Positions 1-64,000 of a stretch of 64,000 nucleotides of DNA are shown here, piece after piece. The DNA comes from Dyella sedimenti (GTDB lineage: Bacteria; Pseudomonadota; Gammaproteobacteria; Xanthomonadales; Rhodanobacteraceae): contig NZ_JAKWJO010000001.1 in NCBI RefSeq assembly GCF_022760995.1, positions 124,001-188,000 on the forward strand. The letters run 5' to 3'. The notes under the pieces are model-generated. The model saw only the letters and a list, made by a program, of their open reading frames with translations. It was not told where the DNA came from and made no database searches. The position numbers and the translations under genes were made by a program. Numbering within the stretch: position 1 is the stretch's first letter; every line of letters begins with the position of its first letter.

Positions 1-1030
1 GCAGTTCCTCGCGCAGGGCCTGGGCGCTGAGCAGCTCGCGCCGGGCCTGGTCGGTCACGTCGCTGACGTGCAACTGCAGGGCGTCCAGCGCCAGCTGCAG
101 TTCTTCCGCCGAGGCGGCCCGTCCGTCGGGCTGGTAGTTCAGCGCGCCCTGGCCGGCGCGATGTTGGGCCAGCAATTCGCGCAGGCTGTCCAGCACCGCG
201 ATGTTGTCGCTGCGCGCGGGGGCCGTTTCCGCGGCGGCGGCCGGCGCATGGCGCGCGAAGGCCGGGGTGGCCGGTTCCGCCGCCGCGCCGCGGGCCGGCC
301 GTTCGCCATGGATCCGGGGCGGCGCGGGAAAGGCGCGCAGCTGCGGCAGGATGCCGTCCGCGCGCAGGTGTTCGTTGACCGTGTCGTAAAGCGTGCCCAG
401 CGCCTGCACGACCATGCCGTCGAAACTCTGCAGGGCCAGCAGGCGATGCTCCACCGGCAGCTCCAGCGGCGCGCAGGCATCGCGGAAGGAGACCGCCAGC
501 GCTTGCGGGCCCAGCGGCAGCGCTTCGCCTTCCAGTGGCGGCTGGCTCACCAGGACCGCGAAACGGTAGCCCAGCTCAAACAGCGGGGGACCCAGGCGGG
601 CCTCGCCGCGCGCGACCAGCTTGTCCAGCGCCACGGCCTGCTCGTGCTCGGTCTGTTCCAGCAGCGCCAGCGGGCGCCGCGCCGTGTCGGTATCGTCCGG
701 CGCCGCGACGGGAACGCCGAGCCGGCTGAAATGCTCGCGCAAGCCCTGCAGGAAGCGCCGCTCCACCGTCCCGCGCTGCTGCTGCATCAGCTGGCGGCTA
801 TACAGGCATTGCTGCTGTTCCAAGTGGTTGCGGGAACGCTCGGCCTGCGCGTACAGGCGCTGCTCGGCGTCGGACAGGCAGGCGCGCAGGGGCGCCTCCA
901 GCCAGCTGGTGCACAGCGCGTGGACTTCCTCGATCAGCCGGCGCGCGCGCGGCGCCCAGCCAGCATGGTCGGGACGGAGGTCCCGCTCGGACACGAATGG
1001 CTGGCGTCGACCCTGCTGTTCGACATCCAT
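1..1030 (-). CDS. DUF1631 family protein, N-terminal part (gene continues beyond the left edge)
   Basis: The reading frame opens at an ATG at 1030 and stays open to position 1, so about 343 codons of the N-terminus are present and the stop lies outside. The protein is soluble and rich in Leu, Ala, Arg and Glu. It has the look of DUF1631 proteins known from xanthomonads and pseudomonads: an early segment RRLIEEVHALCTSWLEAPL, a middle segment with LPLGPQALAVSFRDA, and LQSFDGMVVQALGTLYDTVNEHL followed by an Ala/Pro-rich linker. I see no signal peptide or membrane segment. The molecular function of DUF1631 is not established. The start is supported by a G-rich stretch (GGGGGGAA) about 12 bases upstream. 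A short inverted repeat, GACAGGGTCTGTC, overlaps the start region. The overlapping long frames on the plus strand are composition artefacts. Confidence 0.75.
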   Translation of the reverse strand, partial: MDVEQQGRRQPFVSERDLRPDHAGWAPRARRLIEEVHALCTSWLEAPLRACLSDAEQRLYAQAERSRNHLEQQQCLYSRQLMQQQRGTVERRFLQGLREHFSRLGVPVAAPDDTDTARRPLALLEQTEHEQAVALDKLVARGEARLGPPLFELGYRFAVLVSQPPLEGEALPLGPQALAVSFRDACAPLELPVEHRLLALQSFDGMVVQALGTLYDTVNEHLRADGILPQLRAFPAPPRIHGERPARGAAAEPATPAFARHAPAAAAETAPARSDNIAVLDSLRELLAQHRAGQGALNYQPDGRAASAEELQLALDALQLHVSDVTDQARRELLSAQALREEL

Positions 1031-1204
1031 GACAGACCCTGTCAGTTCCCCCCGGAATGGACCGAGTGTATGTCGCTTCCCGCAGGCCCGCCATCGGCTG
1101 GACGGGGGAGGCCGTGCGGCGGAAGTCCCGGCATGGCGGAACGTGACGGGCCGCAAGCGGTGGCCGTGATCCGCTGCCGCCGGTGCTAGTCGACCGGAGC
1201 ATCC

Positions 1205-2332
1205 CTAGAGGCCGGCGGGCAGCACCGCCGCGGGTTCCGGCCCGGCGGCCCCGCGGCGGCAGTCGAGCGACGCCCGCGGGATGAGGCTGAGCGAGCCGGC
1301 GGGCAGGTCGGCGTGCAGCCGGGCCAGCATGCCCGGCGTGATGTAGATCCGGCCGTCGTGGCCCACCAGCACGGCGCAATTGAGCTGCATATGGCCGGCC
1401 AGCCGCGCGAAGCCTTCCGGTCCGGCCACCATCAGGGCGGTGGCGGCGATGTCCGCGAACACCGGGGCGTCGCTGAGCACGCTGGCGGCGGCGCTGGCCC
1501 GTTGCGGCCGGCCGGTGCGGGTATCGACGATGTGACCGAGGTCGGCCGCCTCGACGCGGTGGCGCTGGTAGTCGCCCGAGGAGGCGAGCGCCTCGCCGTC
1601 GGCCAGGTCGATGCTGCCGAGCAGGCCGCCGGGCTTGCCCACGCCGACGTGCCAGGGACGGCCATGGTTGTCATGGCCGAGCGCCATCACGAAGCCACCC
1701 AGGTAGACCAGGGCGTCGTGGATGCCATGCCGCGCCAGCAACTGGCTGACCTGGGCGGAGGCGTAGCCCTCGGACAAGCCGTTGATGTCCAGCGCTACGG
1801 CCGGATTGGTGGCATTGATGGTGCCGTCGTCGGCGATGCGCACGTCGTCCATGCCGGGATGCGCCACGAGCCATGCCTTCAGGGTGTCGTCCGAAGGGGC
1901 GGGCGTCTGCACCGGATAGCGGCTGGTATGGAAGCCCCAGGCGCCGATCAGCCGCCCCGCGGCGGCATTGAACAGTCCGTCAGTCTGGGCATAGCCGGTC
2001 TTGGCCCGGCGGACCAGATCGGCGAGGTCGGGTGGCACGCGGTAGGACTGTCCGCGCGCGAGTGCATCGTTGAGCCGGGTCAGCTCGCTCGGTTCCCAGG
2101 GATGCCAGGTGCGATGGTCGTGCACGAACAGGCGGCCGATGTCCTGCAGGGCCGCATCGGCATCGTCGCGGTCGCGCGTGCGCAGCTCGATGCGCGCGCG
2201 CGTGCCGAACACCAGGTATTCGCCCTGCATGGGCTGGAGCGGGCGCAGCCACAGCAGCGTGCCGGCGAGCAGCGCGATGACCGCCAGCACCGCCGCCGCG
2301 CGGATCGCCAGGGTGAGCGGGCGGGCCTGCAT
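1205..2332 (-). CDS. apbE/nosX: ApbE-type FMN transferase, probable NosX role in NosR flavinylation
   Basis: A 375-residue protein of the ApbE family, which moves FMN from FAD onto a Thr of exported proteins. The chosen start gives MQARPLTLAIRAA, followed by one hydrophobic segment (about residues 9-30), fitting an exported or membrane-anchored protein; a start 24 codons earlier would put a charged tail in front. Family motifs seen are ALDINGLSEGYA, LVYLGGFVMALG, the SSGDYQR segment, HIVDTRTGRPQ (metal and flavin site) and the FADIAATALMVAG segment near the C-terminus. It lies 88 bases downstream of nosZ on the same strand. The NosR encoded across the divergent promoter carries a flavinylation motif ending at Thr188, so this enzyme is its natural partner, as in nosX-containing denitrifiers. 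Two GC-rich stem-loops separate it from nosZ and could lower its expression relative to nosZ. Family assignment is firm; the NosX role is inferred from context. Confidence 0.88.
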   Translation of the reverse strand: MQARPLTLAIRAAAVLAVIALLAGTLLWLRPLQPMQGEYLVFGTRARIELRTRDRDDADAALQDIGRLFVHDHRTWHPWEPSELTRLNDALARGQSYRVPPDLADLVRRAKTGYAQTDGLFNAAAGRLIGAWGFHTSRYPVQTPAPSDDTLKAWLVAHPGMDDVRIADDGTINATNPAVALDINGLSEGYASAQVSQLLARHGIHDALVYLGGFVMALGHDNHGRPWHVGVGKPGGLLGSIDLADGEALASSGDYQRHRVEAADLGHIVDTRTGRPQRASAAASVLSDAPVFADIAATALMVAGPEGFARLAGHMQLNCAVLVGHDGRIYITPGMLARLHADLPAGSLSLIPRASLDCRRGAAGPEPAAVLPAGL

Positions 2333-2350
2333 CGATGCTCCAGGGAGCGG

Positions 2351-2405
2351 GCGGGCACGGGATGTGCCCGCCGCGGAAAGGGAGGGGTGCCGCCGGGGCG
2401 GCACC
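2351..2405 (-). other. Two GC-rich stem-loops between nosZ and apbE
   Basis: GCGGGCAC (2351-2358) pairs with GTGCCCGC (2364-2371). GGTGCCGC (2386-2393) pairs with GCGGCACC (2398-2405). Each has an 8-bp perfect stem with a 4-5 base loop, and neither is followed by a T-tract. They lie between the nosZ stop and the apbE start on a probable shared transcript. They may stabilise the nosZ message end or weaken read-through; this is inference from structure only. Confidence 0.5.
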
Positions 2406-2420
2406 TGGTGGTGGCAGGCG

Positions 2421-4367
2421 TCAGCCTTCCACGATCAGCCGCGAGCGCATCTCCAGGTGCAGCGCGTGGCAGAAGTGCAGGCAATAGCACCAGAACACGC
2501 CCGGCTTGTCGGCCACGAAGGTGACCGACTTGGTCTCCTGCGGGTTGACGATGAAGGCGATGTTGTACTTGGGAATGCCGAAGCCGTGGGTGAGGTCCTC
2601 CACCTTGTCGTGGTTGGTCAGGGTGATGGTGACGATGTCGCCCTTCTTCACGGTGAACTCGCGCATGGAGAACGCCGGCGCCTGCGAGATCAGCCGGATG
2701 TGCACCTTGTTGCCGTTGCGCTCGACCGTGCTCTCTTCCTTGGTCTTCACCGCGTTGGGGAACTCGTCCAGGTCGTAGATCTGACGCGTCTTGACGACAT
2801 CGGCGCGAATGATGATGCCGTCGTGCGGCTCGGAATAGGCGGAGTGGTCGGCGATCAGCTTCATCTTGTCGCCGGAGATGTCGATCAGCTGCTCGGTCTC
2901 CACGTGCAGCGGGCCCACCGGCAGGAAACGGTCCTTGGAGAACTTGTTGCCGGAGTTGTAGAACTTGCCGTCGGCCTCCTTGGTCTCGCCCATCGAGGCG
3001 AAGCCATGGCCCGGCTGGTACTGCACGTCGATGGCGTCCAGCAGCACCTTGGCGTTGGCGTCGCCCTTGAACTGGGCGATGGCGGCCTCGATGCTCCACT
3101 TGGCGATCTTGCTGTCCAGGAACAGCGTGGTGTACGCGTTGCCGCGACCGTCGAAGCCCGTGTGCAGCGGCCCCAGGCCGATGTTGGGCTCGGCCACCAC
3201 GGTGTCGCGCGGCTTGGCCAGCTCGCCGTCGAACCACTTCTCGATCAGTGACAGGTCGATCACCGAGCAGGTGGGCGAGAGCTTGCCCGAGCAGACGAAG
3301 TACTTGCCGTCCGGGCTGGCGTTCACGCCGTGCGGGTTCTTGGGGATCGGCACGTAGCAGGTCAGCGCGGTCCTGGGATCGGCGTTGGCCTCCTTGCGGC
3401 CGTCCACCACCGGCACCTTGGACGTGCCGATGGTGGTGGCCTTGCCGGCCGCGATGGCCTGCTCGATGCGCGCGATGTGGAAGAACACGCAGGCGTCCTG
3501 CTCGGCGGACATCATGTCCTCGTAGTGGACCGCGTTCTCGGTGTTGTACTGGTTGGAGGCGGCGAACTTGCCATCGTAGCTGGTGGCCACCAGGTCCATG
3601 TTGCCGTCGATGCGGCATTGCCAGCGCACTTCCATGGTGTGCGCGTCGATGCAGGAGAACAGGCAGCCGTACTTCTCCGGCGAGTTCAGGTCGCGGCCGT
3701 CGTTGGGCAGCGGGATGTGGAACTCGGCACCGGCGAACACGCGCGTGGTGTGGTTGATCGAGGCGTCCACCGGGTCGCGCTTGTCGGGGAAGATGCCGTG
3801 GTGGCCCTGCACGTTGGGCAGCTCCACGATCTTGTCGGTCTCGAAGGTGTCGCCGCGGATGCGGGCCACGCGCGAGTGCAGCTTGTCGTTGACGTAGAAG
3901 TACTTGCCGTCGTACGTGCCGTTCTCGTAGGAGCCGTGCACGTGGTGGGTGTCGCCGGTCCAGTAGTTGAGCTGGCCATCGGGGCGCGTGCCGATGATGG
4001 CGCGGGACTCATTGGTGATGCCCCAGCCCACCATCGGATCGATGTTGAACACGGGGACGCGCTTGATGGTGCGGCCCGATGGGCAGCCGATGACGCGCAC
4101 CTCGCCGGAATGGCCGCCGGAGGACAGCAGGTAGTAGGAGTCGAGCTTGCCTGGCGGCACCTCGTAAGGGTTCGCCCCGGCGGAGGGCGCCGGCGCGGCC
4201 GCCGGCAGCGACGCCTGGCCGCCGGTGGTCGGCGACGGGGCGCCACAGGCCGTCAAGCCGAGCACGGCGCCCGTGCCAGCCAGTCCCGCCATGGCCGTGG
4301 TGCCCAGGAATTTCCTTCGGCTTGGGTCGGCTGCCGAGTAGCCGTCGTTCGTCACTTTCCCGCTCAT
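2421..4367 (-). CDS. nosZ: Nitrous oxide reductase NosZ, clade I (Tat-exported)
   Basis: Catalytic subunit that reduces N2O to N2 in the periplasm; 648 residues, normal for the family. The N-terminus has a twin-arginine signal (SRRKFLGTTA at about 16-25, then a hydrophobic stretch), which marks clade I. All CuZ histidine motifs can be read: DTHHVHGS (His141, His142), NVQGHHG, KNPHGVN, LGPLHTGFDGRGNAYTT, YQPGHG and SEPHDG. The C-terminal CuA domain has HGFGIPKYN and C629-x3-C633-x3-H637-x2-M640, so both copper centres look intact. An additional Cys627 sits two residues before the first CuA cysteine (WCYC), where clade I enzymes usually have an aromatic residue. The gene is divergent from the cytochrome/nosR operon and followed by apbE. 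Its upstream region has a CRP/FNR-type dyad placed as expected for activation under low oxygen. Confidence 0.97.
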   Translation of the reverse strand: MSGKVTNDGYSAADPSRRKFLGTTAMAGLAGTGAVLGLTACGAPSPTTGGQASLPAAAPAPSAGANPYEVPPGKLDSYYLLSSGGHSGEVRVIGCPSGRTIKRVPVFNIDPMVGWGITNESRAIIGTRPDGQLNYWTGDTHHVHGSYENGTYDGKYFYVNDKLHSRVARIRGDTFETDKIVELPNVQGHHGIFPDKRDPVDASINHTTRVFAGAEFHIPLPNDGRDLNSPEKYGCLFSCIDAHTMEVRWQCRIDGNMDLVATSYDGKFAASNQYNTENAVHYEDMMSAEQDACVFFHIARIEQAIAAGKATTIGTSKVPVVDGRKEANADPRTALTCYVPIPKNPHGVNASPDGKYFVCSGKLSPTCSVIDLSLIEKWFDGELAKPRDTVVAEPNIGLGPLHTGFDGRGNAYTTLFLDSKIAKWSIEAAIAQFKGDANAKVLLDAIDVQYQPGHGFASMGETKEADGKFYNSGNKFSKDRFLPVGPLHVETEQLIDISGDKMKLIADHSAYSEPHDGIIIRADVVKTRQIYDLDEFPNAVKTKEESTVERNGNKVHIRLISQAPAFSMREFTVKKGDIVTITLTNHDKVEDLTHGFGIPKYNIAFIVNPQETKSVTFVADKPGVFWCYCLHFCHALHLEMRSRLIVEG

Positions 4368-4403
4368 GTGCGCATCCCTCGTTGGTCACGTCTGTTCCGG
4401 ACG

Positions 4404-4452
4404 ATGGGGGACTCTAGGTGGCGTCACCCGGGCGACGAATGACGCAGGTCAG
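4404..4452 (-). promoter_or_regulatory. Probable nosZ promoter with CRP/FNR-type site
   Basis: A perfect dyad TGAC-GCAG-GTCA lies at 4440-4451 (centre 4445.5). On the minus strand a -10-like TAGAGT is at 4416-4411, giving an expected start of transcription near 4404-4405. The dyad centre is then about 40.5-41.5 bases upstream, the spacing of class II FNR/DNR-activated promoters. FNR/DNR consensus is TTGAT-N4-ATCAA; here the TGA-N6-TCA core is kept but the inner bases are C and G. Which CRP/FNR family member binds is not decided by the sequence. Confidence 0.6.
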
Positions 4453-4500
4453 GCGCCGACACCCTTTTGGGAAAAACCGTCCGCGCGGATTGCCACAGGG

Positions 4501-4514
4501 CTGACGCACGTCAA
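4501..4514 (+). promoter_or_regulatory. Second CRP/FNR-type dyad, upstream of the cytochrome c/nosR operon
   Basis: CTGAC-GCAC-GTCAA at 4501-4514 contains a perfect TGAC-N4-GTCA dyad and a TCAA half-site matching FNR/DNR consensus. It lies 97 bases before the cytochrome start at 4611. No convincing -10 box is seen at the expected distance, so the promoter itself is not placed. Together with the dyad at 4440-4451 it suggests coordinated control of both divergent transcripts. Confidence 0.5.
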
Positions 4515-4610
4515 GGTGAATTGCCTTAGGCGCTGTTCTCATGCCTGTGTCGTCCAACGATGCGCTTCTCTGCGCGGTTGGACCCACATCCGTATCAGGG
4601 AATGCCATCC

Positions 4611-5039
4611 ATGAAAGTCCGATATCCAGGCGGTCCGCTTGCCATCGTGGCGGCCGCGCTGCTCGCCGCGTGCGGTTCCGGCCAGCAGGGCGCCCCGCAG
4701 GCCGAGCCGTCGTCCGCGCCGGCCGCCGCGGCGCAGCCGGCCCCCACGCCCGCGGCGGATGCACCGGCGGCGGCCGCTGCCGCGCCCTCGCCTGGCGAGA
4801 AGGTCTACCAGGGCACCTGCGTGATGTGCCACGGCAGCCCCGCGGTGGGTGCGCCGGTGATCGGCAACAAGGCAGACTGGGCGCCGCGCATCGCCCAGGG
4901 CAAGGATGTGCTGTACGCGCATGCGTTGCAGGGCTTCACCGGCGAGAAGGGCGCCATGCCGGCCCACGGCGGCAACCCCAGCCTCAGCGACGACCAGGTG
5001 AAGTCCGCGGTCGACTACATGGTCAGCCGGGCGCAATAG
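4611..5039 (+). CDS. Lipoprotein monohaem cytochrome c, nos-associated electron carrier
   Basis: A 142-residue protein with a lipoprotein signal: MKVRYPGGPLAIVAAALL followed by the lipobox LLAAC, then an Ala/Pro-rich linker of about 40 residues that would tether the domain to the membrane. The haem site is CVMCH (in GTCVMCHGS) and the likely axial Met is in GAMPAHGG near the C-terminus, giving a small class I, c5-like cytochrome. The start at 4611 is preferred because it begins the signal peptide directly and has CAGGGA about 10 bases upstream; an ATG at 4560 in the same frame would add a charged tail. It is 12 bases upstream of nosR and probably first in that operon. By position it is a likely electron donor to NosZ or partner of NosR; that role is inferred. 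Confidence 0.85.
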   Translation: MKVRYPGGPLAIVAAALLAACGSGQQGAPQAEPSSAPAAAAQPAPTPAADAPAAAAAAPSPGEKVYQGTCVMCHGSPAVGAPVIGNKADWAPRIAQGKDVLYAHALQGFTGEKGAMPAHGGNPSLSDDQVKSAVDYMVSRAQ

Positions 5040-5051
5040 CGGAGACCTCCC

Positions 5052-7241
5052 GTGGATGGGCAAGCCTTGAACCGTAGACCCGGTCCGGCGGTGTCGCGCC
5101 GGCACCGGCCGGGATGGCTTTGCATAGGGCTGGCGATGATGTGGCTGCTGTCCGGTGGCCGGGCGCGCGCGGGCTCGTACGAGGCCGAGCTGCCGGCCGC
5201 CCTGTTCGCCAGCCCGGACTTGTGCCGCTATGCGCCCTGCGCCAGCGTGCTGCCCCAGGCGGAGCGGTTCTCGCTGCGCAAGGGCCAGCCGGCCTACGTG
5301 GAAGGATTGAGGCGGCGCGACGGGCATGACGAAGTGGTCGGTTACGTGTTCCTCTCTACCGATACCACGCCGGATGTGGTCGGCTACTCGGGCAAGCCCA
5401 TCGTCACCCTGATGGGCATGGACGCGCAGGGGCGCATCGCCGGCGTGCGCATCCTGCGCCATAGCGAGCCGATCCTGCTGGCCGGGATCCCGGAGGAAAA
5501 GCTGGTCGACTACGTGGCGCAGTACGTGGGCAAGCCCGCCGGCTCGCACTTCGAACTGGGCCGGGCCGATGGCACCAATGTGCCGATGGAAGCCATCAGT
5601 GGCGCTACCGTCACCGTGCTGGCCGAGAACCAGATGGTGGGGCGCGGCAGCTATGCGGTGGCGCGCCAGGTGGGCCTGGTCCGCGCGGTCGAGCGCCCGC
5701 AGGCACGCTTCACCGGGGCCGCCGCGCCGGCCGACTGGGCGGGGCTGGTCGCCGAGGGCAGCGTGGGTCACCTCAAGGTGATGCCGGAGCAGGTGGGCGA
5801 GGCGCCGTCCGCGCGTCCCTTCGTCGACTTGTGGTTCGGTTATCTCAATGAGCCGTCGGTGGGCAAGCGGTTGCTGGGCGAGTCGGGTTACCAGCGCCTT
5901 CTGGTCGACCTGAAGCCGGGCGAGCACGCGTTCTTCGTGATCAACGGTGGCAGTAGCTCGTTCAAGGGCTCGGCCTTCGTGCGCGGTGGCACCTTCGACC
6001 GCATCCAGCTCAGCCAGGACGAGGACAGCTACCAGTTCACCGACGCCGACTACCGCAACCTCTACCACCTCGACGTCGCCGGCGCCCCCGCCTACGAGGA
6101 GTCGGGCATCTTCATCCTGCACAGCACCTCGTTCTCCGCGGCGTATCCGTGGAAGCTGGCCTTCCTGTCCAAGCACGCCGGCAAGCAGGGCACGGCCGAG
6201 TACGCCAATTTCAATGCCTCCTACTGGACGCCCGCCCGCTACCTGCAGGGCGGCCGCCCTGCCATCGAGGTGCCCACGCCTGCCTGGGTGAAGGCCTGGA
6301 CGGCCAAGAAGGGAACCATCGCCGCCTTCCTTGCGCTACTGGTATCGGTGGGCGCGTTCTATGCGTCGCGCATGCACTGGGCGGCGCGCGCCCGGCGCAC
6401 GGACAAGCGCTGGACCCTGTGGCCACACATGGTCGCATGGGTGCTGGCGCTGGGCTTCGTCGGGACGCTGGAGCTGGCCCAGCCCTCGGTGGTGCAGGTG
6501 CTGACGCTGATCCACGCCCCATTCGACGGCTGGCGCTGGGATCTGTTCCTCAGCGATCCGCTGATCTTCCTGTTCTGGATCTTCATCGCCATCACCATCG
6601 CGCTGTGGGGGCGGGGCGTGTTCTGCGGCTGGACGTGTCCTTACGGTTCGTTGAGCGAGCTGCTCTATCGCGGCGCCCGCCGTCTTGGCCTGGGGCGCTG
6701 GCAGTTCGCGTTGCCGCCGCGCTGGCATCATCGCCTGCGCTGGCTCAAGTACGTGGTGCTGCTGGTGCTGGTTGCCGCCTCCTTCCATTCGATGGCGCTC
6801 GCAGAGCGCATGGCGGAGGTGGAGCCGTTCAAGACCACCTTCATGGTGCACGTGTGGAATCGCAGCTGGCCGTTCGTGCTGTTCTGGTCGGTGCTGGTGG
6901 CGCTGTCGATGTTCATGGAACGGCCGTTCTGCAAATACCTGTGCCCGCTGGGTGCCGCGCTGGCATTGCCGTCGCGGTGGCGCCTGTTCGGCCTCAAGCG
7001 CAAGGCGGAGTGCAGCACGTGCAAGGCCTGCGCCGCGGGTTGTGGTTCGCAGGCGATCGATCCGCAGGGACGTATCGATCCCACCGAATGCATGCAATGC
7101 CTGGACTGCCTGGTGCTGTACCACGACGACCATGCCTGCCCGCCGCTCAGCATGGAGCGCAAGCGCCGCGAGAAGGCCGGCCTGCCGCTTACGCCGATCG
7201 GGCGCGATGGCCACTTCATTCCGATCACGCTGGTCGAATGA
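5052..7241 (+). CDS. nosR: NosR, membrane flavo-iron-sulfur protein of N2O respiration
   Basis: A 729-residue regulator/electron-transfer protein needed for nosZ expression and NosZ activity. The order is: N-terminal signal/hydrophobic segment (about 18-42), periplasmic FMN-binding domain with EAISGATVT where FMN is expected on Thr188, a further periplasmic region, then several membrane segments from about residue 418 containing the polyferredoxin-type motifs CGWTCPYG and CKYLCPLG, and a cytoplasmic C-terminus with two [4Fe-4S] sites. The first site is C654-x2-C657-x2-C660-x3-C664; the second is C680-x2-C683-x2-C686 with C696 in ACPP. The start is GTG at 5052 with GGAG 8 bases upstream. The stop overlaps the nosD start (ATGA). 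Flavinylation would be carried out by the ApbE encoded next to nosZ. Confidence 0.96.
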   Translation: MDGQALNRRPGPAVSRRHRPGWLCIGLAMMWLLSGGRARAGSYEAELPAALFASPDLCRYAPCASVLPQAERFSLRKGQPAYVEGLRRRDGHDEVVGYVFLSTDTTPDVVGYSGKPIVTLMGMDAQGRIAGVRILRHSEPILLAGIPEEKLVDYVAQYVGKPAGSHFELGRADGTNVPMEAISGATVTVLAENQMVGRGSYAVARQVGLVRAVERPQARFTGAAAPADWAGLVAEGSVGHLKVMPEQVGEAPSARPFVDLWFGYLNEPSVGKRLLGESGYQRLLVDLKPGEHAFFVINGGSSSFKGSAFVRGGTFDRIQLSQDEDSYQFTDADYRNLYHLDVAGAPAYEESGIFILHSTSFSAAYPWKLAFLSKHAGKQGTAEYANFNASYWTPARYLQGGRPAIEVPTPAWVKAWTAKKGTIAAFLALLVSVGAFYASRMHWAARARRTDKRWTLWPHMVAWVLALGFVGTLELAQPSVVQVLTLIHAPFDGWRWDLFLSDPLIFLFWIFIAITIALWGRGVFCGWTCPYGSLSELLYRGARRLGLGRWQFALPPRWHHRLRWLKYVVLLVLVAASFHSMALAERMAEVEPFKTTFMVHVWNRSWPFVLFWSVLVALSMFMERPFCKYLCPLGAALALPSRWRLFGLKRKAECSTCKACAAGCGSQAIDPQGRIDPTECMQCLDCLVLYHDDHACPPLSMERKRREKAGLPLTPIGRDGHFIPITLVE

Positions 7242-8494
7242 AACGGCTCGCCATGTTCGCCCTGCTTGCCTCCGCCGTCGCACCTGTCGGAGCCGCAACG
7301 GTGCGCGTGCATCCGGGCCAGCGCATCGGCGAGGCCATCGCGCAGGCGGCCCCGGGCGACGTCATCGAGATCGAGCGGGCGATGTACGAGGAAAACCTGC
7401 GCATCGACAAGCCGCTGGCCCTGGTCGGCATCGGCCGTCCTACCATCAGCGGCAGCGGGCATGGCGACGTCATCCGCGTGGCCTCGCCGGACGTGCATAT
7501 CGACGGGCTGATCGTGCGCGACAGCGGCGATGACCTGGGATTGCAGCAGGCCGGCATCTACATCCAGCCCGGCTCGGACCGCGCCGTGGTGAGCCATTGC
7601 GATTTCGCCCACGTGCTGTTCGGCCTTTGGATCGAGAAAAGCAATCAGGTCGTCATCGCCGACAACCTCATCACCGGCATGCGCGAGAAATTCTCATCGC
7701 AGCGCGGCAACGGCATCGAGCTGTACAACACCGAGGGCGCCGCGATCGAGCGCAACCACATCAGCTTCGTGCGCGACGGCATCTACGTGGATGTGTCCCA
7801 TCATGCGCGCTTCGTCGGCAACCGTATCCACGACGCGCGCTACGGCACGCACTACATGAATTCCTACCACAATCTGTGGGAGGGCAACGAAAGCTTCCAC
7901 AACATCGGCGGGCTGGCCCTGATGGAGGTGCGCGACATCGTCGTGCGCAACAACAGGGCCTGGGGCAACAGCAGCCACGGCATCATGCTGCGCACCATCC
8001 AGGACTCGACCGTCAGCGGCAACGTGACGGCCGGCAACGACGTGGGCCTGTTCGTCTACGACGCCGAATACGTCACGCTGCGCGACAACCTGGTGGTGGG
8101 CAACGCGGTCGGCGTGCACCTGTGGGCTGGCTCGTACCACAACGAGGTGGACGGCAACGACTTCATCGGCAACGGCGAGCAGGTGCGCTACGTGGCTACG
8201 CGCGACGTGCACTGGGGCACGCACGAGGGCAACTACTGGAGCAACTACCTCGGCTGGGACGCCGACGCGGACGGCTACGGCGACGTGCCGTTCGAGGCGA
8301 ACGAGATCACCGACCGCCTGGTGTCGCGCTATCCCTTCGTGAAGCTGCTCGACAGCAGCCCCGCCTTGCAGGCGCTGGGGCTGGCCGCGCGCCAGTTCCC
8401 GCTGTTGCGGGTGGCCACCATCATCGACGCGCATCCGGCGATGCGTCCCCATCACGCCGATTGGAGCCAGTGGCTTGAACGCAGTGGTCGTTGA
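7238..8494 (+). CDS. nosD: NosD, periplasmic parallel beta-helix protein for NosZ copper-site maturation
   Basis: A 418-residue exported protein with a Sec signal (MKRLAMFALLASAVAPVGAA). The rest is a run of right-handed parallel beta-helix (CASH/PbH1) turns, seen as repeated N-x-I, G-I and GN-x-x-x-GN patterns such as NGIELYNTEGAAIERNHISF and HGIMLRTIQ. The segment GNYWSNYLGWDADADGYGD is typical of NosD C-termini. NosD works with the NosFY ABC transporter in assembling the copper centre of NosZ. The start overlaps the nosR stop by 4 bases (ATGA), and the 3' end overlaps the start of nosF by 20 bases, indicating translational coupling. Confidence 0.95.
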   Translation: MKRLAMFALLASAVAPVGAATVRVHPGQRIGEAIAQAAPGDVIEIERAMYEENLRIDKPLALVGIGRPTISGSGHGDVIRVASPDVHIDGLIVRDSGDDLGLQQAGIYIQPGSDRAVVSHCDFAHVLFGLWIEKSNQVVIADNLITGMREKFSSQRGNGIELYNTEGAAIERNHISFVRDGIYVDVSHHARFVGNRIHDARYGTHYMNSYHNLWEGNESFHNIGGLALMEVRDIVVRNNRAWGNSSHGIMLRTIQDSTVSGNVTAGNDVGLFVYDAEYVTLRDNLVVGNAVGVHLWAGSYHNEVDGNDFIGNGEQVRYVATRDVHWGTHEGNYWSNYLGWDADADGYGDVPFEANEITDRLVSRYPFVKLLDSSPALQALGLAARQFPLLRVATIIDAHPAMRPHHADWSQWLERSGR

Positions 8495-9410
8495 ACTCGA
8501 AGGCGTGGTGAAACGCTACGGTGGCACCCCGGTGGTGCATGGCGTCAGCCTGCGTTGCGAACCAGGCGAGACGCTTGGCTTGGCCGGCCACAACGGTGCG
8601 GGCAAGAGCACGTTGTTCAAGATGATGCTGGGCATCCTCCGCGCGGACGAGGGCCATATCCACCTGTTCGGCGAGCCGTTGAACGGCCCCAGGGCGCGCG
8701 AGGTGCGACGCGCCATCGGCTACCTGCCGGAGAACGTCGCGTTGTACGACAACCTCAGTGGACTGGAAACGCTGCGCTTCTTTGCGCGCCTGAAGTCCGC
8801 CGATCCGGCCGCCTGCGAGGGATTGCTGCGGCGGGTGGGCCTGGAGCATGCGATGCGGCGCGCCGTGCGCGAGTATTCCAAGGGCATGCGCCAGCGCCTG
8901 GGTTTCGCCCAGGCGCTGCTGGGCCAGCCGCGCCTGCTGCTGCTGGACGAGCCCACCAACGGACTCGACCCGGAGGCCATCCATGCTTTCTACGGCGTGC
9001 TGCAGGAGCTCAAGCAGGGCGGCGCGACCATCATCCTCAGCTCGCACCTGCTGGCGGAGGTGCAGTCGCGCGTGGACCGGCTGGCGATCATGGCTGTCGG
9101 CCAGTTGGTGGCGCAGGGCACCGTACAGGCGCTGACCGCCGTGGCGGCGCTGCCGGCGCAGTTGCGGGTGATGCCGCGCGAGGAGGCGCGCGGGCGCGTC
9201 GGTGACGCCCTGCGCGCGGCGGGATTCGAGCCGATGGACCGGGCCGACGGTCAACTGCAGGCGGCCGTGCCGGCATCGCGTCGCCTCGCCGTGCTACGCG
9301 TGCTGGATGGGTTGGCCGATGCGTTGCTCGACTACGCACTGGCCGAACCCACCCTGGAGGACGTGTTCCTGTACCACCAGCGCGCCGCCGGCGCGGAGCG
9401 ACGCGCATGA
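8475..9410 (+). CDS. nosF: NosF, ATPase of the NosDFY copper-maturation ABC transporter
   Basis: A 311-residue ABC ATPase. Walker A is GHNGAGKST, the signature is YSKGMRQRLG (SKGMxQR type, as in NosF), Walker B is LLLLDEPTNGLDP, and the switch His is in LSSHLLAEV. A C-terminal region of about 90 residues follows the ATPase core. The start is taken as TTG at 8475, with GGAG 8 bases before it; GTG at 8484 is an alternative that would shorten the protein by three residues. It overlaps nosD by 20 bases and its stop overlaps the nosY start (ATGA). It would pair with NosY in the inner membrane and with NosD in the periplasm. Confidence 0.95.
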   Translation: MNAVVVELEGVVKRYGGTPVVHGVSLRCEPGETLGLAGHNGAGKSTLFKMMLGILRADEGHIHLFGEPLNGPRAREVRRAIGYLPENVALYDNLSGLETLRFFARLKSADPAACEGLLRRVGLEHAMRRAVREYSKGMRQRLGFAQALLGQPRLLLLDEPTNGLDPEAIHAFYGVLQELKQGGATIILSSHLLAEVQSRVDRLAIMAVGQLVAQGTVQALTAVAALPAQLRVMPREEARGRVGDALRAAGFEPMDRADGQLQAAVPASRRLAVLRVLDGLADALLDYALAEPTLEDVFLYHQRAAGAERRA

Positions 9411-10237
9411 GCCGGCGACCCGACTGGCAGTGGCCACTGGTGTGGGCGATCGCCGCCAAGGAGTGGCGCGACCGCCTGCGCAACCGCTGGGTGCTGGCGG
9501 TGGCCGTGGTGTTCGGCGCCTTCGCCTTGCTGATCGCCTATTTCGGTGGCGCGCAGAGCGGCGTGGTCGGCCTGCGCAGCACGGCCGCCACGGTGGCCAG
9601 CCTGACCAGCCTGGCGATCTATCTGGTGCCGCTGATCGCGCTGCTGCTGGGTTTCGACGCGGTGGTCGGCGAGCGCGAGCGTGGCGTGCTCGACCTGCTG
9701 TTGTCGCTGCCGGTGCGGCGCGCCGAACTGCTGGTCGGCAAGTACCTCGGCCTGGCGGCGGCGCTGGCGATGGCCACCCTGATCGGCTTCGGCGCCGCGC
9801 TGGTGCCGCTGGCCAGGGGCATGGACGCCGCCGCCGTGGCGATCTACCTGCGCTTCGTGGGCACGGCCCTGCTGCTGGGGCTGGCCTTCCTCAGCATGGC
9901 GGTGCTGGTGTCCACCGTGGCCCGCGACCGCACCCGCGCCACCGGCGCGGCGATCGCGCTGTGGTTCGGTTTCGTGCTGGTGTTCGACCTCACCCTGCTG
10001 GGCGTGCTGGTGGCCTCGGCGGGGCACAGCGCCTCGCTGTGGGCGCCCTATGCGCTGCTGCTCAACCCGGCCGATGTGTTCCGCGTGATCAACGTGTTCG
10101 GCGCCGACGCGCTGCGCAGCTCGTTCGGGCTGGGCACGCTGCTGGCGCAGGGTTGGAACGCACCGGCCACCTTGTATGGCGCCATGGCGGCGTGGATCGT
10201 CGCGCCACTGGGCCTGGCACTCTGGAGATTCCGATGA
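9407..10237 (+). CDS. nosY: NosY, permease of the NosDFY ABC transporter
   Basis: A 276-residue ABC-2 type membrane protein with about six hydrophobic segments; the first follows the cytoplasmic tail IAAKEWRDRLRNRW, a typical NosY/ABC-2 opening. GERERGVLDLLLSLPVRRAELLVGKYLG is the coupling-helix segment of this family. The C-terminus contains ALLLNPADVFRVINVFGADALRSSFGLG, a stretch characteristic of NosY. It overlaps nosF and nosL by 4 bases on each side, so nosDFYL are tightly coupled. Confidence 0.94.
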   Translation: MSRRPDWQWPLVWAIAAKEWRDRLRNRWVLAVAVVFGAFALLIAYFGGAQSGVVGLRSTAATVASLTSLAIYLVPLIALLLGFDAVVGERERGVLDLLLSLPVRRAELLVGKYLGLAAALAMATLIGFGAALVPLARGMDAAAVAIYLRFVGTALLLGLAFLSMAVLVSTVARDRTRATGAAIALWFGFVLVFDLTLLGVLVASAGHSASLWAPYALLLNPADVFRVINVFGADALRSSFGLGTLLAQGWNAPATLYGAMAAWIVAPLGLALWRFR

Positions 10238-10740
10238 ACCCGATGCGTCGCCTGTTTTCCTTCTCGCTGGTCGCGCTGCTGGCGGCCTGTGCACCGCATG
10301 CCGATAGCCTTGGCCCGCTCGAGCCGCGCGCCGACGCCCATTGCGAACTGGACGGCATGCTGCTGGCCGATTATCCCGGCCCCAAGGGGCAGATCCGCTA
10401 TGCGGACGGCAACACGGACTATTTCTGCGACACGCTGGAACTGCTGTCGATCATGCTGCGTCCCGAGCAGGTGCGCGCCGTGGCCGGCAGCTATACCCAG
10501 GACATGGCCCAGGCGGATTGGAACCATCCCCACGAGCACTGGATCGATGCCACGCATGCCTACTACGTGCGCGGTTCGCGGCGCAGCGGCAGCATGGGGC
10601 CGACCCTGGCCAGTTTCGCCGAGCGTGCCGACGCCGAGGCCTTCGCCCGGCAATACGGTGGCCAGGTGCTGGCCTTCACCCAGATCACGCCGGACATGGT
10701 GCGCCTCGATGGCGCGGCCGGCGGCAACGCCAACATGTGA
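10234..10740 (+). CDS. nosL: NosL, copper-chaperone lipoprotein for NosZ
   Basis: A 168-residue outer-periplasmic lipoprotein with signal MNPMRRLFSFSLVALLAAC (lipobox LLAAC). The conserved NosL region is seen as AHCELDGMLLADYPGPKGQIRY, the C-terminal half has the family's MGPTLASF motif, and AEAFARQYGGQVL resembles the NosL end domain. NosL delivers Cu(I) to NosZ. In many NosL proteins the first motif has two cysteines (CxxCGM); here the second position is Asp (CELDGM), so copper coordination would rest on one Cys and Met residues. The start overlaps the nosY stop by 4 bases. Confidence 0.93.
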   Translation: MNPMRRLFSFSLVALLAACAPHADSLGPLEPRADAHCELDGMLLADYPGPKGQIRYADGNTDYFCDTLELLSIMLRPEQVRAVAGSYTQDMAQADWNHPHEHWIDATHAYYVRGSRRSGSMGPTLASFAERADAEAFARQYGGQVLAFTQITPDMVRLDGAAGGNANM

Positions 10741-10752
10741 GGGGAAAAATCC

Positions 10753-11400
10753 ATGAGTGCCTTCTTCGAACACATGGAACCGGAGACCGCCACCACCATC
10801 GCCGACGTTTCGCGGCGCATGTACGACGTGCGCGAGGGACACAAGCGCCTGCTCGCCGATGTGGGATACGTGGATGCGGACGAATTGCTGGAGGCTGTGC
10901 GCCAGGGCGAGATGCCCGAGCATCCCGGCTACGAGGCCTGGCTCGCCATCCACCTGATGCGCGAGCGGGAGCATGCGCTGCGCGAGATCCTGGCCTGGCG
11001 CTGCCAGCTGGCGAATGGCGGACGGGGCGTGCCGGCACCGGCATCGGAACTGGCCGCGCTGGCCGCCGCGCTGCGTCCCGCGCTGCCCTCGGCGTTCCAA
11101 GGACGGATGGCGCTGAACCACGATGGCATCGCCCTCCACGGGCGGCAGGGCATGGAGGTGCTGGTGCGCATCCTGTCATCCGTGGCCTGGTCGTTCGAAT
11201 GGCGCTGGGAGGGCGCCCTGTGGCGGATGGATACCGCGCCGGTCGCGCATCCCGGCGTCCATGCCCACGCCCATGTGCATCGGCCCGATGGCCGCGTGGT
11301 GGACGATCCGCTGCCGTTGCCCGCAGGACAGGACATTATCGAGAGGGTGCGGGTTTTCCTGGCCGCCGTCACGCGAACGCCGACGCTGGGCCTGGATTGA
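10753..11400 (+). CDS. Unassigned 215-residue protein, last gene of the nos operon
   Basis: I do not recognise this family. It starts 12 bases after nosL at an ATG with GAGGGG about 8 bases upstream, and reads in the same direction, so it is probably co-transcribed. There is no signal peptide or membrane segment. The N-terminal half (about 1-85) looks alpha-helical and charged, with REREHALREILAWR. The C-terminal half is a likely alpha/beta domain with WSFEWRWEGALWRMDT, then a histidine-rich strand HPGVHAHAHVHRPDGR, then a helical end. The HxxxHxHxHxH arrangement could bind a metal. A distant resemblance to small His-containing toxin-like folds was considered but is not supported. Function is unknown; a role in N2O respiration or copper handling is suggested only by location. 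Confidence 0.8.
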   Translation: MSAFFEHMEPETATTIADVSRRMYDVREGHKRLLADVGYVDADELLEAVRQGEMPEHPGYEAWLAIHLMREREHALREILAWRCQLANGGRGVPAPASELAALAAALRPALPSAFQGRMALNHDGIALHGRQGMEVLVRILSSVAWSFEWRWEGALWRMDTAPVAHPGVHAHAHVHRPDGRVVDDPLPLPAGQDIIERVRVFLAAVTRTPTLGLD

Positions 11401-11422
11401 GCGTGCGCAGTCGAGCCGCGGG

Positions 11423-12589
11423 TCAGTCGAGAAAGGTGGCGATCACGTCGTTGAGGAAACGCTGGCCCAGCGGCGTGGTGTGAAGCCGGGCCGGATCGTC
11501 GTCCAGCCAGCCGCGCCCGCGGGTGGTGGCCAGCGCGGCGGCGATCCGTTCGGCGGGCAGGCCGGTGCGTTCGGCGAAGTCGGCCATCGGCACGCCGTCG
11601 ACCAGGCGCAGGGCGTTGAGCATGTATTCGAACGGCAGTTCGTCGGCGGCCACCGGGCCGTCGCCGCCGATCCGGCCGGGCGCGCCCGGCGCGGCCAGGT
11701 AGGCCTTGGGATGGCGCGTCTTCCAGCGTCGGCGCACCTGGCCGGCGGCGACGTCGGTGAGCTTGCCGTGGGCGCCGGCGCCGATGCCCAGGTAGTCGCC
11801 GAAGCGCCAGTAGTTGAGGTTGTGCGCGCAGCGGCGGTCCGGCCGCGCGTAGGCGGAAATCTCGTATTGCCGGTAGCCGGCCTCGGCCAACTGGTGCTCG
11901 CAGGCTTCCTGCATGGCCCAGGCATGGTCGTCATCGGGCAGCGGCGGCGGGTTGGCGGCGAAGGCGGTGTTGGGCTCCAGCGTGAGCTGGTAGTGCGAGA
12001 CATGCGTGGGGCCGAGCGCGACGGCGCGCGCCACGTCGGCCTGGGCACCCTCCAGCGTTTGCTGCGGCAGCGCGTACATCAGGTCGAGATTGATATTGGC
12101 GTAGCCGGCGTCCTGCGCCGACTTCACCGCCGCTTCGGCCTCGCTGGCTGAATGGATGCGTCCCAGGCGTCGCAGCTTGTCGTCGTCGAAGCTCTGGATG
12201 CCGAAGGAAAGGCGATTGACGCCCGCCGCGAGATAGCCGTCGAAACGGCCGTGCTCGACCGTACCCGGGTTGGTTTCCAGCGTGATCTCGGCGCCATCAG
12301 CCAGCGGCAGCCGTTCGCGCACGCCGTCGAGGAAGCGGTCGATCAGCTCCGGCGCGAACAGGCTGGGCGTGCCGCCGCCGAAAAAGATGCTGTGCACCAA
12401 ACGACCGTGCGCCGCGCTGCCGAAGTCGCGCAGATCGGCATCGAGGTCGGCGAGCAGCGCTTCGACGTACTCGGCGTACGGCGGCGGCTCGCCTTTCACG
12501 CCGTGCGAATTGAAGTCGCAATATGGGCACTTCTTCACGCACCACGGCATGTGGACATACAGCGACAGCGGCGGTGCGATCAGTGGCAT
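11423..12589 (-). CDS. hemW: HemW, radical SAM haem chaperone
   Basis: A 388-residue radical SAM protein of the HemN/HemW family. The cluster motif is C-x3-C-x2-C in CVKKCPYCDFNSHG; further family motifs are SIFFGGGTPSLF, EITLETNPGTVE and RLSFGIQSFDD, and the C-terminal HemW domain has NYWRFGDYLGIGAGAHG and LPFEYMLNALRL. HemW binds haem and transfers it to respiratory enzymes; it lacks the coproporphyrinogen oxidase activity of HemN. Convergent with the last nos-operon gene (22 bases apart). Its start is 4 bases from the rdgB stop, so rdgB-hemW form a transcription unit, an arrangement common in Gammaproteobacteria. Confidence 0.95.
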   Translation of the reverse strand: MPLIAPPLSLYVHMPWCVKKCPYCDFNSHGVKGEPPPYAEYVEALLADLDADLRDFGSAAHGRLVHSIFFGGGTPSLFAPELIDRFLDGVRERLPLADGAEITLETNPGTVEHGRFDGYLAAGVNRLSFGIQSFDDDKLRRLGRIHSASEAEAAVKSAQDAGYANINLDLMYALPQQTLEGAQADVARAVALGPTHVSHYQLTLEPNTAFAANPPPLPDDDHAWAMQEACEHQLAEAGYRQYEISAYARPDRRCAHNLNYWRFGDYLGIGAGAHGKLTDVAAGQVRRRWKTRHPKAYLAAPGAPGRIGGDGPVAADELPFEYMLNALRLVDGVPMADFAERTGLPAERIAAALATTRGRGWLDDDPARLHTTPLGQRFLNDVIATFLD

Positions 12590-12593
12590 GGCT

Positions 12594-13193
12594 TCAGACG
12601 TGTGGCGCGCCCAGGCGCTGGCGAAGGTCGGCCAGCGCGCGGCCGCGATGGCTGATGCGGTTCTTCAGCCCGGGGGACAGTTCGGCCGCGCTCACCGTCT
12701 CGCCATCGGGCAGGAACAGCGGGTCGTAGCCGAAGCCGTGGATGCCGCGTTGCTCGGTCAGCACGCGGCCATGCCAGCGGCCTTCGGCGATCAGCGGGGC
12801 AGGGTCGTCCGCGTGTTGCACCAGTACCAGCACGCTGATGAAGAAGGCGCCGCGTTGCTCGGCAGGCACATGGCTCATCTCCTGCAGGAGCTTGGCGTTG
12901 TTCGCCGCATTGTCGCCGTGCGTGCCGCTGTAGCGGGCCGAATACAGGCCGGGTGCGCCGCGCAGGTATTCCACGCACAGGCCGGAGTCGTCGGCGAGTG
13001 CGGGCAGGCCACTGATGCGCGACGCATGGCGTGCCTTGAGCAACGCGTTCTCCACGAAGGTGAGACCGGTTTCCTCGACGTCACTGACATCGTACGCCGA
13101 CTGGGGTACGACGCTGAGTCCGCTGTTGGCGAGCAGGTCGTTGAATTCGGCCAGCTTGCCGGGGTTGCTGCTGGCGAGGACGATGGGGGTCAT
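12594..13193 (-). CDS. rdgB: RdgB, dITP/XTP pyrophosphatase (HAM1 family)
   Basis: A 199-residue house-cleaning enzyme that hydrolyses dITP and XTP to keep deaminated purines out of DNA and RNA. The N-terminus [18 protein letters not shown] is the nucleotide-binding signature; [45 protein letters not shown] and [12 protein letters not shown] are further HAM1 motifs, and ISHRGRAL is near the C-terminus. It sits between a GNAT gene (3-base gap) and hemW (4-base gap), all leftward, and forms a compact unit with rph upstream. Confidence 0.97.
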
Positions 13194-13196
13194 GGT

Positions 13197-13706
13197 CTAG
13201 TCCGTGAGCAGGTCGAAGGCGGGGGCGTAGTCCACGCGGCCGCGATAGCCATCGAGGCCGCCGGAGTGCAGGGCGAGCGCCATGAAGGCATCGCCGCCGC
13301 CGTAGGTGTCGTGCAGGCTGGCGCGGGAGGCAGGCGTGAAGCCGAAGCGGGCGTAGTAGCCGGGGTCGCCCAGCACCATCACGGCGCGCATCGGCTGCTT
13401 CCGCAGCGCCTCCAGCGAATGGCGGATCAGCGTGCTGCCCACGCCACGGCGCTGCCATGCCGGCAACACCGCGACGGGCGCCAGGCCGAGCGCCAGGCCG
13501 TCGTCGCCATGCTCGATCCGTAACCGCGAAAACGCGACGTGCGCGACGACCGCGCCGTCCGCCTCGGCCAGCAGCTCGAAAGCATCGTCGCCATCGGCGC
13601 GCAGCCGGCCCACGAGTGCGGCCTCGTCGTCACGCCCGAACGCGGCACGATGGACGGCCATGATGGCGGCCAGCTCATCCAGGCGTGGCGGACGGATCAC
13701 GATCAT
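13197..13706 (-). CDS. GNAT family N-acetyltransferase (YhbS-like)
   Basis: A 169-residue GNAT protein. The acetyl-CoA site is seen as LAPVAVLPAWQRRGVGSTLIRHSLEAL (motif A, Q/RxxGxG/A), with VMVLGDPGYYARFGF after it, which is typical of the YhbS subgroup. The substrate is unknown. The start at 13706 begins MIVIRPPRLDELAAI, the usual GNAT first strand and helix. It lies 8 bases after the rph stop and 3 bases before rdgB, so it is probably co-transcribed with rph, rdgB and hemW. Confidence 0.88.
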   Translation of the reverse strand: MIVIRPPRLDELAAIMAVHRAAFGRDDEAALVGRLRADGDDAFELLAEADGAVVAHVAFSRLRIEHGDDGLALGLAPVAVLPAWQRRGVGSTLIRHSLEALRKQPMRAVMVLGDPGYYARFGFTPASRASLHDTYGGGDAFMALALHSGGLDGYRGRVDYAPAFDLLTD

Positions 13707-13714
13707 CCGCCGGC

Positions 13715-14446
<732 letters not shown>

Positions 14447-14521
14447 GGGAGGCGGGGCCATTGGGCAAGGCAGGGCGGGAAAGTTTACCATTGCCCCCTT
14501 TCCCGATACCGCAGGTTCCCG

Positions 14522-15382
14522 ATGATCCGCAGCATGACGGCTTATGCCTCCGCCGAGGCGACCGGCCCCGCCGGCACGCTCAGCTGCGAGCTGCGCACGG
14601 TCAACCACCGCTATCTCGAGCTGAGCCCGCGCCTGCCGGACGAGTTGCGCGTATTCGAGCCGGCCCTGCGCGAGCGCATCGCCGCGCGCCTGTCGCGCGG
14701 CAAGGTGGACGTCACCGTGCGCCTGCGCGGCGAGACCCGCGCCGATTCGCTGCAGGTGAACAGCGCCGCTCTGGCGCGCTTGTCCGAGCTGGCGCTGGAC
14801 CTGGAAGCACGTTTCCCGCGCATGGCCATCGAGTTCACCGAGCTGTTGCGCTTCCCCGGCGTGCTGCAGCAGGCCGAGGTGGACCCGGACGTGCTGCAGG
14901 CGGCCTTGCTGGACGTGCTGGAGCGCGCCCTGGACGCGCTGACCGCCACCCGCGAGCGCGAGGGCGCCAAGCTGGCGGCCCTGCTGAAGGAGCGCCTGGA
15001 CGCCATCGAGCGCATCGTGGCCGAGGTACGCGGGTTCATGCCGCAGATCCGCGAGGGCCTGCGCGCCCGCCTGGAATCGCGCCTGGCGGACCTCAAGCAG
15101 CCGGCCGATCCCGGCCGCCTGGAACAGGAACTGGTGCTGCAGATCACCCGCAGCGACGTGGACGAGGAACTGGACCGCCTCAGCACCCATATCGCCGAGA
15201 CGCGACGCGTGCTGAGCACCGCCGAGCCGGTCGGCCGCCGCCTGGACTTCCTGATGCAGGAGTTCAACCGCGAGGCGAACACGCTCGGCTCCAAGGCGGT
15301 GGACGGCCGCAGCACCAACGCGGCAGTGGAGCTGAAGGTGCTGATCGAGCAGATGCGCGAACAGGTACAGAACATCGAATGA
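14522..15382 (+). CDS. yicC: YicC family endoribonuclease/stress protein
   Basis: A 286-residue YicC protein. The N-terminus [14 protein letters not shown] matches the family's MI-x-SMT-x-[FY] opening, with [18 protein letters not shown] following. The C-terminal DUF1732 region ends in [22 protein letters not shown] and [17 protein letters not shown], both hallmarks of the family. E. coli YicC is linked to sRNA decay and has ribonuclease activity. The stop overlaps the gmk start by 4 bases (ATGA); the yicC-gmk pairing is common in Xanthomonadales. Confidence 0.95.
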
Positions 15383-16020
15383 CTACCGACACCCCCCCGC
15401 CGTCGAGCGCCGAAGGCACCCTGTTCGTGGTCGCCGCGCCCTCCGGCGCGGGCAAGTCCACCCTGGTCAATGCGCTGCTGGAGCGCGAGCCGGCCATCTC
15501 GCTGTCGATCTCGCACACCACGCGCCCGCCGCGTCCGGGCGAGCAGTACGGCCGCCACTACTACTTCGTCGAGCGCCACGAATTCGAGCGTGAGATCGCC
15601 GAGGGCGTCTTTCTCGAGCATGCCGAGGTGCACGGCAACCTCTACGGTACCTCGCGCACTACGGTGGATATGCTGCTGGGGCAGGGACGCGACGTGCTGC
15701 TGGAGATCGACTGGCAGGGCGCGCGGCAGATCCGCAAGGCCAAGCCGGACTGCGTGAGCGTGTTCATCCTGCCGCCTTCGCGGCCCGAACTGGAGCGCCG
15801 CCTTCGCGGCCGTGGCTCGGACAGCGCCGAGGTGATAGCGCGCCGCCTGCACAACTCGCGCGATGAGATCGCGCATGCGCACGAGTTCGACTACATCATC
15901 GTCAACGACGATTTCGACGTGGCGCTGGGCGACCTGCAGGCCATCGTGCGCGCGGTGCGCCAGCGCAGCGAACTGCAATGGCAGCGCCACGAGGCGCTGA
16001 TCGCCGAGCTGCTGGCCTAG
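15379..16020 (+). CDS. gmk: Guanylate kinase
   Basis: A 213-residue enzyme that converts GMP to GDP with ATP. The P-loop is APSGAGKST at about residue 20. GMP-binding motifs [22 protein letters not shown] and [15 protein letters not shown] follow, then [19 protein letters not shown] and the [10 protein letters not shown] motif near the C-terminus. Translation is coupled to yicC by a 4-base overlap. Confidence 0.98.
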
Positions 16021-16162
16021 GCGTCTTTCCCTCCCAATAGAGAAGCCGGGAATTCGCAAGCCCTTGTTTCGTTAGCCATTACCGAACGCCACGTCGGCTG
16101 CTGCATGGCCTTCGCACGCATCTTCGGCTAACGTGGCGGCTTTCCCAGGCCACCACCCGCCC

Positions 16163-16999
16163 ATGACCGATTCCGTTAGCGCCAAGCCCGACGACAGCGC
16201 CTTGGTGCGCGTCCGTGGCCTGACCACGGTGCTCAATGGCAAGAAGGTGTTCGACGCGCTGGACGTGGCGATCCCGCGCGGCAAGATCACCGCGATCATG
16301 GGACCCAGCGGCACCGGCAAGACCACCCTGCTCAAGCACATCACCGGCCAGATGCGCGGCGACGCGGGCGAGGTATGGGTGGATGGCCAGAACGTGCAGA
16401 CGATCTCGCGGGAAAAGCTGTTCGAGCTGCGTGAGCGCATCGGCTACCTGTTCCAGAACTCCGCGCTGCTGACCGATTTCGACGTGTTCGAGAACGTGGC
16501 GTTCCCGCTGCGCCAGCACACCGACCTGCCGGAAGTGCTGATCCGCAACATCGTGCTGACCAAATTGCAGGCGGTGGGACTGCGCGGCGCGGCCGGGCTG
16601 ATGCCTTCGGAGTTGTCCGGCGGCATGGCGCGCCGCGTGGCGCTGGCGCGCGCGATCGTGTTCGATCCCATGCTGATCCTGTACGACGAGCCGTTCGTGG
16701 GCCTGGACCCGATCGCGCTGAACCAGGTGCTCAAGCTGATCCGCACGCTAAACCAGACGCTGGGCATCACCAGCGTGCTGGTGGCGCACGAGCTGGAGGC
16801 GATCAAGCAGGTGGCCGACCACATCTACCTCATCGCCAACGGCAAGGTGGTGGCGCAGGGCGATCCGAACACCATCGCCGGCGACGGCTCGCCGTGGACT
16901 CGGCAGTTCTTCGGCGGCGAGGCCGACGGCCCGGTGCCGTTCCAGTACCCGGCGGGCGACTATGCCGCTTCGCTCGGCTTTCCGCGGAGTAACCCATGA
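16163..16999 (+). CDS. mlaF: MlaF, ATPase of the phospholipid-trafficking ABC transporter
   Basis: A 278-residue ABC ATPase of the MlaFEDB complex that moves phospholipids between the inner membrane and the MlaC carrier. Walker A is GPSGTGKTT, the signature is LSGGMARRV (typical of the MCE/Mkl class), Walker B is LILYDEPFVGLDP, and the switch His is in VAHELEAI. The start at 16163 (MTDSVSAKPDDS) is preferred to one 10 codons earlier that reads through Pro/His-rich non-conserved sequence. First gene of mlaFEDCB; the stop overlaps mlaE by 4 bases. The 142 bases before it hold a spaced inverted repeat (CGCCACGT near 16086 and ACGTGGCG near 16131). Confidence 0.95.
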   Translation: MTDSVSAKPDDSALVRVRGLTTVLNGKKVFDALDVAIPRGKITAIMGPSGTGKTTLLKHITGQMRGDAGEVWVDGQNVQTISREKLFELRERIGYLFQNSALLTDFDVFENVAFPLRQHTDLPEVLIRNIVLTKLQAVGLRGAAGLMPSELSGGMARRVALARAIVFDPMLILYDEPFVGLDPIALNQVLKLIRTLNQTLGITSVLVAHELEAIKQVADHIYLIANGKVVAQGDPNTIAGDGSPWTRQFFGGEADGPVPFQYPAGDYAASLGFPRSNP

Positions 17000-17769
17000 G
17001 CGTGCCGATGAGCCGGGACAACATCGTGCTGCGCTCGCTGGCGCAGATCGGCGAATGCGGGCTGTTCCTGCTGCGCATGCTCGCCGCCGTGCCGCGCAGC
17101 CTGCGCCATTATCGCGAGACGTTGCGCCAGATCTGGTTCGTGGGCGCCATGAGCCTGATCATCATCATGGTCTGCGGCTTGTTCGTGGGCATGGTGCTGG
17201 GGCTGCAGCTGTACGACGTGCTGTCGATCTTTGGCGGCACCTCGGCCACCGGCACGGTGGTGGCGATCGCGATCTACCGCGAGCTGGGCCCGGTGGTCAC
17301 CGCGCTGCTGTTCGCCGGCCGCGCCGGCACCTCGGTCACCGCCGAGATCGGCCTGATGCGCGCCACCGACCAGATCGCCGCGATGGAGATGATGGCGGTC
17401 GACCCGGTCGCCTACGTGGCGGTGCCGCGCTTCATCGCCGGCGTGATCGCCATGCCGCTGCTGAGCTGCGTGTTCTGCGCGCTGGGCATCTTCGGTGGCC
17501 ACCTGGTCGGCGTGACCTGGCTGGGCATCGACAACGGCACCTTCTGGTCGAACATGACCGCCACCGTCGAGGTGGTGAAGGACGTGATCAACGGCGTGCT
17601 GTGGAAGAGCGTGGTGTTCGGCACCGTGGTGTCGCTGATCGCCGTGTTCCAGGGCTATACCACGCCGCCCACCAGCGAGGGCGTGGCCTATGCCACCACC
17701 CGCACCGTGGTCGCCTCGTCCATCGCCATCCTGGCGCTGGACTTCGTGCTCACCGCCTTCCTGATGTGA
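16996..17769 (+). CDS. mlaE: MlaE, permease of the Mla phospholipid transporter
   Basis: A 257-residue MlaE/YrbE membrane protein with about five to six hydrophobic segments. Family motifs are QIWFVGAMSLIIIMVCGLFVGMVLGLQ, ELGPVVTALLFAGRAGTSVTAEIGLM and ATDQIAAMEMMAVDPV, followed by VPRFIAGVIAMPLL. The GYTTPPTSEGVAYATTRTVV segment precedes the last membrane helix. It lies between mlaF (4-base overlap) and mlaD (46-base gap). Confidence 0.96.
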   Translation: MSVPMSRDNIVLRSLAQIGECGLFLLRMLAAVPRSLRHYRETLRQIWFVGAMSLIIIMVCGLFVGMVLGLQLYDVLSIFGGTSATGTVVAIAIYRELGPVVTALLFAGRAGTSVTAEIGLMRATDQIAAMEMMAVDPVAYVAVPRFIAGVIAMPLLSCVFCALGIFGGHLVGVTWLGIDNGTFWSNMTATVEVVKDVINGVLWKSVVFGTVVSLIAVFQGYTTPPTSEGVAYATTRTVVASSIAILALDFVLTAFLM

Positions 17770-17815
17770 GCGCCGCCATGACCATCATCCCTTACCCCCT
17801 ATCGAGGATCGTGCC

Positions 17816-18673
17816 GTGAGCCAGAGACCGTCCTATGCCGTCGGCACCGGCCTGTTCATCGTGCTCGGCTTTGCCGCGCTCGGCTATCTCGCTACCCAGA
17901 CCACCTCGGTGGCCAACACCAGCCGCGGCCCCAGCTACACCGTCGAGGCGCACTTCGCCAACATCGGCCAGCTCAAGGAGCGCGCGCCGGTGAAGGTGGC
18001 CGGCGTGCGCGTCGGCCAGGTGCGTTCGATCACGCTCGAACCCGGCAAGGAAACGGCCGACGTGAAGCTGGCCATCGACCAGCGCTACGGCCAGATCCCG
18101 GACGATTCGGTCGCCACCATCTTCACCAGCGGCCTGCTGGGCGACCAGTACGTGGGCATCCAGTACGGCAGCTCGAAGAAGGTGCTGGCCGATGGCGGCA
18201 CGCTGGCGCTGACCCGCCCGGCGCAGCAACTGGAAGAGATGCTTGGCAAGTTCTTCGGCGCCGGCGGCGCGGCCGACAACCTGGCCGGCAGCTACCGGGT
18301 CAAGGCGCGCTTCTCCAACATCGGCGCGCTGTCGGTGGGCGCACCGGTGAAGATGGCCGGCGTGGCCATCGGCAGCGTGCAGACCGTGAAGGCCGATCCG
18401 GTGAAGCTCGACGCCGAAGTCACCCTGGCCATCGACAAGAAATACAGCCAGATCCCGGACGACTCCGCCGCCGCCGTGTTCACCAGTGGTTTGATCGGCA
18501 CGCAGTACGTTGCCATCCAGCCCGGCGGCTCGCCGGACATGCTCAAGGACGGCGACGAGCTGGTGCTGACCCAGTCGGCCATGCAGATCGAGGACCTGAT
18601 CGGCAAGTTCCTGGTCAGCGGCTCGTCCTCCTCGTCCGGCGACAAGAAGGATGCCGACGGCGGCAAGCATTGA
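17816..18673 (+). CDS. mlaD: MlaD with two tandem MCE domains
   Basis: The membrane-anchored MCE subunit of the Mla transporter. A single N-terminal helix (about residues 9-27) is followed by two MCE units instead of the usual one: residues 41-147 and 160-266. They align without a gap and share about 58 of 107 residues by eye, including NIG-x-L, APVK-x-AGV, QIPDDS-x-A and FTSGL-x-G-x-QYV-x-IQ. The duplication therefore includes the C-terminal tail helix that lines the pore in E. coli MlaD. The protein is 285 residues against roughly 180 for E. coli MlaD. It ends in a Ser-rich stretch and a charged tail. The start is GTG at 17816, with GAGG 9 bases upstream. Family identity is certain; the consequence of the duplication is not known. 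Confidence 0.93.
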   Translation: MSQRPSYAVGTGLFIVLGFAALGYLATQTTSVANTSRGPSYTVEAHFANIGQLKERAPVKVAGVRVGQVRSITLEPGKETADVKLAIDQRYGQIPDDSVATIFTSGLLGDQYVGIQYGSSKKVLADGGTLALTRPAQQLEEMLGKFFGAGGAADNLAGSYRVKARFSNIGALSVGAPVKMAGVAIGSVQTVKADPVKLDAEVTLAIDKKYSQIPDDSAAAVFTSGLIGTQYVAIQPGGSPDMLKDGDELVLTQSAMQIEDLIGKFLVSGSSSSSGDKKDADGGKH

Positions 18674-18726
18674 TCCGGCGCGCCCCGGCCCGATATTCCA
18701 CTCGATACAACGTCCAGGAGTCCCCC

Positions 18727-19404
18727 ATGTTGCGCAGTCTGGCCATTGCCACCGCCCTTGCCTTCGGCAGCGTGATCGCCGCGACCCCGGCGCTTGCCCA
18801 GGATGCCCCGCAGGCCGCTGCCGCCCAGCAGAGCCCGGCCCAGGTGGTGCAGTCCATTTCCGACGCGCTGGCCAAGGCCATCGAGGGCCACCAGCAGGAG
18901 CTGAGGAACAACCACGAGAAGCTGATCGGGGTGATCGACAGCGTGTTCCTGCCGCACTTCGACATCGACTACGCGTCGATCCTGGTGCTCGGCCAGCATG
19001 CCCGCGAGGCCACGCCTGAGCAGCGCTCGCGCTTCGCCAAGGCGTTCTACAACTCCATCACCCACCGTTATGCCGAGGGCCTGCTCGACTACACCCGCGG
19101 CCGCGTGAAGGTGCTGCCGTTCAGCGGCGACCTCAACGACAAGCGCACCATCGTGCGCAGCCAGGTGGTGCTCGACGACGGCAAGACAGTGGCCGTGGAC
19201 TATGCCTTCCGCAAGGACCGCGACGGCACCTGGAAGGCCTACGACGTCATCATCGAAGGCATCTCCTACATCACCAACTACCGCAACCAGGTCGATGCCG
19301 AGATCCGCAAGGTGGGCATGGACCAGCTGATCACCAACCTGGAAACCCAGGGCGAGAAGGCGCTGGAGACGATGGAGAAGGACTCCAAGGCGTCGCAGGG
19401 ATGA
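18727..19404 (+). CDS. mlaC: MlaC, periplasmic phospholipid carrier
   Basis: A 225-residue exported protein with signal peptide MLRSLAIATALAFGSVIAATPALA. The MlaC/Ttg2D family is recognised by PHFDIDYASILVLGQHAREATPEQRSRF, FYNSITHRYAEGLLDYT, VDYAFRKDRDGTWKAYDVIIEGISYITNYR and NQVDAEI in the order expected. It ferries phospholipid between MlaA-OmpC at the outer membrane and MlaFEDB at the inner membrane. The start is 53 bases after mlaD; an earlier in-frame ATG at 18670 would spoil the signal peptide. It overlaps mlaB by 4 bases. Confidence 0.95.
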   Translation: MLRSLAIATALAFGSVIAATPALAQDAPQAAAAQQSPAQVVQSISDALAKAIEGHQQELRNNHEKLIGVIDSVFLPHFDIDYASILVLGQHAREATPEQRSRFAKAFYNSITHRYAEGLLDYTRGRVKVLPFSGDLNDKRTIVRSQVVLDDGKTVAVDYAFRKDRDGTWKAYDVIIEGISYITNYRNQVDAEIRKVGMDQLITNLETQGEKALETMEKDSKASQG

Positions 19405-19703
19405 GCACGGCCGGTGCGCCCCCGGTCCTTGACGAGGGCACGCCCGGCAGCGTGCGCGTCAGCGGCGAGCTGACCTTCGCCAATGCCGCCGCCGCGCTGG
19501 CGGCCATCGGTGCGTCGGTGGCGCGCGGGCGCGGCACGCTGGACCTGTCCGGGGTCACCCGCAGCGACAGCGCCGGTCTGGCCTGCGTGCTGGCGGTGCT
19601 GGCCGAGGCCGCCGGACGGGGCCATAAGCTCAACGTGCGCCACCTGCCCGAGGGCATGCGGCTGCTGGCCAGCGTGTGCGAGGTGGAAGGCCTGCTGGTC
19701 TGA
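19401..19703 (+). CDS. mlaB: MlaB, STAS-domain subunit of the Mla transporter
   Basis: A 100-residue cytoplasmic STAS domain protein: VRVSGELTFANAAAALAAIG, LDLSGVTRSDSAGLACVLAVLAEA and LASVCEVEGLL are the STAS strand-helix pattern, with the conserved Ser-Asp region in RSDSAGL. MlaB binds MlaF and stabilises the transporter. Last gene of mlaFEDCB; a strong terminator follows 17 bases after the stop. Confidence 0.93.
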   Translation: MSTAGAPPVLDEGTPGSVRVSGELTFANAAAALAAIGASVARGRGTLDLSGVTRSDSAGLACVLAVLAEAAGRGHKLNVRHLPEGMRLLASVCEVEGLLV

Positions 19704-19720
19704 GCGCCCGCCGGCCCAGA

Positions 19721-19757
19721 CCACGAAAAAGGGGCCCGAGAGGCCCCTTTTTCGTGG
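19721..19757. terminator. Bidirectional rho-independent terminator between mlaB and mlaA
   Basis: CCACGAAAAAGGGGCC (19721-19736) and GGCCCCTTTTTCGTGG (19742-19757) form a perfect 16-bp inverted repeat with a 5-base loop. The A-run on the left arm and T-run on the right arm let it work for both converging transcripts (mlaB rightward, mlaA leftward). Confidence 0.93.
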
Positions 19758-19775
19758 TGGAACGGCAGATGCCGT

Positions 19776-20624
19776 TCAGTGCTGCTCGGCCGGTGCCGGG
19801 TTCTGCTCCTGCGCGGACTTCTGCTTGCTTTCCCACTTCTGCTGCTCGTCCAGCAACTGGTCGGGATCGAAGTTCTTGTCCTTCAGGCCCTGCAACTGCT
19901 CGATCACCTCGTTCGGCGGATTGCCGTCGTAGATCTGGTAGATGCGCTGCTGGCGGTAGGCGTCGCGGATGAAGGCGTAGGGATCGTAGGCGGAGTTGAG
20001 GAAGCTCTCCGCATCGATCGCGCTGGAGCGTATCGACACCAGGTACAGCAGCTCGGGCAGGTACTGCTGGCCGTACTCGTAATGGTTGTTGCGCTCGAAA
20101 TAGCTCAGCGGATCGAAGAAGTAGCTGTCCACCGGCAGGCGCCACACGTCGCGCCCGGTGGTCGGGCCGAAGAACGGCAGCATCAGGTACGGGCCATCGG
20201 GCACGCCCCAGCGAGCCAGGGTGATGCCGAAGTCGGTCTCCTTCAACGGGATGCCGAGCTGGCTGGCCGGGTCGAAGAAGCCGCCGATGCCCAGGGTCAG
20301 GTTGACCAGGAAGCGGCCGCTGCCCGTGATGGCGTCCACCGGGCGGGCCTGCAGCAGGTCGTTGGCCACGGTGATCGGCATGTGGATATTGGTGAAGAAA
20401 TCGTTCACGGAACGGCGGATGGTCGGATTGGTCACCTTGCGGTAACCGACCGCCACCGGACGGATCACCGCCTTGTCCAGCGAATCGTTGAAGGTATAGA
20501 CCTTGCGGTTGAACTTCTCGTACGGATCGTCGGTGCGTGGCTTGGCGATCGTGCAGCCGGCCAGCAGAGCCATGGCCACCAGGGGCAGGCTGCGGACGAA
20601 AAGGGAGCGAAGGGCCGACGGCAT
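19776..20624 (-). CDS. mlaA: MlaA (VacJ), outer-membrane lipoprotein of the Mla system
   Basis: A 282-residue lipoprotein that removes misplaced phospholipids from the outer leaflet of the outer membrane. The signal ends in the lipobox LLAGC (MPSALRSLFVRSLPLVAMALLAGC). Motifs are DPYEKFNRKVYTFNDSLDKAV, GSGRFLVNLTLGIGGFFDPA, DFGITLARWGVPDGPYLMLPFFGP and the RD-x-WRLPVD-x-Y segment; the C-terminus is Gln/Lys-rich and probably disordered. The start at 20624 begins the signal directly; the same frame is open further upstream but reads through promoter sequence. Convergent with mlaFEDCB, so both halves of the pathway lie together but are transcribed separately. Confidence 0.95.
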   Translation of the reverse strand: MPSALRSLFVRSLPLVAMALLAGCTIAKPRTDDPYEKFNRKVYTFNDSLDKAVIRPVAVGYRKVTNPTIRRSVNDFFTNIHMPITVANDLLQARPVDAITGSGRFLVNLTLGIGGFFDPASQLGIPLKETDFGITLARWGVPDGPYLMLPFFGPTTGRDVWRLPVDSYFFDPLSYFERNNHYEYGQQYLPELLYLVSIRSSAIDAESFLNSAYDPYAFIRDAYRQQRIYQIYDGNPPNEVIEQLQGLKDKNFDPDQLLDEQQKWESKQKSAQEQNPAPAEQH

Positions 20625-20659
20625 GATGGCGACTGTCCTGGGGCAAGGGTAAGCGCAAT

Positions 20660-20690
20660 ATTGTACTTGCGGGTTTTTTATTTGTGTATA
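20660..20690 (-). promoter_or_regulatory. Possible mlaA promoter
   Basis: On the minus strand a -10-like TACAAT is at 20665-20660, 36 bases before the mlaA start, in a locally AT-rich stretch. The best -35 candidate is TATACA at 20690-20685 with a long 19-base spacer, so the assignment is weak. Confidence 0.35.
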
Positions 20691-20757
20691 GATCCCTCCA
20701 AGTCTCGGGAAGAGAAGCTGGAGGCCGCGTGAACCGGGCATGATACGGCTTGCTGCA

Positions 20758-20787
20758 TTGCCAGCAAAGCGGCCTTGAGGCTACACT
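20758..20787 (+). promoter_or_regulatory. Probable sigma70 promoter of rpoZ
   Basis: TTGCCA at 20758-20763 and TACACT at 20782-20787 are separated by 18 bases. Transcription would start near 20794, giving a leader of about 32 bases before the rpoZ ATG, with TAAGGA as ribosome-binding site. Confidence 0.55.
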
Positions 20788-20825
20788 GGCACACGATAAG
20801 TCGCTTTATTCCCTAAGGATTTCAG

Positions 20826-21116
20826 ATGGCCCGCATTACCGTCGAAGACTGCCTGCAGGTGGTCGACAACCGCTTCGAACTGGTGTTGATGGCGACCAAG
20901 CGCGCCCGCCAGCTGTCCAAGGGTGCCGAGCCGGCAGTCAACCCCGACCACGACAAGCCGACCGTGCTGGCCCTGCGCGAGATCGCCGACCGCCGCATCG
21001 ACCAGGCGACCATCGACGAGATCGACAAGGCCGAGCGCGAGCGCGCCGAGCGCGAGGCGCTGGAGTGGGCCGCCGCCGAGGTGGACGACGACCTCTCCAA
21101 GGGCGGAGACGACTGA
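20826..21116 (+). CDS. rpoZ: RNA polymerase omega subunit
   Basis: A 96-residue omega subunit. [30 protein letters not shown] and [16 protein letters not shown] are the conserved omega signatures in order. It stabilises the beta' subunit and forms part of the ppGpp site 1. TAAGGA lies 7 bases before the ATG. It is followed by spoT, as in many Gammaproteobacteria. Confidence 0.97.
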
Positions 21117-21249
21117 TGGACGGCGGCGGTTGTAGCCAGCGTTTCCACCGCGCCGGTTCATCCGGCGCTTTGCGCTGTTGCCTGCATGCCGCCACTCTCG
21201 CTACCCCGCGACGCAACGAGGCGGTCGCCTGAGCGGGGACCGAACATTC

Positions 21250-23415
21250 ATGCCGGCCGTCACGGACTCCTCCCCTCTGGATACGTCGACGCTGCCGCCG
21301 TATGTGCAGGCCCTGAAGGAGCGCGTGGCCTACCTGCCCGAGGCGCAGGTGGCGCGCGTGGTGCGCGCCTACCAGGTGGGCGCGCTGGCGCATGAGGGCC
21401 AGGCCCGCAAGAGCGGCGAGCCCTACATCACGCATCCCGTGGCCGTGGCCGGCATCCTGGCCGAGCTGGGGCTGGATGCCGAAACCATCATCGCGGCGAT
21501 CCTGCACGACACCCTGGAAGACACCGCGTTGAGCCGGACCGAGTTGTCCGGCGAGTTCGGCGAGACCGTGGCCGAGCTGGTCGACGGTGTCACCAAGCTG
21601 GACAAGATGCGCTTCTCCAGCCGCCAGGAGGCCGATGCGGAAAGCTTCCGCAAGATGCTGCTGGCGATGGCGCGCGACCTGCGCGTCATCCTGATCAAGC
21701 TCGCCGACCGCCTGCACAACATGCGCACGCTGGGCGCGAAGGATGCCCCGTCGCGCCGCCGCATCGCGCGCGAGACGCTGGAGATCTATGCGCCCATCGC
21801 GCAGCGGCTGGGCATGAACAAGTTCAAGGCCGAGCTGCAGGACCTGGGCTTCCGCGCGCTGTACCCCGACCGCTACCGCGTCATCAGCGAACGCATCCGC
21901 GCCGCGCTGGGCAACCGCCGCGAGGCGATGGGCAAGATCGAGACGGCGCTGTCCCAGCGCCTTGCTGCCGATCATCTGTCCGCGCGCGTGGTGGGCCGCA
22001 TCAAGTCGCCGTGGAGCATCTATTCGAAGATGCTCAATGAGCACAAGAGCTTCGCGCAGCTGATGGACGTGTACGGCTTCCGCGTGGTGGTCGACTCGGC
22101 GATGAGCTGCTACATGGCGCTGGGCGCCGTGCACGGCCTGTACAAGCCGGTAGACCGCCGCTTCAAGGATTTCATCGCCATTCCCAAGGCCAACGGCTAC
22201 CAGTCGCTGCACACCGTGCTGCTGGGGCCGTTCGGCGCGCCGATCGAGGTGCAGATCCGCACCGCCGAGATGGATTCGGTGGCCGAGCGCGGCGTGGCCG
22301 CGCACTGGGCCTACAAGACCGACTCCGGCCCGGCCAACAGCGCGCAGGCGCGCGCCCGCGAGTGGCTGTCCACGCTGGCCGACAGCCAGGCGCACGCGGG
22401 CTCCTCGTCGGAGTTCATCGAGAACGTCAAGATCGATCTGTTCCCGGACGAGGTCTACCTGTTCACCCCGCGCGGCGACATCCTGGCGTTGCCGCGCAAC
22501 GCCACCGCGCTGGACTTCGCCTATGCCGTGCATACCGACGTGGGCGACCACGCGGTGGCCGCGCGCGTGGACAAGAAGCTGCTGCCGTTGCGCACGCGGC
22601 TGGAATCCGGGCAACTGGTGGAAATCATCACCGCGCCCTCGGCGGTGCCGAATCCGGCCTGGCTGGAATCGGTGGTCACCGGCAAGGCGCGCACGGCGAT
22701 CCGCCAGTACCTCAAGCACCTGCAGCACGAGGACGCGGTGGATTTCGGCCACCGCATGCTCGACCGCGCGCTCGATGCGCTGGGCACCAGCCTGGATGCG
22801 ATTCCGCCGGCCGTGCTCGACCGCTTCCTGGAAACCTCCAAGCTCAAGCGGCTGGAAGAACTGTTGTCCGACATCGCGCTGGGCAACCGCATGCCGCACC
22901 TGGTGGCAACCCAGCTGGTGGCGGCGCGCGGCAAGAAATCCACCGACGTGCAGCAGTCGCCGCACGCGGCGGAAAAGATCCGCATCACCGGCGCCGAACG
23001 CGGCGTGCTCAGCTTCAGCAACTGCTGCCACCCGCTGCCGGGCGACGAGATCATCGGCTATCTCTCCTCGGGCAAGGGCATCGTGGTGCACCGCGTGGAA
23101 TGCCCGAACGTGGTGGAGCTGCGCAAGTCGCCGGAGCGCTGCGTGGCCATCGAATGGGACCGCGACGTGCAGGGCGACTACCGCGCCGAGCTGCGCATCG
23201 AGGTCATCAATCGCCCGGGTGTGCTGGCCACCGTGGCCGCGGCCATCGCCGCGGCGAACTCGAACATCGAGAACGTGGAATACGTCGAGCGCGACGCCGC
23301 CGCCGCCACGCTGCTGTTCGCGCTGGAAGTGAAGAACCGCAAGCACCTGGCCGAGGTGATCCGCCGTGTGCGCCGCACCGGCGTGGTGAGCGGGGCGTAT
23401 CGCTATCCGCTTTGA
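21250..23415 (+). CDS. spoT: SpoT, bifunctional (p)ppGpp synthetase/hydrolase
   Basis: A 721-residue RelA/SpoT homologue. In order: HD hydrolase domain with THPVAVAGILAELG and HDTLEDT plus KLADRLHNMRTL (active hydrolase); synthetase domain with RIKSPWSIYSKM, YGFRVVVDS, RFKDFIAIPKANGYQSLHT and EVQIRTAEMDSVAERGVAAHWAYK; TGS domain from about residue 400 (DEVYLFTPRGDILALPRNATALDFAYAVHT); helical region; zinc-finger-like CCHPLPGD; C-terminal ACT domain (ELRIEVINRPGVLATVAAAIA). Both catalytic halves look intact. The start at 21250 gives MPAVTDSS; an in-frame ATG 24 codons earlier reads non-conserved sequence. It is 133 bases after rpoZ, and the two are probably co-transcribed. Confidence 0.95.
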   Translation: MPAVTDSSPLDTSTLPPYVQALKERVAYLPEAQVARVVRAYQVGALAHEGQARKSGEPYITHPVAVAGILAELGLDAETIIAAILHDTLEDTALSRTELSGEFGETVAELVDGVTKLDKMRFSSRQEADAESFRKMLLAMARDLRVILIKLADRLHNMRTLGAKDAPSRRRIARETLEIYAPIAQRLGMNKFKAELQDLGFRALYPDRYRVISERIRAALGNRREAMGKIETALSQRLAADHLSARVVGRIKSPWSIYSKMLNEHKSFAQLMDVYGFRVVVDSAMSCYMALGAVHGLYKPVDRRFKDFIAIPKANGYQSLHTVLLGPFGAPIEVQIRTAEMDSVAERGVAAHWAYKTDSGPANSAQARAREWLSTLADSQAHAGSSSEFIENVKIDLFPDEVYLFTPRGDILALPRNATALDFAYAVHTDVGDHAVAARVDKKLLPLRTRLESGQLVEIITAPSAVPNPAWLESVVTGKARTAIRQYLKHLQHEDAVDFGHRMLDRALDALGTSLDAIPPAVLDRFLETSKLKRLEELLSDIALGNRMPHLVATQLVAARGKKSTDVQQSPHAAEKIRITGAERGVLSFSNCCHPLPGDEIIGYLSSGKGIVVHRVECPNVVELRKSPERCVAIEWDRDVQGDYRAELRIEVINRPGVLATVAAAIAAANSNIENVEYVERDAAAATLLFALEVKNRKHLAEVIRRVRRTGVVSGAYRYPL

Positions 23416-23502
23416 GCGCGGCGGGATACGTCGTCGCCTCATTCCTCTCCGGCCGCCTCTCGCTCTAGACTGGGAAGCTCAGGCAACCCAAGAGGCTCAT
23501 CC

Positions 23503-23886
<384 letters not shown>

Positions 23887-23909
23887 TCCATCGCGCCGCC
23901 CGGCGCCGA

Positions 23910-23933
23910 CAGCCGATGAGGGTTCATCGGCTG
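23910..23933. terminator. Stem-loop between ridA and recG, possible weak terminator
   Basis: CAGCCGATGA (23910-23919) and TCATCGGCTG (23924-23933) make a perfect 10-bp stem with a 4-base loop, flanked by partly pairing GC-rich sequence. There is no T-tract, so it may act as a transcript-end stabiliser rather than a full terminator. Confidence 0.4.
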
Positions 23934-23966
23934 CGCGGCGGGAGCGGGCTCGGTTAGGCTTGGCCG

Positions 23967-26087
23967 ATGCCGCCCAGCCACGCGCTTCCCCACACGGTTC
24001 CCACGGTCGATCCCGGCGCCACGCCGGTATCGGCCTTGCCCGGCGTCGGGCCCGCCCTGGCCGAGACGCTGGGGCGCCTCGGGCTGGAGCGGGTGCAGGA
24101 CCTGTGGTTCCATCTGCCGTTGCGCTACGAGGACAAGACACGCGTGACGGCCATCGCCGACCTGCGTCCGGGCGAGCGCGCCCAGGTGGAGGGCGTGGTC
24201 GAGGCGGTCGAGCGCGGTTTCCGCTACCGGCCGCAGCTGAAGGTGGCGATCGGCGACGACTCGCAGCAGACCCTGGTGTTGCGCTTCTTCCACTTCCATC
24301 GCGCCCAGGCCGAACAGCTCAAGCCGGGCGCGCGCCTGCTTTGCTACGGCGAGGTGCGCCAGGGGCCGCAGGGACTGGAAATGGTGCATCCGCAATACCA
24401 GCGGCTGCAGGGCGACGAGCCGGCCAGCGTGGATGAATTGCTCACGCCGGTCTATCCCACTACCGAAGGGCTGGGCCAGAAACGGCTGGCCGGGGTGATC
24501 GCCAAGGCGTTGGCGCTGCTGCCGCCCGACGCCGAGCTGGAACTGATTCCTCCGCCATTGTGCGCCGAGCATGGCCTGACCTCGCTGCGCGAGGCGCTGC
24601 TGTACGTGCATCGCCCGCCACCGGATGCACACCTGGGCCAGCTGACCGCGGGCCGGCATCCGGCCCAGCAGCGGCTGGCCTTCGAGGAATTGCTGACCCA
24701 GCACCTGAGCCTGAAGCGCATGCGCGCCGCGGTGCGCCGTCGCCATGCGCCCCGGCTGCGCGGTACCGGCCAGTTGCGCGAGCGCCTGCTGGCCAGCCTG
24801 CCGTTCGGCCTCACTGGCGCGCAGCGGCGGGTGAGCGAGGAAGTCGCCGCGGACCTCGCGCAGGCGCGCCCCATGCTGCGCCTGGTACAGGGCGACGTGG
24901 GCAGCGGCAAGACCATCGTGGCGGCACTGGCCGCGCTGGCGGCGGTGGAGTCGGGCCTGCAGGTGGCGCTGGTGGCGCCCACCGAACTGCTCGCCGAGCA
25001 GCATCTCCATCATTTCCGCCATTGGCTGACGCCGCTGGGCGTGGAAGTGGCCTGGCTGGCCGGCAAGGTGGCGGGCAAGGCGCGCCAGCAGGTGCTGCAG
25101 CGCGTGGCCGCCGGCGCCCACGTGGTGATCGGCACGCATGCGCTGATGCAGGAAGGCGTGGCCTTCGCGCAGCTGGGCCTGGTCATCGTGGACGAGCAGC
25201 ACCGCTTCGGTGTGCAGCAGCGCCTGTCGCTGCGCGACAAGGGGGCGGACAGCACCTCGGGCCTGGTGCCGCACCAACTGGTGCTGACCGCCACGCCGAT
25301 CCCGCGCACGCTCGCCATGAGCGCCTATGCGGACCTGGACGCCTCGGCCATCGATGAATTGCCGCCGGGACGCACGCCGGTGCAGACCATCGCCATTTCC
25401 AACGCGCGCCGCGCGGAAGTGATCGAGCGCATCCATGCGGCATGCCGCGAAGGACGGCAGGTCTATTGGGTATGCACGCTGATCGAGGAATCCGAGCAGT
25501 TGCGGGCGCAGGCCGCCGAGGTGGCGCACGCCGAACTGTCCGCCGCGCTGGCCGATTGCCGGGTGGGCCTGATCCATGGGCGCATGAAGCCCAAGGAAAA
25601 ACAGGCGGTGATGGATGCCTTCAAGGCGGGCGAGCTGTCGGTGCTGGTCGCCACCACGGTGATCGAGGTAGGCGTGGACGTACCCAACGCCAGCCTGATG
25701 GTGATCGAGAACAGCGAGCGCCTGGGCCTGGCACAGTTGCACCAACTGCGCGGGCGAGTGGGGCGCGGCGCGGTGGCGTCCAATTGCGTGCTGCTGTACC
25801 AGCCGCCGATCGGCCAGTTGGCGCGCGAGCGCCTGCAAGTGATGCGCGACACCAACGACGGCTTCCGTATCGCCGAGAAGGATCTGGAGCTGCGCGGTCC
25901 CGGCGAGGTGCTGGGCACGCGCCAGACCGGCCAGCTCAGCTTTCGCATCGCCGATCTCTCCCGCGATGCCCACCTGCTTCCCGCCGTGCAGGAAGTGGGC
26001 GCTCATCTGCTGGCCCATCACCCGCGGCAGGCCGAGCGGCTCATCGCGCGCTGGATCGGCGGCGCCGCACGCTATGTCCACGCTTGA
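23967..26087 (+). CDS. recG: RecG, ATP-dependent branch-migrating DNA helicase
   Basis: A 706-residue superfamily 2 helicase for Holliday junction and replication fork regression. The N-terminal wedge/OB domain starts VSALPGVGPALAETLGRLGLERVQDLWFHLP. Helicase motifs are GDVGSGKTIVAA (Walker A), VIVDEQHRFGVQQR (DEQH box), LTATPIPRTLAMSAYADLDASAIDELPPGR and VATTVIEVGVDVPNASLMVIENSERLGLAQLHQLRGRVGRG. Length is normal. The start at 23967 follows the ridA-recG gap of 80 bases. Confidence 0.97.
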   Translation: MPPSHALPHTVPTVDPGATPVSALPGVGPALAETLGRLGLERVQDLWFHLPLRYEDKTRVTAIADLRPGERAQVEGVVEAVERGFRYRPQLKVAIGDDSQQTLVLRFFHFHRAQAEQLKPGARLLCYGEVRQGPQGLEMVHPQYQRLQGDEPASVDELLTPVYPTTEGLGQKRLAGVIAKALALLPPDAELELIPPPLCAEHGLTSLREALLYVHRPPPDAHLGQLTAGRHPAQQRLAFEELLTQHLSLKRMRAAVRRRHAPRLRGTGQLRERLLASLPFGLTGAQRRVSEEVAADLAQARPMLRLVQGDVGSGKTIVAALAALAAVESGLQVALVAPTELLAEQHLHHFRHWLTPLGVEVAWLAGKVAGKARQQVLQRVAAGAHVVIGTHALMQEGVAFAQLGLVIVDEQHRFGVQQRLSLRDKGADSTSGLVPHQLVLTATPIPRTLAMSAYADLDASAIDELPPGRTPVQTIAISNARRAEVIERIHAACREGRQVYWVCTLIEESEQLRAQAAEVAHAELSAALADCRVGLIHGRMKPKEKQAVMDAFKAGELSVLVATTVIEVGVDVPNASLMVIENSERLGLAQLHQLRGRVGRGAVASNCVLLYQPPIGQLARERLQVMRDTNDGFRIAEKDLELRGPGEVLGTRQTGQLSFRIADLSRDAHLLPAVQEVGAHLLAHHPRQAERLIARWIGGAARYVHA

Positions 26088-26095
26088 GGACGGGG

Positions 26096-26190
26096 AATAG
26101 GGAATGGAGAATAGGGAACCGGAAACGCCGGAACGCCGCGGCGCCACGTTTTCCCATCCCCATCCCCATCCCCATCCCCATCCCCATCCC
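26096..26190 (+). repeat. Purine-rich GGGAATRG repeats and a CCCCAT hexamer array before the nucleoside hydrolase gene
   Basis: From about 26096 the sequence runs through GGGAATAGGGAATGG and GAGAATAGGGAAC units. From about 26152 a tandem (CCCCAT)n array, with n about six, runs to the bases just before the start codon at 26194. The purine and pyrimidine tracts are roughly complementary (GGGAATGG with CCATTCCC-like units), so the leader could fold back on itself. In frame, the array would encode His-Pro repeats. No Shine-Dalgarno sequence separates it from the ATG. Confidence 0.7.
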
Positions 26191-26193
26191 CCC

Positions 26194-27111
26194 ATGAAGC
26201 TACTGATCGACACCGACCCCGGCGTGGACGACGCGCTGGCCATCCTGATGGCCCATGCGCATGCCGACGTGCTGGGGCTGACCATCGGCGCCGGAAACGT
26301 GGGCCTGGGCCATACCGTGCGCAACGCGCGCACCCTGGTGGACCTGGTGGGCGTAGCCACGCCGGTGTTCGCCGGCTGCCCGAGCCCGTTGGTGCGCCTG
26401 CCGGAAGAGGACGCGGTGCACGTGCACGGCGCCGATGGCCTGGGCGACGTCGGCTTCCCGGAGCCGAAGGCGGTGGCCGCCGATGAGCACGCCGTGCACG
26501 CCATCCTGCGCCTCACCCGCGAGCAGCCCGGCCTGACCCTGGTGGCGCTGGGGCCGCTGACCAACCTGGCGCTGGCCGTGCGGCTCGATCCGAGCCTGCC
26601 GCAGCGCGTGCAGCGACTGGTCATCATGGGCGGCGCGGTCACCGGCCTGGGCAACACCGGCAAGATCCCCGCCGAGTTCAATATCGGCTTCGATCCGGAG
26701 GCGGCGCACGTGGTGTTCGAGGCGTTTTCGCGCTTCGACCTGGTCGACTGGGAAGTGGTGCTGCGCCATGCCTTCGACGACGAGGCATTCAATGGCTGGC
26801 TGGCGGCAGGCGACCGGCGCGCGACCTTCTTCGAACAGGTGTTCCGCACGGCGCGTGCCTTCAACGCCAAGCGCGGCCGCCGTGGCGTGATCGCCGCCGA
26901 TGCGCTGGCCATGGCGGTGGCGATCGATCCCTCCATCGTCACGCGCGCGGAAGAACGCCATGTGGCGGTGGAACTGGACGGTCGCCTGACCCGCGGCGCC
27001 ACCGTGGTGGACTGGACCGACCGCCTGGGCCGGCCGGCCCAGGCCCGCATCGTGATGTCGGTGGACCAGGAGCGCTTCGCGGCCATGGTGCGCCGGGCAC
27101 TGGGCGCCTGA
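26194..27111 (+). CDS. Inosine/uridine-preferring nucleoside hydrolase
   Basis: A 305-residue enzyme of the IUNH family that splits ribonucleosides into base and ribose. The Ca2+/ribose motif is at the N-terminus: LLIDTDPGVDDALAIL (D-x-D-x3-DD). Other motifs are VHGADGLGDVGFPEP, LVALGPLTNLALAVRLDP, VQRLVIMGGAVTGLGNTGKIPAEFNIGFDPEAAHVVF and AADALAMAVAIDP. No signal peptide, so cytosolic. The start at 26194 is required by the conserved first strand (MKLLIDTDPG); an in-frame ATG at 26104 would add a Ser/His-Pro tail encoded by the hexamer array and is unlikely. Substrate preference cannot be read from sequence. Confidence 0.92.
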   Translation: MKLLIDTDPGVDDALAILMAHAHADVLGLTIGAGNVGLGHTVRNARTLVDLVGVATPVFAGCPSPLVRLPEEDAVHVHGADGLGDVGFPEPKAVAADEHAVHAILRLTREQPGLTLVALGPLTNLALAVRLDPSLPQRVQRLVIMGGAVTGLGNTGKIPAEFNIGFDPEAAHVVFEAFSRFDLVDWEVVLRHAFDDEAFNGWLAAGDRRATFFEQVFRTARAFNAKRGRRGVIAADALAMAVAIDPSIVTRAEERHVAVELDGRLTRGATVVDWTDRLGRPAQARIVMSVDQERFAAMVRRALGA

Positions 27112-27143
27112 AACAGCGTCCCCGCGCCAAGTCACTGAGCTAC

Positions 27144-27173
27144 TTGCCAATGGCTTGGGCCCATGGTTAAAAT
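27144..27173 (+). promoter_or_regulatory. Probable sigma70 promoter of rpmE2
   Basis: TTGCCA at 27144-27149 and TAAAAT at 27168-27173 with an 18-base spacer. Transcription would start near 27180, about 27 bases before the ATG. Confidence 0.6.
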
Positions 27174-27206
27174 ACCGCTCTTTTCACCCACCGCTTTGAG
27201 TCAGTC

Positions 27207-27452
27207 ATGAAGCCCGATACCCATCCGAATTATCGCCCGGTGGTGTTCCAGGATCTGTCGTCCGACTTCGCGTTCCTGACGCGTTCGACGATTGCCACCA
27301 AGGAAACCGTCAAGTGGCAGGACGGCAACGAGTACCCGCTGGTCAAGGTGGATATCTCCAGCCATTCGCATCCGTTCTACACCGGCAAGCAGAAGTCGCT
27401 GGACACCGGCGGCCGCGTCGACAAGTTCCGTCGCCGCTACGCGCAGAAGTAA
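27207..27452 (+). CDS. rpmE2: 50S ribosomal protein bL31, type B
   Basis: An 81-residue bL31 protein. [20 protein letters not shown], the [17 protein letters not shown] segment and the [14 protein letters not shown] end are the type B hallmarks. There is no CxxC zinc motif, which separates it from the zinc-binding type A paralogue (RpmE). In organisms with both, type B is induced under zinc limitation; here no Zur-like operator was evident in the short leader, and a housekeeping-type promoter precedes it. A terminator follows. Confidence 0.96.
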
Positions 27453-27504
27453 TCGCGCGAGGCAGCCTGCGGCTGCCGTGGCGACACGGCGATCGCACGC
27501 ATCC

Positions 27505-27540
27505 ACACGGGGCGGGCCCAGGCTCGCCCCGTGTTTTTTT
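27505..27540 (+). terminator. Rho-independent terminator after rpmE2
   Basis: ACACGGGGCG (27505-27514) and CGCCCCGTGT (27525-27534) form a 10-bp stem with a 10-base loop, and the right arm runs directly into a T-tract to 27540. It ends the rpmE2 transcript and insulates gltA. Confidence 0.9.
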
Positions 27541-27586
27541 GCGCCTGGCATCCGACCATCCGCTAGGGCATGTTGGCTGAACGATA

Positions 27587-27595
27587 TGCGATAAT
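27587..27595 (+). promoter_or_regulatory. Probable extended -10 promoter of gltA
   Basis: TGC-GATAAT at 27587-27595 is an extended -10 element. No good -35 box lies at the right spacing (TTGGCT at 27573 is too close), as is usual for extended -10 promoters. It leaves a leader of about 100 bases before the gltA start. Confidence 0.45.
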
Positions 27596-27705
27596 GGGCG
27601 GCGAGGTGTCGCAGCCATCCCCCCCATGCGACACCAATCCTACCTCGCCGGTCACCTCGGTCGACCCGAGACGCCGGCGACGACATTTCGTGAAGGAGGT
27701 TTTCC

Positions 27706-29001
27706 GTGTCCGATTCCAAGATCGTCAAGTTGGTGGATGAGTCGACCAGCCGCAGCAGCGAACTGCCCCTGCTCAGCGGCACCCTGGGTCCCGCATGCAT
27801 CGACATCGGCACGCTGTACAAGGACACGGGCCACTTCACCTACGACCCGGGTTACGGCAGCACCGCCAGCACCAAGAGCGCCATCACCTACATCGATGGC
27901 GACGAGGGCGTGCTGCTCTACCGCGGCTACCCGATCGAGCAGCTGGCCGAGAAGTCCAGCTTCCTCGAAGTGGCCTACCTGCTGCTCAACGGCGAGCTGC
28001 CCTCCAAGGGCCAGTTCACCCAGTTCGAAGACCAGATCACGCATCACACGATGATGCACGAGTCCCTGAAGGACTTCTTCAAGGGCTTCCACCACGACGC
28101 GCACCCGATGGCCATGCTGGCCGCCTCGGTGGCCTCGCTGTCGGCCTTCTACCATGACGACATCGACGTGGATAACGCCGAGGACCGCAAGCTGGCCGCG
28201 ATCCGCCTGATCGCCAAGATGCCGACCATCGCCGCCGCCTGCTACCGCTACTCGATTGGCTGGCCGTTCCGCTATCCGCGCAACAACCTCGAGTACGTCG
28301 ACCGCTTCCTGCACATGATGTTCGAGGTGCCGAGCGAGCCGCTGGAACTGAGCCCGGTCGCCGCCAAGGCGCTGGACCTCCTGTTCATCCTGCACGCCGA
28401 CCACGAGCAGAACGCCTCCACCTCGACGGTGCGCCTGGTCGGCTCGACCGGCGCCAACCCGTACGCCTCCATCGCCGCGGGCATCACCGCGCTGTGGGGC
28501 CCCGCGCATGGCGGCGCCAACGAGGCGGTGCTCAAGATGCTCGAGGAGATCGGCACGGCCGACAAGGTCGAGACCGCCGTCAAGCGCGCCAAGGACAAGA
28601 ACGACAACTTCCGCCTGATGGGCTTCGGCCATCGCGTGTACAAGAACTTCGACCCGCGTGCCAAGATCATCCGCGAGATGACCCACAAGGTGCTGGGCGA
28701 GCTGGGCGTCAACGACCCGCTGCTTGAAGTGGCGATGAAGCTGGAAGAGGCGGCGCTGAAGGACGATTACTTCGTCGAGCGCAAGCTGTACCCGAACGTC
28801 GACTTCTACTCGGGCATCATCTACAAGGCGCTCGGCATCCCGACCGAGATGTTCACCGTGATGTTCGCCATCGCGCGCACCGCCGGCTGGATCGCGCACT
28901 GGATCGAGCAGCACGAGACCCCAGGCTCGCGCATCGGCCGTCCGCGCCAGATCTACACCGGCGCCAACGTGCGCGACTACGTGGCGGCGGACAAGCGCTG
29001 A
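27706..29001 (+). CDS. gltA: Type II citrate synthase
   Basis: A 431-residue citrate synthase that condenses oxaloacetate and acetyl-CoA at the entry of the TCA cycle; length and motifs are those of the NADH-sensitive hexameric type of Gram-negative bacteria. Seen are [59 protein letters not shown] (catalytic His), [15 protein letters not shown] (catalytic His) and [15 protein letters not shown], with the catalytic Asp in the NVDFYSG segment. The start is GTG at 27706 with a very strong AAGGAGGT 6 bases upstream. It is a single-gene unit between two terminators. Confidence 0.98.
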
Positions 29002-29020
29002 GCGCGTTCGAAGTTGCGGT

Positions 29021-29058
29021 AAAAAGAAACGCCCCGGCTTGCCGGGGCGTTTCTTTTT
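29021..29058. terminator. Strong bidirectional terminator after gltA
   Basis: AAAAAGAAACGCCCCGGC (29021-29038) and GCCGGGGCGTTTCTTTTT (29041-29058) form a perfect 18-bp inverted repeat with a 2-base loop. A- and T-runs on opposite arms allow use from both sides: gltA from the left and the leftward genes from the right. Confidence 0.93.
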
Positions 29059-29187
29059 GGGGATGGGTAGTGGGGGCGCCCAGACCGACCATCTGGGGGA
29101 CCACGAAGCCACGCCATGAAAAGCACATTTGTCGCGGCAACGATGCTCCCTCTGGACGCCGGTCTGGGCGCCCCGCTATCCATCCCC
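29059..29187. repeat. 129-bp element with 29-base imperfect terminal inverted repeats
   Basis: The left arm 29059-29087 (GGGGATGGGTAG... ending GGGCGCCCAGACCG) and the right arm 29160-29187 read inverted match at about 26 of 29 positions, with one indel. The 72 bases between them pair poorly. It fills the whole gap between the gltA terminator and the stop of the convergent gene at 29195. A 28-codon open frame (29116-29202) runs out of it, but it has no nearby ribosome-binding site. It could be a MITE-like remnant or a structured transcript end; no transposase or clear target duplication is seen. Confidence 0.65.
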
Positions 29188-29194
29188 ATCCCGC

Positions 29195-29869
29195 TTACCT
29201 GAACGCCGCCGACATCATCCGCTCGAACTCATCGTCATTTTCAGCCGAGGCCAGCAGCTCCTCCACGGCCGCCAGCGAGGCGCGCCGCATCGGCTTCTCG
29301 TCGACCCGGTCCAGCGGCGGCTGGCGCAGCGCGTCGTGCGGCAACACGGTGATGTCGAAGGGCAGGCCGTCGGCGGCGAACAGCAGCACGGGGTATTCGG
29401 CCTGCTCGTCGCGCTTGGTGCGCAGCCGCCGGGTCTGCTGGGTCAGCGGCACGCCGCGCTCCTCGAGGAACAGCACGACGGCTTCCGGCGTGTCGCTGAA
29501 CACATGCAGGCATACGGCGGAATGGGCGTCGGCCGTGCCTTCGAGCACCGCGCCGACCAGGCGCGGCTCGAAGCGCTCGAGGAAGCGCATCGCCTCGGCC
29601 GCGGCCTCGCGGCGCTCCTGCAGCAGTTGCGGATGGGTGTCGGCGTGGAAGATGCGCTGATGTTCGCGCAGCGCCTGCTCGATCTCGTTGTTGCGCGGCA
29701 GGGCCTGCGCATCGAGGATGCCAAGCCGCTCGGCGGCCTTGACCTTGGCGTGGTGGAAGTCACGGATGCCGTGTTCGCTCATCAGCCGCGCCGCCTCCTG
29801 GGCGACGCGCAGACGATTGCGCTGAAGACGGTCCTGCGCGTGGATGCGATGGTGTTGGCCGCGTGCCAT
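29195..29869 (-). CDS. Conserved hypothetical protein, possible nucleotidyltransferase-like fold
   Basis: A 224-residue soluble protein. The N-terminal region (about 1-90) is helical and basic (HAQDRLQRNRLRVAQEAARLM, DFHHAKVKAAERLG). The middle segment LVGAVLEGTADAHSAVCLHVFSD, with later EYPVLLFAADGLPFDITVLP, looks like the strand pattern of the minimal nucleotidyltransferase fold, but the Gly-Ser and paired Asp motif of active enzymes is not clear. The C-terminus is acidic (ENDDEFERMM). The start at 29869 is preferred because upstream in-frame sequence overlaps the mrcA end region and is low complexity. It lies 82 bases after the mrcA stop on the same strand, so it may share that transcript. 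Function is not known. Confidence 0.75.
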   Translation of the reverse strand: MARGQHHRIHAQDRLQRNRLRVAQEAARLMSEHGIRDFHHAKVKAAERLGILDAQALPRNNEIEQALREHQRIFHADTHPQLLQERREAAAEAMRFLERFEPRLVGAVLEGTADAHSAVCLHVFSDTPEAVVLFLEERGVPLTQQTRRLRTKRDEQAEYPVLLFAADGLPFDITVLPHDALRQPPLDRVDEKPMRRASLAAVEELLASAENDDEFERMMSAAFR

Positions 29870-29951
29870 GCCTGTTTCCTCCGGCAATCTGGCGTTCGCC
29901 ATGGGCGAACGCGGGCGGCAGCCAAGGGGCGGAGCCTGCGGCTGCCGACGA

Positions 29952-32453
29952 TTAGAAGATGTCGTAGGCGTGCTGCTGGTCCTTGTCCTCCTGCTGCTGG
30001 TTGGCCTGATTGCGTAGCCGGTCCACGTCCTCGACCTTGAAGATCTCGGGCATGCTGTTCGGATCGCCCGCATCGGCCGGCAGGCCGCTGGAGCGGTCGA
30101 TCTGTACCGTAGTGATACCGGGCGGCATCGGCAAGAGCGAGGATGGCTGGCCCTTCAGCGCGGCGCCCATGTAGGACATCCAGATCGGCAGGGCCGCCTT
30201 GGCGCCGAATTCACCCTTGCCCAGCGAGCTGAAGTCGTCGAAACCCACCCATACCGTGGTGACCAGGGCGCCGTTGAAGCCGGCGAACCAGGCGTCGCGG
30301 TGGTCGTTGGTGGAGCCGGTCTTGCCGGCCAGGTCGTCACGCCCCAGCGCCGCGACCGCCGCGCCGGTGCCGCGCTTGACCACGTCCTGCATCAGCGAGG
30401 TGATCAGGTAGTCGTTGCGTACGTCGATGACCTGGGGAGCGAGCACGGGCGGGTGGGAACCCTCGCCGTGCGCGTCGGCTGGCAGCACGGCGTCGCCGAC
30501 CCCGGCGACGCTGCCCGGCACGGCCGGTGCGCCCGACGCGGTGGCCGCGGCCACCGCGTTGACCGGCGTGGCGGCGCCGTTGGCGGGCGGCGGGCCCGGC
30601 GGACGGGTGTCCAGCAGGCGCTCGGCGCAGGTGCGGCAGGCCCTGGCGGGATTGGCCTGGTAGACCGGCTTGCCGTCGCGGTCGTCGATCTCGCTGATGA
30701 AGTACGGCGTGACCAGGTAGCCGCCATTGGCGAACACCGCATAGCCGCGCGCCATGCCCATCGGTGATACGGAGGCCGTGCCCAGCGCCATCGACAGGTT
30801 GCTGGGCAGCGAATCCAGGCTGAAGCCGAAGCGGGTCACGTAGTCGCGGGCGTAGCGCACGCCGATCGCATCGAGCAGGCGCACCGAGACCAGGTTCTTG
30901 GACTGCACCAGCGCCTCGCGCAGCCGGATCGGGCCGTCGAACTTGTCATCGTCGTTGGAGGGCGTCCACAGGCCGCCCGGACGCGAGGGGTCGGGCAGGG
31001 CGAGCGGCGCGTCGTTGACGATGGAGGCCGGGGTGAAGCCGCGCTCGAACGCCGCCGAATAGATGAACGGCTTGAAGCTCGAGCCCGGCTGGCGAGCCGC
31101 CATCACGGCGCGGTTGAACTTGCTGCGCAGGAAGTTGAAGCCGCCGACCAGGGCCTGCAGCGAACCGTCCTCCGGGCTGATCGAGGCCAGGGCGGCCTGG
31201 GCTGCCGGGATCTGGGTCAGCTGCCAGCTGCCCTTCTCGTCCCGCGCCAGGCGCACGATGTCGCCTCTCTTGAGCAGGGCGGACACGCTCTTGGGATGGA
31301 TCCAGGCCATCGCGTCCAGGCCCAGCTTCACCGGCTCGCGGCTGGCCAGGTAGATGCCGGCCTCGCCGGCCGATACCTCGGTCACGATGCCCGGCTGCAT
31401 GCCGGAAATGTCCGTATAGCCGGCCAGGGCGCGGTCCAGGTCCTCGGTGCTGGCCTCGGCGGCCAGTTCCTGGTGGGCCTCGGGGCCGCGCCAGCCATGG
31501 CGGTGGTCGTACTCGACCAGGCCCGCCCGCACCGCGTCCACGGCGGCTTGCTGGCGATCGCTCAGGATGGTGGTCTTGACCACGTAGCCCTCGGTGAGGG
31601 CGTCATTGCCCAGGCGGTCGAGCACCTGCAGGCGCACCATCTCGGCCAGGTAGGGAGCATCCACCTCGATCGGCGGCTCATGCGGCGAGGCGTTGTTCGG
31701 TTCGGCGATGGCCTGCTCGTACTCGGCCTTGCTGATGTAGTGGTTCTCCAGCATCTGCCCCAGCACCCAGTTGCGGCGGGCCAGCATGCGCTTGGGACTG
31801 TTCAGCGGGTTGACCACCGAGGGCAGTTGGAAGGTGGAGGCCAGGGTGGCGCATTCGGCCACGCTCAGTTGATCCAGGCTCTTGCCGTAGTAGTACGAGG
31901 CCGCCGCCGCCACGCCGTAGGAGCGGTGGCCGAGGAACATCTTGTTGAGATAGAGCTCCAGGATCTGGTCCTTGGTCAGCTCGCTCTCCATGCGCAGGGC
32001 GATGAAGATCTCGGTCAGCTTGCGCGAATAGAGCTTTTCCGGGCTCAGGAAGAAGTTGCGCGCCACCTGCTGGGTAATGGTGGAGCCACCCGGTCCCTTG
32101 TCGCCGCCGGAGATGATCACGTGCCAGCCGGCGCGGGCGATGCCATGCCAGTCCACGCCCGGATGCTGGTAGAAGCCGGCATCCTCGGCGGCCAGCACAG
32201 CATGCTTGAGGCGCTCGGGCACGTCGCCGATGGCGACGGGGATGCGCCGCGTCTCGCCGAAGCTCGCGATCAGCTTGCCGTCGGCGGTGAGCACCCGCAG
32301 CGGCACCTGCATGTGGTAGTCCTTGAGGACGGCGACCGAGGGGAGGCGAGGGGAAATCAGCCAATAAGCCACGCCGATCGCCGCGACACCCAGCAGCAAA
32401 CCCGTGAAAGCCAGGATCAGGACCCAGCGCAGCAACCGCTTCAGAATTTGCAT
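29952..32453 (-). CDS. mrcA: Penicillin-binding protein 1A (bifunctional peptidoglycan synthase)
   Basis: An 833-residue class A PBP. One N-terminal membrane helix (about residues 11-33), then the GT51 glycosyltransferase domain with EDAGFYQHPGVDW (catalytic Glu), GGSTITQQVARNFFL, RKLTEIFIALRMES and LELYLNKMFLGHRSYGV; a PBP1A-type OB insert; and the transpeptidase domain with the S-x-x-K motif in RQPGSSFKPF, SKN in LVQSKNLVSVR and KTG in LAGKTGSTNDHRDAWF. A Pro/Ala-rich insertion lies between the SKN and KTG motifs. The C-terminal tail is rich in Gln/Asp. The start at 32453 gives MQILKRLLRWVLIL; an upstream frame extension is Cys-rich and non-conserved. It is divergent from pilMNOPQ, an order conserved in Pseudomonas and Xanthomonas. 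On the minus strand TATACT at 32498-32493 could be its -10 box, without a good -35. Confidence 0.96.
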   Translation of the reverse strand: MQILKRLLRWVLILAFTGLLLGVAAIGVAYWLISPRLPSVAVLKDYHMQVPLRVLTADGKLIASFGETRRIPVAIGDVPERLKHAVLAAEDAGFYQHPGVDWHGIARAGWHVIISGGDKGPGGSTITQQVARNFFLSPEKLYSRKLTEIFIALRMESELTKDQILELYLNKMFLGHRSYGVAAAASYYYGKSLDQLSVAECATLASTFQLPSVVNPLNSPKRMLARRNWVLGQMLENHYISKAEYEQAIAEPNNASPHEPPIEVDAPYLAEMVRLQVLDRLGNDALTEGYVVKTTILSDRQQAAVDAVRAGLVEYDHRHGWRGPEAHQELAAEASTEDLDRALAGYTDISGMQPGIVTEVSAGEAGIYLASREPVKLGLDAMAWIHPKSVSALLKRGDIVRLARDEKGSWQLTQIPAAQAALASISPEDGSLQALVGGFNFLRSKFNRAVMAARQPGSSFKPFIYSAAFERGFTPASIVNDAPLALPDPSRPGGLWTPSNDDDKFDGPIRLREALVQSKNLVSVRLLDAIGVRYARDYVTRFGFSLDSLPSNLSMALGTASVSPMGMARGYAVFANGGYLVTPYFISEIDDRDGKPVYQANPARACRTCAERLLDTRPPGPPPANGAATPVNAVAAATASGAPAVPGSVAGVGDAVLPADAHGEGSHPPVLAPQVIDVRNDYLITSLMQDVVKRGTGAAVAALGRDDLAGKTGSTNDHRDAWFAGFNGALVTTVWVGFDDFSSLGKGEFGAKAALPIWMSYMGAALKGQPSSLLPMPPGITTVQIDRSSGLPADAGDPNSMPEIFKVEDVDRLRNQANQQQEDKDQQHAYDIF

Positions 32454-32616
32454 GATGTGGATGTTTGCGAGACGTAAGTCAAAACAACACAGAGTATAGA
32501 TGTTGCAGTATCCCCGGCATGAACCGAGGGCGTCACAGCAAGAAGCAGGCCATTGGCCGGATGACTCAAGTGTGGATGCCGTCACGCGAATGAGTCGAGA
32601 AAACGCTCGTAGGCCA

Positions 32617-32645
32617 TTGCCAATACGTTAATTTTTGGATTTAAT
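32617..32645 (+). promoter_or_regulatory. Probable sigma70 promoter of the pilMNOPQ operon
   Basis: TTGCCA at 32617-32622 and TTTAAT at 32640-32645 with an ideal 17-base spacer in an AT-rich patch. Transcription would start near 32652, about 50 bases before the pil[19 protein letters not shown] precedes that start. Confidence 0.65.
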
Positions 32646-32666
32646 GCCGAAGCGCATCCCGCCTAA

Positions 32667-33760
<1,094 letters not shown>

Positions 33761-33761
<1 letters not shown>

Positions 33762-34510
33762 TGGCACACATCAACCTACTTCCGTGGCGCGCCGAGCGCC
33801 GCAAGCAGCGCGAGCGCGAGTTCTTCATGCAACTGGGCGCGGCCTTCGTGGCGGCGCTGCTGGTGCTGTTCGTGTGGGCGTTCTGGATGGGCCAGCGCAT
33901 CGACAACCAGAACGATCGCAACGCCTACCTGCAGGGCGAGATCAAGCAGCTCGACGAGCGGCTGGCCAAGATCAAGGACCTGGACAAGGTGCGCGACCGC
34001 CTGCTGGCCCGCAAGCAGATCATCGAGCAGTTGCAGGCCAACCGCTCGCAGATGGTCCACCTGTTCGACGAGCTGGTGAAGACCATCCCGGCCAGTGCGC
34101 GCCTGGGCAGCCTCAAGCAGGTGGGCGATTCCATGACCCTGGAAGGCGTGGCCCAGTCCAACGCCAGCGTGGCCGAGTACATGCGCAATATCGAGTCCTC
34201 GCCCTGGATGGGACATGCCGACCTGCGCAAGACCGAGAACACCCACGGCGATACCCGCATGCCGTATACGTTCGGCCTGGACGTGGCGCTGAGCCGCCCG
34301 AAATCCGATGAGAGCGGCGATGGCTCGGACAGCGACCGTACGCCGGTCATGCCCGCTTCCAAGCCGGTCCCGGCCGCCACGCCGGCCGCGGCGGGCTCGG
34401 CGGCGCATCCGGCCGCCGCCGAGCAGCCGGCCAAACCCGCGTCCACGGCCACTGCCACGACCGAGGTCAAGCCCGCCGGCACGGCAGGCAACGGGGGGGC
34501 CAAGCCATGA
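33761..34510 (+). CDS. pilN: PilN, inner-membrane alignment subcomplex protein
   Basis: A 249-residue bitopic protein. The conserved PilM-binding tail INLLPWRAERRK is at residues 3-14, followed by one membrane helix (about 22-43), a coiled coil (about 50-95) and the periplasmic ferredoxin-like domain (LEGVAQSNASVAEYMRNIESSPWM, DLRKTE). A long Ala/Pro/Ser-rich tail of about 60 residues follows, longer than in most PilN proteins and likely disordered. It overlaps pilM by 1 base and pilO by 4 bases. Confidence 0.95.
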
Positions 34511-35205
34511 AGTTCCTCAACGACCTGCAGAACCTCGACCGCAACAACATCGGTGGCTGGCCCCAGTCGATCAAGATCTTCTTCACCGCGCTGGTGTTCG
34601 TGCTGGTGATGTTCCTGGGCTGGTATCTCTATGTGAGCGACCAGCAGGACCAGCTCCAGACGGCGGCCGGCAAGGAAGAGCAGCTCAAGAAGGAGTTTTC
34701 CGAGAAGCAGGCCAAATCGGTCAACCTCGAAGCGCTGCAGCAGCAGCTCGACGAGATGCAGGACATGCTGCGCCAGCTGCTGCGCCAGCTGCCCAGCAAG
34801 ACCGAGATGCCCGAGCTGCTGGTGGACATCTCGCAGACGGCGCTGTCGGCGGGCCTGGAGACCGAGCTGTTCCAGCCGGGGCCGGAATCGCCGAAGGATT
34901 TCTACGCCGAGAAGCCGATTCAGCTGCGCATGGTAGGCACCTACCACCAGTTCGGCACCTTCATCAGCGGCGTGGCCTCGCTGCCGCGGGTGGTGATCCT
35001 GACCATGCACGATGTCTCGCTGACGCCGAAGGCCAAGGATCCGAAGTCCGGCGCCGCCACCGGCGGCCAGCTGGTGCTGCAAGGCACGGTCAAGACGTAC
35101 CGCTACCTGGAAGAAGACGAGAGCGCCGAGGCCAAGGCGGCCAATGCCAAGTCGGCGAGCGGCAAGGCACCGGCCAAGCCGGCCAAGACGGGAGGCCGCA
35201 AATGA
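34507..35205 (+). CDS. pilO: PilO, inner-membrane alignment subcomplex protein
   Basis: A 232-residue bitopic protein. The N-terminus MKFLNDLQNLDRNNIGGWP is typical of PilO, followed by a membrane helix (about 22-42), a coiled coil (about 47-95) and a periplasmic domain with LPSKTEMPELLVDISQTALSAGLE, PIQLRMVGTYHQFGTFISGVASLPRVVIL. The C-terminus is Ala/Lys-rich. PilO dimerises with PilN and binds PilP. Overlaps both neighbours by 4 bases. Confidence 0.95.
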   Translation: MKFLNDLQNLDRNNIGGWPQSIKIFFTALVFVLVMFLGWYLYVSDQQDQLQTAAGKEEQLKKEFSEKQAKSVNLEALQQQLDEMQDMLRQLLRQLPSKTEMPELLVDISQTALSAGLETELFQPGPESPKDFYAEKPIQLRMVGTYHQFGTFISGVASLPRVVILTMHDVSLTPKAKDPKSGAATGGQLVLQGTVKTYRYLEEDESAEAKAANAKSASGKAPAKPAKTGGRK

Positions 35206-35738
35206 GCAAGCTGGCTGCCATCAAGCCTGCCGTCATGGCGAAAGCTGCACTGGTGTTCTGCGCCCTCCTCACCCTGGCGGGGTGCAGCGGGCAGGGCGAC
35301 CTGCACCAGTGGGTCGCGCAGGAAAAGCAGAAGAAGGGCGCGCCGATCCCGCCGCTGCCTGTCATCAAGACCTTCGAGACCTTCCAGTACAACGACCAGG
35401 ACAAGCGCGACCCGTTCAGTCCGAGCACGGCCGAGCTGCAGAGCGATGCCGGCAACGGTCCGCGGCCGGACCAGAACCGTGCCAAGGAGCCGCTGGAGAT
35501 GTTCGCGCTGGACAGCCTGAAGATGGTCGGTACGGTCGGTTCCGGACAAAGCATGGAAGTACTGGTGAAGGATCCGGGCGGCGTCATCCATCGCGTCCAT
35601 CGCAATGAATACATGGGCCAGAACTACGGTCGGGTCACCGCGATCAGCGAGGACCATATCGACCTGGAAGAACTGGTTTCCAACGGAAATGGTGGCTGGA
35701 TGGAACGTCCCGCCAGCATCGCGCTCAGCGAGAAATAA
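35202..35738 (+). CDS. pilP: PilP, inner-membrane lipoprotein linking PilNO to the secretin
   Basis: A 178-residue lipoprotein; the signal ends in lipobox LTLAGC. The linker contains the PilO-binding stretch, and the C-terminal beta domain shows RDPFSPS, LEMFALDSLKMVGTVGSGQSMEVLVKDPGGVIHRV and NYGRVTAISEDHIDLEELV, all typical PilP. The start at 35202 overlaps pilO by 4 bases. It contacts the N domains of PilQ. Confidence 0.95.
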   Translation: MSKLAAIKPAVMAKAALVFCALLTLAGCSGQGDLHQWVAQEKQKKGAPIPPLPVIKTFETFQYNDQDKRDPFSPSTAELQSDAGNGPRPDQNRAKEPLEMFALDSLKMVGTVGSGQSMEVLVKDPGGVIHRVHRNEYMGQNYGRVTAISEDHIDLEELVSNGNGGWMERPASIALSEK

Positions 35739-35756
35739 GAAACAGGGGCTGATGCA

Positions 35757-37922
35757 ATGACCAACCAAACCAAAACTGTTCGGGGCCGCGTGATGCGCCA
35801 GGCTAGCCGTTACATAGTGGTGGGCCTGTTGGCGCTGGGCGCCGCCTGGTCGAACGCGGCACTCGCTGCCACCAGCACCCTGAAGGACATCAGCTACGAC
35901 ACGCTGCCGGGCGGCCGAATCGAGCTGCGCCTGAACTTCGCGCAGGGACCGGTGCCCGAGCCGAAGATCTTCACCACCGGCAATCCGCCGCGCATCGCGG
36001 TGGACTTCGCCGATACCGACAATGCCGCGCCCCGGCACATCGACATCGGCAAGGGCTCGACCACGGGCGTTTCCGCGGTGTCGGCGGGCGGCCGCACCCG
36101 CGTGGTGGTGGAACTGCTGCGCGACTCCACCTATCGCTCGCACGTGGAAGGCAACAGCCTGGTGCTGACCGTGAACAATGGCACCGATGCCCAGACCACC
36201 ACCACGGCTGCCACCATCGACCCGTCCAAGGCGCTGCCATCGCAGGCCAACGGCCCGGCGGTATCCAACATCGACTTCCGCCGCGGACCCAATGGCGAAG
36301 GCCGCGTGCTGATCGACTTCAGCGGTACGGGCGCCAGTGCGGACATGAAGCACCAGGGCGACAAGGTGATGGTCGATATCGACCACGCCAACCTGCCGGC
36401 CAATCTTGCCCAGCGCCTGGACGTGCTCGACTTCGCCACGCCGGTGCAGTCCATCGCCACCAAGGCAGGCGTACGCGGCGGTGCGCACATGGAGATCGCG
36501 ATCAAGGGCGACGTCGACACTTCGGCCTACCAGAGCGGCAACCAGTACGTGATCGAGATCGCGCCGAAGAAGAAGGATCCCAAGGCCGTCGATCCCAAGC
36601 TGGCCAAGGGCCAGGAGCCGGTCTATACCGGTAACCGCGTGACCTTCAACTTCCAGGACATTCCGGTCCGCTCGGCCCTACAGCTGCTGGCCGATATCTC
36701 GGGCCTGAACCTGGTGGCCTCCGACACGGTAGGTGGCAGCGTGACCCTGCGCCTGATCAACGTGCCGTGGGACCAGGCGCTGGACGTGGTGCTGCGCGCC
36801 AAGAGCCTGGACAAGCGCCGCAATGGCAACGTGATCTGGATCGCGCCGCAGGAAGAACTGGCCAAGTACGAGCAGAGCATTGCCGACGCTCGCATGAAGG
36901 CCGAGGACAATGCCGAGCTGGTTACCGACTACGTGCCGATCAGCTATGGCAAGGCCAAGGACATCGCCAAGCTGCTGACCCAGGGCAGCATGCAGAGTAC
37001 GGGAGGCGGTGGTACCAATGCCAATGCGTCCCGTGGCTTCCTTTCGGCTCGCGGCAGCGTATCGTTCGACGATCGCACTAATACCCTGCTGATCAACGAC
37101 AACCCGCAGAAGATCCGCGAGTTGCGTGACCTGATCGCCGTATTGGATCGCCCGGTGCAGCAGGTGCTGATCGAGTCGCGCATCGTGATCGCTACCGACA
37201 ACTTCACCCGCGACCTGGGCGCCAAGTTCGGCCTGCAGGGCAAGAAGGTGAACCCGAGCGGCCAGACCCTCTCCACGGGCGGCACGGCTGGAGTGGATGG
37301 CACGACCAGCGGCCTCAACGTCAACATGCCGGTGACGTCGCCGGCCGGCAGCTTCGCCCTGGGCATCCTCGGCAAGAACTACGCCCTGGACCTGGAACTC
37401 TCGGCGGCGCAGACCGAAGGCCGTGGCGAGGTGATCTCCAGCCCCCGTGTGATTACCGCCAACCAGCAGGAGGCGGTGATCCGCCAGGGCCAGGAAATCG
37501 GCTATGTGACCTACCAGAACAGCGCCACCGGCGCGGCCGGTAGCGGTACCGCCACCGTGCAGTTCAAGGACGCGGTGCTGGAGCTGAAGGTGACCCCGAC
37601 CATCACCGCCGACAACCGCGTGTTCCTGATGATCAACGTGAAGAAGGACGCGCTGAACCAGTTCATCACCGTGCCGGGCAGCGGCCAGGTGCCGGAGATC
37701 GACACCCGCGAGATCAATACCTCCGTGCTGGTGGACAACGGCCAGACGGTGGTGCTGGGCGGCATCTACGAGATCACCAAGCAGAACACGGCTAACAAGG
37801 TACCTGGGTTGGGCGATATCCCCGGCCTGGGCATACTGTTCCGCAGCACCTCGCGTGAGAGCGACAAGGCCGAGCTGCTGATCTTCGTGACGCCGCGCAT
37901 CCTCAGCGAAAGCCTGCAATAA
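35757..37922 (+). CDS. pilQ: PilQ, type IV pilus outer-membrane secretin
   Basis: A 721-residue secretin. Signal peptide ending near AALAATSTL (about residue 40); two AMIN domains (about 45-150 and 165-265; note RIELRLNFAQGPVPEPKIF and GEGRVLIDFSG) that bind peptidoglycan; N0/N1-type domains with RVTFNFQDIPVRSALQLLADISGLNLV and YVPISYGKAKDIAKLL; then the secretin core with VLIESRIVIATDNFTRDLGAKFG, VISSPRVITANQQEAVIRQGQEIGY and VPGLGDIPGLGILFRS. All parts of a functional PilQ are present. AGGGG lies 9 bases before the ATG. A terminator follows. Confidence 0.96.
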   Translation: MTNQTKTVRGRVMRQASRYIVVGLLALGAAWSNAALAATSTLKDISYDTLPGGRIELRLNFAQGPVPEPKIFTTGNPPRIAVDFADTDNAAPRHIDIGKGSTTGVSAVSAGGRTRVVVELLRDSTYRSHVEGNSLVLTVNNGTDAQTTTTAATIDPSKALPSQANGPAVSNIDFRRGPNGEGRVLIDFSGTGASADMKHQGDKVMVDIDHANLPANLAQRLDVLDFATPVQSIATKAGVRGGAHMEIAIKGDVDTSAYQSGNQYVIEIAPKKKDPKAVDPKLAKGQEPVYTGNRVTFNFQDIPVRSALQLLADISGLNLVASDTVGGSVTLRLINVPWDQALDVVLRAKSLDKRRNGNVIWIAPQEELAKYEQSIADARMKAEDNAELVTDYVPISYGKAKDIAKLLTQGSMQSTGGGGTNANASRGFLSARGSVSFDDRTNTLLINDNPQKIRELRDLIAVLDRPVQQVLIESRIVIATDNFTRDLGAKFGLQGKKVNPSGQTLSTGGTAGVDGTTSGLNVNMPVTSPAGSFALGILGKNYALDLELSAAQTEGRGEVISSPRVITANQQEAVIRQGQEIGYVTYQNSATGAAGSGTATVQFKDAVLELKVTPTITADNRVFLMINVKKDALNQFITVPGSGQVPEIDTREINTSVLVDNGQTVVLGGIYEITKQNTANKVPGLGDIPGLGILFRSTSRESDKAELLIFVTPRILSESLQ

Positions 37923-37942
37923 GCATCCCCGAGGCGTGCGGT

Positions 37943-37972
37943 GAAAAAGGGCGGCCCAGGCCGCCCTTTTTC
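37943..37972 (+). terminator. Rho-independent terminator after pilQ
   Basis: GAAAAAGGGCGGCC (37943-37956) and GGCCGCCCTTTTTC (37959-37972) form a perfect 14-bp stem with a 2-base loop and a T-run on the right arm. It closes the pilMNOPQ operon. Confidence 0.92.
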
Positions 37973-38063
37973 GTGCCCAGCGCGGGATGGCCGGAAGTCA
38001 TGGGAGTTAAACTTCCGGGACGCGGTAAGGTCTGTGTTAGCGCGATTCACGTTGGAACGACCG

Positions 38064-39059
38064 ATGGATATGCCCGATACCCCGCCTGTAACCCATTTGC
38101 AGCAAGCCTTCCTGCAGGTCCGCGATGAACTGCGGCGCAGCGTGATTGGCCAGCCGCACTTGATCGACTGCCTGCTGGTGGCCTTGTTGGCGGATGGGCA
38201 CCTGCTGGTGGAGGGCGCCCCGGGCCTGGCCAAGACCACGGTGGTCAAGGCGCTGGCCGGTTGCATCGAGGCGGATTTCCATCGCGTCCAATTCACCCCG
38301 GACCTGTTGCCTGCCGATCTCACCGGCACGGATATATTCCGGCCGCAGACGGGAGGTTTCGAGTTCGAGCGTGGTCCGCTGTTTCACAACATCGTGCTGG
38401 CGGACGAAATCAACCGCGCTCCGGCCAAGGTGCAATCGGCGCTGCTGGAGGCCATGGCCGAACGGCAGATCACCGTGGGCCGCAATACCTGGCCTCTGCC
38501 CGAGCTGTTCATGGTGATGGCTACCCAGAATCCGATCGAACAGGAGGGCACGTTTGCCCTGCCGGAGGCACAGCTCGACCGCTTCGTGATGCACGTGACC
38601 ATCGGCTACCCCGACGCGGCGTCGGAGCTGGCGATCCTCCGGCTGGCGCGCGAACAGGCGCGGCGCAGCCTGCACCCGGCGCCGGTGCAGCGGCATCGCC
38701 TGAGCCAGGCGGACGTGTTCAATGCCCGCGATGCCGTGCTGGGCGTGCACGTGGCTCCCGCGCTGGAGGAATACCTGGCGCAACTGGTGCTGGCCACCCG
38801 CAATGCCGAGGCCTACGGGCCCGAGCTGAAGCGCTGGATCGCCTGGGGCGCCAGCCCGCGCGGCACCATCGCGCTCGATCGCTGCGCGCGGGCGCATGCG
38901 TGGCTATCGGGGAGAGACTACGCCTTGCCCGAAGACGTGCACGCGGTCGCCCATGAAGTGCTGCGGCATCGAGTGCTGCTGAGCTATGAGGCGGAGGCCG
39001 AAGGGGTGCGTCCCGACCAGGTCATCCGCCGTGTGCTGGATCTCGTGCCGTTGCCGTGA
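38064..39059 (+). CDS. MoxR family AAA+ ATPase
   Basis: A 331-residue AAA+ chaperone-like ATPase. Walker A is EGAPGLAKTT, Walker B is IVLADEINRAPAKVQSALLEAMAE, and the MoxR-typical FMVMATQNPIEQEGTFALPEAQLDRF includes sensor 1. MoxR ATPases work with von Willebrand factor A proteins in metal insertion or assembly of protein complexes. The start at 38064 gives MDMPDTPPVTH; the frame is open further upstream but only through the pilQ terminator. First gene of a six-gene operon with 4- to 8-base overlaps throughout. Confidence 0.93.
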   Translation: MDMPDTPPVTHLQQAFLQVRDELRRSVIGQPHLIDCLLVALLADGHLLVEGAPGLAKTTVVKALAGCIEADFHRVQFTPDLLPADLTGTDIFRPQTGGFEFERGPLFHNIVLADEINRAPAKVQSALLEAMAERQITVGRNTWPLPELFMVMATQNPIEQEGTFALPEAQLDRFVMHVTIGYPDAASELAILRLAREQARRSLHPAPVQRHRLSQADVFNARDAVLGVHVAPALEEYLAQLVLATRNAEAYGPELKRWIAWGASPRGTIALDRCARAHAWLSGRDYALPEDVHAVAHEVLRHRVLLSYEAEAEGVRPDQVIRRVLDLVPLP

Positions 39060-39988
39060 GCGCTGTACCGAACCCTCCGGTCGATGGCGATGGACTGACG
39101 CGGGTCCGTCTCGCCGAACTCGTGGCGCTGCGCAGCCGCGTCGCCAAGGCCGCCTTGCCGCGCCTGGAAAGCCGCGCCGCGCGGGCCGGACAGCAGTCCA
39201 GCCGCCTGCATGGGCGGGGCATGGACTACGCGGAATCGCGCGTCTACCAGCCGGGCGATGACGTGCGCCGGCTGGATTGGCGACTCACCGCGCGCAGCGG
39301 CCGCCTGCATACCAAGCTGTTCCAGGAAGAGCGCGAAGGGCGCCTGCTGATCCTGCTGGATACCCATGAGAGCATGCATTTCGGCACGCGCGCGCGCTTC
39401 AAGTCGGTACAGGCGGCGCGTGCGGCGGCGCTGGCGGCCTGGTACGCGGTGCGGGCCGGGGAACGGGTCGGGCTGATGGAATTCGGCCATGGCCACCAGC
39501 TGTTGCGGCCGCAGGCGGGCGTGCGCGGCGCGCTGGCCGTCTGCGGTGCACTTGCCGAATGGGATGGGCGGACCTTGCCCGTACAGGGCGAGGCCTTGTC
39601 GGAAGCATTGCAGCGGGCTGCCCGCCTGATGCGTGGGGCCAACCGGGTGCTGCTGGTCAGCGATGGATTGAGCTGCGACGAGGCGGCGCACGGCCGTTTG
39701 CGCGACATGTCGCGCAAGGCGTGCGTGCGCGTGCTGGTGGTCGCCGACGCTCTGGAATTGGGCTTGCCGCCGCCGGGACGCTATCCGCTGGAGCATCACG
39801 GCGAGCGGTGCGAAGTCGTCCTGCTGGGAGAACGCCAGCGTCGGGAATTCCAGCAGCGCTTGGGTGCCGGGCAAGCTCGCCTCGGCGCCCTGGCTAGGTC
39901 GCTGGGATTGCCACATGCCATCATCGATACGGCGAGCGATCCGCTGGATGCGGTGCTGTCGTTGCTGGCTCCCGGAATGCGCCGATGA
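39056..39988 (+). CDS. DUF58 domain protein
   Basis: A 310-residue soluble DUF58 protein. The signature GRGMDYAESRVYQPGDDVRRLDWRLTARSGRLHTKLFQEERE is clear, followed by a VWA-like fold with LLILLDTHESMHFGTR and LLVSDGLSC. Such proteins always sit between MoxR and VWA genes and are thought to be part of the same assembly system. The start is GTG at 39056, overlapping the moxR stop by 4 bases. Confidence 0.92.
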   Translation: MSAVPNPPVDGDGLTRVRLAELVALRSRVAKAALPRLESRAARAGQQSSRLHGRGMDYAESRVYQPGDDVRRLDWRLTARSGRLHTKLFQEEREGRLLILLDTHESMHFGTRARFKSVQAARAAALAAWYAVRAGERVGLMEFGHGHQLLRPQAGVRGALAVCGALAEWDGRTLPVQGEALSEALQRAARLMRGANRVLLVSDGLSCDEAAHGRLRDMSRKACVRVLVVADALELGLPPPGRYPLEHHGERCEVVLLGERQRREFQQRLGAGQARLGALARSLGLPHAIIDTASDPLDAVLSLLAPGMRR

Positions 39989-40518
39989 TGTTCGCCTCGA
40001 GCCAGGCCCAGGGGCCGACGTTGCGCGACATCCATTTGCCGCCCGCGCCATCATGGTGGCCTCCGGCGCCTGGCTGGTGGATCCTGGCCACGCTGATCGT
40101 GCTGCTGGCGTTGCTTGCCGTAGGCTGGTGGCGGCATCGGAGACGGCGGCGAGCGGCCGAGCAGGCGGTGATGGCGGAAATGGATGCGATCGTGTCGCGC
40201 TGGAGCGGTCAGCCGGCGCAACTGGCCGCTGCCCTGCACCAGCTGCTGCGCCGGGTCGCCTTGCGCTTCGATGCCGGTGCCGCGCAGCGCCAGGGCGATG
40301 CCTGGCGCCATACGCTGGCGATGGTCACGGCGGATCCGGCCGTGATCGATCGCCTGATGGCGCTGGAGTCGTCGCTGTATCGGCCTGGCGTCTCCTTCGA
40401 CGTGGCTGCCACGGTGGAGGCGGTGCGCCAGTGGCTGCGGCTCGCCTGGCGCCGTGGGAATGCCGGGCGCACGGCTGTATACGGTGTCACGGTTGCGCCG
40501 GAGCCCGGCCATGCCTGA
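39985..40518 (+). CDS. DUF4381 domain membrane protein
   Basis: A 177-residue protein with the DUF4381 pattern: LRDIHLPPAPSWWPPAPGWWIL leads into one membrane helix (about residues 29-48), then a basic cytoplasmic tail and a helical domain with LHQLLRRVALRFD and YRPGVSFD. Function unknown; found only in MoxR/VWA operons. It overlaps the next gene by 8 bases. Confidence 0.9.
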   Translation: MMFASSQAQGPTLRDIHLPPAPSWWPPAPGWWILATLIVLLALLAVGWWRHRRRRRAAEQAVMAEMDAIVSRWSGQPAQLAAALHQLLRRVALRFDAGAAQRQGDAWRHTLAMVTADPAVIDRLMALESSLYRPGVSFDVAATVEAVRQWLRLAWRRGNAGRTAVYGVTVAPEPGHA

Positions 40519-41491
40519 GCTTGCCTGGCCCTGGGTCTTCCTGGCGTTGCCGCTGCCCTGGCTGTGTTGGCGCTGGCTGCGGCCGCCACCGCCCGGGCTG
40601 GCGTTGCACCTGCCCCATCCCAGCGTGCAGCTCGCCGCGGTCGAGCGCCGTGGTGGCCTGGGCTGGCGTTTCTGGCTGTTGTCGCTGGCCTGGCTGTGCC
40701 TGCTGGCTGCGGCCGCGCGGCTGCAATGGGTGGGGTCGCCGCAGGCGCAGCAGCGCAGCGGGCGCGCGCTGATGCTGGCGGTCGATCTTTCCGGCAGCAT
40801 GCGCACCGACGACATGCAACTGGGCGGCCAGCCGGTGAGCCGTTTCGGCGCGGTGGAGGCGATCGCGGGCGATTTCATTTCGCGCCGGAGTGGCGATGAA
40901 ATGGGCTTGATCCTGTTCGGTAGCCGCGCTTTCCTGGTCACCCCGCTCACCTATGACCTCGACGCCGTGCGCGCGCAGCTGCAGGGCGCGGCCGTGGGGC
41001 TGGCCGGGACCGAGACCGCCATCGGCGACGCCATCGCGGTCGCGGTGAAGCGGCTGGCGGCCTTGCCGGCGCAGGCGCGCGTCCTGGTGTTGCTGACCGA
41101 TGGCGTGAACAACGCCGGCAGCATCGCGCCGCTCGATGCCGCCCATGCGGCCAAGGTAGCCGGCGTGCGCATCTACACCATCGGCATCGGCGCCAACGAA
41201 ATGCGTGTCCCCGACCTGTTCGGCACGCATACGGTCAACCCCTCGGCGGACCTGGACGAAGGCATGCTGCGCTCGATCGCCACGCAGACGGGCGGCCACT
41301 ATTTCCGCGCCATCGACGCCAGTCAGCTGGCCGATGCCTATCGCGCCATCGACCGGCTGGAACCGATGCCCCAGCAGGGGCCCTCGCTGCGGCCACGCCA
41401 TGAACTGTTCCGCTGGCCGCTTGCGCTGGGCGTGCTGGCCTGGCTCATCGCGCTGGTGCCGCCAGCGCGACGCAGGGAGCTGCCGGCATGA
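40511..41491 (+). CDS. batA: VWA domain membrane protein, BatA-like
   Basis: A 326-residue protein with two N-terminal membrane helices (about 5-20 and 53-72), a von Willebrand factor A domain and a C-terminal membrane helix (about 298-318). The MIDAS metal site is intact: D-x-S-x-S in LMLAVDLSGSMRTDDM, a Thr in LAGTETAIGDAIAVAVKRL and the Asp in VLLTDGVNNAG. The BatA role (aerotolerance, envelope assembly) is carried over from Bacteroides and related operons and is inferred. The start at 40511 lies within the end of the previous gene. Confidence 0.9.
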   Translation: MPELAWPWVFLALPLPWLCWRWLRPPPPGLALHLPHPSVQLAAVERRGGLGWRFWLLSLAWLCLLAAAARLQWVGSPQAQQRSGRALMLAVDLSGSMRTDDMQLGGQPVSRFGAVEAIAGDFISRRSGDEMGLILFGSRAFLVTPLTYDLDAVRAQLQGAAVGLAGTETAIGDAIAVAVKRLAALPAQARVLVLLTDGVNNAGSIAPLDAAHAAKVAGVRIYTIGIGANEMRVPDLFGTHTVNPSADLDEGMLRSIATQTGGHYFRAIDASQLADAYRAIDRLEPMPQQGPSLRPRHELFRWPLALGVLAWLIALVPPARRRELPA

Positions 41492-43389
41492 GCGTGCTCC
41501 TGCAGCAGTTCCATTTCCTGCGCCCTGGATGGCTGCTCGCGCTGCTGGCCCTACCTGTGCTGTGGCTGCTGGCGACGCGCCGCAGTCCGGCACAGGCGCA
41601 GCTGGCGCGGCTGGTCGACGCCGCGCTGTTGCCCCATGTGGTGCAGGGGCGCGAGCGTCGCCGCTTCCTGTTCGCCTGGGTGCTTGCGGCAGGCTGGGCG
41701 CTTGCCACGCTCGCCATGGCGGGACCGACCTGGAGCCGCGTGGCGCAGCCCATGTACGCCCAGCGCGCTGCCCAGGTGGTGGCGCTGTCGCTCTCGCGGC
41801 ACATGCTGGCGCGCGACGTGGCGCCGGTGCGCATGGACCGCGCGCGCTACAAGGCGCGCGACCTGCTCGCCGCCAACCATGACGGACTCAACGGCCTGAT
41901 CGCCTATGCCGGCGACGCCTTCGTGGTGGCGCCGCTCACCAGCGATGCTTCCAGCCTGAACGATCTGCTCGATGCGCTGGCCCCGGACACCATGCCGGTC
42001 GATGGCGACAACGCGGCGCAAGCCATCGAACGCGGGGTGGCGCTGATCCACGATGCCAAGGCGGGCGGCGGCTCGCTGGTGTTGGTGACCGACGGCGCGG
42101 ACGACGAGGCCATGGCGGCGGCCCGCAAGGCGCGTGCCGCCGGCGTGCGGGTGTCGGTGCTCGGCGTGGGCACGACCCAGGGCGGGCCGGTGCCGTTGTC
42201 CGACGAAGGCTTCCAGCGCGACGCCCAGGGCGGCCTTGCCATGGCGCGCCGCGATGACGCGGCGCTGCGTTCGCTCGCCGAGGACGGCGGGGGACGCTAC
42301 GTGGCGATGACGGACGACCGGCGCGACGTCGACGCCTTGCGCGGCGAGCTGCAGGCGGACGGTGCGGCGATGCTGGCATCCGGGCTGCACGGCGATGAAT
42401 GGCAGGACCGTGGTCCCTGGCTGCTGCTGCCCCTGCTGCCGCTGGCCGCGCTGAGCTTCCGCCGCGGCTGGCTGCTGCTGGCCGCGCTGGCCTTGCTGCC
42501 GGCCCTGCCCGGCACGGCGCGCGCCGATGGCTGGAGCAGCCTGTGGCGGCGTCCGGACCAGCAGGCGGCCGATGCCCTGCAGCGGGGGCAGGCCCGGCAG
42601 GCGCAACAGCTGGCGCGGGACCCTTCGCTGCGCGGCGCGGCCGCCTACCGGGCCGGCGACTATGCCACGGCGACCCAGGCGTGGCATGGCCTGCCCGGCT
42701 CGGATGCGCAATACAACCTGGGCAATGCGCTGGCCCGGCAGGGGAATTACCAGGGCGCCATCGAAGCCTACGACCGCGCGCTCAAGGCCGATCCCGCCAA
42801 CGCGGACGCGAAGGCCAACCGCCAGGCGGTGGAGGACTGGCTGCGCCGCCAGCCAACGCCGCCGCCCCAGCGGCAGGGGGCGCAGGACGACAAGGACAAG
42901 CCGGGCCAGGGCAAGCCGACCACGCCCCCCGACGATGCCCAGGGTCAGTCGGCCAAGCATGATGCGTCGGAGCAGGGCGATGGCCAGGGCAAGCCCTCGC
43001 CCGACGCGCAAGGCGACGCCAAGGGAACAGACAGCGACAAGGATGCCCGGCAACCGAAGCCGGCACAGGACGACAAGGCTGGCGACAAGTCCGCCGCTCC
43101 GGCGCAGACGCCCGAGCAGCAGGCACGGCAGCGCGAGCGCGAGGACCAGGCCCGGCAGGCCCTGCAACGGCAGATGGACCAGGCCCTGGGTCGGTCGCAG
43201 CCGCATCCGCCTTCCAGCCACGAGCTGGGCGCCATGTCGCCAGACGACGCGCAGTCGAAATTGCCCGCCGATGTGCGGCAGGCCCTGCAGCGCGTACCGG
43301 ATGATCCCGGTGCGCTGCTGCGCCGCAAGTTCGATCTCGAGTACAGGCAGCGCCATGGCACGCCGCCACCGGAGGACGATTCGCCGTGA
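41488..43389 (+). CDS. batB: VWA and TPR membrane protein, BatB/BatC-like fusion with altered MIDAS
   Basis: A 633-residue protein: two N-terminal membrane helices, a VWA domain (about 95-290), two further helices (about 307-345), then TPR units (AAYRAGDYATATQAW, AQYNLGNALARQGNYQGAIEAYDRALKADP), and a Gln/Asp/Lys/Pro-rich tail. It therefore joins BatB and BatC functions. The MIDAS first motif is degraded: where family members have D-x-S-x-S, this protein has S101-L-S103-R-H105, losing the first Asp and the last Ser. The later VTDG Asp is kept. It overlaps its neighbours by 4 bases on each side. Confidence 0.9.
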   Translation: MSVLLQQFHFLRPGWLLALLALPVLWLLATRRSPAQAQLARLVDAALLPHVVQGRERRRFLFAWVLAAGWALATLAMAGPTWSRVAQPMYAQRAAQVVALSLSRHMLARDVAPVRMDRARYKARDLLAANHDGLNGLIAYAGDAFVVAPLTSDASSLNDLLDALAPDTMPVDGDNAAQAIERGVALIHDAKAGGGSLVLVTDGADDEAMAAARKARAAGVRVSVLGVGTTQGGPVPLSDEGFQRDAQGGLAMARRDDAALRSLAEDGGGRYVAMTDDRRDVDALRGELQADGAAMLASGLHGDEWQDRGPWLLLPLLPLAALSFRRGWLLLAALALLPALPGTARADGWSSLWRRPDQQAADALQRGQARQAQQLARDPSLRGAAAYRAGDYATATQAWHGLPGSDAQYNLGNALARQGNYQGAIEAYDRALKADPANADAKANRQAVEDWLRRQPTPPPQRQGAQDDKDKPGQGKPTTPPDDAQGQSAKHDASEQGDGQGKPSPDAQGDAKGTDSDKDARQPKPAQDDKAGDKSAAPAQTPEQQARQREREDQARQALQRQMDQALGRSQPHPPSSHELGAMSPDDAQSKLPADVRQALQRVPDDPGALLRRKFDLEYRQRHGTPPPEDDSP

Positions 43390-45077
43390 AGTCCCGCCCA
43401 CTGCTCATCCTGCTATGGCTAGGAGCCTGCCTGTGGCCGGCGCTGTCGCTGGCCGCCGACGTGCAGGCCACGCTCGACCGCACCCGCGTGGAACTGGGCG
43501 AGACGGTTACCCTGAACCTGCGCGCGAACGGCGGCGGCATGGTGCAGACGCCGGACCTGAGTGCGTTGTCGCAGGACTTCGCCGTGCTGGGCTCGTCCAG
43601 CAACACCAGCCTCAGCATCGTCAACGGCCGGCGCTCGGCGCAGGTGACGGTGGGCGTGGCGTTGCGCCCGCTGCATGTGGGGACCTTGCCCATCCCGCCG
43701 TTGTCCTTTGCCGGCGGCACCACCGCGCCGCTGCAACTGGAGGTCGTGGCGCCCGATCCGCAGGCCGCGGCGACCGCCGGCAAGGACGTCTTCCTCGAAT
43801 CCGCCGTCGATCCCGTGGCGGGCTACGTCGGCCAGCAGCGTGTCTATACGCTGCGGCTGTACTTCGCTACCGACCTCAGCGATGGCGCGCTGGAGGATCC
43901 GCAACTGGCCGGTGTGGACGTACGTCGCCTGGGCGACGAGATCAACTACCAGGCCGAGCGCGGCGGCCGACGCTACAACGTGATCGAGCGGCGCTATGCG
44001 CTTACCCCGCAGCGCGCCGGCCACCTGCAGATCCCGCCGGTGGGCTTCCAGGGCGACATGGTCGACATGACCAACCCCGATGCATTCTTCGGCCGTGCCA
44101 GGCCCGTGTCCGCCTCCGCGCCGGCGGTGGCCATCGACGCGCGCCCGGCGCCGGCCCAGGTGGCGAACGGCGCCTGGCTGCCGGCGCGCGAGCTGACGCT
44201 GAGCCTGGATGGCGGGCCGGCCCAGGGACAACTGCGCGTGGGCCAGCCGCTCAACCTGGTGATGAACCTGCAAGCCACCGGCCTGCCGTACGAAGCCTTG
44301 CCGGCGCTCAGCCTGCCGGCGCTGGATGGCGCCGCGGTGTATCCGGACAAGCCCGTCAACGGCACGCGCGTGGACGGCGCCTGGCTGGTGGGGCGCCGGC
44401 AGCAGGGCTTTGCCGTGGTGCCGAACCGGCCTGGCACCCTCACCATTCCCGAAACCACGCTGCGCTGGTGGAACGTGGTGACCGACCGCGCCGAGGTGGC
44501 GCGCATCCCCGCGCAGACCTTCACCGTCTTGCCGGCGGCCGATACGGGAGCGACGCCCAGCACATCCGCGGCGCAGCCGGCATCCATCCCCTCCGCACCC
44601 GTATCGTCGGCCACCGTGGCGTCTGGCGCATGGCCGGGTTGGCGCTGGCTGGCGCTGGGTAGCGTCGGCCTGTGGCTGGTCACGGTACTGGCCTGGTGGT
44701 GGCGTCGCCGTGCCGGCTCGGCCGTTGTCGCGAAGCAGGTGTCATCCCGGCCTACCGCGGCCCACCTGCGGATCGCCTTCCTGGACACGGCGCGTACTGA
44801 AGATGCGGCGCGCCAATCGTCCGCCCTGCTGGCATGGGCGCGGGCGGAACGTCCGGCGCTGCGCAACCTGGGCGAGCTGGCCGGGGCGTTGGCCTCGGCG
44901 GACCAGCGCCATGCGATCGAGGCGCTGCAGCGCGCGCACTACGCGGGCCAGCCAGCGCCCCGCCTGGGCGATCGGCTCGCGGCGGCGTTCCGCGAGGGTT
45001 TCGCCTGGCGGGTGGACCCTGGCGAGGGCCAGCCGTCGCCGCTGCCGCCGCTGTATCCCTTCAGGCTGCATCGTTGA
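43386..45077 (+). CDS. batD: BatD family protein
   Basis: A 563-residue exported membrane protein: signal peptide ending near [16 protein letters not shown], several Ig-like beta domains ([70 protein letters not shown]), and one C-terminal membrane helix (about 420-437) with a cytoplasmic helical domain. These are the features of BatD (oxygen tolerance) proteins. Last gene of the MoxR operon. Its last 17 bases overlap the end of the convergent macro-domain gene. Confidence 0.9.
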
Positions 45078-45585
45078 GCGCGTGCCGCCAGATCGCGGCC
45101 ATCGCCTCGTCAAAGCAGCACAGCAGCACGTGTGGCGGCGGACCCATCGCCAGGGCATCGCGCAGGCTGCGCAGCGCGACCGGCGCCGCCTGTTCCGGCG
45201 GATAGCCGTACACGCCGCAGCTGATGGCGGGAAAAGCGATGGCATCCACGCCATGCTCGAAGGCCAGCGACATGCTCCGCCGGTAGCAACGGGCCAGCAG
45301 CTCCGGTTCGCCGGAATGGCCGTCACGCCATACCGGGCCGACGGTATGGATGACGTAGCGGGCGGGAAGCCGGAAGCCGGGTGTGATGCGCGCCTCGCCA
45401 GTGGGGCAACGGACGCCGGGACTTACCTGCGGCAATTCGCGGCAGGCTTGCAGCAGCGCCGGTCCGGCGGCCCGATGGATGGCGCCATCCACACCGCCGC
45501 CGCCCAGCAGGCTGCCGTTGGCGGCATTGACGATGGCATCCACGTTCAGCCGGGTGATGTCGGCGGTGATGATCTCGATGGGCAT
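45061..45585 (-). CDS. Macro domain protein, probable O-acetyl-ADP-ribose deacetylase
   Basis: A 174-residue single macro domain of the YmdB/MacroD class. ADP-ribose-binding motifs: [45 protein letters not shown] and [24 protein letters not shown]. It would remove O-acetyl groups from ADP-ribose or mono-ADP-ribose from proteins. No membrane or signal segment. It is divergent from a MarR gene (77 bases apart) and its 3' end overlaps batD by 17 bases, so read-through from either side would give antisense RNA. Confidence 0.93.
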
Positions 45586-45662
45586 GGAATGTATGGATTC
45601 GTGAAATCTTGCGACATATGCTTAGGGATAGTATTGACGCGACGAAGACTGACGGCGCATCC

Positions 45663-46130
45663 ATGACCAAGGCAGAAGACATTTCCTTTGGCTACCTGCT
45701 CAACGATGTGACCTTGCTGTTCCGCAAGCACTTCGACAGGCGCGCCGTGAAATTCGGGCTGACCCGCGCGCAGTGGCGGGCCACCAAGATGCTGTATTAC
45801 CGCGAAGGGCTTCGCCAGACCGTGCTGGCGGAATTGCTGGAGATGGAGCCCATCGCCGTCGGCCGTGTCATCGATCGCCTGCAGGCCGCGGGCTTTGTCG
45901 AGCGCCGGCCCGATCCCAAGGATCGCCGCGCCTGGCGCCTGTACGTCACCGACCAGGCGCGCGCGGTGATCGCCGACATGGAGGAGATCGCGCGTGGACT
46001 GCGCAAGGACGCCACGCGCGGCATTGCCGTGGACGAGCTGCAGCAGGCCCTGGAAGTGCTGACCCGCATGAAGGACAACCTGCAGGCGCTGGACGGCAAC
46101 GGACCGTCGGATGGCGAAAGCGACTCCTGA
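45663..46130 (+). CDS. MarR family transcriptional regulator
   Basis: A 155-residue winged-helix regulator. The DNA-binding part is LTRAQWRATKMLYYREGLRQTVLAELLEMEPIAVGRVIDRLQAAGFVERRPDPKDRRAWRLYVT, a clear MarR wing with D-x-K-DRR-x-W. The start at 45663 is taken because it begins the conserved first helix; a TTG at 45609 would add 18 residues. Downstream lie a repeat element and then RND efflux genes in the same direction, a common target of MarR proteins, but 570 bases separate them. The ligand is unknown. Confidence 0.9.
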   Translation: MTKAEDISFGYLLNDVTLLFRKHFDRRAVKFGLTRAQWRATKMLYYREGLRQTVLAELLEMEPIAVGRVIDRLQAAGFVERRPDPKDRRAWRLYVTDQARAVIADMEEIARGLRKDATRGIAVDELQQALEVLTRMKDNLQALDGNGPSDGESDS

Positions 46131-46133
46131 AGA

Positions 46134-46433
46134 CTTAGAGCCTATTCAAAATCTTGGTGTGCCCTCCTAACCCCCTCCCCTGCGACCGTAGGGAGTCCCT
46201 TGTCGGGGCACGCAGCCTGCCCCTGTGGGAGCGCACCCTGTGCGCGACGCCTTTCGCCTCGTGGCTGGTCGTCCCGGCGCAACCCGCAAAAGGAGGCAAG
46301 GGCCAGGATGACGGACATGGAGACCGAGGCAAAAGGCGGTCGCGCACAGGGTGCGCTCCCACAGAGTGGACCGATGAACGTTGGCGGGAAGGGGGTAGCT
46401 GGGATGACACCAGGATTTTGAACAGGCTCTTAG
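46134..46433. repeat. 300-bp element with about 46-base imperfect terminal inverted repeats
   Basis: The left end (46134-46180) and the right end (46388-46433) are inverted copies, with stretches such as GAGCCTATTCAAAATCTTGGTGT on the left against AGAGCCTGTTCAAAATCCTGGTGT from the right read inverted; the pairing continues with mismatches into the C-rich ACCCCCTCCC. A REP-type hairpin (46223-46364) sits inside. It begins 3 bases after the marR stop and ends 266 bases before the efflux gene start. Open frames within it have no coding features. Related ends are at 53182-53195 and 63003-63067. Confidence 0.75.
46223..46364. repeat. REP-type inverted repeat, copy 1 (nested in the 300-bp element)
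   Basis: CTGTGGGAGCGCACCCTGTG from 46223 and its inverse ending at 46364 pair over about 29 bases, then continue imperfectly (CGCCTTTCGCCTC against a near-identical inverted stretch). The loop is about 80 bases. It shares the GGAGCGCACCCTGTGCGCGA arm with the copies at 50937, 58598 and, with one paired change, 62215. Confidence 0.8.
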
Positions 46434-46474
46434 CCGCGGTGACACGCGGATGACGCATGCATGACAACGGCGGG

Positions 46475-46492
46475 CGTCCAGCCGGCTGGACG
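46475..46492. promoter_or_regulatory. Perfect 18-bp palindrome upstream of the RND efflux genes
   Basis: CGTCCAGCCGGCTGGACG is its own reverse complement. It has no loop or T-tract, so it is more like an operator than a terminator. The rest of 46434-46699 holds AT-richer stretches (for example AAGATAAAGCG near 46540) but no clear promoter. A regulator binding here is inferred only from symmetry. Confidence 0.4.
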
Positions 46493-46699
46493 TCTTCCGC
46501 ATGACCTGGCGGCTATGCGCAGGAAAATGCTTGCCGCAAGATAAAGCGTTTGCCAAGTGCTGTCGGTCGTGCGGGTTATCGATGCGGCCTGCCGCACAAT
46601 GCCCATGAGACGCACCGTTGGAGCGGTGCAGGCTGCACTCGCGGCGTAGCGATCGCGGCGGGTGAAATCGTGCCGCGCCGATGGATGGTCGGAGAAGTC

Positions 46700-47836
46700 A
46701 TGCAGCAGATGTCCCGCAAGAAATGGTGGCTGCTCGCGGCGGTCGTCATCGCGACCGTGGTAGCCGTACCGCTGTACCGTGGCAGGGAGCGCGCCTCGGC
46801 CAGGATACCGGCGACGCCGCCGGAGGTTCCGGTAAAGATCGCCAGCGCGCACCGTGGCGACCTCGATCTCACCCTCAAGGTGATCGGCCGCGCCGAGGCT
46901 TTCTCCACCGTCAACGTGCAGGCGCGCGTCAGCGGCCAGCTGCAGGAACTGCTGTTCACGCCGGGCGGCCAGGTAAAAGCCGGCGACACCATCATCCGCA
47001 TCGATCCCAGCCTGCTGCAGGCGCAGCTCGACCAGGCGCTGGGCAACCTTGCCAAGGACCAGGCGCAGCTGGACAACGCGCGGACCATGCTCAAGCGCTA
47101 CCAGCCGCTGCTGGGCAAGGGCTACGTATCGCAGTCGGACTACGACACCTACAAGGCCAACGAAGGCATCTACACGGCGATGGTGCAGGCCGACCGGGCC
47201 GCCGTCGAACTGGCGCGCACGCAGCTGGGCTATGCACGCATCCAGGCGCCATTCGATAGCCTTGCCGGCGCGCCGCTGGTATATCCAGGCGCCCAGCTGA
47301 CAGCGAACGATACCTCGGTGGTGGTGCTCAACCAGATCCGCCCCATCCGCATCACCTTCGCGATCCCGGAAACGGGACTGGCAGGCATCAAGTCGAGCAT
47401 GGCGCGCGGCAAGGTGCCGGTCACGGCGAGCATTCCCGGCGCCAGGTCGGCGCCGATGCAGGCTGAGCTGGAGTTCATCAACAACGCGGTGGACACCACC
47501 ACCGGCACCATCCAGCTCAAGGCGCGCTATCACAACGATGACGCGCAATTGACGCCGGGCCAGTTCGTCGAAGTGCTGCTGCCTACCACGCGCCTGAGCG
47601 ACGTGGTGACCGTGCCGGCGGTGGCATTGCAGAACTCGCCGCTGGGCAGCTTCGTGTTCGTCGCCAACGCCGACGGCACGGTGCAGCAGCGCATGGTCAC
47701 GGCCGGTCCCAGCAGTGGACCGCACGTGGTGATCGAGAAGGGACTCACCGGCAGCGAGCGCGTCGTCACCGACGGCCAGATGCTGCTGGTGGATGGCGCC
47801 CGCGTGCGCGTGGTCGCCGACGGCGACGGGGCCTAG
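46700..47836 (+). CDS. RND efflux periplasmic adaptor (membrane fusion protein)
   Basis: A 378-residue MdtA/AcrA-type adaptor. One N-terminal helix (WWLLAAVVIATVVAVPLY) anchors it. Barrel-sandwich halves are seen as VNVQARVSGQLQELLFTPGGQVKAGDTIIRIDP and LGYARIQAPFDSLAGAPLVYPGAQL, with a coiled hairpin between; the beta-barrel has QIRPIRITFAIPETGL, and the membrane-proximal domain ends TDGQMLLVDGARVRV. The start at 46700 has GGAGAA 3 bases upstream; in-frame starts at 46685 and 46709 are possible. It is 3 bases upstream of the RND pump gene. No TolC-like gene is adjacent, so the outer-membrane channel must be encoded elsewhere. Confidence 0.93.
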   Translation: MQQMSRKKWWLLAAVVIATVVAVPLYRGRERASARIPATPPEVPVKIASAHRGDLDLTLKVIGRAEAFSTVNVQARVSGQLQELLFTPGGQVKAGDTIIRIDPSLLQAQLDQALGNLAKDQAQLDNARTMLKRYQPLLGKGYVSQSDYDTYKANEGIYTAMVQADRAAVELARTQLGYARIQAPFDSLAGAPLVYPGAQLTANDTSVVVLNQIRPIRITFAIPETGLAGIKSSMARGKVPVTASIPGARSAPMQAELEFINNAVDTTTGTIQLKARYHNDDAQLTPGQFVEVLLPTTRLSDVVTVPAVALQNSPLGSFVFVANADGTVQQRMVTAGPSSGPHVVIEKGLTGSERVVTDGQMLLVDGARVRVVADGDGA

Positions 47837-47839
47837 CGC

Positions 47840-50800
47840 ATGAACCTGCCTGCCCTTTGCATCCAGCGGCCGGTGATGACCACGCTGCTGATGGTCGCGC
47901 TGCTGGTGTTCGGCATCGCGGCCTATCCCAAGCTGCCGGTGAACGAGCTGCCCAACGTCGATTTTCCCACCATCACGGTCAATGCCAGCCTGCCGGGCGC
48001 GGCACCGGAGACCATGGCGACCGCGGTGGCCACGCCGCTGGAAAACCAGCTGTCCACCATCGCCGGCATCCAGTCGATGACTTCGACCAGCGCGCTGGGC
48101 TCGACCTCGATCACGCTCACCTTCGAACTGGACCGCAGCATCGACGGCGCGGCGCAGGACGTGCAGGCGGCGATCTCCGCCGCGCAGCGCCAGCTGCCCA
48201 CCAACATGCCCACGCCGCCGACCTTCCGCAAGGTGAACCCGGCCGATGCGCCGATCCTGTTCCTGACCCTGCGCTCCAGGACGCAGCCGCTGTCGGTGGT
48301 GGACGATTACGCGGAAACCCAGCTGGCACAGCGCCTGTCGATGATCGATGGCGTGGCCCAGGTGAACGTCTACGGTTCGCAGAAATACGCCGTGCGCATC
48401 AGCGTCGATCCGCAGAAGCTGGCGGCCAGCGGCATCGGCATCGATACGGTGCAGGATGCCGTGGCCAAGGCCAACGTGAACCTCGCCACCGGTTCGCTCA
48501 ACGGCAGCCGCCAGCTGCTGCAGATCCGCTCGGACGGCCAGTTGCAGCGCGCCAACCTCTACAACGCCATCATCGTGGCCTATCGCAACGGCGCGCCGGT
48601 GCACCTGTCCGATCTCGGCCGCGCCGAGGACAGCGTGCAGAACGACCAGACCGCGAGCTGGTACAACGGCGAACGCGGGATCATCCTGGCCATCCAGCGC
48701 CAGCCCGGCTCCAACACGGTGGCCACCATTGACCGCATCCGCGAGGTGCTGCCCACCTTCGAGGCGACGCTGCCGCCCTCGATCAAGCTGGCGGTGCTGT
48801 ACGACCGCTCCGAGTCGATCCGCGCCTCGGTGGAGGACGTGCAATTCACCCTGCTGCTGGCCGGCGTGCTGGTGGTGCTGGTGATCTACCTGTTCCTGGG
48901 CAACGCCTCGGCCACGTTGATCCCCGGCCTGGCGCTGCCGGTCTCCATCGTGGGCACCTTCGGCGCGATGTTCGCGCTGGGCTACAGCCTGGACAACCTC
49001 TCGCTGCTGGCGCTGACCCTGGTGGTGGGCTTCGTGGTGGACGACGCCATCGTGATGCTGGAGAACATCGTGCGCCACGTGGAGCAGGGCATAGATCCCT
49101 ACGAGGCTTCGCTCAAGGGCGCCAGCGAGATCGGCTTCACCATCTTCTCCATGACGCTGTCGCTGGTGGCGGTATTCCTGCCAGTGATGTTCATGGGCGG
49201 CATCGTCGGGCGGCTGTTCCACGAGTTCGCGGTGACGCTGAGCGTGGCGATCCTGATTTCCGGCTTCGTCTCCATCACCCTGACGCCGATGCTGTGCAGC
49301 CGCTTCCTGCGCCATGTGGAACACGATAAGAAAGCGCGCGTCGTGCAATGGTTCGATGCCGGGTTCGAGCGCATACGCCATAGCTATGTGAACACGCTCA
49401 ATGCAGCGGTGAGCCATCCGCGCATCATCATGGCCGCTTTCCTGGGCAGCTTGCTGGCGACCGGCTTGCTGTTCGTGGTGGTGGACAAGGACTTCATTCC
49501 CGCCGGTGATTCGGGCCAGCTCAACGTCAACGTGGAAGGGCCGGACGATATCTCGGTGGCCGGCATGGCCGCGCGCCAGCAGGAGTTGGCGAAGATCGTG
49601 GCGGCCGATCCCAACATCGAGGCCTATATGTCCTCGGTGGGCGCGGGCGGCGCGCGCACCACCACCAACAACGGTTCGCTGCTGTTGCGGCTCAAGCCCG
49701 CCAGCGAACGCGAGCTCGATCCCAACGGCATCATCCAGGAGCTGCGCGGGAAGTTCGCACAGGTGCCGGGCATCCGCGCCTATATCCAGAATCCGCCGGC
49801 GATCCAGATCGGCGGGCGCCAGTCCAAGGCGCAGTACCAGTACACGCTGCAGTCGATCGATACCGCCGCGTTGTACGACTGGTCGGGCAAGGTCATCGAT
49901 GCCTTCGGCAAGCTGCCGGGCTTCCAGGATGTCACCAGCGACCTGGACCTCAACGGCCCGTCGGTGGTGGTCGACGTCGACCGCGACAAGCTCGCCACCC
50001 TGGGCCTGACCATGAACCAGGTGCAATCCGCGCTGGGTTCGGCCTTCGGCGCCAACCAGATCTCCACCATCTACGGCTCCACCTCGCAATACTGGGTGAT
50101 CCTGCAGGTGTACTACGCCTTGCAGAACGACCCGGACGTGCTCTCGCAGATCTACGTCACCTCCGACAGCGGTGCGCTGGTGCCGCTCAACGCGGTAGCG
50201 AACTTCGAGCGCAAGCCGCAGGCGCTCACGGTAAACCACCAGGGCCAGATCCCCGCGGTGACGGTGTCGTTCAACCTGGCGCCGGGCGTGAGCCTGAGCG
50301 ATGCGGTGGCGCGCATCGACGGCGCCATGAAGCAGCTGAACCTGCCGCCATCGATCACCGGCAGTGTGCAGGGTACGGCGCAGGCCTTCCAGGATTCGAT
50401 GCAGGGCATGGGCCTGCTGCTGGTGATGGCGCTGTTCGTGATCTACCTGGTGCTGGGCATCCTGTACGAGAGCTTCATCCACCCGCTGACCATTCTCTCG
50501 GGCCTGCCCTCGGCGGGCGTGGGCGCGCTGCTGACGCTGATGATCTTCCGCGCGCCGCTGGACCTGTTCTCCTTCGTCGGCATCGTGATGCTGATCGGCA
50601 TCGTGAAGAAGAACGCGATCATGATGATCGACTTCGCGCTGGAGAAGCAGCGCAACGAGGGCATGGCGCCGGCCCTGGCCATCGTCGAGGCCTGCCACGT
50701 GCGCTTCCGCCCGATCATGATGACCACCATGGCCGCGTTCGCCGGCACCCTGCCGATCGCACTGGGCCTGGGCGCGGGCGCGGAGACGCGACGTCCACTG

Positions 50801-50944
50801 GGCCTGGCGGTGGTCGGCGGCCTACTGGTATCGCAGGTGCTGACCCTGTACCTGACGCCGGTGATCTACCTCTACCTCAACCGCTTGAACGAGCGCTTCT
50901 CGCGCAGGCGGACTCCAGTCAAGGCCCAGCAACACCCCCTGTAG
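47840..50944 (+). CDS. RND efflux pump, inner-membrane transporter
   Basis: A 1034-residue RND permease of the MdtB/AcrB type with twelve membrane segments and two large periplasmic loops. The N-terminus NLPALCIQRPVMTTLLMVALLVFGIAAYPKLPVNELPNVDFPTI is typical; the proton-relay Asp pair is in GFVVDDAIVMLENIVRHVE (TM4), and the TM10-11 region has SGLPSAGVGALLTLMIF and GIVMLIGIVKKNAIMMIDFALE. Substrates cannot be told from sequence, though the group exports drugs and detergents. The stop codon lies inside a REP element (CCCCTGTAG), which supplies the last codons. Confidence 0.94.
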   Translation: MNLPALCIQRPVMTTLLMVALLVFGIAAYPKLPVNELPNVDFPTITVNASLPGAAPETMATAVATPLENQLSTIAGIQSMTSTSALGSTSITLTFELDRSIDGAAQDVQAAISAAQRQLPTNMPTPPTFRKVNPADAPILFLTLRSRTQPLSVVDDYAETQLAQRLSMIDGVAQVNVYGSQKYAVRISVDPQKLAASGIGIDTVQDAVAKANVNLATGSLNGSRQLLQIRSDGQLQRANLYNAIIVAYRNGAPVHLSDLGRAEDSVQNDQTASWYNGERGIILAIQRQPGSNTVATIDRIREVLPTFEATLPPSIKLAVLYDRSESIRASVEDVQFTLLLAGVLVVLVIYLFLGNASATLIPGLALPVSIVGTFGAMFALGYSLDNLSLLALTLVVGFVVDDAIVMLENIVRHVEQGIDPYEASLKGASEIGFTIFSMTLSLVAVFLPVMFMGGIVGRLFHEFAVTLSVAILISGFVSITLTPMLCSRFLRHVEHDKKARVVQWFDAGFERIRHSYVNTLNAAVSHPRIIMAAFLGSLLATGLLFVVVDKDFIPAGDSGQLNVNVEGPDDISVAGMAARQQELAKIVAADPNIEAYMSSVGAGGARTTTNNGSLLLRLKPASERELDPNGIIQELRGKFAQVPGIRAYIQNPPAIQIGGRQSKAQYQYTLQSIDTAALYDWSGKVIDAFGKLPGFQDVTSDLDLNGPSVVVDVDRDKLATLGLTMNQVQSALGSAFGANQISTIYGSTSQYWVILQVYYALQNDPDVLSQIYVTSDSGALVPLNAVANFERKPQALTVNHQGQIPAVTVSFNLAPGVSLSDAVARIDGAMKQLNLPPSITGSVQGTAQAFQDSMQGMGLLLVMALFVIYLVLGILYESFIHPLTILSGLPSAGVGALLTLMIFRAPLDLFSFVGIVMLIGIVKKNAIMMIDFALEKQRNEGMAPALAIVEACHVRFRPIMMTTMAAFAGTLPIALGLGAGAETRRPLGLAVVGGLLVSQVLTLYLTPVIYLYLNRLNERFSRRRTPVKAQQHPL

Positions 50945-51014
50945 GAGCGCACCCTGTGCGCGACCGCAAGGTGCGTCGTTAGGTTAGTCGCGCATAGGGT
51001 GCGCTCCTACAGGG
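50937..51014. repeat. REP-type inverted repeat, copy 2 (overlaps the RND stop codon)
   Basis: The left arm 50937-50964 and the right arm 50987-51014 pair over 28 bases with one mismatch (CCCTGTAGGAGCGCACCC outermost). The TAG stop of the RND pump at 50942-50944 is part of the left arm. It may also end transcription between this gene and the convergent M28 peptidase. Confidence 0.88.
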
Positions 51015-51057
51015 TGCAAGGGCAGCCGGTCGGCCGCCCTCTGCCATGGGAGACGAT

Positions 51058-52494
51058 TCAATCCTCAGCGCCGTCGCCCGCGAAGGCGCCCGGGGCCGAG
51101 CCGAAGTCGCCGTCGGCCTGGGCGGCCATGTACGAGAACGCTGCATAGACGGCCACGTTCTGCGCCAGTTCCCTGGGGTCGATCTTGTCCAGCGTGTCGT
51201 TGGCGGAGTGGTGGTAGTCGAAGTAGTCGGTGCCGTCCTGGGTCAGCGATAGCGCGGCCATGCCCTTGGCATGCATCTGCGACAGGTCCGAGCCGCCGCC
51301 GCCGGGCATCGTGGCGTCATAGGCCACGCCGATCGGTTCGACTACCTTGGCGATCTGCCCGATGGCGCCGCGCGCTTCCGGCTTCACGCTGGCGCTCATG
51401 CGCCAGATCTTGCGCGCGCCGAAGTCGGACTCGGTGCCCAACTGGAACCTGGCCACTTCGCTGGCATGCTTCTCGGCATAGGCGCGGCCGCCCCACAGGC
51501 CCATTTCCTCGTTGGCGAAGGCAATCACACGGATGGTGCGGTCGGGGCGCTGCGGCAGGTCATGGATAAGCTTGCCGGCGGCCATGGCGATGGCCACGCC
51601 GGCGCCGTCGTCGATGGCGCCCGTGCCCGGGTCCCACGAGTCGAGATGGCCGCCGACGGCCACTACCTGGTCCGGGTATTTCTTGCCGGTTATTTCGCCG
51701 ATCACGTTGGCGCCCTGGTAGGTGCCGGCGAAGCCGCAGTCGAGATCGAGCTTGACCGTCACTGGCTTGCCGTAGGCGAGCACGCGGGTGAGCTGATCGG
51801 CATCGGGGTTGGAAAGGGCGGCGGCGGGGATGGCATCCTTCGGATCCTTGAAGCCGGTGACGCCGGTATGCGGCGTGCGGCTGTTGGCGTCGGTGCCGGC
51901 CGAGCGCAGCAGGAAGGCCGCGGCGCCCATCTTCGCCGCGATCACCGGGCCACCCGTGCGGATGGCCGAGCCCATCCCATAGTCATGGCCGTCCTTGGTG
52001 CGCTGCATGCGCGCATCGACATACACGATCCGGCCCTTCACGCTGGCCGGGTCGGCCTTCTTGAGCGCATCGAGGCTGTCGAAGCGGACCACCTGCGCGG
52101 TGAGGCCGCCCTTGGGCGTGCCGGCCGAATAGCCCAGCGCGGTCAGGTCCAGCGGCTGCGCGAACGGCGCCACGATCTCGGCGTGCTCGCCGCGCCGCTG
52201 CCACAACGGATAGCTGACTTCCTCGGTATAGACCTTGTCGAAGCCCAGCGCCTTGAGCTTGGCGATGGCCCACTCGCGGCCGCGCGCGTCGGCCGGGCTG
52301 CCGGCCAGTCGCGGGCCCACTTCCGTGGTCAGCGACGACACGATCCGGTAGCCCGTGTCGTCGTTCATCGCCTTGTCGCGCAACTGTTCGGCCGTCTTTA
52401 CGGCCGCGGCGGGAATGGTGGTCGGGGTGGCGGCGCTGGCCGTGCCGATGGCGAGCATCAGGCTGGCGGTGAGCAGGGAAGGCGACAGGCGCAT
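51058..52494 (-). CDS. M28 family metallopeptidase, carboxypeptidase Q-like
   Basis: A 478-residue exported zinc peptidase: signal MRLSPSLLTASLMLAIGTASA, then a PA domain insert (about residues 120-250; VKGRIVYVDARMQRTKDG) and the M28 catalytic domain. Zinc and catalytic residues are in GGHLDSWDPGTGAIDDGAG (His, Asp), ANEEMGLWGG (Glu-Glu), TESDFG and DYHHSANDTLDKID (His). The whole resembles PGCP/carboxypeptidase Q, which cleaves dipeptides and C-terminal residues. The start at 52494 begins the signal; a longer frame upstream is not signal-like. Confidence 0.92.
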   Translation of the reverse strand: MRLSPSLLTASLMLAIGTASAATPTTIPAAAVKTAEQLRDKAMNDDTGYRIVSSLTTEVGPRLAGSPADARGREWAIAKLKALGFDKVYTEEVSYPLWQRRGEHAEIVAPFAQPLDLTALGYSAGTPKGGLTAQVVRFDSLDALKKADPASVKGRIVYVDARMQRTKDGHDYGMGSAIRTGGPVIAAKMGAAAFLLRSAGTDANSRTPHTGVTGFKDPKDAIPAAALSNPDADQLTRVLAYGKPVTVKLDLDCGFAGTYQGANVIGEITGKKYPDQVVAVGGHLDSWDPGTGAIDDGAGVAIAMAAGKLIHDLPQRPDRTIRVIAFANEEMGLWGGRAYAEKHASEVARFQLGTESDFGARKIWRMSASVKPEARGAIGQIAKVVEPIGVAYDATMPGGGGSDLSQMHAKGMAALSLTQDGTDYFDYHHSANDTLDKIDPRELAQNVAVYAAFSYMAAQADGDFGSAPGAFAGDGAED

Positions 52495-52627
52495 GGCGGA
52501 CTCCTTGGGCGGAAGCCCGGGATTATCGCGTACCGAAGGCCAGCCGCTTAGGCCGGAAGTCACGGGAGGGGATTGGGGGCGGGCGATGGAGGCGGCCTTT
52601 CCCCCATCCCTCCATCTCCCCGTCCCA

Positions 52628-53032
52628 TCACTTCTTCAGCAGGTCGCGGATCTCGGTCAGCAGCACCACGTCCGCCGGCGGCGGCGGCGGCGCGGCTTCC
52701 TGGCGGCGGGTGAGCTTGTTGATGGCCTTGACCACGATGAAGATCGCGAAGGCGATGATGAGGAACTGGATCAGGGTGTTGATGAAGGTGCCGTAGCCGA
52801 TGGCCACCTCGGCCACCTTGTGCGCCGGGTCGCTGTTGTCGGCGGGCTTGATTACCCACTTCATCTGCGAGAAGTCGATGCCGCCGGTGAGCAGGCCGAT
52901 GGGGGGCATGATGATCTGGTCCACCAGCGAAGTGACGATCTTGCCGAACGCGCCACCGATGACCACACCGACCGCCAGGTCGATGACGTTGCCGCGCATG
53001 GCGAATTCCTTGAACTCTTTGATGATGCTCAT
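52628..53032 (-). CDS. mscL: Large-conductance mechanosensitive channel
   Basis: A 134-residue Msc[34 protein letters not shown] is the family's N-terminal amphipathic helix and TM1; TM2 is [25 protein letters not shown]; the C-terminal bundle EIRDLLKK closes it. It is the emergency valve for hypo-osmotic shock. A Pro-rich stretch ([10 protein letters not shown]) lies between TM2 and the bundle. Single gene unit. Confidence 0.97.
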
Positions 53033-53181
53033 GCTTCACTCCCTGGGCTGGATGGCGATGGAACTCTAGCGCAGCGGATGCCTGCTGCGACAGGTGGTGA
53101 GGGCCGATGGCCGGCCCGCGCAGGCGGATGTCCGCCTTGCGTTCAGTGTCTTCAAGATCGCGTGTGGACCGGGGCGAGCCC

Positions 53182-53195
53182 GGACAGGCTCTTAG
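53182..53195. repeat. GACAGGCTCTTA motif overlapping the stop of the FAH-family gene
   Basis: GGACAGGCTCTTAG matches the right end of the 300-bp element (AACAGGCTCTTAG at 46421-46433). The stop codon of the leftward gene (TTA at 53192-53194 on this strand) is inside it. On the transcript, GAGCC and the following GGCTC could form a small hairpin. Confidence 0.45.
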
Positions 53196-53878
53196 ACGAC
53201 GCGGCCTTCCAGCGTGGCCACGCCGGCCAGTTCGGCATGGAAGCGGTCGCCCCGGTGGATCGCGGCGACGCCGGCCGGGGTGCCCGTGAAGATCAGGTCG
53301 CCGGCCTTCAGCTCGAACAGGCCGGACAGGATGGCGATGATCTCGGCCACGCCGTGCACCATGTCGCCCAGCCGGCCCTGCTGGCGTGGCTCGCCATTGA
53401 CGGAAAGGCTGAGCGCGGTATCGTCATCCAGCCTCACCTGGGATGCGGGGCGCAGGGCCGACACCGGCGCGGAATGGTCGAAGCCCTTGGCCACATCCCA
53501 GGGATGGCTCTTGGCCTTGGCCACGGCCTGCAGGTCGCGGCGGGTCAGGTCCAGCCCCACGCCGTAGCCCCACACCAGCGAGGCTGCCCGGTCGATCGGG
53601 ATATCGCGCCCGCCCGCGCCCAGCGCGACCACCATTTCCACCTCATGGTGCAGGTCATTGGTGGCCTGGGGATAGGGCACGTCGGCGCCATCGGTGACCA
53701 CAGCGTCGGCCGGCTTGCAGAAGAACAGCGGGGTGTCCTTGTCGACGGCGGCGCCCATCTCGCGGGCATGCTCGGCGTAGTTGCGCCCGATGCAGAAGAT
53801 GCGGCGGACCGGGAAGCGCTGGTCGCTGCCCATGATGGGCAGGCTGGGCTGGGGCGGTGGCGTAATGGCGTAGGACAT
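53192..53878 (-). CDS. Fumarylacetoacetate hydrolase family protein
   Basis: A 228-residue FAH-fold hydrolase or decarboxylase. The metal-binding motifs are FCIGRNYAEHAREMG, PLFFCKPADAVV, HHEVEMVVALG, GYGVGLDLTRRDLQ and AGDLIFTGTPAGV. It resembles fumarylpyruvate hydrolase and the short FahD1-like oxaloacetate decarboxylases (about 220 residues); sequence alone does not separate them. No aromatic-degradation genes lie nearby, which slightly favours the FahD1-like role. Its stop codon is inside a dispersed repeat motif. Confidence 0.9.
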   Translation of the reverse strand: MSYAITPPPQPSLPIMGSDQRFPVRRIFCIGRNYAEHAREMGAAVDKDTPLFFCKPADAVVTDGADVPYPQATNDLHHEVEMVVALGAGGRDIPIDRAASLVWGYGVGLDLTRRDLQAVAKAKSHPWDVAKGFDHSAPVSALRPASQVRLDDDTALSLSVNGEPRQQGRLGDMVHGVAEIIAILSGLFELKAGDLIFTGTPAGVAAIHRGDRFHAELAGVATLEGRVV

Positions 53879-53968
53879 AGGCCGCCAAGGTTAGCACTCC
53901 GTGACACTCAGTTGCCGCGTCAGCTTTTTTCGCCCCCGGCTTGCGAGTACAACCGGGCCGGCCAGCGG

Positions 53969-53984
53969 GGTGACAGCTGTCACC
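53969..53984. promoter_or_regulatory. Perfect 16-bp palindrome upstream of the MacAB-type exporter
   Basis: GGTGACAGCTGTCACC is its own reverse complement, 94 bases before the adaptor gene start and 91 bases before the divergent FAH gene start. The TGACA-N2-TGTCA layout is operator-like. No regulator gene is adjacent, and the factor is unknown. Confidence 0.45.
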
Positions 53985-54077
53985 GCCGATGGCTGATGGG
54001 GGCTTCTGGCGGGGGCGGGGCCGCTCACGCATCGTGGACACCAACGTGGAACCGGCGGGGGCCGGCAGGGAGCGCGT

Positions 54078-55319
54078 GTGGCGAATGCGGATCTTCTGAA
54101 GGAACTGCGCATCGAGAAACACCAGCGCGAGGATCATGGCCAGGGACCAGGGCGGTGGCCATGGATCGCTGCCGTGGTGCTGGCGGTGCTGGTGGTGGCG
54201 GGCCTTGGCGCATGGTGGCTGGCCGGTTCGGGTCCAGTCGAGGTGCGGATGGCGCTAGCCCAGCCGGCGGCCTCGGCGGCCAGCGCGGGCGCCGTGCTGC
54301 AGGCCACCGGCTATGTCACCGCGAGGCGGCAGGCCACGGTGTCGGCGCAGATCACCGGTACCCTGACCCAGGTATTGATCGAAGAGGGCGACCGGGTGAA
54401 GCAGGGCCAGATCGTGGCCAGGCTCGACGATGCTCAGTACCGGGCCGCGCTGGAGGCGGCCCGTACCCAGGCCGCCGCGGCGCACGCGCTGGTCAGCCAG
54501 TACCAGGCGCAGCTGGCGCAGAACCAGCGCGATGCCGTGCGCGCCGAGACGCTGGCCGCCAAGGGCTTGATCGCCAGGCAGGACGCCGAGCAGGCGCGCA
54601 CCCTGGTCGACAGCACGCGCGCGCAGCTGCTGTCGCAGCAACGCGTTGCCGCATCCGCCGACGCGCAGGTGGTCGAGGCGCAGGTCAACTTCGATTACTG
54701 CGTGATCCACGCGCCGTTCGACGGCGTGATCACCACCAAGGACGCGCAGGTCGGCGAAATCGTGTCGCCATTCTCCGCGGGCGGCGGCTTCACCCGCACC
54801 GGCATCGGCACCGTGGTGGACATGGATTCGCTGGAAGTGGACGTGGACGTCAACGAGGCCTATATCGGCCGCGTGAAACCGGACATGCCGGCCGAGGCGG
54901 TGCTCGATGCCTATCCGGACTGGCGCATCCCCGCGCACGTGATCGCCATCGTGCCCGCCGCCGACCGTGGCAAGGCGACGGTAAAAGTGCGCGTGGCGCT
55001 GGAACAGAAGGATGCGCGCATCGTGCCCGACATGGGCGTGCGCGTCTCCTTCCTGGAACAGAAAGCCACGGCGACGCAAGCGGCGGCCGCGCCGAAAGGC
55101 GTGCTGGTGCCGGCGGCGGCCATCGTGCAGCGCGATGGCCGCAGCGTGGTGTTCGTGATGGAGGGAAACCGCGTCCGGCAACGCGTGGTGACGCCCTCGG
55201 CCGCCATCCAGGGAGAACTGCGGCTGTTGCCATCCGGCGTGGAGCCGGGCGAGGGCGTGGTGGCATCGCCACCGGCATCGCTGAAGGACGGCATGCGGGT
55301 GGCCAAGCCGAAGGAGTGA
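54078..55319 (+). CDS. Periplasmic adaptor of a MacA-type exporter
   Basis: A 413-residue HlyD-family adaptor with one N-terminal helix (about 31-50: WIAAVVLAVLVVAGLGAWWLA). Barrel-sandwich motifs are QATVSAQITGTLTQVLIEEGDRVKQGQIVARLDD and VNFDYCVIHAPFDGVITTKDAQVGEIVSP, with a long coiled hairpin between; the C-terminal domain has PAAAIVQRDGRSVVFVMEGNRV. The start is GTG at 54078 with AGGGAG about 7 bases upstream. It leads a four-gene transcription unit with an ATPase and two permeases. Confidence 0.92.
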   Translation: MANADLLKELRIEKHQREDHGQGPGRWPWIAAVVLAVLVVAGLGAWWLAGSGPVEVRMALAQPAASAASAGAVLQATGYVTARRQATVSAQITGTLTQVLIEEGDRVKQGQIVARLDDAQYRAALEAARTQAAAAHALVSQYQAQLAQNQRDAVRAETLAAKGLIARQDAEQARTLVDSTRAQLLSQQRVAASADAQVVEAQVNFDYCVIHAPFDGVITTKDAQVGEIVSPFSAGGGFTRTGIGTVVDMDSLEVDVDVNEAYIGRVKPDMPAEAVLDAYPDWRIPAHVIAIVPAADRGKATVKVRVALEQKDARIVPDMGVRVSFLEQKATATQAAAAPKGVLVPAAAIVQRDGRSVVFVMEGNRVRQRVVTPSAAIQGELRLLPSGVEPGEGVVASPPASLKDGMRVAKPKE

Positions 55320-55395
55320 GCCGGCCATCCATCCGCGACAGATGATCGGGCGCCTGGCGATGGGCCGGACGCGTCAACGATTCGGGAGCATATGC

Positions 55396-56082
55396 ATGAG
55401 CACGCTGATCGAAACCCGCAACCTTTCCAAGGTGTACGAGCGCGGCAGGCAGAAGGTGGAAGTGCTGCACCACATCAACCTGGACATCGGCGAAGGCGAT
55501 TTCCTCGCGCTGATGGGCCCTTCGGGCTCGGGCAAGACCACCTTGCTCAACCTGATCGGCGGCCTGGACACGCCCACCGGCGGCACCATCACCGTGGCCG
55601 GCCAACGGCTGGACCAGCTCGGCGGCGGCGCGCTGGCGAAGTGGCGCGCCTCGCATGTCGGCTTCGTGTTCCAGTTCTACAACCTGATGCCGATGCTATC
55701 GGCGCAGCGCAACGTGGAATTGCCGTTGCTCTTGACCAAACTGTCGGCGGCGCAACGGCGCAAGAACGCGGGCATCGCGCTGCAACTGGTGGGCCTGGCC
55801 GACCGTGCCACGCACAAGCCCGGCGAACTTTCCGGCGGCCAGCAGCAGCGCGTGGCGATCGCCCGCGCGATCGTCTCCGATCCGACCCTGCTGGTGTGCG
55901 ACGAGCCCACCGGTGACCTGGACCGCCAGTCCGCCGAGGAAGTGCTCGGCCTGCTGCGCGTGCTCAACCGCGAGCACGGCAAGACCATCGTGATGGTCAC
56001 GCACGATCCCAAGGCGGCCGAGTACGCCAACCACACCCTGCACCTGGACAAGGGCACCCTGGTCGAACAGGCGCTGGCCTGA
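55396..56082 (+). CDS. ABC exporter ATPase (MacB/LolD type)
   Basis: A 228-residue ATPase. Walker A is GPSGSGKTT, the signature is LSGGQQQRVAIARA, Walker B is LLVCDEPTGDLD, and the switch His is in VTHDPKAAEYANHTLHLDKG. The N-terminal ETRNLSKVYERG is typical of LolD/MacB ATPases. The start at 55396 has GGGAG upstream; an ATG 18 codons earlier adds non-conserved residues. In E. coli MacB the ATPase and permease are one chain; here they are separate genes. Confidence 0.94.
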   Translation: MSTLIETRNLSKVYERGRQKVEVLHHINLDIGEGDFLALMGPSGSGKTTLLNLIGGLDTPTGGTITVAGQRLDQLGGGALAKWRASHVGFVFQFYNLMPMLSAQRNVELPLLLTKLSAAQRRKNAGIALQLVGLADRATHKPGELSGGQQQRVAIARAIVSDPTLLVCDEPTGDLDRQSAEEVLGLLRVLNREHGKTIVMVTHDPKAAEYANHTLHLDKGTLVEQALA

Positions 56083-56093
56083 GGGAGGCGGTG

Positions 56094-57260
56094 ATGAAAT
56101 ACCTTCATCTCATCTGGGCCGCGCTGTTCCGGCGCAAGGCGCGTACCATCCTCACCCTGGTGTCGATCGCCGCGGCGTTCCTGCTGTTCGGCATGCTCGA
56201 CGCGGTGCGCACCTCGTTCGACCAGGCCGGGCAAAGCGCCAACGGCGCGCAGCGCCTGCAGACCGGCTCGCGGCTTTCCTTCATCCAGACCCTGCCGCAA
56301 TCGCTGGAGGCGCAGATCGCGCAGGTGCCGGGCGTGAAGATGGTGACCTACGCCAACTGGTTCGGCGGCGCCTATCAGGATCCGCACAATGCCGTGTTCA
56401 GCTTTGCGGTGGAGCCGAACTACATCGATCTCTATCCGGAGATCGAGGTGAGCGCGGCCGAGCGAAAGGCCTTCGACGATACGCGCACCGGCGTGCTGGT
56501 GGGCGAGAAGCTGGCGCAGCGCTTCCACTGGAAGGTGGGCGACAAGATCCCGCTGCAATCGACCATCTTCCCCAACCGCCAGGGCGACAAGAACTGGACC
56601 TTCGACATCGCCGGCATCATGCACTCGAAGGACAAGCAGGCCGGCGGCTTCTACGACCAGTTGCTGTTGCTGCACTGGAAATACTTCGACGAGACCACGC
56701 CGTTCAACCGCGGCCAGGTGGGTTGGTACGTGACGCGCGTGGCCGACGTGAACCAAGCTGACCGCGTGGCCAAGGCCATCGACGCGCTATCGGCCAATTC
56801 CGACCACGAGACGCGCACGCAGACCGAGCAGGCCGCCACCGCCAACTGGATGAAGCAGCTGGCCGATATCGGGCTGATCGTCGGCTCCATCATGGGCGCG
56901 GTGTTCTTCACCCTGCTGTTGCTCTCGGGCAACACCATGATGCAGGCCGTGCGCGAGCGCACCAGCGAACTGGCGGTGCTCAAGACCATCGGCTTCTCCA
57001 ACCATGCGGTGCTGGGCATCGTGCTGGCCGAGTCGGTGCTGTTGTTGCTGATCGGCGGCGTGGTAGGACTGGGGCTGGCGACCGCGATCATCCCCGCCGT
57101 CGCCGCGGGTAGCGGCGGCATGCTCAACCTGGGTGGCGTGGGCGGCAACAGCTGGGTGCTGGGATTGCTGCTGATGGTCGCCATCGGCCTGCTGGTCGGC
57201 GCCTTGCCGGCGCTGCGCGCCATGCGCCTGAACATCGTCGATGCATTGGCCGGACGCTGA
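56094..57260 (+). CDS. MacB-like FtsX-type permease, first subunit
   Basis: A 388-residue permease: TM1 (about 17-37), a large periplasmic MacB-type domain (about 40-260, with GKDSKDK-like loops and VPGVKMVTYANWFGG), then three membrane helices with GAVFFTLLLLSGNTMMQAVRERTSELAVLKTIGFSN, the FtsX signature. ATG at 56094 is chosen over GTG at 56091, with GGGAGG upstream. It is followed 10 bases later by a second, different permease. Confidence 0.92.
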   Translation: MKYLHLIWAALFRRKARTILTLVSIAAAFLLFGMLDAVRTSFDQAGQSANGAQRLQTGSRLSFIQTLPQSLEAQIAQVPGVKMVTYANWFGGAYQDPHNAVFSFAVEPNYIDLYPEIEVSAAERKAFDDTRTGVLVGEKLAQRFHWKVGDKIPLQSTIFPNRQGDKNWTFDIAGIMHSKDKQAGGFYDQLLLLHWKYFDETTPFNRGQVGWYVTRVADVNQADRVAKAIDALSANSDHETRTQTEQAATANWMKQLADIGLIVGSIMGAVFFTLLLLSGNTMMQAVRERTSELAVLKTIGFSNHAVLGIVLAESVLLLLIGGVVGLGLATAIIPAVAAGSGGMLNLGGVGGNSWVLGLLLMVAIGLLVGALPALRAMRLNIVDALAGR

Positions 57261-57270
57261 GGATCACGCC

Positions 57271-58587
57271 ATGAACATACTCATCAATATCGCCCTGCTG
57301 GCCTTCATCGTCGTGGTGCTTGTCGCGTGGATCATGCTGCCGTGGCAAGGCATGGCCGTGCTCGCGCTGCTGCTCGCCGCATGGATGCTGTTCACCCGCC
57401 GCGGGCGCCAGGCGGCCTCGGTGACGCGCGTGGGCATCAGCACGCTCGGGCAGCGGCTGGGTTCGTCCGCGGTCATCGTGATCGGCATCGCCGGCGTGGT
57501 GGGCGTGCTCGTCGCCTTGCTTGCGATGGGCGAGGGCTATGCCGAAACCCTGCGCAAGAGCGGCAGCGCCGACACCGCCATCGTGATGCGTGGTTCCTCG
57601 GCGTCGGAGGTCATGTCCGTGCTCGACCACGACAGCGTGGTGCTGATCCCGCAAGCGCCGGGCATCGCCAGGGACGCCAAGGGCCAGCCGGTCGCCTCGC
57701 CGGAACTGGTGGTCGCGGCCAACCTGCCGCTCAAGGGCGGCAGCGCGGACGACGAAGGCAGCGTGCAGTTGCGCGGCGTCGGCGAGCAGGCCTGGGCGGT
57801 GCGCCCCAACGTGAAGATCATCCAGGGCCGCAACTTCCAGCCGGGCATGCGCGAGCTGATCGTGGGCAAGGGCGCGGCCAGGCAGTTCGCCGGCCTGGAG
57901 CCGGGCCGCGGCATCCGCCTGGGCAACCAGCAGTGGAACGTGGTGGGCATCTTCGCCTCGGGCGATGCGATGGATTCGGAAGTCTGGGCCGACGCCAGCG
58001 TGGTGGCCGACACCTACCGACGCGGCAGCAGCCGGGGATCGGTGGTGGTGAAGCTGACCGATCCCAAGGCCTACGATGCCTTCAAGGCCGAACTCGACGG
58101 CAATCCCCAGCTGAAGGTGGATGTCAGCACCACCCTCGACTACTTCAACAAGCAATCGGAGGGCATGACCAAGGTGATCCGCATCATCGGCATCACCGTG
58201 GGCATCATCATGGCCATCGGCGCGATGTTCGGCGCGCTCAATACCATGTTCGCCGCGGTGGCGGCGCGTGCGCGGGAAATCGCCACCCTGCGCGCCATCG
58301 GCTTCCGCGGCCTGCCGGTGGTGGTGGCGGTGATGCTGGAGACCATGCTGCTGGCGCTGGTTGGCGGTCTTGTCGGCGGCTTGCTCGCCTGGCTGATCTT
58401 CAACGGCTACAGCGCCTCCACGCTGGCGGCGGGCACGGTCGGCAAGCTGAGCTTCGAGTTGAGGGTGACGCCCGCGCTGCTGTGGACCGGCCTGAAATGG
58501 GCACTCGCCATCGGCTTCATCGGCGGCCTGTATCCGGCGGTGCGCGCGGCGCGGCTGCCGGTGACCACGGCCTTGCGGGAGTTGTAG
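57271..58587 (+). CDS. MacB-like FtsX-type permease, second subunit
   Basis: A 438-residue permease. Unlike the first, it begins with a pair of close hydrophobic segments (about 3-42) before the FtsX TM1 region near LGSSAVIVIGIAGVVGVLVALLAMGEG. The periplasmic domain (about 90-300) has RGSSASEVMSVL and VVGIFASGDAMDSEVWAD. The FtsX signature is FGALNTMFAAVAARAREIATLRAIGF, followed by two more helices and YPAVRAARLPVTTALREL at the end. The two permeases would form a heterodimer with the ATPase. A REP element follows. Confidence 0.92.
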   Translation: MNILINIALLAFIVVVLVAWIMLPWQGMAVLALLLAAWMLFTRRGRQAASVTRVGISTLGQRLGSSAVIVIGIAGVVGVLVALLAMGEGYAETLRKSGSADTAIVMRGSSASEVMSVLDHDSVVLIPQAPGIARDAKGQPVASPELVVAANLPLKGGSADDEGSVQLRGVGEQAWAVRPNVKIIQGRNFQPGMRELIVGKGAARQFAGLEPGRGIRLGNQQWNVVGIFASGDAMDSEVWADASVVADTYRRGSSRGSVVVKLTDPKAYDAFKAELDGNPQLKVDVSTTLDYFNKQSEGMTKVIRIIGITVGIIMAIGAMFGALNTMFAAVAARAREIATLRAIGFRGLPVVVAVMLETMLLALVGGLVGGLLAWLIFNGYSASTLAAGTVGKLSFELRVTPALLWTGLKWALAIGFIGGLYPAVRAARLPVTTALREL

Positions 58588-58597
58588 GCAAGGCATT

Positions 58598-58662
58598 GTC
58601 GCGCACAGGGTGCGCTCCCACATGGTCATGGCGAGCCTGTGGGAGCGCACCCTGTGCGCGAC
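58598..58662. repeat. REP-type inverted repeat, copy 3 (arms in inverted order)
   Basis: GTCGCGCACAGGGTGCGCTC... (58598-58622) and its exact inverse (58638-58662) form a perfect 25-bp stem with a 15-base loop. The arms are in the opposite order to the other copies (GTCGCGC outermost). It lies between convergent genes, 10 bases after one stop and 4 bases after the other, and could end both transcripts. Confidence 0.88.
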
Positions 58663-58666
58663 GAGG

Positions 58667-60079
58667 TTAAGGCATCACCGGCGGTACATACGCCAGCGTC
58701 AACCCCAGTGCCCATAGCAGCCCCAGCACCAGCGGCACGTGCACCAGCAACTGGATGAAGGTGAAGCCCACCACGTCGCGCGCCTTCAATCCCAGCACGC
58801 CCAGCAATGGCAGCATCCAGAACGGATTGATCAGGTTGGGTAGCGCCTCGGCCGCGTTGTAGACCTGCACGGCCCAGCCCAGGTGCACGTGCAGGTCGTT
58901 GGCCGCCTGCATCACGTACGGCGCTTCCACCAGCCACTTGCCGCCGCCGGAAGGCACGAAGAAGCCGAGGATGGCCGAATACGCGCCCATCACCAGCGCG
59001 AAGGTGTCGGTGGAGGCGATACGAACGAACAGGCCCGACAGCCGGTGTGCCAGTGCTAGGCCATCGGGGCCCGGGGCATGCGTCAACAAAGAGGCAATGC
59101 CGCCGTACAACGGGAACTGGATCAGCACGCCCGCCGTGCTCGGCACCGCACGCGACACCGCGTTGAGAAAACTGCGCGGCCGCCAGTGCAGCAGCAGTCC
59201 CACGGTAAGGAACAGGAAGTTGTAGGTATTGAGGTTGGCGATGGCGGTCACCATCGGTTGGGTGGCGAATGCATAGCCCAGCCAGCCCAGGCCCATGGCG
59301 CCGATCAGCACGGTGAGCAACGGACTGTATTCCAGCCATTCGCCGGGGCGCTGGCGCGGCGGCAAGGCGGGCGTGGCCGTCTCCGTCACGCCGAAGTCCT
59401 GCGCGGTGCGCGCGTTCCCCGCGGAGGGCGCGGTGAACCAGCAGACCAGCAGGGATGCCACGATCAGCACGCCGGTCAGCGCCAATGATTGCCACAGGAA
59501 GATCGTCTGGCTGAAGGGCAGTATGCCGGTGATGTTGACCAGGCCGGGCGGCATGCTTTTGGGGTTGGCCTGCAATTGCGCCGCCGAGGAGGACAGGCCC
59601 ATCGCCCACACCGCGCCCAGTCCCAGGTAGGCGGCGGCGCCCGCGGCGCGGTAGTCCATGCGCAACGCCTCGCGCCGGGCCAGCGCGCGCACCAGCAGGC
59701 CGCCGAATACCAGCGAGAAGCCCCAGGAGAGCAGCGAGGCGAGCATGCTCACCAGGCCGACGTAGCAGATCGCGCCGCGCCCCGTGCGCGGCACGCGCGC
59801 CAGCCATTCGATAAAGCGCGCCACCACCGGCGCGGTGGCCACCACGTAGCCGCCGATCACCACGAAGGCCATCTGCATGGTGAAGGGAATCAGGCTCCAG
59901 AAACCGTCGCCGAACGCGTTCACGGCCGTCGCGGGCGTGGCACCGAAGGCCAGCGCCGCCAGCGCGACGAGCACCACGCCCAGCGCGGCGAAGACCCAGG
60001 CATCAGGGAACCAGCGCTCCGACCAGGCGGCGCTGCGCAAGGCGGCGTGGGCCAGACGACCGTCGTTCGTCGTGTTCAT
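58667..60079 (-). CDS. Short-chain fatty acid transporter, AtoE family
   Basis: A 470-residue membrane protein with about 12 hydrophobic segments. AtoE-family motifs are WFPDAWVFAALGVVLVALAAL, FWSLIPFTMQMAFVVIGGYVVATAP, SWGFSLVFGGLLVRALARR, GLGAVWAMGLSSSAAQLQANPKSMP, NTYNFLFLTVGLLLHW, and FFVPSGGGKWLVEAPYVMQAA with NLINPFWMLPLLG. It likely moves butyrate or other short-chain acids. The start at 60079 gives MNTTNDGRLAHAALRS; an upstream start at 60160 adds non-conserved sequence. No acetoacetate-degradation genes are adjacent, so it stands alone. Confidence 0.92.
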   Translation of the reverse strand: MNTTNDGRLAHAALRSAAWSERWFPDAWVFAALGVVLVALAALAFGATPATAVNAFGDGFWSLIPFTMQMAFVVIGGYVVATAPVVARFIEWLARVPRTGRGAICYVGLVSMLASLLSWGFSLVFGGLLVRALARREALRMDYRAAGAAAYLGLGAVWAMGLSSSAAQLQANPKSMPPGLVNITGILPFSQTIFLWQSLALTGVLIVASLLVCWFTAPSAGNARTAQDFGVTETATPALPPRQRPGEWLEYSPLLTVLIGAMGLGWLGYAFATQPMVTAIANLNTYNFLFLTVGLLLHWRPRSFLNAVSRAVPSTAGVLIQFPLYGGIASLLTHAPGPDGLALAHRLSGLFVRIASTDTFALVMGAYSAILGFFVPSGGGKWLVEAPYVMQAANDLHVHLGWAVQVYNAAEALPNLINPFWMLPLLGVLGLKARDVVGFTFIQLLVHVPLVLGLLWALGLTLAYVPPVMP

Positions 60080-60187
60080 GGGCGCTCCCCGCTCAAGGAC
60101 CGGGCCATGGTGTGCGCCGTGCGGCGCACCGGGCAAGCCGACCATGGTCGAAAACCGCAACCAATCCGGCTCGGGATGGCAGAGAAA

Positions 60188-61105
60188 CTAGCGAGAACGC
60201 CTCTGCCGCGCCAGCGTGATGACTCCCACGCCCGCCAGGATGATGGCCATGCCCGCCAGGTCGTACGGTCCCACGTGCTCGCCGGCCAGTAGCACGCCGA
60301 ACAGCACCGCCACCGGCGGGTTCACGTAGGCATAGCTGGTGGCCAGTGCCGGGCGCGCATGCTTGAGCACGTAGAGATAGGCGCTGAAGGCGACGATGGA
60401 GCCGAAGATCGCAAGGTAGACCAAGGCCACCGTGGCGCGCACGGCGGGATGCGCCGGCAGCCGTTCGCCGGTGGCGAAGCCCACCAGCAGCATCGCCACG
60501 CTGGCGCACAGCATCTGCGCGGCGGTGTTCACCGGGCCTGGCGGCATATCCTGCCGGCGGCTCCACACCGAGCCGAAGGCCCAGCTCATCGCCGCCACCA
60601 GCAGGGTGATGGCGCCGATGCGGGATCCGCTGAGCCCGCTGCCCAGGTTCAGCACGACCACGCCAACGAAGCCGATCACCAGGCCCACGGTTTCGCGCCG
60701 CGTCGGCCACTCGCCATACATGCCCGCGAACAGCGCCGCGAACAGCGGCATGCTGGCCACCGCCACGGCGGCGATGCCAGAACTCACGCGCTGCTCGGCG
60801 AAGCACACCAGCCCATTGCCGAAGCCCAGCAGCAGCACGCCGGTGATGGCCGCGTTGCGCCATTGACGTGTCGTCGGAATGGCCATGCCACGGATGCGCA
60901 GGAAGGCGAACAGCGCGATGCCGGCACCGAGGAAGCGGATACCGGCCAGCAAGAAGGGCGGGTAGCTTTCCAGCGCGAAACGGATGCCCAGGTAGGTCGA
61001 GCCCCAGATCACGTACAGCGCGAACAGGGCCAGCGGCACCAGAAGACGAGCGTCAGCGGCAACAGTCGCCGCGCCGGCGGTGGATGGCGTGGTGGTGTCG
61101 GTCAT
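60188..61105 (-). CDS. EamA/DMT family exporter (YedA-like)
   Basis: A 305-residue drug/metabolite transporter with ten membrane helices in two EamA repeats. Motifs are LFALYVIWGSTYLGIRFALESYPPFLLAGIRFLGAG, GNGLVCFAEQRVSSGIAAVAVASMPLFAALF and YVLKHARPALATSYAYVNPPVAVLFGVLLAGEHV. The substrate is unknown. The start at 61105 (MTDTTTPS) is preferred to 61126. A GTCTAC/GTAGAC dyad lies 42 bases upstream. Confidence 0.92.
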   Translation of the reverse strand: MTDTTTPSTAGAATVAADARLLVPLALFALYVIWGSTYLGIRFALESYPPFLLAGIRFLGAGIALFAFLRIRGMAIPTTRQWRNAAITGVLLLGFGNGLVCFAEQRVSSGIAAVAVASMPLFAALFAGMYGEWPTRRETVGLVIGFVGVVVLNLGSGLSGSRIGAITLLVAAMSWAFGSVWSRRQDMPPGPVNTAAQMLCASVAMLLVGFATGERLPAHPAVRATVALVYLAIFGSIVAFSAYLYVLKHARPALATSYAYVNPPVAVLFGVLLAGEHVGPYDLAGMAIILAGVGVITLARQRRSR

Positions 61106-61146
61106 GGGCGGGAAGCGGGGAGGCATCGCGATTGATGTCCACCATA

Positions 61147-61163
61147 GTCTACAGGTGGTAGAC
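61147..61163. promoter_or_regulatory. GTCTAC-N5-GTAGAC dyad upstream of the EamA exporter
   Basis: GTCTAC (61147-61152) and GTAGAC (61158-61163) are inverted with a 5-base spacer. It sits 42-58 bases before the exporter start and about 83 bases after the end of the Ada-like gene. The CTAC...GTAG form recalls operators of winged-helix repressors of the PadR/BlaI type, but no such regulator is adjacent. Confidence 0.4.
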
Positions 61164-61246
61164 GCTAAACCGGGCGGCGCGATGGCGGTAGCGAGGCTTG
61201 TGCAAGGCTGGGTTGAGCCTAGCTCAAGCCAGGTACCTCGCGGCGA

Positions 61247-62128
61247 TCAGGCGCTCGCGGCACGGGCCGGCGGCGCGATATCGGCATGGCGTTCGCTGGC
61301 AAGCAGCTCACGCTTGCGTTCCACGCCCCAACGCCATCCACCGAGCGAGCCATCCTCGCGCACGATGCGATGGCACGGCACGATCAGCGCCAGCCGATTG
61401 CTGCCGCAGGCGCGGCCCACCGCACGCGCCGCCTTCGGCATGCCAAGCTCCGCCGCGAGCTCGCCATAGCTGCGGGTAACGCCGCGGGGTATACGCGTCA
61501 GCGCTTCCCAGACGCGCCACTGGAAGGCGGTGGCGGCGACGTCGATCGGTGGCAGCTCGGGCGCGTCGCCCCGGCTCCAACCCAGCTCGCTGGCGATGCG
61601 GGTGATCACGGCATCCAGCCATTCCTCGCGCCCCGCATCGACACGTTGGAGAGTGGCCTGTGGAAATTCACCCACCAGCCGGGCTTCCAGTTCCCGATCC
61701 GTATCGCCCAGCGTCACCGAGCAGATGCCGCGCGTGGTGGTGGCGACCAGCAGGCGGCCCAGCGGCGTATCGGTAGTGGTGTAGCGGATCTCCGCGCCCG
61801 CGCCGCCGGCGCGGTAGCTGGCCGGCGTCATGCCGAGCAGGCGGTCGCTGTGTTCGTAGACGCGGCTGCCGGAACCGAAGCCGGCGTCGTACACCGCATC
61901 GGTGACCGCCGCGCCATGGCGCAGCGCCGCCTTCAGCTGGCCGAAACGGCGCGCGCGGTGGTACTCGGCGGGACTCATGCCGTAGCGGCGGCGGAACGCG
62001 CGCTGCAGATGGCTGGGACTGAGTTTCACTGCGTCCGCCAGGGCTTGTAGGGTCGGCGGCTCGTTGGCTCGTTCCACCAACAGGCGGACCTGCTCCAGGA
62101 CGGATTCGGTAGCGAGGCGGGCATTCAT
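61247..62128 (-). CDS. AraC-type regulator fused to O6-alkylguanine-DNA alkyltransferase (Ada without the N-terminal zinc domain)
   Basis: A 293-residue protein. Residues about 1-105 form an AraC/XylS helix-turn-helix domain (LADAVKLSPSHLQRAFRRRYGMSPAEYHRARR, GFGSGSRVYEHSDRLLGMTPASYR). Residues about 115-280 form the MGMT domain with TAFQWRVWEALTRIPRGVTRSYGELA, RAVGRACGSNRLALIVPCHRIVREDGSLGGW; the active Cys is in PCHRIV. The zinc-binding methylphosphotriester domain of E. coli Ada (CxxC...CxxC) is missing, so the protein cannot sense phosphotriesters through that Cys. It probably repairs O6-methylguanine; whether the HTH half still regulates is unknown. Confidence 0.9.
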   Translation of the reverse strand: MNARLATESVLEQVRLLVERANEPPTLQALADAVKLSPSHLQRAFRRRYGMSPAEYHRARRFGQLKAALRHGAAVTDAVYDAGFGSGSRVYEHSDRLLGMTPASYRAGGAGAEIRYTTTDTPLGRLLVATTTRGICSVTLGDTDRELEARLVGEFPQATLQRVDAGREEWLDAVITRIASELGWSRGDAPELPPIDVAATAFQWRVWEALTRIPRGVTRSYGELAAELGMPKAARAVGRACGSNRLALIVPCHRIVREDGSLGGWRWGVERKRELLASERHADIAPPARAASA

Positions 62129-62214
62129 GGCGATATCCCTGGTGCGATAAGGCTAGCCTAGGGCCGCCCCGGGCGTCATCACCATCCGGATCTTGCGCCG
62201 TTCCGTTTCTTCTT

Positions 62215-62299
62215 TGTAGGAGCGCACCCAGTGCGCGATCACGACCCGACACAGCCCCTCATCGCTGGGCAAGCTTCGCGCACTGGGTGCGCTCCTACA
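62215..62299. repeat. REP-type inverted repeat, copy 4, with a paired base change
   Basis: TGTAGGAGCGCACCCAGTGC... (62215-62238) and its exact inverse (62276-62299) form a perfect 24-bp stem with a 37-base loop. The core reads CACCCAGTGCGC where copies 1-3 have CACCCTGTGCGC, and the change is matched on the opposite arm. It occupies most of the 184-base gap between the Ada-like gene and the next gene. Confidence 0.88.
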
Positions 62300-62312
62300 G
62301 GTAAGACTCGCT

Positions 62313-62585
62313 TCAGCGTGCCGCGTGGCGCGTCTGGCGCAGCACGACGAATTCACCCTCGATCACTTCGGGGCGATGCGGGCGACGGCCATCGGGCGAC
62401 GCCACACCACGCTTGCGCGACCATTGGCGCAGGCCGAATACCAAGGCGCCGCCGACCAGCAGCACACTGGCCACGACCAGGCCAAACACCATCAGCACGC
62501 CGACCACCGCCAAGCCTACGAGCAGCGATAGGGCACGGACCAGCGGATGGCGGGAGCGACGCGGCAAGGGCAGCGAAAAGCGCAT
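62313..62585 (-). CDS. Small membrane protein, function unknown
   Basis: A 90-residue protein: basic N-terminus (RFSLPLPRRSRHP), a hydrophobic hairpin of about 35 residues (LVRALSLLVGLAVVGVLMVF to LVGGALVFGLRQW), then a basic, Pro/Gly-rich tail with PEVIEGEFVVLRQ. The tail motif VIEGEFVV recurs in small proteins of this kind in related bacteria, but I know of no assigned function. The start codon at 62585 is close to the divergent Rieske-gene promoter region. Confidence 0.75.
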   Translation of the reverse strand: MRFSLPLPRRSRHPLVRALSLLVGLAVVGVLMVFGLVVASVLLVGGALVFGLRQWSRKRGVASPDGRRPHRPEVIEGEFVVLRQTRHAAR

Positions 62586-62599
62586 GTTAAAAATCCGTG

Positions 62600-62608
62600 T
62601 GGTAAAAT
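62600..62608 (+). promoter_or_regulatory. Probable extended -10 promoter of the Rieske protein gene
   Basis: TGG-TAAAAT at 62600-62608 is an extended -10 element in an AT-rich patch; no -35 match is needed or seen. Transcription would begin near 62615, about 47 bases before the ATG at 62662. Confidence 0.5.
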
Positions 62609-62661
62609 CAACGACTTACGTGCGTAACGATGGGGCTTCAGGGCCCAAGAGGCAAGTGCCG

Positions 62662-63006
62662 ATGGATGCAACCACCCCCGAGCAGGCGCTTTGCCGGCTG
62701 GACGATATTCCTGATGGCAGCGCGATCGCCGTCGATGCCACGCTGCGCGATGGCGAGGAAAGCGTGATCGTGCTGCGTCGCGATGACGCGGTGCACGCCT
62801 ACCTGAATGTGTGCCCCCATGCCGGCCGCCGGCTGGACTGGGCGCCGGGCAAGTTCCTGCTCAAGGATGGTTTGCTGGTCTGCGCCGCGCACGGCGCCTC
62901 GTTCCAGGACAGCGACGGCCTGTGCGTGGGCGGCCCCTGCCGCGGTGAACACCTGCGCGCCGTGGGCGTACGCGTGGCCGACGGCATCGTGTGGCTGGAC
63001 GACTGA
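62662..63006 (+). CDS. Single-domain Rieske [2Fe-2S] protein
   Basis: A 114-residue soluble Rieske ferredoxin-like protein. Cluster ligands are in CPHAGRR (Cys, His) and CAAHGASF (Cys, His), about 20 residues apart. LCRLDDIPDGSAIAVDATLRDGEESVIVLRRDD is the usual first sheet. Such proteins serve as electron carriers, often of unknown partner. The start at 62662 is chosen because the promoter at 62600-62608 lies upstream; the frame is open to 62413, and the intermediate in-frame ATG at 62584 lies before the promoter. Confidence 0.88.
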   Translation: MDATTPEQALCRLDDIPDGSAIAVDATLRDGEESVIVLRRDDAVHAYLNVCPHAGRRLDWAPGKFLLKDGLLVCAAHGASFQDSDGLCVGGPCRGEHLRAVGVRVADGIVWLDD

Positions 63007-63067
63007 GAGCCTGCTTCGTAAGGCTGTGAGGAGGTGCTTCACACGGAAACTTTGAACAAGCTCTTAC
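63003..63067. repeat. Degenerate GAGCCTG...CAAGCTCTTA inverted repeat
   Basis: TGAGAGCCTGCTTC (from 63004) and GAACAAGCTCTTA (to 63066) are imperfect inverted ends of the kind seen in the 300-bp element at 46134-46433, with only about 30 bases between. It lies between convergent genes and overlaps the stop codons of both: TGA at 63004-63006 and TAA (TTA at 63064-63066 on this strand). It may work as a transcript end. Confidence 0.5.
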
Positions 63068-64000
63068 TCGGTGATCTTGTCCAGGTTGGCGTTGAAGCCA
63101 TCCAGGTCGCGATCGCTGGTCAACGAATAGAGCGAGTAGCGGCGATTCAGCTGTGCGCCGCCATCGCGGATCAGCGGATCCCATATGAAGGTGGCGCGGC
63201 TGGTCGTGGAACGCGGCAACAGCAGGTCGAACGGAATCGACACATAGATGCCCTTGTCGAAGCTGCCTTCGCCGAACTGCTGCGCCGACACATTGGTCTT
63301 GGTGGCGTAGGCGCCCATGCGCACGCCATTGCGGAACTCGCGCGAGATATCCAGCGTGGCGCCCCAGTCGCCGGCGAGATAGCGGCCGGCGCTCAGCGCC
63401 ACGGTGACATCCTTGTAGCCCAAGTCGAAATAACCGGTGACATGGCCGGTGACCACATGATAGCCGCGGAACGAGAAATCCTGGTCATAGCCACGCTGCT
63501 TGACCCAGTTCACGTCAGTGCCGATGGCCCAGCGCTCGCCGAACGGGCGGTACAGCACTTCGCCACCCGCGCCGCCGAACATGCTTTCCAGCATGCCCGC
63601 GTACGCCATGCCGTACAGGTCATTGGCAAGCTGACGGGTGCCGGTCATCTGGAAGATCGGCATGGTGACGGTCGAGCTGGTGATGTACTTGCGGATGTCG
63701 GTACGCACGCGCGGCAGTTCGCTGGGCGCGTCGTACTTGAACTTCTGGTAGTTGTCGAACAGATCCACGCTGACCACGCTGCTCCACCAAAGATTCGGCG
63801 TGAAGTGGTAATCGACGTTGTAGTTGGCCGAGATCTGGTAGAGCAGGAACGCATCGGGTCCGCCCAGGTTCTGGCCATAGTTGAGCGAGAACGATTGCTC
63901 CAGGCGTTTGGGCGGCGCCTGGTAGAGCACGTCTTCCCGGCGCGGCGTGGGCGCATCCTGTTCCACGCTGCCACGGAACTCGGACAGGGAAATATCGTGG
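63064..64000 (-). CDS. yjbH: YjbH family outer-membrane protein, C-terminal part (5' end beyond the right edge)
   Basis: About 311 C-terminal codons are present; the frame stays open through position 64000. The protein is a beta-barrel-like YjbH (DUF940) protein of exopolysaccharide systems. Recognised stretches are EQSFSLNYGQNLGGPDAFLLYQ, LYGMAYAGMLESMFGGAGGEVLYRPFG, WVKQRGYDQDFSFRGYHVVTGHVTGYF, GRYLAGDWGATLDISREFRNGVRMGAYATKTNVSAQQFGEGSFDKGI and IPFDLLLPRSTTS. The yjbEFGH-type partners would lie to the right of the window. The stop lies in a dispersed repeat motif. Confidence 0.9.
   Translation of the reverse strand, partial: HDISLSEFRGSVEQDAPTPRREDVLYQAPPKRLEQSFSLNYGQNLGGPDAFLLYQISANYNVDYHFTPNLWWSSVVSVDLFDNYQKFKYDAPSELPRVRTDIRKYITSSTVTMPIFQMTGTRQLANDLYGMAYAGMLESMFGGAGGEVLYRPFGERWAIGTDVNWVKQRGYDQDFSFRGYHVVTGHVTGYFDLGYKDVTVALSAGRYLAGDWGATLDISREFRNGVRMGAYATKTNVSAQQFGEGSFDKGIYVSIPFDLLLPRSTTSRATFIWDPLIRDGGAQLNRRYSLYSLTSDRDLDGFNANLDKITE

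Follow-up and report, generated by a model that had tools for sequence, protein, structure and literature searches.

A tandem duplication of the MCE domain in MlaD of Dyella sedimenti and related Rhodanobacteraceae, with conserved residues divided between the two copies

The window analysed here is a stretch of 64,000 nucleotides of the Dyella sedimenti genome (contig NZ_JAKWJO010000001.1, positions 124,001 to 188,000), and it contains an mla operon in the order mlaF-mlaE-mlaD-mlaC-mlaB, with mlaA close by (Table 1). Pfam profile searches placed PF02405, PF00005, PF05494 and PF13466 above their cut-offs in the open reading frames adjoining mlaD. Among the equivalog models, the MlaE model NF033619 also exceeded its cut-off, and the MlaF, MlaC and MlaB models gave matches below their own. 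The immediate neighbors of mlaD are identified by these profiles as MlaE and MlaC, and no PqiA-type permease adjoins it. Outside the window, the source genome carries a separate PqiB-like open reading frame with three MCE domains (open frame of 561 aa, G000:C17:231518-232576) and a second one with a single MCE domain (open frame of 314 aa, G000:C1:359841-360071). Elsewhere in the window, a perfect tandem repeat of CCCATC (6.5 copies, 26153-26191) lies just 3' of a recG-like open reading frame (23967-26087).

Table 1. Features of the mla locus, in window coordinates
Feature	Position	Strand	Remarks
mlaF, ABC ATPase	16133..16999	+	348.3 bits to the MlaF model, below the curated cut-off of 441
mlaE, permease	16996..17769	+	PF02405, NF033619; D179/E192 at E. 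coli D181/D194
mlaD, two MCE domains	17816..18673	+	285 aa, GTG start; PF02470, TIGR04430, AF2
N-terminal TM helix, residues 9-34	17840..17917	+	AF2, low confidence; G12 = E. coli G11
D1, first MCE domain and tail helix, residues 41-147	17936..18256	+	K54/R56 kept, beta6-beta7 loop changed
K54-E55-R56 of D1	17975..17983	+	E. coli K53 and R55 by alignment
beta6-beta7 loop of D1, residues 117-122 (YGSSKK)	18164..18181	+	changed
D2, second MCE domain and tail helix, residues 160-266	18293..18613	+	MlaC-docking loop kept
beta6-beta7 loop of D2, residues 236-241 (PGGSPD)	18521..18538	+	like one-domain relatives
mlaC, periplasmic lipid shuttle	18730..19404	+	PF05494 above cut-off
mlaB, STAS protein	19401..19703	+	PF13466 above cut-off
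mlaA, outer-membrane lipoprotein	19776..20741	-	downstream of and convergent with the mla operon; PF04333 above cut-off

The earlier note on this DNA, made from the sequence by eye, had described MlaD as carrying an ungapped tandem duplication of its MCE domain at roughly 54 percent identity, including the tail helix, and this description was confirmed. PF02470 finds two domains rather than one (two stretches, 144.7 bits against a cut-off of 25.1), and the MlaD model TIGR04430 OM_asym_MlaD also matches in two stretches (287.3 bits against 135); the PqiB equivalog reaches 26.3 bits, with a cut-off of 525. The two blocks share 58 of 107 residues without gaps (54.2%) and 223 of 321 nucleotides (69.5%), and their local BLOSUM62 score is 306, compared to a mean of 31.2 (SD 5.7, maximum 59) in 1000 shuffles. 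An AF2 model of the monomer (mean pLDDT 68.9, pTM 0.38, ten-residue blocks within both domains mostly 77-89) predicts the transmembrane helix followed by two MCE folds with identical strand order, and places a helix with low confidence after each fold (139-146 and 258-267). The transmembrane residue G12 is invariant in 23 two-domain MlaDs, and the corresponding glycine of E. coli MlaD, G11, is reported to pack on MlaE (PMC7790496).

The two-domain MlaD is not an artefact of one assembly. It was found in 145 of 233 Rhodanobacteraceae genomes, distributed over 17 genera, with a full-length match in 144 of them and the two halves on two contigs in the last (G368). The other 88 genomes of the family, in nine genera, gave best E-values of at least 6.4e-59 among the matches listed, whereas the weakest full-length match stands at 2.6e-117. 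Among the matches listed, two of these 88 genomes had none and a few had only weak ones. The family counts were made by hand from the match listing, and translations were read in 19 one-domain and 23 two-domain representatives. One genus-mate (G244:C1) has two mlaD matches of equal score, with a contamination of 9%, and another (G248:C1), counted among the 144 full-length matches, has an in-frame TAG within its mlaD gene.

When named genomes were searched with 21 aligned two-domain MlaDs, 208 relatives were obtained, and the best 80 of these match nearly end to end; being the top scorers, they are uninformative as to how common the two-domain form is. They bear the names Luteibacter, Pinirhizobacter, Fulvimonas, Rhodanobacter, Frateuria and Dyella, together with some more broadly named MAGs, and from a reading of these names the family is Rhodanobacteraceae rather than Xanthomonadaceae. 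One of these MAGs, a record titled Candidatus Eremiobacteraeota (L155), encodes a two-domain MlaD that shares 73% identity with the Luteibacter query; it is probably a mislabelled or contaminated bin. In a 200-genome sample of the order, 34 of them in Rhodanobacteraceae, none of the 166 genomes outside the family reached a two-domain score among the matches listed. The two-domain clade is thus the core of Rhodanobacteraceae and not Xanthomonadales as a whole.

The origin of the duplication was approached with FastTree phylogenies. In an outgroup-rooted tree of MlaF, MlaE and MlaC from 51 genomes, all 23 two-domain genomes form one clade (support 0.76), and in a midpoint-rooted tree, with no outgroup, of six linked non-Mla proteins from 39 genomes, all 22 do so (support 0.91). 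Both trees place this clade amid one-domain members, with genus g7 as its sister. Because the two-domain genomes form a single clade that lies within one-domain relatives, the duplication is derived and most likely happened just once in Rhodanobacteraceae. In a tree of the individual domains, the D1s form one clade and the D2s another (13/13; supports 1.0 and 0.998), which places the duplication before the split of the genera, and the same separation rules out concerted evolution of D1 and D2.

A converse history was also considered, in which the one-domain form arose by loss from a two-domain ancestor, through fusion of the N-terminal half of D1 to the C-terminal half of D2. Many one-domain genomes indeed match these two halves best, and some match residues 1-116 of D1 best. 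Loss was rejected since both gene sets recover the two-domain genomes as one clade, which has a nested position in the outgroup-rooted tree, and it is also countered by the other families of the order, which gave only one-domain-length matches among those listed. A PF02470 search of 31 genomes (16 two-domain and 15 one-domain) detected an open reading frame with three MCE domains in 16/16 and 4/15, respectively, and none with more than three matches. A link to a missing LetB was discarded, since in these 31 genomes the absence of LetB makes no distinction between the two-domain and one-domain groups.

Three other gammaproteobacterial lineages have MlaDs with two or more MCE domains. They emerged from a class sample of 369 genomes, in which three further MlaDs with extra MCE domains (G487, G657 and G501) were present among the matches listed. 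Those of G487 (277 aa) and G657 have two MCE domains each and lie beside mlaE, mlaF and mlaC. The G501 protein has at least three; its gene reaches a contig end and its C-terminal end lies on a second contig, and since the two pieces (L174:4977-6002, plus strand, and L175:5004-5495, minus strand) overlap with 97% identity, three or more domains are possible. The two-domain MlaDs of other gammaproteobacterial families belong to f101 and f160 (L172:6171-7001, L173:5986-6837 and L217:301-1095, all on the minus strand, and L218:301-1095 on the plus strand) and are apparently separate duplications. The two-domain form was found in three of 32 genomes of the order of G657, all in family f160, nine other genomes of which gave matches of one-domain length only. 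The sole other genome examined in the order of G501 gave a one-domain match, and G487 was the one genome examined for its order. No new tandem form appeared among the matches listed in a second class search centered on G657 (369 genomes, a nearly identical set), nor any further case in a phylum sample of 398 genomes, where two-domain scores were confined to f1 among the matches listed.

The domain tree groups all Rhodanobacteraceae and f3 domains in one clade (support 0.983). It places the f160 domains amid the one-domain proteins of f160, and the last G501 domain with the one-domain MlaD of its own family (0.92); these groupings led us to reject a shared origin, or a transfer, of the other tandem forms. 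The domains of G487 are not well placed, the first of them grouping with the two complete inner G501 domains beside the Rhodanobacteraceae clade (0.837), so that the argument for the independence of G487 is one from distance only.

How the two copies have diverged emerges from a comparison of 95 distinct two-domain proteins (from 103) with 19 one-domain proteins of Rhodanobacteraceae. In E. coli, MlaD residues K53 and R55 are reported to contact the headgroups of lipids within the MlaE cavity, and R55 and R67 to interact with D194 and D181 in the periplasmic helix of MlaE (PMC7784689); by alignment, the E. coli numbering is one lower than that of Dyella D1. The equivalent residues K54 and R56 are both present in 94/95 D1s, 0/95 D2s and 17/19 one-domain relatives. 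The MlaE of Dyella has an acidic residue at both partner sites (D179 and E192), and the counterpart of E. coli R67 is Q68 in D1. In the beta1-beta2 loop, D1 shares 80% identity with the one-domain relatives and D2 51%. Not every part of D1 ahead of the beta6-beta7 loop is the more ancestral copy, since the beta1 and beta4 regions are somewhat nearer to the one-domain relatives in D2 (0.54 and 0.64, versus 0.48 and 0.52 in D1).

The opposite pattern is found at the beta6-beta7 loop. This loop is acidic in E. coli MlaD and docks MlaC; the F118E, E119K and D120K changes abolish growth on SDS/EDTA, E122K is without effect, and charge reversal to lysine at E119 or D120 strongly reduces transport (PMC11289387). 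The F118A and L123A proteins bind MlaC more weakly, yet complement if over-expressed (PMC10245069). Identity to one-domain relatives in this loop is 90% for D2 and 30% for D1, and in the tail helix 83% and 46%, respectively. Over a 13-residue stretch of the loop, mean charge is +0.81 in D1 and -2.36 in D2 (95 each), compared to -1.89 in one-domain relatives, and most D1 loops are neutral to basic. A lysine or arginine at 121 or 122 occurs in 94/95 D1s, 0/95 D2s and 1/19 one-domain proteins; the E. coli loop is longer, with D120 falling one residue past the aligned block, so that K121 is matched to it by count. None of 20,000 column permutations attained the contrast seen between residues 39-75 and 117-150, an outcome that serves as a guide only because the columns are not independent.

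A related pattern is seen in the wider set of tandem and one-domain proteins. The loop has its second glycine in 18/18 last domains, in 63/70 one-domain proteins (A in six, F in one) and in 0/19 inner domains, and the mean loop charges of these groups are -2.50, -2.41 and +0.95; Rhodanobacteraceae contribute 13 of the 18 last and 13 of the 19 inner domains. In the larger set, glycine is found at this position in 2/95 D1s. Outside Rhodanobacteraceae, the inner loops have charges of +3 and +1 (G501), +2 (G487, G1144 and G1145) and -2 (G657), and the last domains have -5 (G501), 0 (G487) and -3 (G1144, G1145 and G657). One one-domain relative has a loop charge of +2. The third domain of L174 and of L225, cut by an end or frame break, was left out of these counts. 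Of the one-domain proteins used, 48 belong to other families. Among these, 41 (L176-L216) were taken largely from the best scorers of the class search, with one from the phylum search, and so lean toward the query; the remaining seven (L219-L224 and L226) come from the search of the order of G657. The K/R pair is also absent from the six one-domain relatives examined in the f160 lineage, and only the loop is therefore informative there. Convergence of the loop pattern over four lineages is suggestive, not strong.

Both copies are under purifying selection, with dN/dS of 0.14-0.30 for D1 and 0.10-0.24 for D2 (seven comparisons each). The pore leucines of E. coli MlaD, L106 and L107 (PMC7784689), have counterparts in both domains, L107/L108 in D1 and L226/I227 in D2. 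Judging from these alignments, the copies have divided other conserved residues between them, with the K/R pair in D1 only and the docking loop in D2 only; the roles that we attach to these residues are those known from E. coli.

The best explanation of these findings, to which we assign a probability of about 75%, is a tandem duplication followed by a splitting of tasks, in a machine that would still operate as a shuttle. In a common ancestor of Dyella, Rhodanobacter, Luteibacter, Frateuria and allied genera, the MCE domain of mlaD and its tail helix were duplicated in tandem, and the two copies would then have shared out the tasks that one domain had performed before. The MlaD hexamer was most likely retained, with six transmembrane helices around the MlaE dimer, and this would generate two coaxial MCE rings. 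We infer the stacking of the rings; the AF2 model is that of a single chain, has a low pTM and places its helices with uncertainty. D1 would lie by the membrane, with K54 and R56 facing MlaE and the headgroups of lipids in the cavity. Lipids would pass from the D1 pore (L107/L108) through a first bundle of tail helices to the D2 pore (L226/I227) and a second bundle, and MlaC would dock on D2 alone, one ring further from the inner membrane. The retention of mlaC and mlaA argues for an MlaC-dependent shuttle system with a raised dock, rather than a bridge. Two stacked rings reaching toward MlaC, as the earlier note had proposed, remain the best reading, given a K/R pair confined to D1 and a docking loop confined to D2, with the rings themselves conjectural. 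Its further description of this protein as an intermediate between MlaD and PqiB is apt for the architecture but not for the ancestry: the gene belongs to an mla operon and is a derived mlaD that falls within one-domain relatives, and the PqiB-like open reading frame is a separate one.

The main rival of two stacked rings is an arrangement in which three two-domain subunits build a single ring with the usual six MCE domains, D1 and D2 taking turns around it, with three transmembrane helices and no gain in height. The nearly equal length of the two domains and the pore-lining residues in both would suit such a ring, and MCE subunits may differ, as the Mce1 structure entries list several different Mce chains. 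Both domains would then meet MlaE as well as MlaC, however, and the strict split between K/R pair and loop would not be expected. Furthermore, the six transmembrane helices of E. coli MlaD are reported to pack against the MlaE dimer, with three on each MlaE (PMC7784689), and the transmembrane glycine is invariant here; the G501 form, with at least three MCE domains, also speaks against an alternating ring, which we consider unlikely. A different version of the stacked arrangement has MlaC docking at both rings, so that the gain is in docking sites and not in height. More than one MlaC can bind a single E. coli MlaD hexamer (PMC10245069), but 94/95 D1 loops have a basic residue at 121 or 122, and lysine at E119 or D120 strongly lowers transport in E. 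coli, so that double docking is very unlikely.

It is highly improbable that the extra MCE domain is a neutral or decaying duplicate with no structural role. Beta4, the beta6-beta7 loop, beta7-beta8 and the tail helix are all more variable in D1 than in D2, as decay might predict. Decay is nevertheless difficult to reconcile with full-length matches in 144 of the 145 genomes from these 17 genera (G248, with its stop codon, included), with dN/dS well below 1 and many invariant positions in both domains, or with comparable tandem forms in other lineages.

Returning to the reading with two stacked rings and MlaC docking on D2, we favor on balance the wider view that Mla machines have repeatedly been lengthened by MCE rings added within the chain. 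The faces that come to lie inward would no longer keep the dock for MlaC or the contacts to MlaE, the ends of the tube would be conserved, and its length would vary. Rhodanobacteraceae would then have a fixed two-storey machine of the shuttle type, and the three other gammaproteobacterial lineages would have reached two or more storeys, most likely independently. MCE tubes range from one to seven rings, and the route of lengthening is known mainly from its end products. Here, lengthening with a single origin can be compared with living one-domain sisters, and with further cases elsewhere, in the best understood MCE transporter. This provides a natural test of which ring face works with MlaE and which with MlaC, and of whether it is docking height or tunnel length that counts in phospholipid transport.

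The common kinds of MCE protein have one, three or seven domains, with other variants much rarer, and a type I protein has exactly one (Isom 2017, PMC5561183). With its two PF02470 stretches, the Dyella MlaD falls outside type I (one), PqiB/type III (three) and LetB/type IV (seven). The portions consulted of papers on the S. maltophilia Mla system (PMC10925693), Veillonella (PMC10665443) and Brucella (PMC12436622) make no mention of a two-MCE MlaD. Titles and abstract beginnings in the open-access literature likewise yielded no description among the matches listed; Table S1 of Isom 2017 may contain a two-MCE class. As far as we have found, the proposed two-storey MlaD machine is apparently undescribed so far.

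The Dyella protein resembles MlaD of E. coli and P. aeruginosa in its operon partners, transmembrane helix, MCE fold, tail helix and pore leucines, and the model matches MlaD structure entries over one domain with a VIA-align Z of up to 19.5. It differs from them in having two MCE domains per chain instead of one, with the conserved functional residues divided between these. Tandem MCE domains in one chain are shared with PqiB (three) and LetB/YebT (seven). The model aligns to MCE2-3 of LetB (6vci_A) over 39..256 (Z 14.4, rmsd 9.3 A, 189 residues, 13% identity) and to PqiB (5uvn_A) over 40..255 (Z 11.8, rmsd 10.4 A, 190 residues, 20% identity), and these large rmsd values may be expected because the domain arrangement in the model is uncertain. 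The partners of PqiB and LetB are PqiA and LetA (PMC12436622); the Dyella MlaD instead has MlaE and MlaF as neighbors, an MlaD-type tail helix after each domain, and a retained mlaC. The elongated MlaD of Veillonella and the MpcD protein of Brucella provide another parallel, as longer MlaDs in ABC systems of the MlaEF type (PMC10665443, PMC12436622). In those proteins, helices (and in Veillonella also a beta-barrel) are added to a single MCE domain in what is proposed to be a bridge across the periplasm (PMC10665443, PMC12436622), whereas in Dyella the addition is a second MCE domain, and MlaC is kept.
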